A stretch of 37,303 nucleotides of DNA from assembly GCA_950059285.1 (NCBI GenBank), contig CATLTV010000031.1:1-37303 (forward strand). Direction: 5' to 3'. The translations under genes were made by a program, and so were the position numbers. The stretch comes from an uncultured Pseudomonadota bacterium (GTDB lineage Bacteria > Myxococcota_A > Bradymonadia > Bradymonadales > Bradymonadaceae). Below the pieces are notes generated by a model, which saw only the letters and a program-made list of their open reading frames with translations, did not search any database and was not told the origin of the DNA. Shown here one piece after another: positions 1 through 37,303 of this stretch; positions within the stretch are counted from its first letter, which is position 1; each line of letters begins with the position of its first letter.

Positions 1-2920
1 CGAGACCACGGGTGGGTTTGAGATGTCGCGACCCCCACTTCCTCGAAACAGAGGACTGAAACCAATATCGCTCTGTGTGCGAACAAGATCGCGCAATGTC
101 GCGACCCCCACTTCCTCGAAACAGAGGACTGAAACGTGAATATCCGTCACGCGTCATAACGTCTTCGATGTCGCGACCCCCACTTCCTCGAAACAGAGGA
201 CTGAAACCTCGACTAGTGCGATCACTTGCTCGATTGTGTATGGTCGCGACCCCCACTTCCTCGAAACAGAGGACTGAAACTAGGCATAAGCTATCTCTCT
301 TATACCCTCTCTAGGTCGCGACCCCCACTTCCTCGAAACAGAGGACTGAAACTTTGCGCCAAACGTCTCCACGATCTGGTATCTCTCGTCGCGACCCCCA
401 CTTCCTCGAAACAGAGGACTGAAACTTTCACTGTCTCACCTCATGTAGGGCTGAATCAGGTCGCGACCCCCACTTCCTCGAAACAGAGGACTGAAACCTG
501 ATGGGCCTTGACCCCTCACACATCCTTGACCACTGTCGCGACCCCCACTTCCTCGAAACAGAGGACTGAAACCTTGACTAAAAATATCACTAACTCTTTC
601 AAAAGTTGGTCGCGACCCCCACTTCCTCGAAACAGAGGACTGAAACCTTGTCGAGTTCGTCACAAAGTTGATCTGTAAGTTGTCGCGACCCCCACTTCCT
701 CGAAACAGAGGACTGAAACATCACCTTTACCAGAAAAACAAACCTTAAAGGTGAAGTCGCGACCCCCACTTCCTCGAAACAGAGGACTGAAACCTCGCTC
801 AATCAAAGCGAACCTATTGTTCTTAGTCGTCGCGACCCCCACTTCCTCGAAACAGAGGACTGAAACCATTCATGATAGCGTGGCCGAAGCCACAATAGTG
901 GTCGCGACCCCCACTTCCTCGAAACAGAGGACTGAAACTTTTGTAGCCCCATGAGGGCTTTGTCTTTTCTTGTCGCGACCCCCACTTCCTCGAAACAGAG
1001 GACTGAAACCTCCCAGATTGATGGAGACTTCAATAACCGCGTCGTCGCGACCCCCACTTCCTCGACACAGAGGACTGAAACGTCAATAAGTCCCATCACG
1101 AGGACTGCCTTGAGTGTCGTCGCGACCCCCACTTCCTCGAAACAGAGGACTGAAACTTCTTGGCGAAAAATGACTTAAAAGTCATTTTTCGTCGCGACCC
1201 CCACTTCCTCGAAACAGAGGACTGAAACGTCGACGATGAGCAAATGGTGTTCGACGATCTTGAATGTCGCGACCCCCACTTCCTCGAAACAGAGGACTGA
1301 AACAATACTGCTTCATCCTTAGTCCTCCTTCTCAGGGTGGTCGCGACCCCCACTTCCTCGAAACAGAGGACTGAAACATGCTTCGGGGTGTATCTGTTGC
1401 GTGTGTCGTGGATGTCGCGACCCCCACTTCCTCGAAACAGAGGACTGAAACGTCTGTCTGGGCGTGGGCGGCGGGGGGTAGTAGCGTCGCGACCCCCACT
1501 TCCTCGAAACAGAGGACTGAAACATAGAGTTCAAAGTACGAACTGTTCGCTGCCAATCATGTCGCGACCCCCACTTCCTCGAAACAGAGGACTGAAACTT
1601 CGATGTTTTTATCCTTTAACCCTCTCCTCTTTTTATGTCGCGACCCCCACTTCCTCGACACAGAGGACTGAAACACCTTGTCTTCCAGAATGAGGTTGCA
1701 GTTCATCAGTCGCGACCCCCACTTCCTCGAAACAGAGGACTGAAACATATCTCACCCTCCAGCACGTAGGGGGCGTTCTTGCGTCGCGACCCCCACTTCC
1801 TCGAAACAGAGGACTGAAACACTCCGAGCGTGGTGCCAGCACGCTCGAAGAAAGGTCGCGACCCCCACTTCCTCGACACAGAGGACTGAAACGGTTATTG
1901 GTTTTGTTATTGGATGGGTTATGGTCGGGTCGCGACGCCCACTTCCTCGACACAGAGGACTGAAACCTGGCTGTTCATTGATGCCGTAAGGCGTTTAGTT
2001 TGAGGTCGCGACCCCCACTTCCTCGACACAGAGGACTGAAACTGAAGCCAATCAAAATGATTGTAGAGGATCGCCAGTAAGTCGTGACGCCCACTTCCTC
2101 GACACAGAGGACTGAAATTCGTTATAGAGACCGTGGTGGTTGTACTCGCAAAGTCGCGACCCCCACTTCCTCGACACAGAGGACTGAAACTGGTCAACTT
2201 TAAGAGGAAAGCACTCTACAAAGGCGTCGCGACCCCCACTTCCTCGACACAGAGGACTGAAACTTATTCTCGCTCGCCTTGCAGAAGTGCAAGGCAAGAT
2301 TGTCGCGACCCCCACTTCCTCGACACAGAGGACTGAAACTCTGTTTTTTGCACATGAAATGATGTGATCATCAAGTCGCGACCCCCACTTCCTCGACACA
2401 GAGGACTGAAACACCTGCCGCAGAGTCGATTTTCTATGTACGCTCTGGGTCGCGACCCCCACTTCCTCGACACAGAGGACTGAAACATGTATTGTAGTGC
2501 TAGATTGCTGGCGTGTTCGAGTCGCGACCCCCACTTCCTCGACACAGAGGACTGAAACCGCCAAAGTTATTTCATGAGTTACAGGATGTTCGGTCGCGAC
2601 CCCCACTTCCTCGACACAGAGGACTGAAACACCTGTACGTTCTACAAGCCACTGATAAAGCTCCGGTCGCGACCCCCACTTCCTCGACACAGAGGACTGA
2701 AACTTTCTACGCTTTCTGTAATCTTCTTCAACACTCCGTCGCGACGCCCACTTCCTCGACACAGAGGACTGAAACGCGCTCTCCTTGTCGACCGTGATCC
2801 TGTGTGATGCGCCGCGACCCCCACTTCCTCGACACAGAGGACTGAAACATAATGAAGAATATATTATGCCACGTTTGCGTCTGTCGCGACCCCCACTTCC
2901 TCGACACAGAGGGTTGCAAA
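1..2920 (+). CRISPR. CRISPR array, 40 repeats of 38 nt, 39 complete spacers, truncated by window start
   Basis: The repeat begins GTCGCGACCCCCACTTCC, continues TCGA(A/C)ACAGAGG and ends with ACTGAAAC. Repeat starts run 25, 98, 170, 243 through 2738, 2811 and 2883, and spacers are 33-38 nt. The window opens inside a spacer, so more units lie to the left. Inside the repeat, TCCTC and GAGGA form a 5-bp stem around a 6-nt loop, and the last 8 nt match the usual type III 5' tag, so the crRNA direction is plus. Twenty-three repeats carry A in the loop. Repeat 15 (1044), repeat 23 (1637) and all from repeat 26 (1855) onward carry C. Repeats at 1929, 2081 and 2738 read GACGCCC; the one at 2811 begins GCCGCG. 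The last (2883) decays after GAGG. Degeneration at the right end marks it as leader-distal, putting the leader outside the window. Several spacers contain strong internal inverted repeats (see findings). Confidence 0.99.
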
Positions 2921-3087
2921 ACGCTCCATCAAATTCCTCGCTGCGCCTCTTACACAAGGGTGATGACCTATTTAAGTGATTAGATATATAAAGGTTTTTT
3001 GATGGGTGGGCAGGCTACGCAAAAAATTTGTGTGAGAGTAAGCAGAGCGCTTGGAAGCGAGCTTGCGAGATTCCTTGGCTCTGCTGA

Positions 3088-3176
3088 TCTCGAACACAAC
3101 GTATCAAGCTCGCTCGCCTTGTTGGAACGTTTTGATGTGCATGGCGTGACTTTTCAAAACTATTAACACCCTCAAA
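3088..3176 (+). repeat. Leader-like element, copy A
   Basis: This ~89-bp stretch recurs in inverted orientation at 36700-36791 with about 80% identity by hand alignment. The first 21 bp (3088-3108) are identical in both; conserved blocks TCGCTCGCC, TGTTGGA, GACTTTT, AAAAC and ACCCTC follow in the same order. Copy A ends a few bases before an orphan CRISPR repeat, the position a CRISPR leader occupies, so it may be the leader of a collapsed second array. That role is inferred from position only; the leader of the main array lies outside the window and cannot be compared. Confidence 0.6.
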
Positions 3177-3180
3177 CTTG

Positions 3181-3213
3181 CCCCCTAACTTCCTCGACAT
3201 AGAGGACTGAAAC
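3181..3213 (+). repeat. Orphan degenerate CRISPR repeat
   Basis: The sequence matches the last ~31 nt of the array repeat, with TA inserted after CCCCC and one C-to-T change in the loop (GACATAGAGG). It keeps the 3' ACTGAAAC tag and the same orientation. It carries the leader-distal (C-type) loop form. It is 260 bp beyond the last array repeat, has no partner repeat downstream, and directly follows the leader-like element. Confidence 0.85.
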
Positions 3214-3248
3214 GTTTGCACTTCCTTCCTGTCACTCTAGCTCATATG

Positions 3249-3269
3249 AAGCTCCTGTGTTTGGAGCTT
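3249..3269 (+). terminator. Small hairpin after the orphan repeat
   Basis: AAGCTCC at 3249-3255 pairs perfectly with GGAGCTT at 3263-3269 around a 7-nt loop. Only a short T stretch follows, so it is a weak terminator at best; it may end transcription coming from the array. Confidence 0.4.
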
Positions 3270-3307
3270 TAACCGCGAGTTGGAGGTGATGAAGAGATGT
3301 GTTGTGT

Positions 3308-3337
3308 AAAAAGAGACCTTTTGAGGTCTCTTTTTTT
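3308..3337 (+). terminator. Intrinsic terminator
   Basis: AGAGACC (3312-3318) and GGTCTCT (3325-3331) form a stem with TTTTGA in the loop. It is flanked by an A run on the left and seven Ts on the right, the classical bidirectional Rho-independent layout. It should stop transcripts arriving from the CRISPR array before the small genes. Confidence 0.85.
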
Positions 3338-3512
3338 GTGCCTATCAAATAACTGAAATCAAAGGACTTTTAACATGATTAAATAATAAAAGAGTAAAAA
3401 AGTTGGGGGAAATAGTCAGTTTTGGGGCCTGATCAGACTCATTCAGGGTGTGAGCAGCCTGATTGTGTTGCTCGTGAGTTTGAAACTTGACTGATTTGTA
3501 AGGAGGTTCGTG

Positions 3513-3731
3513 ATGGATTTTCAAACGCTAGCGTTCAATGTGCTCAAGGAAGTTGGTGGCGCGGTCGCAAAACAAGGTGCCGTCGAAGTTGGCCAGCTTG
3601 TGGGTGAACTGGTTGATGAAGCATTTGATCTTGGCGTGGGTGAACAGCTTGGAAAGACCGTTGGCAAAGCGGTTGGCAAGCACGCTCCCGATGCTGTGGA
3701 TGTGCTGCTCCAGGCGCTCAAGGAGATCTAG
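3513..3731 (+). CDS. Small hypothetical protein, 72 aa
   Basis: I chose ATG at 3513 because AAGGAGG at 3500-3506 sits 6 nt upstream; an in-frame GTG at 3510 is too close to it. The product is short and probably all-helical, with regularly spaced glycines (KEVGGAVAKQG, VGELVDE, GEQLGKTVGKAVGKH) that could make a glycine-zipper amphipathic helix. It has no signal peptide and I recognise no family. It is the first of four small plus-strand genes lying between the array and the lipoprotein cluster. The strong ribosome-binding site supports translation. Possibilities include a small toxin-like or membrane-associating peptide, but nothing in the sequence decides this. Confidence 0.6.
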   Translation: MDFQTLAFNVLKEVGGAVAKQGAVEVGQLVGELVDEAFDLGVGEQLGKTVGKAVGKHAPDAVDVLLQALKEI

Positions 3732-3902
3732 AGCGTAATAAAGAAGGATCTGTTGGGAAAAGCTCGTAGAAATCGCGTATTTTGGTGTCGCAAAAACAGA
3801 ATGTAACACGGCTACTATCCTTGGTTTTTGCTCCTTAAACTCCACGCTTTCTACTTCTCTTTTCTTCCAGCAACTCCTTCTCCATCACGCTCTAACAGCA
3901 GC

Positions 3903-3950
3903 TCCAGTCAGACTCATGACCACCAGATGATGGTGATGAGCCTGACTGGA
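3903..3950 (+). other. Long imperfect hairpin upstream of the gene at 4015
   Basis: TCCAGTCAG at 3903-3911 pairs with CTGACTGGA at 3942-3950, and the stem continues inward through CTCAT and ACC, giving about 19 bp with two mismatches. It lies 64 bp before the next start codon and is followed by a pyrimidine-rich tract. It could terminate the preceding gene or be a 5'UTR structure. Confidence 0.6.
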
Positions 3951-4014
3951 CCCTGCTCTCTCTCACCCTACCCTGCTACCTACTTTTTAAATTTAACTCA
4001 TTTGGAGGTTATCG

Positions 4015-4257
4015 ATGCCGTTATTTCTTTTGCTTGGTGGTGCTGCTGCTTTCTGTGCTCTCGCTGTCGTTGCGGATGAACTTGACTGTGCGGAAAAAGC
4101 AGCACGTAAAAAACAGGACGCTGTAAAGAAGCGTGTTCAGCGTTCTGTGGATAAGGAGCTACAGAACGTACACAACCTTCATCAAGATCTCGATGCATCA
4201 CATCAGAAAGAGCTCGCGGAGGCGTTAAAAAAACGCAAGCAGCGCCTGATGAAGTAA
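4015..4257 (+). CDS. Small membrane-anchored helical protein, 80 aa
   Basis: GGAGG lies 8 nt before the ATG at 4015. The N-terminus (residues 1-20, MPLFLLLGGAAAFCALAVV) is one hydrophobic segment, either a membrane anchor or an uncleaved signal. The rest is strongly charged, rich in Lys, Gln and Glu, and should form a helix or coiled coil (roughly residues 26-80). I recognise no family. A perfect 18-bp hairpin directly follows the stop codon, so the gene looks like its own transcription unit or the end of one. The small genes nearby share this style: strong ribosome-binding site, about 80-110 residues, helical. Confidence 0.65.
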   Translation: MPLFLLLGGAAAFCALAVVADELDCAEKAARKKQDAVKKRVQRSVDKELQNVHNLHQDLDASHQKELAEALKKRKQRLMK

Positions 4258-4259
4258 GC

Positions 4260-4308
4260 GTTTGAAATAACGGTTGTTTTAACTAAAAATACAACCGTTA
4301 TTTCAAAC
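4260..4308 (+). terminator. Long perfect hairpin terminator
   Basis: An 18-bp perfect inverted repeat (4260-4277 with 4291-4308) surrounds a 13-nt A/T-rich loop, starting 3 nt after the stop codon at 4257. The outer arms read GTTTGAAATAAC and GTTATTTCAAAC. There is no long T run after it, but position and stem strength suggest termination or mRNA 3'-end protection. Confidence 0.75.
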
Positions 4309-4351
4309 ACTTTACACACAGCACACTCATTCTACATCATGGAGATCTATT

Positions 4352-4681
4352 ATGGTTGAACTTGTTCTCTCTACAGTCCTGAACTACCAATACAAGACCA
4401 CCCTCTCCGCCTACAAAAATTACCGTAAAGTGTGTCAAGAGACCGAGCAACTACTGGCCATGGAGCCCAACCTCCACAAGCTAGTCAAGCTCCACAGCGA
4501 AAAGCTCGAGGCGGAGCTGCGTCATAACTATGCGCTGCGCTCCGCAGTCACAAAGCTTTTGCCTGAGCTCCCCGCGCATGAGTTCCACCAGGCTCTAGAC
4601 ATGCTCACGGCACTGAAACATGAGACCGATTGCATGCTCTCTGGTGACAATGTGCTCCGTTTCTTGCTCTCTAATCAGTAA
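4352..4681 (+). CDS. Small helical hypothetical protein, 109 aa
   Basis: GGAG about 8 nt upstream supports ATG 4352. The protein is soluble-looking, rich in Leu, Glu, Lys and His, and predicted helical throughout (for example residues 24-60, with the heptad-like stretch LHKLVKLHSEKLEAEL). It has no signal peptide, Cys pair or catalytic motif that I can name. It lies 23 bp before the next small gene in the same direction, so the two are probably co-transcribed. Function unknown; a helical adaptor or partner of the next product is possible. Confidence 0.65.
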   Translation: MVELVLSTVLNYQYKTTLSAYKNYRKVCQETEQLLAMEPNLHKLVKLHSEKLEAELRHNYALRSAVTKLLPELPAHEFHQALDMLTALKHETDCMLSGDNVLRFLLSNQ

Positions 4682-4704
4682 TCCCACACCCCATGGAGGT
4701 ATTT

Positions 4705-4941
4705 ATGAAGAATCCTGCCAAGTTTTTCGCAACCCTTACTTGTGATCTTGTAAGGACAGAGTTTGAACTGCACAAACACAGGAAGATGCTCAAGGCACAG
4801 GCTGATCAACTTGAACAACACTGCCAGCTCGTCGAACAACAGCTTAAACAAGCGCAACAACGCACAGTACCCGAGCTGCCCGATGATGCCTCGGCCACAG
4901 AACGTCTCGAAGCCCTCTTACCTCTTATGCTCGAGCGCTAA
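4705..4941 (+). CDS. Small coiled-coil hypothetical protein, 78 aa
   Basis: The frame is open from ATG 4693, but that ATG is part of its own GGAGG (4695-4699), which is correctly spaced for ATG 4705, so I start there. Residues about 20-56 form a likely coiled coil rich in Gln, Leu and His (LEQHCQLVEQQLKQAQQ), followed by a Pro/Asp linker and a short C-terminal helix. Family not recognised. It follows the 109-aa gene by 23 bp, and its stop codon lies inside the left arm of a perfect 31-bp hairpin, so it ends the small-gene cluster. Confidence 0.65.
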   Translation: MKNPAKFFATLTCDLVRTEFELHKHRKMLKAQADQLEQHCQLVEQQLKQAQQRTVPELPDDASATERLEALLPLMLER

Positions 4942-5004
4942 GATAAAGCATCAAAGGGGCGAGCATTGATTCATCAATGCTCGCCCCTTTGATGCTTTAT
5001 CTTA
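4939..5004 (+). terminator. Perfect 31-bp hairpin overlapping a stop codon
   Basis: Positions 4939-4969 are the exact reverse complement of 4974-5004, with TTCA as the loop. The stem starts at the TAA of the upstream gene. Such length and perfection are unusual for an intrinsic terminator (typically 6-12 bp). It is paired with a second giant hairpin at 5012-5083 that serves the convergent gene. Confidence 0.85.
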
Positions 5005-5011
5005 TTGAAAT

Positions 5012-5083
5012 ATAAAACAAAAACGAATGACCATGCGGGCATTGCTCAGGCAATGCTCGCATGGTCATTCGGTTTTGTTTTAT
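5012..5083 (-). terminator. 33-bp hairpin terminator for the convergent lipoprotein gene
   Basis: Positions 5012-5044 pair with 5051-5083 over 33 bp with only two mismatches and a 6-nt loop (CTCAGG). Read on the minus strand it ends in a T-rich tract, and it lies about 30 bp after the stop of the minus-strand gene at 5115. The stem also has a T-rich flank on the plus side, so it can act in both directions. Confidence 0.85.
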
Positions 5084-5114
5084 GATGTGGTAACCCGATT
5101 AAAAAATTAAAAAA

Positions 5115-6113
5115 TTAAAAATTCTGGCGGTATACTTCCTTGCCTTCGCGGTTGATGTGCACGAACACATTTTCCTCATCAATGGGCACGGTGAGAGTTA
5201 ACTTGCCCTTGAAGCAAAGCGGGTACTTGTACTTTGCAGGGATCAGCTCCTTGCCTGTCTTGTCAATCAGACCCCAGGCACCCTCGCGTTTGATGGAGAG
5301 GATGTTGGGCTGACATGGAGTCGCGGCGGAGTCATAGCCTGGAGCGAGCACCCAGGCGCCCTTCTGGTCGACAAAACCCCACTGGCCGTTGATCAGCTTG
5401 GCAGGGGCGAGCCCGTGTGCAAAGTCTCCCACAAGCTCGAACTGGGCGGAGATGACAAACGTGCCCTCCCTGTCGATAAAGCCCCACGATTCACCCTGTT
5501 TGACGCCAGCCAAACCATCATGAAAGCTGTAAGCCTGATCAAACTGTGGTGAGATGACGTAGCTCCCTTTGGTGTCAATAAAGCCCCAGCGATCGCCCTG
5601 GCGTACAGCCGCCAGACCGTCCTCGAAGCGTTCGGCGTCGTCAAACTGCGGATTGATGACCTGTACTCCCTTGTGATCGACGTAGCCATACTTGCCATCA
5701 CGTATAATGAGCATCAACGCGTCAGAAGGGCCTGCGGCACCCTCAAACTGTGGATTGATGAGCCACTTGTTCTCCGTATCAATCACGCCATACCTCTTGT
5801 TCTGTTTTACAATCGCCCTCCCCTCATCAAACGTATGGGCGAACTCAAACTGTGGGTTGATGACGAGCTTGCCCGTGAAGTCACTGTAGCCCCAACTTTC
5901 ACCAAGCTTCACGGCGACCAGCTGGTTTGTACGTGAAGGTTGACCCGCCACATCATAGGTCTGGGGGACGACAATCTTGCCCTCATCATTCATGACACCA
6001 CACTTGCCCTCGTGACACACCGTGTAGTGAGTCTCGGGAGGCTCTCCAGAGCACCCCATTGTACAGAGCAACGCTGCGACGAACATAACATAAGATGTTG
6101 ATTTTAAATTCAT
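5115..6113 (-). CDS. WG-repeat lipoprotein, 332 aa
   Basis: The N-terminus is a signal peptide ending in a lipobox-like TMGC with Cys21 as the likely lipidated residue. The remainder is about eight tandem WG-type repeats of ~33 residues with the signature WG(F/Y)xDxxGxxVIxPQF (for example WGFIDTKGSYVISPQF), the KWG/WG-repeat family known from bacterial exported proteins. AAGGA about 8 nt before the ATG supports the start. It should be anchored in the cell envelope and act through repeat-mediated binding rather than catalysis. It is first from the left in a run of three minus-strand lipoprotein genes, but its own terminator and 71-bp upstream gap suggest a separate unit. The ligand is unknown. 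Confidence 0.9.
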   Translation of the reverse strand: MNLKSTSYVMFVAALLCTMGCSGEPPETHYTVCHEGKCGVMNDEGKIVVPQTYDVAGQPSRTNQLVAVKLGESWGYSDFTGKLVINPQFEFAHTFDEGRAIVKQNKRYGVIDTENKWLINPQFEGAAGPSDALMLIIRDGKYGYVDHKGVQVINPQFDDAERFEDGLAAVRQGDRWGFIDTKGSYVISPQFDQAYSFHDGLAGVKQGESWGFIDREGTFVISAQFELVGDFAHGLAPAKLINGQWGFVDQKGAWVLAPGYDSAATPCQPNILSIKREGAWGLIDKTGKELIPAKYKYPLCFKGKLTLTVPIDEENVFVHINREGKEVYRQNF

Positions 6114-6184
6114 TTCTATTCCTTGTTTTTGAGGTTAGTTTAGAGCCAGTTTTTATCAAGTCTGTGCGATGCACAGGTGAGGTG

Positions 6185-8536
6185 TTACCAGCGCACGCCA
6201 GCGATCGCGTCGGCGCGAGCGACCTTGATGGTCTTTCCTCCCTTCTTGTATGGAATGGTGCCTCGAATCACGACGTACATTGCGATGCGGCGGCCGCTCT
6301 TGAGTGCCCGACGAGCTCGATCCGTCTTGCTTTCGAGGAAGAGTAAGTGTCCGCTATCTGTTTTCATCAGGTACTTTCCGCCGACGTTTTGTTTGACGTA
6401 ACCACCCACGGCGATTCTGGCGCCCTTGTGCTTCCAGGGTCTGGACAGCACGTCTTCAAACTCACTTGCGGTGTGTGTAAATGGATAGAGGGCCATGAAC
6501 TCATAGCGATTATTCCAGCTATCAAACTCATCGATGGGATAGGCGGCCTCGAGCTTCTTTTGCAGCGCGGCGCTAGCTTTGGAGACCTTTCTTTGCTCCT
6601 TCTTTGTGGTCGCAAGCTCCTCGGCTTCTTGCAGGGTATTTCGCCAGACGTAGACATCCCCGGCGATGTCGTGTTCGGCCTGGTGTTTTGCCTGGTCAAT
6701 CAGGACATCGATCATCACGGACTGGTAGCGAGCGTCCACTTTGGAGTCGGAGCTGATGAGCAATTTGAGCGCCATCAGATCATCGCCTCTGGACAGCTGC
6801 TCAGAGAGGAGCGGTTTGATGGTGTCAAGCACAGCGAGTCTGGCTTGTGTCGCAAGCTCGGGCTCGGGCTCAAGCGCGAGGATTTGACGAAGCAGGTCGG
6901 TTTGCTCGGTGTAGGACATCTCCGGGGTCAGCTTGGCGAGCAGCGCGTTTGCCTTGACGTTGGAGATTTTGAGCTGCATGCGATCAAGCTCGGCAGACAG
7001 TTTTTGCTCGTTCACCTCACGAGCATATGTCCTGGCGTCGTCCAGTTGAGACTGTGCCTCATCGATGTGTTTGAGCTCAAAGTGATCGACCGCCTCACTG
7101 TAATGGTGGAGGGACAACACCCTGGCGATTTGCCCCTTTGCCTCGGAGGATACCACCTGAGCATGGAGCGTCTTGATACGTTGCATTAACGGCGTAAGAG
7201 GTTGGACTGTCTTATTTTTATGCACTGCCATGAAGTTGTCGCTGCTTAACTTGGCGAGCAGCATCTCAGTCTTTTGCACCTGTTCATGGGCCAGGGGTTT
7301 GCGCTGTTTCCAGAGCGCCAGCGCATGTGACCAGCGGGCCTCGTAGTCCGCAGGATCAATCTCTTTGAGCTGTTCGGCGTGCCACTGATACACGTGGCGG
7401 GAGATCTCTTCGATGGACTCGGGAGGGAGCTTGTCCCAGCGTGCACGGAGCGCGTCATCATCGTCCCAGAGCTTGGGGTAATCCTTGATGAACGCCTCGT
7501 TTACAAGTTGTGCATAGCGTGAATGAAGTGTGCGGCGTTGCTCACCAGGCATGGTTTTATGCGTATCCAGATACTGTAAAATCTGTGTCGTAGAGCCCTT
7601 CTCCATGAGCGCGGGATACAGAAACGCGTGCGCCTGTCGAGCGTGCATACCCGAGGCATAAGACTGAAGGTAGCCAAAGTAATCATCGATGTGTCCAGAG
7701 GATACAGCCCTGTTCCAGAGCTCATCATCAAAGTGTTTTCGGCGAGCGCGTTGCCACTTCTGAGGAAGTGGTGGAAGCTTGACCGTTTGATTCTCGCTGA
7801 CTTGAATCAGACCTGGCGAGCTGCTTTCAGGCAATGCTTCTTGCAGGACAAGCAGGTTTGAGAGTTCAAAGCGGGCGATACCATCTTCATTGGTGGTGAT
7901 ATGCATGGTTGAAAGTCCGCTATCGTCAGAGAATGCGAGCTCAAGATCTGCATGTGCCATCGGTCCTGTGTGGCATATCACGCGCTCTTCGGGGTGAACC
8001 TCTTCACGTCGGTCCAGAACCTCGACGCGATCACGAGCCCTCATCAGGTCCACGCCGACCAGCGCAAACGCTCCGACACTAAACAGCCCAAAACCAATCG
8101 CGGCGGCGCGATCCTGTGCAGGTGTAAAGGGCTCATTGGGCGTACCATCCTCGTTCTCTCCTCCAGAGAGACAGCCCTGATGCGCCATGTGAAGAGAGGC
8201 GCAACCTGCAGAGAGCATACCGAGGACAGATACCGACAGGGGAACCACAGGGTCCTTGATACGGCGCACGGTGTGGCGTTGCTCCTCGTAGACATCATAG
8301 ATCTCATTGCGACAGATGGTCTGGGAGGTGCCCTTGATCACAAGCGCAGCATCGTGAGTGTTGAAGCTCCCGACATACTCGGTCTCCAGGGCGTGCACCA
8401 CATCCTTGCTCAGGGGTCTCCTGGCGAGCGCCTGGATGAGAACATCCTTCTCGGAATGCTCCTCTTGAATGGAGGCACAACCAGCGTTGCCCAAAAACAG
8501 GGCGCACAGAAAACACATATATCGTGTTGATTTCAT
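6185..8536 (-). CDS. Large lipoprotein, 783 aa, unknown function
   Basis: Signal peptide with lipobox NAGC (Cys20); AAAGGA 8 nt upstream supports ATG 8536. Two hydrophobic stretches follow, around residues 97-112 (PLSVSVLGMLSAGCASL) and 148-165 (GFGLFSVGAFALVGVDL), possibly a membrane hairpin. The middle (about 260-640) is rich in helices and Gln/Glu/Leu, resembling tandem helical repeats. The last ~85 residues are basic, beta-rich and glycine-containing (GGYVKQNVGGKYLMKT), possibly an OB- or SH3-like module. I recognise no named family. Its signal peptide resembles that of the WG-repeat neighbour. Long antisense open frames in this region are shadows of its codon bias. Confidence 0.85.
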   Translation of the reverse strand: MKSTRYMCFLCALFLGNAGCASIQEEHSEKDVLIQALARRPLSKDVVHALETEYVGSFNTHDAALVIKGTSQTICRNEIYDVYEEQRHTVRRIKDPVVPLSVSVLGMLSAGCASLHMAHQGCLSGGENEDGTPNEPFTPAQDRAAAIGFGLFSVGAFALVGVDLMRARDRVEVLDRREEVHPEERVICHTGPMAHADLELAFSDDSGLSTMHITTNEDGIARFELSNLLVLQEALPESSSPGLIQVSENQTVKLPPLPQKWQRARRKHFDDELWNRAVSSGHIDDYFGYLQSYASGMHARQAHAFLYPALMEKGSTTQILQYLDTHKTMPGEQRRTLHSRYAQLVNEAFIKDYPKLWDDDDALRARWDKLPPESIEEISRHVYQWHAEQLKEIDPADYEARWSHALALWKQRKPLAHEQVQKTEMLLAKLSSDNFMAVHKNKTVQPLTPLMQRIKTLHAQVVSSEAKGQIARVLSLHHYSEAVDHFELKHIDEAQSQLDDARTYAREVNEQKLSAELDRMQLKISNVKANALLAKLTPEMSYTEQTDLLRQILALEPEPELATQARLAVLDTIKPLLSEQLSRGDDLMALKLLISSDSKVDARYQSVMIDVLIDQAKHQAEHDIAGDVYVWRNTLQEAEELATTKKEQRKVSKASAALQKKLEAAYPIDEFDSWNNRYEFMALYPFTHTASEFEDVLSRPWKHKGARIAVGGYVKQNVGGKYLMKTDSGHLLFLESKTDRARRALKSGRRIAMYVVIRGTIPYKKGGKTIKVARADAIAGVRW

Positions 8537-8586
8537 GGGTAAAATCCTTTCAAAAATAAGTTAGTATGGCTCAACAACCTGAGAGT

Positions 8587-8632
8587 TTTGGATATTTAGA
8601 TATTTAAATATTCAAATATTCAAATATCCAAA
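8587..8632 (-). terminator. AT-rich hairpin at a gene end
   Basis: TTTGGATATTT (8587-8597) pairs perfectly with AAATATCCAAA (8622-8632). The loop is made of tandem ATATTCAA-like units. It sits just downstream of the minus-strand stop at 8636 and about 50 bp upstream of the next minus-strand gene. It is probably a weak or structured terminator. Confidence 0.55.
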
Positions 8633-8635
8633 TAT

Positions 8636-10537
8636 TTAAAATTTTGAGAAGAAGGCCGAGGTCTCGGCATCGGGCTGATACTTTGTGGAAATGTGAGCGA
8701 AAGGATCGTGCACCTCGGGATTGGCCATGAGCTTTATCGTGGCGGTGTCCTCGGGGCATTCCTCGGCATGCAGCGTGATGATGATATCTGGAACACCATC
8801 ACCGTTGAGGTCTTTCAGGCCAGCATCTTTAACCTCACTGTCCACCTTCTCGCCTTGACAGGGGTAACTCTCGCTACCCACGAGCACAGGGAGGTTGTAG
8901 ATGGCCTCACGGTTTTGCGGATCAAACCGCACCAGGGAGAGCTGCTCACCTGGGGGCTCCTCGGAGTGCTCACAGAGGAAGATATCCTGCGTAAGCTGTG
9001 TGGAATCATGAAGGAGGCGACAGTACCCATAAAACCCAGAGTGGAAGCTGCGCAGGAAGACATTGCCCTGAAGGTCACGCTCCACAAGGAGCTTTGCCGA
9101 CGTATCCATGGTCACATCATCATGCGAACAGTCGGTGGCATCGATCAACAACCCCGCTCGCCAGGGGGCAGTAAAGCGCCCTGGGTAACCATCAGAGATC
9201 GTGAACTCCATACTATTGACGGTGTGCGAGTTGGCCTTGAGGGGGCAGCGGCTACAGGTGTAGGTAATCTCATCAAAGAGCGCCCCATTACGCATGATAG
9301 TGCGGCTCTTATGGGTGAGGTTCTGATCACACACGGCGTGCGCGATGCGTGTTCTTTCCTTGTCGTCAAGGTCAGCAAAAGTGTCTGGATTATTTAGACT
9401 TTTCTTGTCGGGCAGGACGTTTACAACGCGGTTATTTTTATCGAGGTAGATCGTAGCATCGGTGTGAATATTGATAAGAGGCGTGAAGATACCGGAGCGC
9501 TCTTTTTCAAGGACCGAGTGGATATCCACGATGCTCAAGGCCTTCAGGCGAGGATAGGATTGCTGCTCCTTGAGCTGTGAAAAGAGCTGCTTGATCCAGA
9601 ACATCTCGTCGTGAGAGAGCTGTTGGTTTGAGGTGGTTTGAACTGTGGCTTTGGTTCGGGTTGTGGGTGTGCTCTGAGAGTGATCACGCACCAGGGCGAC
9701 GATCTGTGTAGGATCGGCCTGGTTCATGAAATAGATGTGGGGTTGAATCGCAGTGATATCAGGCGTCACTGGAGTGTTTGAATCGTTTGTGGGTTCCTCT
9801 TTTTTGACGAGTCGTGGGGAGTCAAAGTCATTCTTCTGATTGAAGCGAGGGGGGATGGTGAGGAGCGCCTCGGCCTGTTCAGCGGGGATGGGAAAGCTGC
9901 GTGGAAAGTCGAAGAAATCGAGGACAAAGAGCTTGCCATCAAACGCCTGGGGTTTGATATCTTCGGGAGGATCGTTGTTTTGGAGTGAGAGGGTGTGTTC
10001 ACACTCGGAGCAGAGGATCTTGGTGTGATGGAGCGCGAACGGGTAGCGATTCTTGTCAAAGTCGTACTCATTGAGAGCGAGCTCGTGTGAGATGCACAGC
10101 GATGAGGTGTTGATGATGGCTTTTAGCTCCTTGCTAAACTGGACTCGCAGTTCCTTGAGCTTGCGCTCCTTGTCAAAGGCGCTGGTGTCCTGAGAGAACG
10201 AGACGCCATAGAGCCACATCAGGCGCCTGTCGCGAGGATCAGGGTAGTTGTGCCCCTGTTGCTCCAGTTGGTGGAGGTAGAGCACGCCGAGATCCCTGGT
10301 AGAGAGCACGTGACAGCGCTCAAACTCGGGCTTGAGAGGATGGTCCTGAAACGTACCCCATGAGATACTTTGAATCAGGTCTTGCTGTGATGATAACCCT
10401 TTACTATCAGATTTAAGGTCTTGATTTTGATTGATTTTATTTACATTTTCTGGAGTCTTATCCGAGCATGACAACCACAGCGTGGATGTGAGGATAAGTA
10501 GTGCAAGAGGATGATGTGTGGTGTGTGTACGTGCCAT
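8636..10537 (-). CDS. Secreted lipoprotein, 633 aa, unknown function
   Basis: An in-frame ATG exists at 10558, but ATGGAGACATCCTC just after it supplies a GGAG correctly spaced for ATG 10537, so I start there. The product begins MARTHTTHHPLALL and has a lipobox-like LWLSC with Cys24. The body has low-complexity Asn/Gln/Asp-rich stretches. It also has two Cys pairs, LCSEC about a quarter of the way in and TCSRC about two thirds in, which could bind metal or form disulfides. Near the C-terminus DLNGDGVPD fits a calcium-binding FG-GAP/EF-hand-like loop. I cannot assign a family. It is likely attached to the outer membrane and may bind calcium. The stop codon lies in an AT-rich tandem repeat shared in style with its neighbours. 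Confidence 0.85.
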   Translation of the reverse strand: MARTHTTHHPLALLILTSTLWLSCSDKTPENVNKINQNQDLKSDSKGLSSQQDLIQSISWGTFQDHPLKPEFERCHVLSTRDLGVLYLHQLEQQGHNYPDPRDRRLMWLYGVSFSQDTSAFDKERKLKELRVQFSKELKAIINTSSLCISHELALNEYDFDKNRYPFALHHTKILCSECEHTLSLQNNDPPEDIKPQAFDGKLFVLDFFDFPRSFPIPAEQAEALLTIPPRFNQKNDFDSPRLVKKEEPTNDSNTPVTPDITAIQPHIYFMNQADPTQIVALVRDHSQSTPTTRTKATVQTTSNQQLSHDEMFWIKQLFSQLKEQQSYPRLKALSIVDIHSVLEKERSGIFTPLINIHTDATIYLDKNNRVVNVLPDKKSLNNPDTFADLDDKERTRIAHAVCDQNLTHKSRTIMRNGALFDEITYTCSRCPLKANSHTVNSMEFTISDGYPGRFTAPWRAGLLIDATDCSHDDVTMDTSAKLLVERDLQGNVFLRSFHSGFYGYCRLLHDSTQLTQDIFLCEHSEEPPGEQLSLVRFDPQNREAIYNLPVLVGSESYPCQGEKVDSEVKDAGLKDLNGDGVPDIIITLHAEECPEDTATIKLMANPEVHDPFAHISTKYQPDAETSAFFSKF

Positions 10538-10602
10538 GAGGATGTCTCCATGAGTCATGTTTTAAGAGTGAGTGACACTGGAGAGAGTCCTGACTGTTGA
10601 TG

Positions 10603-10615
10603 AAACTGACAGTTT
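10603..10615. promoter_or_regulatory. Palindromic motif AAACTGACAGTTT, possible operator
   Basis: This 13-bp palindrome lies 66 bp upstream of the start at 10537. The same motif with T at the centre, AAACTGTCAGTTT, occurs at 12257-12269 between the two CARF effector genes. A shared regulator is possible; two sites alone are weak evidence. Confidence 0.35.
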
Positions 10616-10650
10616 TCTTTGGTTGATATGAATGAACTTGTTCAACACCG

Positions 10651-10716
10651 AAAAGGATGAAGGGCCATGGTGCTGAATTTATGAATAAATTCAGCACCAT
10701 GGCCCTTCATCCTTTT
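10651..10716 (-). terminator. Perfect 32-bp palindromic terminator
   Basis: Positions 10651-10682 are exactly reverse-complementary to 10685-10716, leaving only GA between the arms. It lies about 30 bp past the minus-strand stop at 10748. Between hairpin and stop is a T-rich stretch on the plus strand and tandem ATCAAAAA units. It probably terminates the CARF-HEPN gene and isolates it from the lipoprotein gene downstream. Confidence 0.85.
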
Positions 10717-10747
10717 GGATGTGATTTTTTTATCAAAAAATCAAAAA

Positions 10748-12136
10748 TCAGGAGAGTTGTTCAAGCGTGGCCTTAAACTCAGCGAGGGCTTCGGTGATTT
10801 TCTTGGCTGTGCCAGTAACTTTGCCATGCTTATCTTTGTTACGTGCAAGAGGGCTATTCACTGTCCTGTCCATGTAGGCATGGTTGAGGTCGTTTCGAAC
10901 GGCCTTGATGGATGATGCAGCGCTCAGCAAAGAGGATGATGCCATGGCATTGACGAAGGTGCGGAGATATTCATACTGTGCATCAGAGAGCGTAATTTGT
11001 TCAACTTTTTGACCACTGAGAATAACCTGTTTGTTTTCATTAAATTCGTTCTTGGTGGCAGCCCCAATGATCTCATCACTCTCTTCGCGACTCTCAGTGT
11101 CTGTGACATGAGCGACCAGGGTACTAGTCCACTCGCTGGCCACGGTCAGAGCACTACTAATCATACCATTTTTTGTATACCATTCGATCAACCCGAGCTG
11201 CGCGCGCATGCCCTCGGTGGAGTCCCAGGGTTCCTTCGAAATCATGGGTTCGAGCTCCTCGCGAAGAATCTCCTTGAGAGGGAGGATGAACTTACCGAGC
11301 TGTTCGGTGACGGGGTTCCAGTCAGACAGGACATAGTTTTCATAAAGTGTGTTGGTGATGCTATCTGGCCCAATGAGCAGCGGGACGCAGTTATGTTGAA
11401 TGGCAGTGGACCAATCCTGTAGACGACCAGCAAAATTCTTGAGCTTGGGTATGGGCTTACCTGATTTAGAGCCTGGGCGACCTGATTTAAAATATTGATT
11501 TTGCTTCTCTTCAGCGAGTTTTGCCAGAGGTTCTGCATTCCCTGAACGTGCAAAGGCATCAAAGCCACTGGCCCAGCTGTTAAGTTCCCACAAAGTGCCA
11601 AGCTCAATCATCGGAGCAATATCAGAGCCTTCCTCACGAAGCTCCCAGGCACCGTACACGATGGATTCCACGATGAGCTTGCGTTTCAAGCTCCTGACAT
11701 AGTTCATGATCAACAAACCAAGCGCGGGGAGCGCACGGTAACCGTGTGTGAGGTCAAACACGATGTGTTCAGGACCCTTCTGAAGTTCCTCGGAGACCAG
11801 CTCAAACAGGTTATAGATGGCTTGTTGGTCCAGGCGATCAGGAATCTCAACGAGGTGAGGATCGGGCAGCTCACAGGCGCTGAACTCTTTCAAGAGCTCT
11901 TCACCATGTCTTTCTTGTGACGTGGGTGTGGCAAAGATGGTGACCTTCCCGAGGCGTTCACGAGGGATGCCATGAGCCACGGCGGTCTGAATGTAGGTGA
12001 CTTCACCAGACTGTTCACGAGTGTATAGATGGGCGCTCTCTTCGGGATAGCTGTAGGTACAAGGCTGGTATTTGCCTGTACCAAGGAAGGCGAACATGTG
12101 AATTTTTTCGGGACTCTGGTTCTTCTTTTGACTCAT
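10748..12136 (-). CDS. CARF-HEPN ribonuclease, Csx1/TM1812 family, type III CRISPR effector
   Basis: The N-terminal CARF (cyclic oligoadenylate sensing) domain shows the TM1812-family signatures FLGTGKY (residues 17-23) and FDLTHGYRALP (127-137). The C-terminal half is helical and carries RNDLNH (414-419), matching the HEPN active-site pattern R-x4-H. In this family, binding of cyclic oligoadenylate made by Cas10 switches on a nonspecific RNase. At 462 aa it has normal family length. AAGGAG 8 nt upstream supports ATG 12136. It is transcribed away from the cmr operon, 212 bp from a second CARF gene, and ends at a perfect 32-bp hairpin. Family placement is from motifs by eye; the nucleotide specificity (cA4 or cA6) cannot be read from the sequence. 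Confidence 0.9.
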   Translation of the reverse strand: MSQKKNQSPEKIHMFAFLGTGKYQPCTYSYPEESAHLYTREQSGEVTYIQTAVAHGIPRERLGKVTIFATPTSQERHGEELLKEFSACELPDPHLVEIPDRLDQQAIYNLFELVSEELQKGPEHIVFDLTHGYRALPALGLLIMNYVRSLKRKLIVESIVYGAWELREEGSDIAPMIELGTLWELNSWASGFDAFARSGNAEPLAKLAEEKQNQYFKSGRPGSKSGKPIPKLKNFAGRLQDWSTAIQHNCVPLLIGPDSITNTLYENYVLSDWNPVTEQLGKFILPLKEILREELEPMISKEPWDSTEGMRAQLGLIEWYTKNGMISSALTVASEWTSTLVAHVTDTESREESDEIIGAATKNEFNENKQVILSGQKVEQITLSDAQYEYLRTFVNAMASSSLLSAASSIKAVRNDLNHAYMDRTVNSPLARNKDKHGKVTGTAKKITEALAEFKATLEQLS

Positions 12137-12348
12137 AAACAGGACTCCTTTTGGATTATGGTTCTCAATAATTAGATTTATTTTAAAGAAAAATAAACAT
12201 TAAAATTCAACAACTTAAACACAACGATGTGCGGGTGGTCTTATTTTTATGCCACCAAACTGTCAGTTTTGTATGGGCAACAGCCTCTTACCCAGTGAAC
12301 GCCATTGAGTGTTGAGATGAAATGTTATTGTGAAAATACGGAGAACAT
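12137..12348. promoter_or_regulatory. Divergent control region between the two CARF effectors
   Basis: This 212-bp AT-rich interval must hold promoters for both effector genes. It contains the palindrome AAACTGTCAGTTT (12257-12269), related to the one at 10603, and an A/T hairpin (12177-12184 with 12190-12197). Each gene has its own good ribosome-binding site (AAGGAG for the minus gene, CGGAGA for the plus gene). I could not place convincing -35/-10 boxes. Confidence 0.5.
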
Positions 12349-13518
12349 ATGTCAAAGCAAAACCATTCTCACCTTGTTGTATCCACCTGTGGAACTAGCC
12401 TGCTTACAAATGACTGTAACCCAACCACAAAGAAGACGCTTCTTGAGTGTGCAAACATGTCGAAGAGTGAATTTATCAAGCAGGATACACATACGATTCG
12501 TATCATTGAGCATCACATCCAACAACGTGTACAGAAGCTGCTAGAGGCCGATGTTACCGAGGCCAAAAAGATGTGCGCCGAGTTAAACGGCATCCTGACC
12601 ACGATGGAGAGTGATGCGTTTGATGGTGGTTCCACACACCACACGCTGATCGCGACGGGTACCTACCTTGGAGGCAAGACAGCGTCGATGGTTCAACAAT
12701 GGCTCAAGAAGCAATACCCCATGGCAAACGTGATGGTTGAGCAGTTTGAGCGCTTGCAGACACGCGACGCCGACCTGTTTGGTGAAGCAGTCTCGGACAT
12801 CATCAAGTGGATCACAGAGACGCTTCCTGGCTACACCCAGGGTCAATACAAGGTGACGATGAACCTGACTGGAGGATTCAAGAGCGTGAATGGTGTCCTG
12901 CAAAGCCTCGGGTTGTTATATGCCGATGAAATCGTGTACCTGTTTGAGGGAGCAAGCCGCGAAGGTGACAACAGTAAATCCCTGATAAGAATACCAAAGT
13001 TGCCGTTCAGCATTGAGGTTGATGGTATTATCGAGGAGCACATCACACAGTTCAGGCTCATGGGTCAGTGCAATGAGCTTGTCCCAAAGTCAGCGCTTCT
13101 GAGAGTCCCCGAGATGTTGTTGATGCATGTAGACGATGGCCTTTACGGGCTCTCCTGGTGGGGAGAGGTGTTGTGGGCAGAGTTCAGGGAGCGTGAGTAT
13201 AATGTGCGTGTGCTGCCCTCCCCTCTCACTGGTGAGATTGTGTATGGTTCACGTTTCCTGAAGACATGCGATGGCTATCCCTCCAAGATGATCAAGCACA
13301 TCAATCAGACCCTCGACGACCTCGCTCGCCATGTGATTGAGAACGGGAAATACAACCCCAAATCGCTTGATGTGAAGAGCTTCAAGGGGAGCCCATCGGT
13401 CAACTCCACCCATGAGTGTGATGTGATCGAGAAGTTCAGGATCCTCTTTCACAAGGAGCGTAATGAGGATGGGAAGCTTGTCTATGTGCTTGATGAGTTC
13501 CACGAGGGTTATCATTAA
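12349..13518 (+). CDS. CARF protein with C-terminal RelE-like domain, probable type III CRISPR effector (Cami1-like)
   Basis: Residues 1-205 look like an APE2256-type CARF domain, with STCGTSLLT (12-20) as the first nucleotide-binding loop and NLTGGFKSV (172-180) as the second. A linker or winged-helix-like segment follows. Residues 295-389 fit the RelE/ParE toxin fold: EIVYGSRFLK as the first strand, a two-helix segment (311-332), then KSFKG (343-347), FRILFHKE (363-370) and a final VLDEFHEGYH. Lys343, Lys346, Arg364, His385 and Tyr388 sit where RelE toxins have basic and Tyr catalytic residues. CARF-RelE proteins (Cami1) are known type III effectors that cleave mRNA on ribosomes when cyclic oligoadenylate binds. 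The CARF call is strong; the RelE call is pattern-based. GGAG upstream supports ATG 12349. The gene precedes cas10 by 223 bp in the same direction. Confidence 0.8.
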   Translation: MSKQNHSHLVVSTCGTSLLTNDCNPTTKKTLLECANMSKSEFIKQDTHTIRIIEHHIQQRVQKLLEADVTEAKKMCAELNGILTTMESDAFDGGSTHHTLIATGTYLGGKTASMVQQWLKKQYPMANVMVEQFERLQTRDADLFGEAVSDIIKWITETLPGYTQGQYKVTMNLTGGFKSVNGVLQSLGLLYADEIVYLFEGASREGDNSKSLIRIPKLPFSIEVDGIIEEHITQFRLMGQCNELVPKSALLRVPEMLLMHVDDGLYGLSWWGEVLWAEFREREYNVRVLPSPLTGEIVYGSRFLKTCDGYPSKMIKHINQTLDDLARHVIENGKYNPKSLDVKSFKGSPSVNSTHECDVIEKFRILFHKERNEDGKLVYVLDEFHEGYH

Positions 13519-13578
13519 GAACGTGTGTTGTGGGCATAAGTCAAAATTTGATCTCAAATTCAGAGCCTATTTTGTGCT

Positions 13579-13628
13579 TGCAGAATATCTAAACTACAGC
13601 GTAGTCTGTCTTACAAATATATTCTGCA
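13579..13628 (+). promoter_or_regulatory. Structured element upstream of cas10
   Basis: A 10-bp perfect stem (13579-13588 with 13619-13628, arm TGCAGAATAT) encloses a nested hairpin ACTAC-AGC-GTAGT (13593-13605). It lies between the CARF-RelE stop and cas10. It could be a terminator, an attenuator or an operator controlling the operon. Confidence 0.5.
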
Positions 13629-13700
13629 TTTATGGGCTTAGCCTGCATATATTCGGGGAATACATCTTTTAAAACATGCTTTCAAGTTACTGATTTATCA

Positions 13701-13706
13701 TATAAT
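13701..13706 (+). promoter_or_regulatory. Candidate -10 box of the cmr operon
   Basis: TATAAT lies 36 bp before the cas10 start in an AT-rich stretch. No good -35 box sits 16-18 bp upstream, so this is a tentative promoter call. Confidence 0.35.
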
Positions 13707-13741
13707 TCAGGCATAACGAAACACCTCAAGATGGAGTATGA

Positions 13742-15808
13742 ATGTCGTCTTTTTACTCAATATTACTGGTGCATATTGGACCAGTTCAGGATTTTATTGC
13801 GTCAGCCCGACGATGTCGGGACCTGTGGTTTGGCTCACAGTTGCTGTCGAATGTATCGCGTGTAGCGGCTGAGGCCATGATCGAGCAGGCGAGCGTAAAA
13901 CAGGATGAAGCGCTGATCTTTCCTGGTGAGATCAATCGCGATAGTTCGGTGGCCAACAAGATCCAGCTCGTGTTGAACACACGCGATGACACCAAGTTAA
14001 GAGAGATCGCCGAGGCCGGGAGAACTGCGGTAGGTCAGTATCTTCGCGCTCAAGCAAAGGCTGTCTTTGATGAGATTCAACCCGAGAGAGAGGAGGACTT
14101 TGACCGTACTCGTGCCGAAGAGCAGATCGAATCGATGATGGAGTTTATGTGGGTAGCTCTCAAGTCCGAGCAGGATCTAAAGTCGGACGATGCCGCCTAC
14201 AGGAGCTTACGTCAGAAGGCCGAAGCGATGCTCGCTGCACGCAAGAACACACGTGACTGGTCACAGTATGCGATGGATGACGCGGGCATCCCCAAGTCAT
14301 CACTCGACGGCGTGCGTCCCTCGGTGATGGGCAGGAACACACGGTCTAATAATTACACGAGTTATCAGTTGTATGGTCATTTCAAGGCGAGGCCAGGTGA
14401 GCAGCTCTGTGGCGTAGGTTTGTTCAAGCGGTTGGGGGCGTTTGAGGGGCAAAATGTCAAGAAGCAGCGTAATGATGAACCCGTGTTTCACAGCACTTCA
14501 CATATTGCAGCACTACCACTATTCTGCCGACCCACATCGTTAACCGATTTTGATCAAGTACAGGTTAATTTTGTACGTGATATTGAGGTCCCTCTACTAC
14601 ATGAAAATCCGAATGGTTTTTTGATTCGTGTAGAGGAAGAGCTTACATCAGAATACACCTGTTGTGATCCTCGTTGTGAGAATTCTTTTCAAGGGCGCCG
14701 TGTGTTGGAGCATTATGACGCACGCAAGACGGGTGCAAACCTTGGTCTTGATGGGGTGTTACTGTTCCCTTCACGCATTGAAGCCAATGGGCCAAGTTCT
14801 GTACTTTCAATGGTGTCCGAAGATGACAACAAAAAAGAAGACATAAAAAAACAGATCCTTAACGCACAGCACACATTTTTCAAAGATTTCAATAAATGCA
14901 AAGGCACCAACATCCAGGAGCCGCTCGCTTATTATGCGCTCTTGCTCGCCGATGGTGACAAGATGGGCGTCGCGATTGATGCGCTAGGAAGCCTTGAAAA
15001 ACACAAAAATTTGAGCAAGATACTCGATCAGGAGTTTGCACAAAAATGCAAAAAGACCGTGAGTGATCTTGGCGGGACGCTGATTTATGCAGGCGGTGAT
15101 GATGTGCTCGCCATGTTACCGATGCACACCGCGTTGCAATGCGCTGAGGCGCTCAAGGATCTCTTCTCAGACGCGATGAATAACATCTTCGAGGGCACAA
15201 AGATTAAAAGTCCCACGCTGTCCGTGGGTCTGGCGATCGCACACCACCTTGAACCACTTGGTGAGGTGCGTGAGCTTGCCAAGCGCGCCGAAAAGCTCGC
15301 CAAAGTCTCGGGGCGTAACAGCCTCGCCATTGCGCTCGCCAAGCGCAGCCAGGAGCCCTTGCTCATCGTCGACTCCTGGGACCACAACCTTGCCAAGCGC
15401 ATCTACAAGTGGGCGCGCTTACTTGAGTTTGAAGATATACCAAACAGGTTGCCCTACAGGTTGCTTGATATGATTGCACCTCTTGAGGCAGATCTTGGAG
15501 GCACACACGACGATACAGAAGCGCTCCAAAAACTCTGCGCAAAGCTCGTCAAACAGGTGCTTGATCGACGCGCGCTGAAGAACGAGACGCTGGTCACGGA
15601 GCTTGAAGGTCTTTATCAGACAGCGGTTAAAATCCTTGGCAAGCAGGATGAAGCCTTCGCGCTCATCAAGGGCAAGAAGATGCCAAACGCCATCGCCGCC
15701 GTGCACTACATGTCAAGTGAGCTGCGCATCGCAGAGGAGTTTAACCGCGCCTACACCATGGCTTTTGGACATCTTGAGACATCCTCCGACACAGGAGAGA
15801 CACCATGA
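13742..15808 (+). CDS. cas10: Cas10/Cmr2, type III-B signature subunit and cyclic oligoadenylate synthase
   Basis: The protein opens directly with the Cmr2 signature IGPVQDFIASARRCRDLWFG (residues 12-31) and continues to palm-domain motifs LADGDKMG (402-409) and AGGDDVLAMLP (450-460). GGDD is intact, so cyclic oligoadenylate synthesis from ATP should be active. Cys307, Cys308 and Cys312 suggest the zinc site between the palms. At 688 aa it is shorter than Cmr2 proteins carrying an N-terminal HD domain, and I see no HD motif, so this Cas10 probably lacks ssDNase activity. GGAG upstream supports ATG 13742. It is the first gene of the cmr operon; its stop overlaps the cmr3 start by 4 nt. The two neighbouring CARF proteins are the expected receivers of its signal. 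Confidence 0.97.
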   Translation: MSSFYSILLVHIGPVQDFIASARRCRDLWFGSQLLSNVSRVAAEAMIEQASVKQDEALIFPGEINRDSSVANKIQLVLNTRDDTKLREIAEAGRTAVGQYLRAQAKAVFDEIQPEREEDFDRTRAEEQIESMMEFMWVALKSEQDLKSDDAAYRSLRQKAEAMLAARKNTRDWSQYAMDDAGIPKSSLDGVRPSVMGRNTRSNNYTSYQLYGHFKARPGEQLCGVGLFKRLGAFEGQNVKKQRNDEPVFHSTSHIAALPLFCRPTSLTDFDQVQVNFVRDIEVPLLHENPNGFLIRVEEELTSEYTCCDPRCENSFQGRRVLEHYDARKTGANLGLDGVLLFPSRIEANGPSSVLSMVSEDDNKKEDIKKQILNAQHTFFKDFNKCKGTNIQEPLAYYALLLADGDKMGVAIDALGSLEKHKNLSKILDQEFAQKCKKTVSDLGGTLIYAGGDDVLAMLPMHTALQCAEALKDLFSDAMNNIFEGTKIKSPTLSVGLAIAHHLEPLGEVRELAKRAEKLAKVSGRNSLAIALAKRSQEPLLIVDSWDHNLAKRIYKWARLLEFEDIPNRLPYRLLDMIAPLEADLGGTHDDTEALQKLCAKLVKQVLDRRALKNETLVTELEGLYQTAVKILGKQDEAFALIKGKKMPNAIAAVHYMSSELRIAEEFNRAYTMAFGHLETSSDTGETP

Positions 15809-16926
15809 ACCCATCATCAGGAACACACACCATGCACACATGGATCATCAAACCTCATGACACGATCATGTTCCGTGACGCTCGTCCGTTTGAGGCTGGC
15901 GCGAGCGCACGATCGATGCCCATGCCCTGGCCGTCCACGCTGGCAGGCATGATTCGTTCACGCTTTGGACGAGACAGGACAGGCACCTTTACACTCAACA
16001 CAAAAACTGCCCGAGCAATCGCAGTGCGCGGTCCATGGGTCGTCGAACTCAATGAACAAGGAGAGGTCTGTCAGCACTACTTCCCTGCACCCGCCGATGC
16101 GGTGATGTTCAAGAATAAAAACGTACTCACGCTGCGCAGATTATCGCCAAAGGAGCTCGACTCGGATGTCCTCAGCGACCTTCCCGAGGGGCTACGTCCT
16201 GTCGGATTTGACACAGATCCTGGGGAGAATCCAGGCAAGCCCACACAGGGCGCAGCGCTCTGGTCTTTGGAGAAGTACATGGCATGGATGGGCACGCCAG
16301 AATCAATTCAAAATATTGAAAGTATTGACAAAATTGGTATTTCAAGCTTCAACCAAATCGCGCGCGTACATGTGCAGATTGATCCCAAAACAGGGACCGC
16401 ACTTGAGGGGCATCTGTTCCAGACGAGCATGTTGGAGACCACACGTTACAAGGCCAATGAAGGCTACCGTGAGTTCGCGTTCGCGATGATGGTTGATGAT
16501 GACAAGGGGCAGCGCGTGGATGATGACGGCCCCGATGTGATGGGCGGTGAACGCCGCATTGTACACGTCAGGGAGTCCAAAAAGCTTGAATGGAAGGCTC
16601 CCGAGGTGAAGGGTCAGATCGTGCGTGTGGTGTTATTGACACCAGGCATTTTCGAGGAGGGTTACAAGCCTTCAAAGATTGATGGCGCGCGTGTGATCGC
16701 AGCGTCAGTGAAGCGTCCTCAAACCATCAGCGGCTGGGATCTTGAGAAGAGCCAGCCCAAGGCCACACGACAGATGGCCCCCGCAGGGAGCGTGTACTGG
16801 CTGGAAGTAGAAGGTGACGCACAACAGTGGGTCAACACCCATCACCTGAGCTCTATTTGTGACAATGAACAGGATCGACGAGATGGCTTTGGCCTGATCG
16901 CCGTTGGTCAAGGAGGCATACGATGA
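15805..16926 (+). CDS. cmr3: Cmr3, crRNA 5'-tag-binding subunit of the type III-B complex
   Basis: The N-terminus contains the Cmr3 hallmark MFRDARPFEAG, followed by the RAMP-type region MPWPSTLAGMIRSRFG. In known Cmr complexes Cmr3 sits beside Cas10 at the base and holds the 8-nt 5' tag of crRNA. The start at 15805 overlaps the cas10 stop (ATGA) and has AGGAGA upstream. An internal ATG at 15832 also has an AGGA and would give MHTWIIKPHD, closer to typical Cmr3 N-termini, so the true start is uncertain by 9 residues. A Gly-rich segment near the C-terminus (GFGLIAVGQGG) matches the RAMP glycine loop. It overlaps cmr1 by 4 nt. Confidence 0.95.
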   Translation: MNPSSGTHTMHTWIIKPHDTIMFRDARPFEAGASARSMPMPWPSTLAGMIRSRFGRDRTGTFTLNTKTARAIAVRGPWVVELNEQGEVCQHYFPAPADAVMFKNKNVLTLRRLSPKELDSDVLSDLPEGLRPVGFDTDPGENPGKPTQGAALWSLEKYMAWMGTPESIQNIESIDKIGISSFNQIARVHVQIDPKTGTALEGHLFQTSMLETTRYKANEGYREFAFAMMVDDDKGQRVDDDGPDVMGGERRIVHVRESKKLEWKAPEVKGQIVRVVLLTPGIFEEGYKPSKIDGARVIAASVKRPQTISGWDLEKSQPKATRQMAPAGSVYWLEVEGDAQQWVNTHHLSSICDNEQDRRDGFGLIAVGQGGIR

Positions 16927-18122
16927 AAACTTTAAAAACAGCCCCCAAAATCTCACGCGACGACCTCAAGGAAGATTTTTTTAGTCTGGAGGTCAGCGTG
17001 AAGTTCCTCACCTACGTGTTTGGCGGCGGTGTTGAAAACAATACAGATAACAAAGTTGACCATAAAAACAAGTCAATGAAGCCTTTTGATCCTGTTACAC
17101 CAGTACGCGCATCTTCTGTGCGAGGACAGCTACGTTACTGGTGGCGAGCAACAACAGGAGCACGCTGTCAGTCCCTTGAGGAAATGAGAGCGCGAGAAAT
17201 CGCTTTGTGGGGAGGATTAACACCTGATGGCTCAACACCAAGCAGTGTACGTGTTCAAATCAAAATCACATCAGACATCAAAGAGCCTAAGGGTGTTGAG
17301 GTCGACTTTTATAAGGTCCCAAGCTATGCAGCATTTCCGCTAGACATCTCCAATAATAAAAATGCTGAAGTATGGGACTATTCGGATATAAAGTTTGATC
17401 TTGTTTTGAGGTTACAAAAATCACCAGACATTTCTGAAGTTGGGTATGAGACGCAAAAACAAGAGCTACAGCTGGCGTTGTCCGCCTGGCTCACGTTTGG
17501 AGGTTATGGGGGACGTTTGAGTCGTGGTTTTGGTGCCGTTGCATTGGCTGATTCTTATAATGATATCACCGATGATCCTGATAATCTTCTAAAGAGAATA
17601 GAGGCTTTGGGTAATGTAAAACTATCCTCTGTCCCTGCTATTTCTCATGATCAAAACAGACTGAAGTTAAAAGCTTATAAAGACAGCTTTACTGCCTGGA
17701 ACGAAGGTATTAATAAATTGAAAAGTTTTAGAACTACGCCCCCCCAACTAAAACTAGGCATTAAAAAGTGGCTAGAGGGCAATCATATTCGTACAATATA
17801 TAAGAACAATGATGGCAATCATAGTGCCCAGTTCTCCTTTCCACGTGCGCACTTTGGACTCCCTATTAATTATCAAAAGATAATGTCCAAACAATATGAG
17901 TTGACACTTGTAGATGCTACAAGACTGCCTTCAGCTGTCATATTAAGACCATCATCAAAAAATCATGCAATGGCCTTATGGCTGGAAGGCCTTGAACCTG
18001 ATAACTCACTAATATTAAAAGAAAATAATAAAAAATCATTTAAAGTGACATCAAATCTGAACAACGACCCTCACTACACTCGAAAATTTAATATCATTGA
18101 AGAGTTTCTCGAAAACTTCTAA
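16923..18122 (+). CDS. cmr1: Cmr1, RAMP subunit at the crRNA 3' end of the type III-B complex
   Basis: SSVRGQLRYWWRATTGA (residues 64-80) is the Cmr1 signature, and YGGRLSRGFGAV in the middle is a RAMP glycine-rich loop. At 399 aa it is within the family range. In known complexes Cmr1 caps the head with Cmr6 and contacts the crRNA 3' region and target RNA. Its start overlaps the cmr3 stop by 4 nt; the stop is 15 bp before the cmr4 start. The second half is AT-richer and Asn/Lys-rich compared with cas10, hinting at mixed ancestry or relaxed codon choice within the operon. Confidence 0.95.
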   Translation: MKTLKTAPKISRDDLKEDFFSLEVSVKFLTYVFGGGVENNTDNKVDHKNKSMKPFDPVTPVRASSVRGQLRYWWRATTGARCQSLEEMRAREIALWGGLTPDGSTPSSVRVQIKITSDIKEPKGVEVDFYKVPSYAAFPLDISNNKNAEVWDYSDIKFDLVLRLQKSPDISEVGYETQKQELQLALSAWLTFGGYGGRLSRGFGAVALADSYNDITDDPDNLLKRIEALGNVKLSSVPAISHDQNRLKLKAYKDSFTAWNEGINKLKSFRTTPPQLKLGIKKWLEGNHIRTIYKNNDGNHSAQFSFPRAHFGLPINYQKIMSKQYELTLVDATRLPSAVILRPSSKNHAMALWLEGLEPDNSLILKENNKKSFKVTSNLNNDPHYTRKFNIIEEFLENF

Positions 18123-18137
18123 TAATTGGAGACCGTT

Positions 18138-19028
18138 ATGACAATATCAAAGCTACTATTCATTCGTTGTTTGAGCCCTCTACACGCAGGGACCGGTCAA
18201 GGCGTTGGCGCTGTGGATCTTCCCATTACACGTGAAGTGACCACACACTTACCCTATCTTCCAGGCTCTTCCATCAAGGGTTCGTTACGTGCCGCATCTT
18301 CAGCACAGGAAACACAGGAACTGACAAAAACTATGTTTGGTCCAGACACTGAGAATGCATCTGAACGTGCAGGATCTCTTGTGTTTAGTGATGCTCGCCT
18401 TGTATGTCTTCCTGTACGTTCTGTGTATGGTACATTTGCATGGGCAACCTCACCCCTTCTTATTCAACGATTGTTGAGAGATGTAAAAGAGGTTCAAGGT
18501 GTAACCATCAACGCAGACCTGAAGGCCTTGAACAAGGTGTCCACAACAACAGCAAGGATCTCTATCTCTGATCCATCCAGTCTGAAAGACGACAAGGACA
18601 TGATCTATCTTGAGGATCTGGATCTTAGAGCAGAGAAATGCAAAAACACTGGCAACCTCGCCAAACAGCTTGGGGAGCTTTTGTTTGATGATGAAACCGA
18701 GAGGGAGATGTTCGAGAAGCGCTTTATCGTCTTGCATGATGATGTGTTGACGTTTTTATCCAAGCACGCTGTGGACATTCGCACACGTACAAGCATTAAT
18801 CCTGAAACCAAGGTTGTGAAGAACGGTCAACTCTGGACTGAAGAAAATCTTCCTACAGAATCTATCCTGGCAGCGTTGGTGCTTGAACACGGTCACCTTG
18901 CCCACAAAACAGACCAAGACGTATGGGCAGGACTGGCGAGGTTGTGCGACAGCTCAATTCAGTTTGGTGGACATGCAACAACTGGGCATGGACGCTGCGA
19001 AGTGATCATCAAGGGAGGTAAATCATGA
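18138..19028 (+). CDS. cmr4: Cmr4, target-RNA-cleaving backbone subunit, 296 aa
   Basis: The frame opens at an in-frame TTG (18126), but TGGAG at 18127-18131 is well spaced for ATG 18138, so I start there. The N-terminus LFIRCLSPLHAGTGQGVGAV then D27-LPITRE is the Cmr4 signature; Asp27 corresponds to the residue that cleaves target RNA at 6-nt intervals in characterised Cmr complexes. YLPGSSIKGSLR and the C-terminal FGGHATTGHGRCEV are RAMP features. Several copies of this subunit form the filament along the crRNA. It overlaps cmr5 by 4 nt. Confidence 0.96.
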   Translation: MTISKLLFIRCLSPLHAGTGQGVGAVDLPITREVTTHLPYLPGSSIKGSLRAASSAQETQELTKTMFGPDTENASERAGSLVFSDARLVCLPVRSVYGTFAWATSPLLIQRLLRDVKEVQGVTINADLKALNKVSTTTARISISDPSSLKDDKDMIYLEDLDLRAEKCKNTGNLAKQLGELLFDDETEREMFEKRFIVLHDDVLTFLSKHAVDIRTRTSINPETKVVKNGQLWTEENLPTESILAALVLEHGHLAHKTDQDVWAGLARLCDSSIQFGGHATTGHGRCEVIIKGGKS

Positions 19029-19408
19029 AACAACACGACATGGCTCAGCGCGCACTCATTGCTGTTGAGCAGATGAAAAATGAGGGTGAGCTCAACGGCA
19101 AATTTAAAACATTATGCATGAAGTCCCCATCAGTTTTAATTCGGAGTGGATTGGCCCAAAGCATCACCTATTTACGCTCTCGTAATGACACAAACAATAA
19201 CAATAAATATGGCGACACATACCTGGAACATTTGATTGATGTATTGGGAAGAAAAAATACATCTGTAGCCAAATTTCAGGACGTTGTACTTGAGGCAAAA
19301 ATTGGAGAATACATGGCTCTGACACACTCAGTTCAAGATGCCATGATCTGGTTGCGTCGATTTGCTCAGGTTGAGATGGCTAATGTTGAAGAAGATAGTG
19401 AGGGCTAA
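19025..19408 (+). CDS. cmr5: Cmr5, small helical subunit of the type III-B complex
   Basis: A 127-aa all-helical protein starting MKQHDMAQRALIAVEQM, typical of Cmr5 (the Cas11-like small subunit). LIRSGLAQSITYLRS is the conserved family core. In known complexes Cmr5 copies form the second filament and help position target RNA. The start overlaps the cmr4 stop (ATGA) and the gene ends 3 nt before cmr6. Confidence 0.93.
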   Translation: MKQHDMAQRALIAVEQMKNEGELNGKFKTLCMKSPSVLIRSGLAQSITYLRSRNDTNNNNKYGDTYLEHLIDVLGRKNTSVAKFQDVVLEAKIGEYMALTHSVQDAMIWLRRFAQVEMANVEEDSEG

Positions 19409-19411
19409 TTT

Positions 19412-20557
19412 ATGACCAGTAAAGCAAGACGTGACTGTTTACATGACGTAAACCCATTCAAACGTAAAAAGACAACACATATTGGCCTGTGGATGGATCG
19501 ATATCTTGAACATCAGACCAATATCATAGCTAACGATAACGGTAAAAACGCAACTCAAAAGCTGTTCTCAGAGATATCTGATAGAAGTAGGAACAGTATT
19601 CCAGATGGTTATGAACGTGCGTTCAAACGTCGAAAGGAATCCTTTTTTAATGACATTTTGGGAGAAAATAACACAACCTATGTACTGCAAGACTTTGAAG
19701 CAACTGGAAGATTAGTTGTTGGTTTTGGTGACTCGGGTGTGCTTGAAAATGGATTGGCATTGGAACACACATGGGGAGTTCCCATCCTTCCAGGTCCATC
19801 TCTAAAAGGAGTCGCAGCAGCTGCAGCACATCACCTTTTACCTGACCCTAAAGAGTCAACAGAGTCAACAGAATCAAAAAAATCAACATGGTCAAAAACT
19901 GCAGGTTCAAAAGATGTAGAAGATCCTACATATGCCGAGATTTTGTTTGGTTTTGAGCAAATGGCAGGGCTCGTAACCTTTCATGATGCATGGTGGGTTC
20001 CTGATGAAGACAATTGGCCCATCCACTCTGATATCCTGACTGTACACAATCAGAGCTATTACGATGCAGTTCAAGGTACTATACCACCACCCAAAGGTAC
20101 TGAAGATCCAACACCAGTACAGTTTGTATCCTCATCAGGTAAGTACTTGGTCGCACTCTCAGCATCTCAAGAAGCAGCTGATCTTGGATGGCTAGAAGCT
20201 GCCATGGAGATTCTCACAATTGGCCTTACTAAGCTTGGTATTGGGGCAAAAACAAGTGCTGGATATGGCTATCTGCAACCCGTAGAGAATCCTGATAATG
20301 ATATTGCCAAGCATCAAAAAGAGTCTGCTAAACAATCAGATATGTGTATGGAGCTTGAGCAGTGGTTTGATTCAAACTCATCATTAAGTGCCACACAAAA
20401 ATACAGAGAGCTAAAGGACAGCGATTGGATTCTCAAGCTTGAAAGTGAACCTGAGTCGGTACAGTGGGCTGCCTGGGACATTATTTCTAACTATATCAAG
20501 AAGAACAAAAAAACGAAGGTCTGGCTTGATGATGTCCAGACGAAATTAAAGCCATGA
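19412..20557 (+). CDS. cmr6: Cmr6, RAMP subunit at the head of the type III-B complex
   Basis: The central motif GRLVVGFGDSGVLENGLALE followed by WGVPILPGPSLKGV is diagnostic of Cmr6, and LGIGAKTSAGYGY is the C-terminal glycine-rich loop. The start ATG 19412 has GAGG upstream and is 3 nt after the cmr5 stop. A Ser/Thr/Lys-rich low-complexity insert (KESTESTESKKSTWSK, near residues 148-165) interrupts the RAMP domain and probably forms a surface loop. Cmr6 pairs with Cmr1 at the crRNA 3' end. The stop overlaps the cas6 start by 4 nt. Confidence 0.94.
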   Translation: MTSKARRDCLHDVNPFKRKKTTHIGLWMDRYLEHQTNIIANDNGKNATQKLFSEISDRSRNSIPDGYERAFKRRKESFFNDILGENNTTYVLQDFEATGRLVVGFGDSGVLENGLALEHTWGVPILPGPSLKGVAAAAAHHLLPDPKESTESTESKKSTWSKTAGSKDVEDPTYAEILFGFEQMAGLVTFHDAWWVPDEDNWPIHSDILTVHNQSYYDAVQGTIPPPKGTEDPTPVQFVSSSGKYLVALSASQEAADLGWLEAAMEILTIGLTKLGIGAKTSAGYGYLQPVENPDNDIAKHQKESAKQSDMCMELEQWFDSNSSLSATQKYRELKDSDWILKLESEPESVQWAAWDIISNYIKKNKKTKVWLDDVQTKLKP

Positions 20558-21567
20558 ATCAACAGGATACATCCATCACGCTCCCCTACATCAAACTTGA
20601 TGTGACCATGGGAGCGCTTGAGCTTGTCCAGCTTCCTCCCTATGCAGGGAGCACTCTACGTGGGGCGTTATCAGCCGCGACCAAGAGTGTGACCTGTATG
20701 GGGAAGCAATCTCGTGGCTGTACACAGAGCTGTCAGCTGCCTCATGAGTGTTTTTATGGCAACCTCTTTGAAACACCACATACACTATCCACGCCTTCGC
20801 GAGTGCGCTCGTCGAAATATTCTCCACATCCTGTGTTGATTACACCTCCAGAGGATGGTGGTTTGTTGTATCCTGGTGATACGTTGTCATTTTCGGTGAC
20901 ACTCTTTGGTCAGGCACGTCATCATGTGCCGCGACTGGTGGCGTCACTGGCGAGGATGGCTCAGCTTGGGATAGGGAAAAACCGTGGCAAACTTGGCTTG
21001 AAGAGTGTTTCAGACCATTATTCAAAGAAGACTGTATGGTGTCAGGAAGAGCCTGACACCCTGAACACTGCACCGTTGTCACCTTCCACGATCCTGCTTG
21101 AGCAGGAACCCAAAGTTATTGAAGAAAAAGACAAAAACCTTCAAGACATGAAGATTCGCTTGTTCCTGGAGACGCCCTTATTGATTAAATACAAAGGGAA
21201 ATCCTACCACGATTTTGAACTTCCTGTGTTTGTGCAAGCTGTGGTGGACCGCATGGTACTCATGGCAAGCTGTCATGGAACAGCGCCTTCCTATGAACAA
21301 ATACGTGGCCTGACTGACTGCTGGTATAGCTTTACACAGGAGCTCGATGTAGAGGTCTTACAGACGCGTACCACATTAATGAGCACAAGTCGCTTCTCGG
21401 GTCGGCAGCAACGCAAACATGACCTGCAAGGTATTCGTGGATTTGTAGATATAAGCGGTAATATCGCCCCACTACTCCCCATGTTGGATATGGCGCGCGT
21501 CACACATGTGGGTAAAAAAATCGCATTTGGTTTTGGGCAGATAGACTATCTGATCAAAGCCACCTGA
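20554..21567 (+). CDS. cas6: Cas6 endoribonuclease, pre-crRNA processing (type III-associated, Cys-rich form)
   Basis: At 337 aa this fits the Cas6 family linked to type III loci. It has a RAMP fold start (LPPYAGSTLRGAL), a Cys cluster (Cys48, Cys56, Cys60, Cys66) ending ECFYGNLFE that is typical of the group, a glycine loop LGIGKNRGKLG and the C-terminal GKKIAFGFGQIDY. It should cut each array repeat at the base of the TCCTC/GAGGA hairpin, releasing crRNAs with the ACUGAAAC tag. It overlaps cmr6 by 4 nt and is the last gene of the operon, followed 19 bp later by an 11-bp hairpin. A catalytic His is not certain from sequence alone. Confidence 0.93.
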   Translation: MNQQDTSITLPYIKLDVTMGALELVQLPPYAGSTLRGALSAATKSVTCMGKQSRGCTQSCQLPHECFYGNLFETPHTLSTPSRVRSSKYSPHPVLITPPEDGGLLYPGDTLSFSVTLFGQARHHVPRLVASLARMAQLGIGKNRGKLGLKSVSDHYSKKTVWCQEEPDTLNTAPLSPSTILLEQEPKVIEEKDKNLQDMKIRLFLETPLLIKYKGKSYHDFELPVFVQAVVDRMVLMASCHGTAPSYEQIRGLTDCWYSFTQELDVEVLQTRTTLMSTSRFSGRQQRKHDLQGIRGFVDISGNIAPLLPMLDMARVTHVGKKIAFGFGQIDYLIKAT

Positions 21568-21586
21568 TGGCATCAGTTAACATGAA

Positions 21587-21614
21587 GAAATCAGGCGCTC
21601 AATCGCCTGATTTC
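21587..21614 (+). terminator. Terminator of the cmr-cas6 operon
   Basis: GAAATCAGGCG (21587-21597) pairs perfectly with CGCCTGATTTC (21604-21614) around a 6-nt loop, 19 bp after the cas6 stop. Only a short T-rich tract follows. The remaining ~225 bp up to the convergent kinase gene contains nothing else I can identify. Confidence 0.75.
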
Positions 21615-21841
21615 AATCTGCATCACGCTTTATTTCCTTATGGTGGTGGGACTTGTTCGATCACACTGTTGAGGACTGCTGCATACAAATTCGTACAGGT
21701 TTTTTGCAGAACTACGATGATTTTATGTCAAATATATCAAAATTTTAAGTTCATTTGATGCTTTATTAAGATGCGACAAGTGAAGACCTCTTTGATCCAC
21801 ACCATAATGCAGGATCTGGTGGTTGTAATTCTTTCAATAAC

Positions 21842-24800
21842 TCAATTCAGCGAATCAAGGCTTGTGAGTCGTACAGTTGTATCCCAGCTCGCAGTGGCGA
21901 CAAACGCTTGATCGGGTGAACATTCGATCGAGGCGATTAGTCCCTGATGAGCGGACACCTCGGCGATGAGCTCTGCGGTCTGAGCCTGCCATACACGAAG
22001 CGTCCCATCCAGATGGCCTGTCAGAATCTGATCTGTACCATCACGCCATTCGATTGCTGTCAGATTAGGTGATTGAATACGGTGTAACTCTTTGTGTTCA
22101 CGACTAAATATCAGGATTTCATTGCGTCTGATGAGCGCGTATCTACCATCTCCAGATAACGTCCCGTAATTTACATCACGAGGTGCTTGTACATCATCAA
22201 CCTTGCCATCATAACGAATGAATTTGAGCAGATTCTTGCCCACAGCGAGCGCTGTATGACGCGCGCCATCCACATCAAGGTCGTGAAATGCACCATAATC
22301 CCCAAGCATGGTGCGTTTGAACGGTTGATCCTCTCCCTGATACGCATCATGCATGAGCGTTCTTGAAATCGAGATATACACCACATGATTATTCTTCATT
22401 CGCTCCACACGACAACCTGTGATCACATGTCTGGCGTCCTTCCTCAATGAGCGCGCATACCACGCGCCATCCACGAAGTCATAATAAATTAACCCTCGCA
22501 AGTCATGTGTGCTCATCTGTGAACTGACCGCCACAAACCCACCACCCTGCATCGGTGTGAGTGACTTGGCGACATCACGTCCTGCAATCAATGGGCTTGC
22601 AAATGTATGCTCGTACGGACGAATATAATGCAACAAGCCACCCCCACTTGTGGCCCCAAGAGTAGTTCCATCCTCGGACCACGCCACATCGGTCATGCCA
22701 TGACCTCCCCTGTAACGTCTCATCACCTGTGGCATGGGCAGCTCCCACACCTTGAGCATACCCTCATCAAGACTCTGCAAATAACCAGCATGTGTGGCGC
22801 GAAGCTCATCAATCTGAGCATCAAAACTTGCGACCCAGTCGCCCTGCCGCGCCTCAAGCACTCGCCAGATCCCTCCCCAGTCACGCACCACAATATAGCT
22901 GCTCCGTGGTATGGCAAAGATCTCCTTGATGGGCGCTCCAAGCGTCACATGATCGGTGTAACGTCCCTGTGGCCAGATGCTCCCATCACTGCTGGCAAAC
23001 CAGTACTCATCAAGAACATCAAGATATACCATGTGATGTGGTCTTGCATGCCCCTGAATATCCACGCGTTTTACTTGCTCACCAAGGACCTGTCTCCACA
23101 CCGAATCTTGACACAAATAATGTGCCTGCCTCACATCACGATATGCCATCAGGAGGCTCGCTCCACACGGCGAGGCTGTGGTCGTATCATCAACCCAGTA
23201 ATGATCTTCAAAGTCAATGATATCAGCATGTTGTAATGAACCAAAACGCACGAGGGTATCGGCCAAAAGTTCAACCTCCCCACTCTGCAACGCCACACGC
23301 ATTGCACCGCGTAACGTGGCTGTGATCACCAACGCATCACCCTCGATTCGCCAGCTCTTGATCCTGTTGTATGGATTTAAACGCGTGAGCTCTGGTGTTA
23401 AATCAATACGCCACAACCTCTTATCACCATGCCACGCCTCAAAGAGATTGCCCTCCATGGAACACAGCTGAACCTCTGGATTGGGCGTAAGCAAGATTCT
23501 GCCCGCACAAAACGCCAGGGTGCGTTGATGATGGAGGACAGGTTCAGGTACAAGGTCAAGCTGCATCTGGAGCCCGCGCGTACGTGGTGCCTCTCCAATC
23601 TCTCGTGCAGTGCCAAGCAACTCGCGGGTCTGCAAGATATCGCCTGCTCGCCAGGCCTGCACGGCGGCATTGAGCGCAAGCTCCTGAGATGCCTGACGGG
23701 CCTCGCTGGCCTCGTGCTCCGCGAGCAAACTTGCTGCGTTGGCGCGATGCTTTTGAGTCAACGCGACATGCTCTGCTTCACGCGCACGCTCGGCCTCCTG
23801 TTGTGCAAACCAGGCGCTTGATCCAAGCGTAACAAACAACACACACAGTACAAGCGCGCTGATACCAAGCGTGCGTCTGTAACGACGGAGCATCCAGCGC
23901 ACAACTTGCCACGAGTTCATCTCAAGCGCCTCGATGCGTTCGCCCTCGAACCATCGGTTCAAGTCGGCGGCCATCGCCAGCGCATCACAGTAGCGTTGTG
24001 TTGAGTTCGGATGCATGGCGCGTGCACAAATGGCGTCAAGCGGTGTGGGACGCTCTGTCTGGAGCAACCTCTGTACACGGTGTGGCGTGGGTGGTTCTCC
24101 ATGTAACACCGTGTACAACAAGCTCCCCAGACCAAAGACATCGCTGGTCGCATCAAGTCGTGATCCACTGCGCTGCTCGGGTGACATGTATCCAGGTGTA
24201 CCTGCCGCAGAAGGTGCCTGTCGCCCCTCCTCAAACGTGACGGCAAGACCCCAGTCAATGACACGTACTGTACCGTGCTCCTCAATAATCACGTTACATG
24301 GCGTGAGATCGCGGTGTAAAATCCCGCGCTGGTGTGCGTGTCCCACGATCTCACACGCCTGCAAAATATGTCGTACCAGCGGTTTGGCAGGTTGGTTGTC
24401 TTGTGTGTGTCTTGCGCGCTCGACAAGTGTTGCAAGCGTCTGCCCATGTACCAGAGCCATGATAAACAGCGAGCAACGCTGGTCTTCGCCTGGAATGAGG
24501 TCATGCACAGCGACCACACCTGGATGATCAAGCTTTGCTGTGATCATGACCTCACGTTCAAGTCTGGCACGTACAGCCTGTGACGCGTCATGATGCGGCT
24601 CCTTGATCGCCACATTGCGTTCAATGACGGCGTCCCAACCAAGCCATACGCGTCCCATGCCTCCTTCACCAATAAGTGCAATCTTTTCATAACGTTCCGA
24701 GATCTTGACCGTAGGCTTTGTCGAGCATTGTAGCTCATGCTCCTGAAGCAATGCGCTGGCACGTGAGTGCACATACTCACCGCTCATAAGCCACTGTGAG

Positions 24801-24853
24801 GACTCATAGCTGACGTCCACATCCCTGAGCTGTGTCTCGTCGGGCTTCTTCAT
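21842..24853 (-). CDS. Membrane Ser/Thr protein kinase with WD40-like C-terminal domain, 1003 aa
   Basis: The cytoplasmic kinase domain runs about residues 55-305: glycine loop GEGGMGRV (62-69), Lys84 in VAIKE, catalytic loop HRDLTPCN (180-187), DWG (200-202) in place of DFG, and SPE (224-226). HRDLTPxN and DWG depart from the canonical HRDLKPxN and DFG, but the key Asp182, Asn187 and Asp200 are present, so activity is plausible. A membrane segment (329-350) is followed by an Ala/Glu-rich coiled coil, then a large domain with WD40-type strands, clearest near the end (GHLDGTLRVW, ATASWDTTVRL). It probably senses an extracytoplasmic or protein signal. The start overlaps the upstream FHA gene by 4 nt, so the two are co-translated. 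Confidence 0.92.
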   Translation of the reverse strand: MKKPDETQLRDVDVSYESSQWLMSGEYVHSRASALLQEHELQCSTKPTVKISERYEKIALIGEGGMGRVWLGWDAVIERNVAIKEPHHDASQAVRARLEREVMITAKLDHPGVVAVHDLIPGEDQRCSLFIMALVHGQTLATLVERARHTQDNQPAKPLVRHILQACEIVGHAHQRGILHRDLTPCNVIIEEHGTVRVIDWGLAVTFEEGRQAPSAAGTPGYMSPEQRSGSRLDATSDVFGLGSLLYTVLHGEPPTPHRVQRLLQTERPTPLDAICARAMHPNSTQRYCDALAMAADLNRWFEGERIEALEMNSWQVVRWMLRRYRRTLGISALVLCVLFVTLGSSAWFAQQEAERAREAEHVALTQKHRANAASLLAEHEASEARQASQELALNAAVQAWRAGDILQTRELLGTAREIGEAPRTRGLQMQLDLVPEPVLHHQRTLAFCAGRILLTPNPEVQLCSMEGNLFEAWHGDKRLWRIDLTPELTRLNPYNRIKSWRIEGDALVITATLRGAMRVALQSGEVELLADTLVRFGSLQHADIIDFEDHYWVDDTTTASPCGASLLMAYRDVRQAHYLCQDSVWRQVLGEQVKRVDIQGHARPHHMVYLDVLDEYWFASSDGSIWPQGRYTDHVTLGAPIKEIFAIPRSSYIVVRDWGGIWRVLEARQGDWVASFDAQIDELRATHAGYLQSLDEGMLKVWELPMPQVMRRYRGGHGMTDVAWSEDGTTLGATSGGGLLHYIRPYEHTFASPLIAGRDVAKSLTPMQGGGFVAVSSQMSTHDLRGLIYYDFVDGAWYARSLRKDARHVITGCRVERMKNNHVVYISISRTLMHDAYQGEDQPFKRTMLGDYGAFHDLDVDGARHTALAVGKNLLKFIRYDGKVDDVQAPRDVNYGTLSGDGRYALIRRNEILIFSREHKELHRIQSPNLTAIEWRDGTDQILTGHLDGTLRVWQAQTAELIAEVSAHQGLIASIECSPDQAFVATASWDTTVRLTSLDSLN

Positions 24854-25758
24854 GCCTTCGACACCTTGTCTCGTGCAGATAAGGTCAGCGTCACCACACC
24901 TGTCCCGTCGAGTTGAACAAGCTCCTCCTCCTCGTTATCCTGTGCATGGCGAAGCTGTGCGCGCAGTCGACGTATGCCCGTGTCAAAGCGACGGCGTAGC
25001 GACACATCAGTGGATGCGTCCTGTTCCCATACATCGCTCACCACCTCCTGATAGGATGCTGTGCCCTGGCGACGCAATAAACTCAGGAGAATACGTCCTG
25101 GTATGCCAGAAACCCTGATGGTCGGCTCATTTACGCGTGCGATTTCGACGTGCGCATCGTGGCAGGTAAAGTGGAGCGGCGAGCGCAGCGAATTACGTGT
25201 GCGCGTCTGGGCTGTGCGGTCAAGTGGGATGGCGATGACCTTGACGCAAGTCTGTCCAATCGTAAATGTCTGTCCCTGTTTGAGCGTGCGCGGTTGTTGA
25301 TCTGCAATCTGAACTCGCCAGAGAGAGCCTGTGGTCCAGAAGATCGCAGCACCATGTGGATCATAGCCACGCTTGAGCGTGGTAACCTCCGAGGTGTAGA
25401 GCGTCATTGTGTTGGTGAGCATGACTTCAAGCTCGTCATCAATCAACAAGCCAAGCACAGCGTCAGGCATGTGGACCTTCTCACACACCAGATGCACATC
25501 ACGCGCAAGCTCCAGCACAACACCTGGCCTCAACACAGTCTCGCCAAGCACCTCCTTTCCCTTACGAAACCGACCGCGCAACGCAATTAACTTCAGGTTG
25601 CCATCGCGCAAACTTACCATCGCATGCGCCTCGCTCACACGAGGATCATCAAGACACAACGCCGCTCCCTCGGATCTGCCGATGAAGTCACCAGGCCCAA
25701 GCACTGCGCTCTGTCTGGATTGTCGATGGGTCAGTACAACACTCGCACCATAAGACAT
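24850..25758 (-). CDS. FHA domain protein with C-terminal winged-helix domain, 302 aa
   Basis: Residues ~15-75 form an FHA phosphothreonine-binding domain (GDFIGRSEGAALCLDDPRVS, then EAHAMVSLRDG). The C-terminal ~100 residues resemble an OmpR/PhoB-type winged helix (ILLSLLRRQGTASYQEVVSD, then VSLRRRFDTGIRRLRAQL), so it may bind DNA. The middle is a beta-rich segment of unknown type. AAGGAG 6 nt upstream supports ATG 25758. Its 4-nt overlap with the kinase gene suggests a signalling pair in which kinase phosphorylation alters FHA binding and transcription. The position beside the cmr operon is convergent with it and need not mean a shared function. Confidence 0.85.
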   Translation of the reverse strand: MSYGASVVLTHRQSRQSAVLGPGDFIGRSEGAALCLDDPRVSEAHAMVSLRDGNLKLIALRGRFRKGKEVLGETVLRPGVVLELARDVHLVCEKVHMPDAVLGLLIDDELEVMLTNTMTLYTSEVTTLKRGYDPHGAAIFWTTGSLWRVQIADQQPRTLKQGQTFTIGQTCVKVIAIPLDRTAQTRTRNSLRSPLHFTCHDAHVEIARVNEPTIRVSGIPGRILLSLLRRQGTASYQEVVSDVWEQDASTDVSLRRRFDTGIRRLRAQLRHAQDNEEEELVQLDGTGVVTLTLSARDKVSKA

Positions 25759-26287
25759 GTTTGCTCCTTCAAAGACGATTCGTTCAGGTGATCACGCTCT
25801 TGAACACCACGACACAAAAACCCTTGTTCAGGGCAACTCGTCGTCAGCGTCAAAAATATGACAACTATATGTCAGAGATATGTTGCGCAGTCAACGCTCA
25901 AGGGCAATTCACGCCCGAAAATTAAAGGTAATCATTACACTTTAAAACAATATTAAACTATTGAATTCAAATCACTTTTAATCGTTTACTTAAATGCTAA
26001 ACCCCAGGGTAACACACATCTTTACAACCACGTGAACGGTGCCCATTTTTGGCTATTTAGAGGATGTTGACACGACTTCAACCGCTGTATCATCTACACA
26101 AAAAGTGTCAGATAGATGTCGGATGAGGTGGCTACATATTTCGTCTAGGTTCTCGCCACGTGTTTCTGGAACATGCATCAAGGGATGCTGCTCCATAAAA
26201 CATCACAGAAACAATACGTGAGATAAATCACCCTGAACCTGGACACAGAACACCTGTGTCGTATTGAAAACACTTATAGGTATCTTG
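25759..26287. promoter_or_regulatory. Divergent AT-rich intergenic region
   Basis: No gene seen in these ~530 bp. The region separates the FHA/kinase unit (minus) from the RTX lipoprotein (plus) and must hold promoters for both. Small inverted repeats occur at TGACA/TGTCA near 25860 and at ACACAG-AACAC-CTGTGT (26243-26259), the latter only 28 bp before the lipoprotein start and a possible operator. I could not place confident -35/-10 pairs. Confidence 0.45.
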
Positions 26288-29272
26288 ATGAACATGAAGA
26301 TGAATAAAGTGAGCCAACTGCTCCTGTTATGCGTGCTCTTTGGAGGACCTGGCTGTGTGGAAGAGCCCACGCTTGATACACATATGAACCGCACATTGTC
26401 GGGCATTATAGATCCTGCCGTGACAGATCCCGTGGCACCTCCTGTCTATGATGACGTGGAAGAGGCTTATGAAGACGAGAGGTCACGCGCCGGGGATGAT
26501 GAACAGCAAGAAAACCTTCTTCCTCCACCATGGACCGCAGGACCAGGTGATGTGGGTGGTTTTAACCTCCTTGATTACAATAACTTTAACTGCAATCAAG
26601 ACCAGTGGTTAGGCAAGTACATCAAGTACAGAGAACGACTTGTAGGTGACGGCACACCAAACAATCCAGGCTTTGTCTCGATCGGCACAGATCCAGGTCA
26701 GAGCATGATCTCAAGTGGGCGTCACCCTGTACCCAATGAACCCTGGAACTCCACCTATGTGTTCTCTGATACGCTCGCACATCAGGGCATATATCTAGCC
26801 ATGCTCGGCAGCGAGTCCGGGGCATTTCAGATCCTGAATGCAGACACAACCAGGACGCACGACGAGCTTTATCACGCGCTCGCCGCTGTGGAGCGTCTGG
26901 ATATCAACTCCACACAGTACTACATCGACGACCCCACGCTCTCACATCTTAACCTGACCCCGGGGCCTGATGGGTTCTACCTTCGTAATGATGCTCCCGA
27001 CTGGGAAGTCACCGCTTCAGGACGCCCATCATGGAGCTATGACTCGAATGGAAACTACCAAAAAGTCAGTCAATTCATGGTCTTGCCTGATGGTTCTCCA
27101 CGCTTTCCTGGATACGGTCGCCTGACCACAAACCCCACCGTCAGCAGGTCTGGAGAAAGGCGGATGCGTGCAGATTCAGGCGATGTCATGAGCGTTGATC
27201 AGATCGTGTATCTGTTCTTTGGGCTCTCCATCATCATTGAGCATGTTGATCCTGCTGCAACTGTACAGGGACGTAACCTGAGGCTGATGGCCCAGGAAAT
27301 TATGCACCGCACAATCTATCGCATTCTCGACCAGTTTGTGGAGCATGGAGACTGGTGGATTCGCACGCCCGATGGATGGTCACCCACCCCTGAATGGGGC
27401 GGTGAAATTACCTTCCCTGATATGTTAGCATCTCTTGCAAATCATTATGTGGGAGGAACCTTTAACTACTTCAATGGAAACTCCTACACACAACCTACAG
27501 GTCCTGTGGGAATTCCTTCTGGAGGATGGTCTTTATTGTGGGCATCTTTTCCTTTCCAGTCCAAGATCAACAAGGGCATGTTTGGTACAGGCTCCAGCGT
27601 GCTAAGCCACTGGGTCTACGATCATGTTGATTACGAGTCTCGTCTGGGCAATGACAGCAACAAACTTGCACCTCTGATTCGCGCCGTGATGCAGGGCCGA
27701 AATCTGGCTTATCTTGACGAATGGGTCTATGAAACGCTCCTAACAAGCGCACCATGCAGTGGTCCCTGCCAGAACACTGCGGGGTGTGATAACGCCGAGG
27801 GCTGGATGGGTAACTTCCGCTTTGGTAACGTTGGGTCTGTGAGTCGCAGTGGTGGCCGCTACGATGGTGAGCATCGTGTCATTGAATCTCCAGGTCTTGA
27901 TTACATGCTCTTGCATAACTTCTACATTCTGTACAAGGGCGCAGATTACCAGGTCCAACCTGTTCAGCGTAACGTTCCCACGACCTGCTCCTCGCCGCTG
28001 GATAACCTGTTGGACTTTACGCCTCCATCAAGCGGCTCATGGGCCACTCAAAGTTACGATGCATCCTCGGATGAATGCACAGGTCTGGACCTACAAAAAG
28101 AGTTCTGTGGTCGACCTTTTGCATCCTGGCTGGCTGATGCCTCGGAAGGCAAGGCGACGATCTTCACGCCTGGGTATCAATGGAGCTGTCATGGTCAGGG
28201 ACAGTGCACGCTGAATCCTGCACAGCGTTATGGCGCTCAGGGAACAGGTAGTGCTGATTTGATTCTTGGTAGCGCTGGTGGGGATTTCCTCGATGGTCAG
28301 GCTGGCAACGATTGTATTTATGGCTTTGATGGTGATGATACCTTGCGAGGAAACTCGGGCTTTGATCAACTTCACGGTGGCGCAGGCAATGATGACATCA
28401 TGGGTCATCGACCTGGCGTGGGAGGTGCAGATAACTCGGACATCGTATACGCAGGCCCTGGCGATGACACCGTACTCACGAGCGCTGGTGATGATGATGT
28501 TTATGGTGGTCCAGGCAACGATGACCTTCGCGCAGGAGATGGCGCAGACGTCATCAAGGGTGGTGATGGACATGATTACCTTGAAGGCTGGAACGGCGTC
28601 GATATCCTCTTTGGAGGCCGTGGCAATGACCACCTCTCGGGCGGCACTGGAGACAGTTACCTTGGAGGAGGACCAGGAGATGACATCATCCATGGTGGCT
28701 CGGGTTCAGACTATGGCGATGCAGGTCCAGGCAACGACCTTGTCTACACTTATGGAAACGTCGACCAGATTTCAGTGATAGATAACCCCAGCGACTCGGA
28801 TTATAACAAGATCGAGCTGGGCGATGGGAATGACGCCGTATTTTGCAGCTATCAACCTTGTGAAGTGTGGGGCGGCACTGGCGATGACTTTATTCAAGGA
28901 GGCGATGGCCGCGACAAACTCAGCGGAGATGATGGCAATGATTTGCTCATCGGCCTTGGTGGAAACGACTTTCTTCTTGGACGAAGTGGCCATGACACCC
29001 TGTTAAGCGGCCCTGGGCACGACCGCATGTGCGGCAATGAAGGCCTCAACGCACTTGATGACTTCTCTCTCCGTCCTGACTACTCATGGGTCCCCACTGT
29101 TTCAAGCTGGCACAGCCCTCCTCATGAAGACCAGTGCAACCTGGGACCAGGCTTCTGGGAGTGGCAAGACAGCTCTTTTGGATGGGTCTATCGACGTGGC
29201 TGGGTCGACTACAGCACCTGCTCCTTCGTACAGGACAATGAGTGCACCGTACAGGCACTTGTAGGCTGGTAA
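26288..29272 (+). CDS. RTX (calcium-binding nonapeptide repeat) lipoprotein, 994 aa
   Basis: The frame opens at a TTG (26264), but an AGG 7 nt before ATG 26288 gives MNMKMNKVSQLLLL, a proper signal peptide; ATGs at 26294 and 26300 are also possible. A lipobox-like GPGC follows. Residues ~60-630 form an unrecognised Trp/Tyr/Asn-rich extracellular domain, perhaps a helical (alpha/alpha) enzyme-like fold (MSVDQIVYLFFGLSIIIEHV). From about residue 655 to 920 there are roughly 15 RTX units of the GGxGxDxL type (GGAGNDDIMG, GGPGNDDLRA, GGDGHDYLEG), which fold as a calcium-bound beta roll. The last ~70 residues are Trp-rich with several Cys. Unlike most RTX proteins it has a lipoprotein signal rather than ending in a bare type I secretion signal. 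It likely acts at the cell surface. Confidence 0.9.
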   Translation: MNMKMNKVSQLLLLCVLFGGPGCVEEPTLDTHMNRTLSGIIDPAVTDPVAPPVYDDVEEAYEDERSRAGDDEQQENLLPPPWTAGPGDVGGFNLLDYNNFNCNQDQWLGKYIKYRERLVGDGTPNNPGFVSIGTDPGQSMISSGRHPVPNEPWNSTYVFSDTLAHQGIYLAMLGSESGAFQILNADTTRTHDELYHALAAVERLDINSTQYYIDDPTLSHLNLTPGPDGFYLRNDAPDWEVTASGRPSWSYDSNGNYQKVSQFMVLPDGSPRFPGYGRLTTNPTVSRSGERRMRADSGDVMSVDQIVYLFFGLSIIIEHVDPAATVQGRNLRLMAQEIMHRTIYRILDQFVEHGDWWIRTPDGWSPTPEWGGEITFPDMLASLANHYVGGTFNYFNGNSYTQPTGPVGIPSGGWSLLWASFPFQSKINKGMFGTGSSVLSHWVYDHVDYESRLGNDSNKLAPLIRAVMQGRNLAYLDEWVYETLLTSAPCSGPCQNTAGCDNAEGWMGNFRFGNVGSVSRSGGRYDGEHRVIESPGLDYMLLHNFYILYKGADYQVQPVQRNVPTTCSSPLDNLLDFTPPSSGSWATQSYDASSDECTGLDLQKEFCGRPFASWLADASEGKATIFTPGYQWSCHGQGQCTLNPAQRYGAQGTGSADLILGSAGGDFLDGQAGNDCIYGFDGDDTLRGNSGFDQLHGGAGNDDIMGHRPGVGGADNSDIVYAGPGDDTVLTSAGDDDVYGGPGNDDLRAGDGADVIKGGDGHDYLEGWNGVDILFGGRGNDHLSGGTGDSYLGGGPGDDIIHGGSGSDYGDAGPGNDLVYTYGNVDQISVIDNPSDSDYNKIELGDGNDAVFCSYQPCEVWGGTGDDFIQGGDGRDKLSGDDGNDLLIGLGGNDFLLGRSGHDTLLSGPGHDRMCGNEGLNALDDFSLRPDYSWVPTVSSWHSPPHEDQCNLGPGFWEWQDSSFGWVYRRGWVDYSTCSFVQDNECTVQALVGW

Positions 29273-29279
29273 ATCCATC

Positions 29280-29316
29280 AGAGAGCAGGGAACCTCCTCC
29301 CCCTTCCCTGCTCTCT
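29280..29316 (+). terminator. Intrinsic terminator after the RTX gene
   Basis: AGAGAGCAGGGAA (29280-29292) and TTCCCTGCTCTCT (29304-29316) form a perfect 13-bp stem with an 11-nt C-rich loop, 7 bp after the stop. A pyrimidine-rich tract follows. The next ~250 bp up to 29565 hold no gene; an AT-rich patch near 29480-29510 may contain the promoter of the next gene. Confidence 0.8.
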
Positions 29317-29564
29317 TCTCCCCGCTCAACCAGACTCGCCCACTCCTCCAACGTCATCACATCTTCAACCCTCTAGCCTTATCAATCCCCCCAACACACG
29401 ATGAGCTCGCAGGTTAGCTCAGCACAGCACCTCTTCATGGAGACATCCCGTGAATAAGAGGGTGTTCACCCGACTCTTTATATCTATTTGAATATATTTT
29501 GTTTATAAATTAGTCTGGCTCGGTCAAACGAAGCAAAGATGCATCCATGTTGTAGGAGGAGAAC

Positions 29565-31526
29565 ATGACAAAGATATTGAAAATGTTGGTAATTATTGGA
29601 ATTTGCACGGGTTTGTATGCCTGTTCAAAAGATGATGGGCCTGCTCAAGCGTGTGATCCTGAATGTGAAGCATCTGAGGTATGTATGGTATCCACAGGAG
29701 AGTGCGTGCCTGATGCGGATATGACCTCTTCAGACATGTCCAGCGCAGATATGCCAGGCACGATGGAAGGCCTTTGTGATGCTGGCGAGCATGTCGTGGA
29801 CGGTGAATGTATGACCTGCCCAGAGGGTACAATGCGTCCTGCTGGTGATGACCCTACACAGGGGAATACAATGTGTGAATCTATCCTTTGTACTGAAGAT
29901 TTTCATGTCGTGGCCAATACGTGTACGCCATGTGAACCTGGTTCAACGCGAGCTGCCGGTGATGATGCCTCGAACACGGATACACAGTGTGAACCCTTGC
30001 TCTGTATGGTGGATGAATTTGTAGTCGAACATACATGCACACCGTGCGCACCTGGCACGACCAATCAGGCGGGGGATGATGCTTCAGGGGATGATACAAC
30101 CTGTGATGCTGTACTTTGTGAGGTGAATCAACATGTGCGTGATTCCCTGTGTGTTTCTTGCGAACCAGGCACAACACGTCTTGCTGGCGATGACGCTTCA
30201 CAGGGCGATACGATGTGTGAACCCATCCTTTGTGCTGAAAACCAACGCGTCCTCAACCATGAATGTATCCCCTGTGCAACGGGTCTGACACGAGCTGCTG
30301 GCGATGATGCTTCGGGTGACGACACCGCCTGTACGAGCTGGGAAACACCCTTGTCCATGTCGGATAGCCACACCTGTGCACGCATGCAAGATCGTACACT
30401 CAAATGCTGGGGACGTAATCAAGCGGGTCAACTCGGGCTTGGCTCCTTTGAGCCTGTGGTACAACCCACACCAACCACCGTGCCTGGTTTGACTCAGGTG
30501 CTTGATGTGAGCCTGGGACAATTACGCTCCTGTGTCATTGTGTCACCTGGACAGGTCAAGTGCTGGGGGTCTCAGGGAAATGATCGATGGTTGGGCATCG
30601 AAAGCTCTGACATATTAATCAATACCCCTTCAGATGTACGTGGCGAGACCAGTGCTCTCAGTCTCGAGATTCCAAGAAATGGACGATGGACATGCACACA
30701 TCGTCATTCAGGTGACGTGGCGTGCTGGGGTGAAAGTTTAAGTGGAGCGACAGGACGTTTTGAGATGGCCAGATGGCCCAGCGTCGTGAACAATGTCACC
30801 ATGGCCACACGTTTAGTCTTGAGCAACACAACGAGTTGTGCCTCTCTGGAGTCAGGACAGGTTGCATGTTGGGGATCCAATTTTGGTAAATTCGCTAATG
30901 GCACATCGCAAGACAGCTTGAGTGCTCAGGAATCAATGTATCCATCACCAGTGCTCAATTTTGGAGTTGGGAGTTCACATACCTGTGCCTTGCTGAACAC
31001 CAAGGAGGTATGGTGTTCAGGAAGTAATGTAGGAAATAAAGTCAATGCCAGTGATGACACCTATTTTCTCTCACCTGTCCAACCAGAAGGTTTGGGTGTG
31101 ACAGAGCAGCTTGCAGTATCGGTGTTCTTTAACTGTGCACGTGGAGATGACAGGAAGGTGAGGTGTTGGGGGACGTTACCTGGAGGGACCGTGTACAAGA
31201 CTGCGCGCGCCATTGAAAACCTTGATGGGGCTCAAGATCTTCAATTGGGAGGAAGTTTTGGGTGCGCGTTGCTTGATACAGGAGAGGTGGCCTGTTGGGG
31301 GGCAAACAATCATGGGCAACTCGGGGATGGCACCTTCACGGACGCTGTGGGCACAGCGACGCGAGTTGTTGGTATTTCCAATGCTGTGGCCATTCAACTC
31401 GGGTCTGCGCGTGCGTGTGCTCTTCTTGACGATGGGCAGATCATGTGTTGGGGAGACAACGAATACGGCATGCTCGGAGATGGGACAACTCTGGACCGCA
31501 ATGCGCCTGTTCCTCTCAACTTGTAA
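29565..31526 (+). CDS. Cys-rich repeat / RCC1-repeat lipoprotein, 653 aa
   Basis: AGGAGGA 5 nt upstream gives a strong start. Signal peptide with lipobox LYAC (Cys20), then an Asp/Met/Ser-rich linker (DMTSSDMSSADMPG). Residues ~75-260 hold five tandem ~45-residue units with the pattern CxxCxxGTxRxAGDDAS, resembling ephrin-receptor-like Cys repeats. From ~270 to the end there are about eight RCC1-type units (CWGANNHGQLGDGTF, CWGDNEYGMLGDGTT), expected to make a beta propeller. Surface proteins of this build are common in myxobacteria and bradymonads. Probable role is surface binding; no catalytic site seen. It is separate from the RTX gene (292-bp gap with a terminator) and convergent with the helicase gene (42-bp gap). 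Confidence 0.92.
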   Translation: MTKILKMLVIIGICTGLYACSKDDGPAQACDPECEASEVCMVSTGECVPDADMTSSDMSSADMPGTMEGLCDAGEHVVDGECMTCPEGTMRPAGDDPTQGNTMCESILCTEDFHVVANTCTPCEPGSTRAAGDDASNTDTQCEPLLCMVDEFVVEHTCTPCAPGTTNQAGDDASGDDTTCDAVLCEVNQHVRDSLCVSCEPGTTRLAGDDASQGDTMCEPILCAENQRVLNHECIPCATGLTRAAGDDASGDDTACTSWETPLSMSDSHTCARMQDRTLKCWGRNQAGQLGLGSFEPVVQPTPTTVPGLTQVLDVSLGQLRSCVIVSPGQVKCWGSQGNDRWLGIESSDILINTPSDVRGETSALSLEIPRNGRWTCTHRHSGDVACWGESLSGATGRFEMARWPSVVNNVTMATRLVLSNTTSCASLESGQVACWGSNFGKFANGTSQDSLSAQESMYPSPVLNFGVGSSHTCALLNTKEVWCSGSNVGNKVNASDDTYFLSPVQPEGLGVTEQLAVSVFFNCARGDDRKVRCWGTLPGGTVYKTARAIENLDGAQDLQLGGSFGCALLDTGEVACWGANNHGQLGDGTFTDAVGTATRVVGISNAVAIQLGSARACALLDDGQIMCWGDNEYGMLGDGTTLDRNAPVPLNL

Positions 31527-31568
31527 ACGGATATGCGTATTCAATTAAGAGGGTTTTGAAACTAGTTC

Positions 31569-34500
31569 TTATTCACCTCCCATCAACTTCTTCATCAACA
31601 CGGCGCGCATCTCGGGGCTCAGCTCTTCAAGCATCTTGTCCAGCGCGGCCTCGTTGTACGGGTTTGACGTGGATATGTCCTGATCGCGTTGTCTTCCCAG
31701 CGCAAGCAGCTCCTCTGGCAAGGTGATGGGTTGGGAATGTCTACGTGTGAGTTGATGATTTGCATCGTGCCATCGCATCGTAAGCTCCTGATTCAAAAAC
31801 GAAATATTCTGTTCCACGTTACAATACCTGTGTGCATAGTCGCGCAAACGGGCGGCTGGACCAATCATTCGGCGAGTGTGGGGAACGTAATCAAGCAGGT
31901 TATTGGAACAGACAAGGAGCATCTTGTTGACGGCTCGGGAGGTCAACACGTTCAGGCGATTCAGGTCATAAATAAAGGTCTCCTCGGCGCGGATCTGGTC
32001 ACGCGCAGAGATGCCCATTGACGCCACAATAAAGCTCCTCGCTGACCCCTGAAACTTCTCCACAGAATAGATTGTCTCACCGAGCGCCTGCATTAAACGT
32101 GTACCATCAAGCCATGTATGGGGTGCTGTAAGCGGGTCCAAAAGCCGCTCATATACACGCCTGATAATCAACCTGCCGTGCGCGTTATGAGGACTGACGA
32201 TCCCAATATGCTCACTCCAGAACGTAAGCTCCTCGGTGGCATCGCCTGGTTGCATCTGCTCAAAGAACCCACACACAACCTCACAAACAAGCGCCGCCTC
32301 AAGCTCGGAGACAGCCGTGTCAAACTGCGCGTCATGCATGATCGTCGAGACCACACGTTCTGGAGCAAGTAACTCCCTTAACCAGGGCTCCAGATAGGTT
32401 GGAGGCTCTGGCAAGGGCTCAATCCCCTCATGGGTCGCAAAAAACGCTTCAATTGGATGCTCATAAAGCTCCAGCGCATTGGTATAATCCACGATCTCGC
32501 CCAGTGAACGGTAGTTTGTCTGAAGCTGCGTGGAAGGAACCCCAAGATGTTTTTGAAAATATGCAAACGCACTCTCGAGAATCGCCTGCAAGTTCTCTGG
32601 CGGCTCCACCTGCTGAACAGGTGGTAACTGATTGTGATCCCCCACAAACACAATGCGCGTCAAGCTGTCCGCAGACATCTCCTGTCCATCTCGCCTCGTC
32701 AGTCGGTCGCGCTTCAACGCCTTTAAAATCTTCACATCAAGAATGTGCTCCTCTCCTTCCAAAACGTCCAGCGGCTGTGTGTGTAATGTGCCACGACGAA
32801 TCAAGGGTAATAGTGTGGTGGCCTGGTCCACGGGCATCTGCGACGCTTCATCCACGATGACAAGATCAAACTCAAAGTGTTCGAGGTGCAGAAACGTCCC
32901 TCTTCCTTTCTTCTGTTTCAGGAGCTGTGCAAGCTGATAGGGGACGCCAAACAGGATATAGCGCTCCGGTAATTCGTCATCCATGCGCCAACGACGGTCA
33001 GGATACAACCTTGATTTTTTGCGACGCTCAATCTTCTGGCCATCAAGGAGCATGTTGTCACCATCCAGACAGAAGTGATGAATATCATCGCGATCCAGAG
33101 GATCGCGCGTCGAGGAATGCAACCAGACCTTTTCAATTTGCGCGGCGAGCGTGGGGCTACCCTCATGATCACGATGGGACTGGAGCTTGTCGAGGACGAC
33201 ACGCATGGGCTCGTAACTCGATGCAGATACAAGGATTTTCAACGGCCTATTGGGATGACGCATCAAAAACTCATCAATGAGCGCGCAAATGGCCTGAGAC
33301 TTTCCTGTGCCAGGAGGTCCGAGGATACAGCTTGTCGGGTGAGTGAAGACTTGCCTTAAAGCACGCTGCTTGGAGTCATCCAACGGAGGAAACGACGGCG
33401 TCATCAACTCAAAATCGTCTTCAAGCTGTGATGATGGTAGCAGCTCAGGCGCATACATCACACACTCGGCGACATCAAACGCACAGGACTCGGGCACATC
33501 AAGCAATTCATCAGCGGGCATTAACCCCATCAGATAAGCACGCATGGAGCCAAGCCAGCTTGTGGCAAGCTGACGATAATCAATGGCGCGCGCAAGGCGG
33601 CTAGACCAGACATCCATACTGTTATCATACAGATACCATCCTTCTCGCGATAACTCCGAGTGCGCAGCAATTGTGGCCTGCTTGCCTGGCCGAGGATCAT
33701 GTGTGCGTACATGTGCGCTCACACGATAACCCTGAAGCTCCGAATCCCAGCGCATCTCATCAAGAATCACCGTGTCCTTGCCGTAGGTGTCAGGACGCCT
33801 GTCACGACGGCTCTCGTGAATCATGAGCACATACGCACCTGGCTTGAACTTGACGTTGGAAGAGAGACCTTCAAGCGTAAAATCAAGCACAAGGGTTGTC
33901 TGTTTTCCCTCCACCACCTCTCGCCAGGTAAGGTTTGTCACATGTGCTGCGACGAGCTTACCAATGGACTTTAACGGAAACGTCAGGCGCTGATCCGTGA
34001 CGGCCTCCTGTTGAATTGACGCGTCCAACAAGTTGTAGAGCTTCCAGGCTCGCGCAATAAAGTGATGACTTGAAGAGATGTCATCCTTGTGTGAACTAAT
34101 TTCACGTGTTCGCATTGGATAATAGGACTGCGAGGAGATGACATCATGAAACCTTGCATGTGCCTGAAAGGTGCGCACAAGCTGACCCACAACCCTCGCC
34201 TTGCGTCGCGCCTGCTCAATAATCTGCCCACGATCGGCGTGCGTGCCGTGGTCAAGCGCGTCATGCCACATGCCAAAATACATGTAGTTGTAATGGTCCG
34301 ACCAGTAACGCCTGTTAAAGCGTGGCGAGTTGGGAAGGATCTGGTGTGCCGTCTCATGCCAGGTGTAGTTGATGATCTGAGGAAGACCCACGGTGGTCTC
34401 CACAAACTGCCTGAGATCAAAGAGCTTTCTGTTTCTGTAGTGACGCTGAATACCCGAGGCAGATGGCGTCACAAGATTTATAAGCTGTCGAAAAGAATCA

Positions 34501-36461
34501 TAAATTTCATCCGACGTCATCAGGTACAGGAGGTGACGTTCGAGCAAATCTCGCACATGTTCGAGCTGATCAAGAGACCAGTAAAACAGCGCAGAACTTG
34601 GTGAAATAAACGTCTCGACGATACGATCCTCGGGAGTTTTGGCGTAACGATTCTCATAGGTGACGGATGCAGGGCAAAGCTCTTCATAATTGGCCACAAG
34701 CTCCACGATACTGACCGCATGATGTACAAACTGTCTGACCAGACGTCGCTCATCGATGTCCTCATGACCACCATTCAAATCGCCCACGGTGATTTGAACA
34801 TGCACATGCTCCTGATGTTCCTTCGATGTATCAATGGAGACTTCACCATCACGATCAAGCCCACGCAACAGCTCCACCATTCTACGAACGCGGATGCGCT
34901 GCCTGTCATGTACCTGCTCGACGGTGAGGTTATTCTGACTGGCTATTTTTTCAATCAGTCTGGCGTCAGGATAAATGCGTGACATGACCTCATCAAATGG
35001 ATTGAGGTGAGGACGATAGACAAGCCCGGCAAGTCCTGTCCAGAGTCGGTCATGCAAGTCCGCATAGGGCCTTATCACGGGCTGGCCATCTTTATCTGTG
35101 GTGTCCTTGATGCGCAGGTCCAGAGAGGCAGCATACACAAAGACGCGATCATTGGTGGGGTCCTGTTCGGCGACAAACGTGAGCACGCTGTCTGTGTATT
35201 TTGGGATCGCCATCGACATGTGACGCATGTCCCCCATCGATGCATCGCTGGCCCATGCGGGCTCTCCTGTCACCAGTGACTTTGCCTTGAGCGACAACAT
35301 CGGACGCTCACTAGCCAGAGGTGTGGGCGTGACAGGATCAGGAATGACTGCACCGTCAAGGTCAGACACGGTCTGAATCTCATGAGGACGCAACTGCTCC
35401 ACCACCCCTGGTGAGGTATACGCCAACACATCAATGCTCGCCTGAGGATGGCTCGTCTTTCCTGGCGTATATCCTGCGAGATGCTGACACTCACCGAGGT
35501 AGGGACAGAGCACACACCCTGGCTGCAAGGCCGCGTGAGCATCTCTGTGGTGCATGGGCGCCCTGCTCCATAACCTCGCAAGATCCTGCTGAACGCTATC
35601 AAGGAGGTGGGCGTGGTCATGCCATACAAGAGGTTCAACCAGATCCTCGAAGTCTTCATAGGTGAGGATATTGGTGCGACCTGCATCAAACTGAGGGAGG
35701 ATGCCATGCCCATGAATGGGCACATAAAGAAGGTCATCAAGCTTCTGTTCATGTAAAAACAGTGCAAACGCGTGTGCATAATAAAGTAGCTCAATATAAT
35801 GCTTTTTCCCCACGCTCTCACGGTTTGTATACTTGATATCCACGAACGAAATGGCAAGTCGCTCATCGTCCTGATGAATGATCACCTCCTGGCCTGTGTG
35901 GTCGATGGCACGGTGTGGTTTACCCGTGGAGGGTTGGTGCAGCAACGTGATGTCAGGGCGGAGTTGTTGCTGTGGGTTCTTGATCGGGAGAGGTTTTGAG
36001 AAGTCCTCCATACCAATCCACCGCTTGAGGAGGTTATGTGGTGCATCAAACTCGTGCTCAAGCAGGATCGCTACATCATGCTCTGTCTCAAGAAACTCGG
36101 CGACGAGTGCGCGCCAACGTGAGGCATCCATCTTGCGTGTGTGTACGCTGTGATCAGAGCTACGCGCCGCGCGTGTATACAGGTTCTCGTGCGAGAGCCT
36201 TGAGTACACACGTTGCTCAAATTCCTTGCCAAGGTCAAAGAGCGTCTGACTTGACTGGAGCCTGAACGGAGCAGGCTTGAGCTTTGAGATGTCCTTGAGC
36301 CAGCGCACATCTTCTCTGCCAATATCGAGCAACAGCTGGCGTTCGCAATCAAACCGTACATGACGCGTGAGGGTATGCTTTTTGAGCGCACCCTTGTGTT
36401 CATCTGATTGATTTGATGCTGTGTCTGGTGAGGATGATGGCTGTGATGTAGTCGAGTCCAT
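31569..36461 (-). CDS. Fe-S PD-(D/E)XK nuclease fused to SF1 helicase (Dna2-like), ~1630 aa
   Basis: Numbered from GTG 36467; I prefer ATG 36461, though neither start has a clear ribosome-binding site. The N-terminal ~330 residues look like a RecB/Cas4-type nuclease: Cys41 (in FDCERQLLLD), PDITLL (171-176), FVDIKY with Asp210 and Lys212, and a closing Cys318-x2-Cys321-x5-Cys327. One Cys before and three after is the layout of the 4Fe-4S nucleases Cas4, AddB and Dna2. A long middle region is unassigned. The helicase has Walker A GPPGTGKSQ near residue 1050, Walker B IVDEASQMP near 1205, LQTNYRS, EKFQGSARSFIV and DLNRLNVLTSRAVNK, i.e. SF1 Upf1/Dna2-like motifs. It probably unwinds and cuts DNA ends; both repair and defence roles are possible. 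Confidence 0.92.
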   Translation of the reverse strand: MDSTTSQPSSSPDTASNQSDEHKGALKKHTLTRHVRFDCERQLLLDIGREDVRWLKDISKLKPAPFRLQSSQTLFDLGKEFEQRVYSRLSHENLYTRAARSSDHSVHTRKMDASRWRALVAEFLETEHDVAILLEHEFDAPHNLLKRWIGMEDFSKPLPIKNPQQQLRPDITLLHQPSTGKPHRAIDHTGQEVIIHQDDERLAISFVDIKYTNRESVGKKHYIELLYYAHAFALFLHEQKLDDLLYVPIHGHGILPQFDAGRTNILTYEDFEDLVEPLVWHDHAHLLDSVQQDLARLWSRAPMHHRDAHAALQPGCVLCPYLGECQHLAGYTPGKTSHPQASIDVLAYTSPGVVEQLRPHEIQTVSDLDGAVIPDPVTPTPLASERPMLSLKAKSLVTGEPAWASDASMGDMRHMSMAIPKYTDSVLTFVAEQDPTNDRVFVYAASLDLRIKDTTDKDGQPVIRPYADLHDRLWTGLAGLVYRPHLNPFDEVMSRIYPDARLIEKIASQNNLTVEQVHDRQRIRVRRMVELLRGLDRDGEVSIDTSKEHQEHVHVQITVGDLNGGHEDIDERRLVRQFVHHAVSIVELVANYEELCPASVTYENRYAKTPEDRIVETFISPSSALFYWSLDQLEHVRDLLERHLLYLMTSDEIYDSFRQLINLVTPSASGIQRHYRNRKLFDLRQFVETTVGLPQIINYTWHETAHQILPNSPRFNRRYWSDHYNYMYFGMWHDALDHGTHADRGQIIEQARRKARVVGQLVRTFQAHARFHDVISSQSYYPMRTREISSHKDDISSSHHFIARAWKLYNLLDASIQQEAVTDQRLTFPLKSIGKLVAAHVTNLTWREVVEGKQTTLVLDFTLEGLSSNVKFKPGAYVLMIHESRRDRRPDTYGKDTVILDEMRWDSELQGYRVSAHVRTHDPRPGKQATIAAHSELSREGWYLYDNSMDVWSSRLARAIDYRQLATSWLGSMRAYLMGLMPADELLDVPESCAFDVAECVMYAPELLPSSQLEDDFELMTPSFPPLDDSKQRALRQVFTHPTSCILGPPGTGKSQAICALIDEFLMRHPNRPLKILVSASSYEPMRVVLDKLQSHRDHEGSPTLAAQIEKVWLHSSTRDPLDRDDIHHFCLDGDNMLLDGQKIERRKKSRLYPDRRWRMDDELPERYILFGVPYQLAQLLKQKKGRGTFLHLEHFEFDLVIVDEASQMPVDQATTLLPLIRRGTLHTQPLDVLEGEEHILDVKILKALKRDRLTRRDGQEMSADSLTRIVFVGDHNQLPPVQQVEPPENLQAILESAFAYFQKHLGVPSTQLQTNYRSLGEIVDYTNALELYEHPIEAFFATHEGIEPLPEPPTYLEPWLRELLAPERVVSTIMHDAQFDTAVSELEAALVCEVVCGFFEQMQPGDATEELTFWSEHIGIVSPHNAHGRLIIRRVYERLLDPLTAPHTWLDGTRLMQALGETIYSVEKFQGSARSFIVASMGISARDQIRAEETFIYDLNRLNVLTSRAVNKMLLVCSNNLLDYVPHTRRMIGPAARLRDYAHRYCNVEQNISFLNQELTMRWHDANHQLTRRHSQPITLPEELLALGRQRDQDISTSNPYNEAALDKMLEELSPEMRAVLMKKLMGGE

Positions 36462-36516
36462 GTGCACGTCGTCGCAAGTAGATATGTGTAGAGGTTCTCT
36501 GTCAGTAAGGACCAGT

Positions 36517-36570
36517 GTGTATGTTTATTATATATACTGTCAAGAAGGGTCATCAACAAGGTTACCCTTC
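36517..36570 (-). promoter_or_regulatory. Candidate promoter and adjacent inverted repeat upstream of the helicase-nuclease
   Basis: On the minus strand TTGACA (36543-36538) is a perfect -35 box; a poor -10 (TACACA) lies ~16 bp downstream, about 60 bp before the start codon. Touching the -35 box on its upstream side is the inverted repeat GAAGGGT/ACCCTTC (36544-36550 with 36564-36570), which could be an operator or the terminator of an upstream transcript. Confidence 0.35.
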
Positions 36571-37303
36571 CTACATACACAAGAGCGCTCAACACACATC
36601 CAACTGACACTTTGACGAATGATTTTATGTAAACTCACAGAGCAGGGTGGAAAGGTTCTTTCCGGTTGTAATATTTACAAGACATTTTGAATGAGTTGAT
36701 TTAGAGGGTATTGACTGTTTTCAAAAGTCCAGCCACGCAAGTCACTACGCTCCAACAGGGCGAGCGACGACTTGATACGTTGTGTTCGAGAGCACAATGC
36801 AAAAAACAAAACAACGCAAGAAAGAGTCTCTTACACGCCTGAAACCTTACTCTACGATCTTTTGGTGTACCTGAAACGTCTCATGCTTTTGAAATGAAAG
36901 GATGACACTGTCAACCACCTCTTATCCATGCGTAGTCTGCACGTCATAAAAGATGTACCAGGAAGCAGCACATTTTTTATGGCAGCTGTCGCGGGGGCTG
37001 GATGCTGTGTGGGCCTGATAAAATCAGCTTTTCACACAATAGTTTTAATAAACCTAATAAAATGCCAATGTTTTTTATAATAAATAAAACAGCAGCACCT
37101 GTGTCAAAGCTTCTGAACAGGCCACAATGGTGGTCAATTGAACGTTAATGATAATCGTGAGTATGTAAGCTCACAAAAGGAAGAAGAATGACTGACATGA
37201 ATGTAAATGCTGACTATTACTATAATATGCGAATCAGGAGTTGAGAACCTAAGGAAAGAGAAGCAAAGCAACTAAAAGAGAAGACCATATAAATGTGAGC
37301 AAG
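36571..37303. other. Gene-free right end
   Basis: No convincing gene in these ~730 bp, which are AT-rich. They contain leader-like copy B (36700-36791) and small palindromes such as CTGAT-AAA-ATCAG near 37020. An 18-codon open frame at 37188-37244 has AAAGGAAGA upstream and could be a leader peptide, but there is no further support. Confidence 0.6.
36700..36791 (-). repeat. Leader-like element, copy B (inverted relative to copy A)
   Basis: The reverse complement of this stretch matches 3088-3176 at about 80% identity, starting with 21 identical bases (36791-36771) and keeping the same block order through ACCCTC. Unlike copy A, no CRISPR repeat follows it in its reading direction (toward lower coordinates). 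It lies about 240 bp upstream of the helicase-nuclease start. Confidence 0.6.

Follow-up and report, generated by a model that had tools for sequence, protein, structure and literature searches.

Hairpin-forming spacers exceed chance expectation in one type III-B CRISPR array of an uncultured bacterium

Type III-B CRISPR systems can carry RT-Cas1, and the RT-Cas1 type III-B system of Marinomonas mediterranea reportedly acquires its spacers from RNA. Hairpin-forming DNA is reportedly a favoured source in type III-A adaptation without a reverse transcriptase (RT): in S. thermophilus (Zhang et al. 2021) and S. epidermidis (Aviram et al. 2022), spacers are taken preferentially from origins rich in hairpins, from oriT, from the terminators of riboswitches, and from rRNA and tRNA genes (reviewed in PMC9048733). 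The window analysed here, a 37,303-nucleotide stretch of DNA from an uncultured bacterium (contig C31 of its genome), opens with a CRISPR array and carries type III-B genes further along:

25..2920, forward strand: CRISPR array of 40 repeats of 38 nt (GTCGCGACCCCCACTTCCTCGAAACAGAGGACTGAAAC and variants) with 39 complete spacers of 33-38 nt
3181..3218, forward strand: orphan degenerate repeat, about 260 nt downstream of the array end
10748..12136, reverse strand: CRISPR-associated DxTHG/TM1812-family protein (TIGR02221 at 72.9 bits, just below cut-off; TIGR02549 above cut-off)
12349..13518, forward strand: Cas_APE2256-family protein (PF09651)
13742..15808, forward strand: Cas10/Cmr2 (type III-B), with YAGGDD in the palm domain by alignment
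15805..16926, forward strand: Cmr3
16923..18122, forward strand: RAMP protein, Cmr1 by position
18126..19028, forward strand: RAMP protein, Cmr4 by position
19025..19408, forward strand: Cmr5
19412..20557, forward strand: RAMP protein, Cmr6 by position
20554..21567, forward strand: Cas6

The type III-B assignment follows from a Cas10/Cmr2 with a GGDD palm, which matches TIGR02577 at 179.5 bits in a profile search (above cut-off), together with Cmr3, Cmr5, three RAMP proteins and Cas6 at 15805-21567. Judged by their families, the proteins at 10748..12136 and 12349..13518 are both likely CARF accessory proteins. The contig start cuts into the array, which runs on past position 1. Since the repeats end in GACTGAAAC and the terminal repeat at the trailer end (2883-2920) is degenerate, the array is probably transcribed from left to right, with its leader beyond the contig start. 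An Rfam search of the window gave zero matches.

The initial annotation held that the spacers carry far too many strong inverted repeats, naming four with arms of at least 8 bp and several with weaker stems. Counting perfect inverted repeats with a loop of at least 3, we find all four among the 39 complete spacers. These and two further spacers of interest are as follows:

720..755, forward strand: spacer 10, 9-bp perfect inverted repeat TCACCTTTA/TAAAGGTGA around an A-rich 16-nt loop, without a T run; DNA z -3.2
939..971, forward strand: spacer 13, 5-bp hairpin AGCCC-CATGA-GGGCT, then TTTGTCTTTTC
1157..1190, forward strand: spacer 16, 11-bp perfect hairpin GAAAAATGACT-TAAA-AGTCATTTTTC; DNA z -5.3
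1821..1854, forward strand: spacer 25, 8-bp perfect hairpin CGAGCGTG/CACGCTCG with a 7-nt loop, without a T run; DNA z -4.7
1967..2004, forward strand: spacer 27, sharing 17 nt exactly (TGATGCCGTAAGGCGTT) with the type I-G repeat of the same genome and 20 nt exactly (CATTGATGCCGTAAGGCGTT) with a solitary repeat in phage contig L253
2264..2301, forward strand: spacer 31, 8-bp perfect hairpin GCCTTGCA-GAAG-TGCAAGGC, without a T run; DNA z -3.7

Folded as DNA strands, the four strong hairpins have z-scores of -3.2 to -5.3. The stem of spacer 16, given earlier as 12 bp, reaches that length only when the count takes in the inner T-A or the adjoining base of the repeat; its palindrome extends to the repeat border, and the stem is flanked by A5/T5. 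Three of the four weaker stems were as described (5 bp at 867-900, 5 bp at 939-971 and 6 bp at 2043-2080), but spacer 27 has just 3 perfect pairs, or 5 with one G-T. The four strong hairpins are dispersed over the array (spacers 10, 16, 25 and 31) and therefore reflect separate acquisitions.

Four such spacers exceed chance. Dinucleotide shuffles give an expectation of 0.11 spacers with arms of at least 8 bp (the initial hand estimate was about 0.1), and none of 300 shuffled sets reaches four. Hairpins are commoner in real DNA than in shuffles: such arms occur in 0.6-0.7% of 36-mers of host DNA (0.23-0.28 expected per 39), and the phage figures are 0.97% for Mx8 and 0.60% for lambda, which for host and phage DNA together gives 0.23-0.38 expected. 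Other natural spacers make the fairest comparison: among 70 other arrays fetched via cas10, cas7 or cas1, 18 of 1529 spacers have arms this long. The pooled natural rate of 1.25% (82 other arrays) corresponds to about 0.49 in 39 spacers, so that a fair expectation, from host and phage DNA or natural spacers, is 2-5 times the hand estimate. The window array still has about eight times the rate of other natural arrays (p=0.0014 against the pooled rate; Fisher 0.002 against all other surveyed arrays), and its probability as an outlier is about 0.044 once the 83 examined arrays are allowed for. The hairpins are thus real and modestly surprising, and the survey sets a base rate of about 1% for natural spacers with arms of at least 8 bp, which can be used for judging similar claims.

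Folding against shuffled controls, the check proposed in the initial annotation, bore out that the window spacers are more structured, with a mean energy of -5.54 compared with -4.21 kcal/mol (Wilcoxon p=0.004). When the four hairpin spacers are removed, the values are -4.75 and -4.13 (p=0.036); the folding effect is mainly that of these four outliers.

The excess is local to the window array. A second array of the same genome, on contig C46, has a near-identical repeat of the same family, and none of its 50 regular spacers has arms of at least 8 bp; its folding energy, -4.78, compares with -4.76 in shuffles. The type I arrays of the genome likewise have none in 95 (I-G on contig C67, 0/76; I-E on contig C41, 0/19). 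Pooling the window array with that on C46 gives 4/89 (p=0.025). Separately, the C46 array contains an irregular unit (L009:6102-6209) with a 22-bp perfect palindrome continuing into the next repeat, followed by a spacer duplicated from 4562-4596, which resembles the product of template switching or of faulty assembly.

Beyond this genome, the survey does not support long hairpins as a trait common to type III arrays. A handful of early Myxococcota loci had hinted at type III enrichment, and long-hairpin spacers do occur in further Myxococcota arrays whose repeats are type III-like (2/11 in L180 of genome G066; 2/20 and 0/15 in L033 and L181 of G089; 1/4 in L179 of G216). A general enrichment was rejected on two counts. 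Across 80 Cas10 loci from many phyla, arms of at least 8 bp were found in 0 of 348 spacers. In the total survey outside the window, 38 other cas10-linked arrays have 6/481 and type I arrays 8/942, which is no difference, in classes defined approximately by repeat sequence and by whether cas10 lies on the same stretch, about 20 kb long at most; the type I count takes in a class ending TTGAAGC near Cas4-Cas1 fusions, and the C46 array, with no cas10 in its stretch, is counted as 'other'.

Type III spacers are nonetheless slightly more structured overall. Strand-neutral folding energy minus the shuffled mean is -0.58 kcal/mol for type III outside the window and -0.26 kcal/mol for type I, a contrast of -0.31 kcal/mol (array-level permutation p=0.014) that was first found in exploratory data. 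Its direction is that expected from RT-free type III adaptation as reported. Taken by itself, the held-out Chloroflexota set gives a weaker result than the exploratory contrast, with a folding excess of -0.38 whose interval, -0.85 to 0.08, includes zero (background -0.23), and arms of at least 8 bp in 3/157 spacers compared with 0.46% in the background.

The genome has three cas1 loci: a Cas4-Cas1 fusion beside the I-G array on C67, one beside the array with an I-E-type repeat on C41, and a stand-alone cas1-cas2-cas4 on contig C14, where a cas1 encoding 364 aa is followed by cas2 and cas4. Contig C14 terminates 507 nt past cas4, within sequence that agrees with the C46 leader in 103 of 105 nt (counted by eye). 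Because C14 ends in this C46-type leader sequence, the order across the C14-C31 junction is probably cas1-cas2-cas4, leader, window array and III-B genes. An 18-bp perfect inverted repeat, GCAAAAAACTGTACCACA/TGTGGTACAGTTTTTTGC, is common to both leaders (L038:8050-8120 and L009:2490-2600) and is a possible protein-binding or anchoring site. Immediately upstream of cas1-cas2-cas4 lies a gene for a 995-aa SNF2-type helicase (L038:2370-5357, on C14 of the same genome, G000), DrmD-like at 329.5 bits, below cut-off.

A search of the genome, about 95% complete, for RVT_1 (PF00078) gave no match, and no RT is fused to or beside cas1. Given this and the C46 leader sequence at the end of the cas1-cas2-cas4 contig, RNA capture by RT-Cas1 is unlikely and RT-free adaptation is strongly indicated, with cas1-cas2-cas4 as the probable module of the window array; the earlier suggestion of acquisition from structured RNA is not supported. 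The closest Cas1 relative (L171, 39% identity) adjoins an array with hairpins in 0/25 spacers. In another relative locus, L188 (contig C19 of genome G064), an open frame of about 986 aa combines RT (YADD) with Cas1, and 1 of the 37 spacers of its array has a hairpin; the frame is probably a Cas6-RT-Cas1 fusion, its RT judged by the YADD motif.

Searches for the donors covered all 39 spacers against INPHARED phages, PLSDB plasmids, the genome itself and 193 further genomes of the phylum. They yielded no full protospacer; six exact hairpin cores also had no match in IMG/VR. Host DNA was rejected as the source, the own genome having given self matches only. The intrinsic-terminator rule (a G+C stem followed by a T run) applies to only one of the listed hairpin spacers, at 939-971, while spacer 16 could be an A/T-rich bidirectional terminator. 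Capture from structured elements, as originally proposed, is plausible, with an experimental precedent in RT-free type III systems (PMC9048733) and a structured viral element matched by spacer 27, but terminators as its common source are not supported.

Spacer 27 resembles a CRISPR repeat of another type. It has 21 ungapped matches to the I-G repeat, beyond chance given a best of 20 in 200 shuffled sets. A relaxed I-G-like pattern found three phage contigs in IMG/VR. L253, a 10.4-kb tailed-phage contig with minor tail protein, head closure and tail completion genes, has a single I-G-like repeat at about 2031-2057 (region 2020-2066) between two open reading frames; L254 (3450-3640) and L255 (385-560) each have, close to genes for terminase and portal, a mini-array of three I-G-like repeats. 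The 20 nt common to spacer 27 and L253 include flank letters absent from the host repeat. Its likeness to the I-G repeat and these 20 shared nucleotides make an I-G-like repeat of a virus the probable source of spacer 27. Solitary viral repeats act as RNA anti-CRISPRs (Racrs) in other types, in a report whose main text makes no mention of I-G (PMC10651486). One could go further and propose that III-B memory is biased to structured phage nucleic-acid elements, including viral CRISPR-repeat mimics, and that spacer 27 would direct III-B attack on phages carrying an anti-I-G repeat mimic, a proposal we regard as unlikely. The lead suggests that a mimic which a virus directs against one CRISPR type may be remembered by a different type.

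Our best reading, with a probability of roughly 0.45, is an ordinary type III-B array in which a weak structure bias of type III adaptation combined with a lucky small-sample draw. The array would most likely be fed by the RT-free Cas1-Cas2-Cas4 module, and four, or at most eight, of its spacers would derive from short inverted repeats of DNA whose donors were presumably invaders. Type III adaptation may weakly favour DNA able to fold single-stranded, such as displaced coding strands, replication intermediates or regulatory hairpins; we infer the same bias for the window's own Cas1-Cas2, and a small-sample draw would have enlarged it here. In the published model the stem of a hairpin acts as the double-stranded prespacer, which alone leaves unexplained why a single spacer should hold both arms of an 8-11 bp stem. 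In favour of bias plus draw are the count itself (0.11-0.5 expected for four found), the separate acquisitions, the missing RVT_1, the C14/C46 leader match, the type III folding contrast and the published type III-A precedent; against it stand the C46 array, free of long hairpins and folding at shuffle level, the equal rates in cas10-linked and type I arrays, and the Chloroflexota interval. At most, the pattern is a mild form of an effect already reported for type III.

This reading ranks ahead of sampling fluctuation alone, in which a structure-blind draw from natural 36-mers, about 1% of which are such hairpins, happened to give the window array four. That is somewhat unlikely: the pooled p of 0.025 for the two arrays and an outlier probability of 0.044, reckoned before the free choice of feature is counted, suit it, but the Fisher value of 0.002 and the structure of the milder window spacers (p=0.036) do not. 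The bias could instead lie in the source, had there been frequent encounters with particular phages or plasmids whose DNA abounds in functional hairpins, such as origins, packaging signals and mimics of CRISPR repeats. We consider this decidedly unlikely: the match of spacer 27 to the repeat in L253 speaks for it, the failure of the phage, plasmid and genome searches and of the six hairpin cores to find a full protospacer against it. An origin in transcription terminators or the ends of transcripts, with capture or selection owing to the RNA targeting of type III, is improbable: spacer 13 and the A5/T5-flanked stem of spacer 16 would fit, whereas three of the four strong hairpins (spacers 10, 25 and 31) lack T runs and the array has 3 terminator-like sites where shuffles have 3.2.

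Alternatively, the spacers could have been acquired with imperfect hairpins that were later repaired to perfect palindromes through template switching inside the array. The irregular C46 unit and the abutment of the spacer 16 palindrome on the repeat border are compatible with this, but the other three hairpins are internal to their spacers and there is one clear case in about 90 units, making such an origin highly improbable. Reverse transcription of structured RNA by RT-Cas1 is largely refuted; its occurrence in type III-B systems and the fusion-like frame of L188 speak for it, and the RVT_1-free genome and cas1-cas2-cas4 adaptation module against it.

Compared with described systems, the window shares its type III-B effector genes with the RT-Cas1 system of Marinomonas mediterranea, but its genome has no detected RT and no sign of an RNA origin of spacers. 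As with viral solitary repeat units and Racrs (PMC10651486), spacer 27 is like an I-G repeat and has 20 nt in common with an isolated repeat of a phage contig; here, however, the sequence is a spacer in a type III-B array, and the Racr function of the L253 repeat is putative. The RT-free type III-A systems of S. thermophilus and S. epidermidis (PMC9048733) resemble the window in an RT-free Cas1-Cas2 (for the window array, the probable module), in spacers of about 36 nt and in an apparent enrichment of hairpin-forming DNA. The window differs in being a III-B system with Cas4, in its natural array, in the restriction of the effect to one of two arrays and in the whole short hairpin held inside a spacer. 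If the bias is real, it would help to identify the DNA that such systems sample, and the array would be a natural footprint, in III-B with Cas4, of a structure preference so far reported in III-A acquisition experiments.
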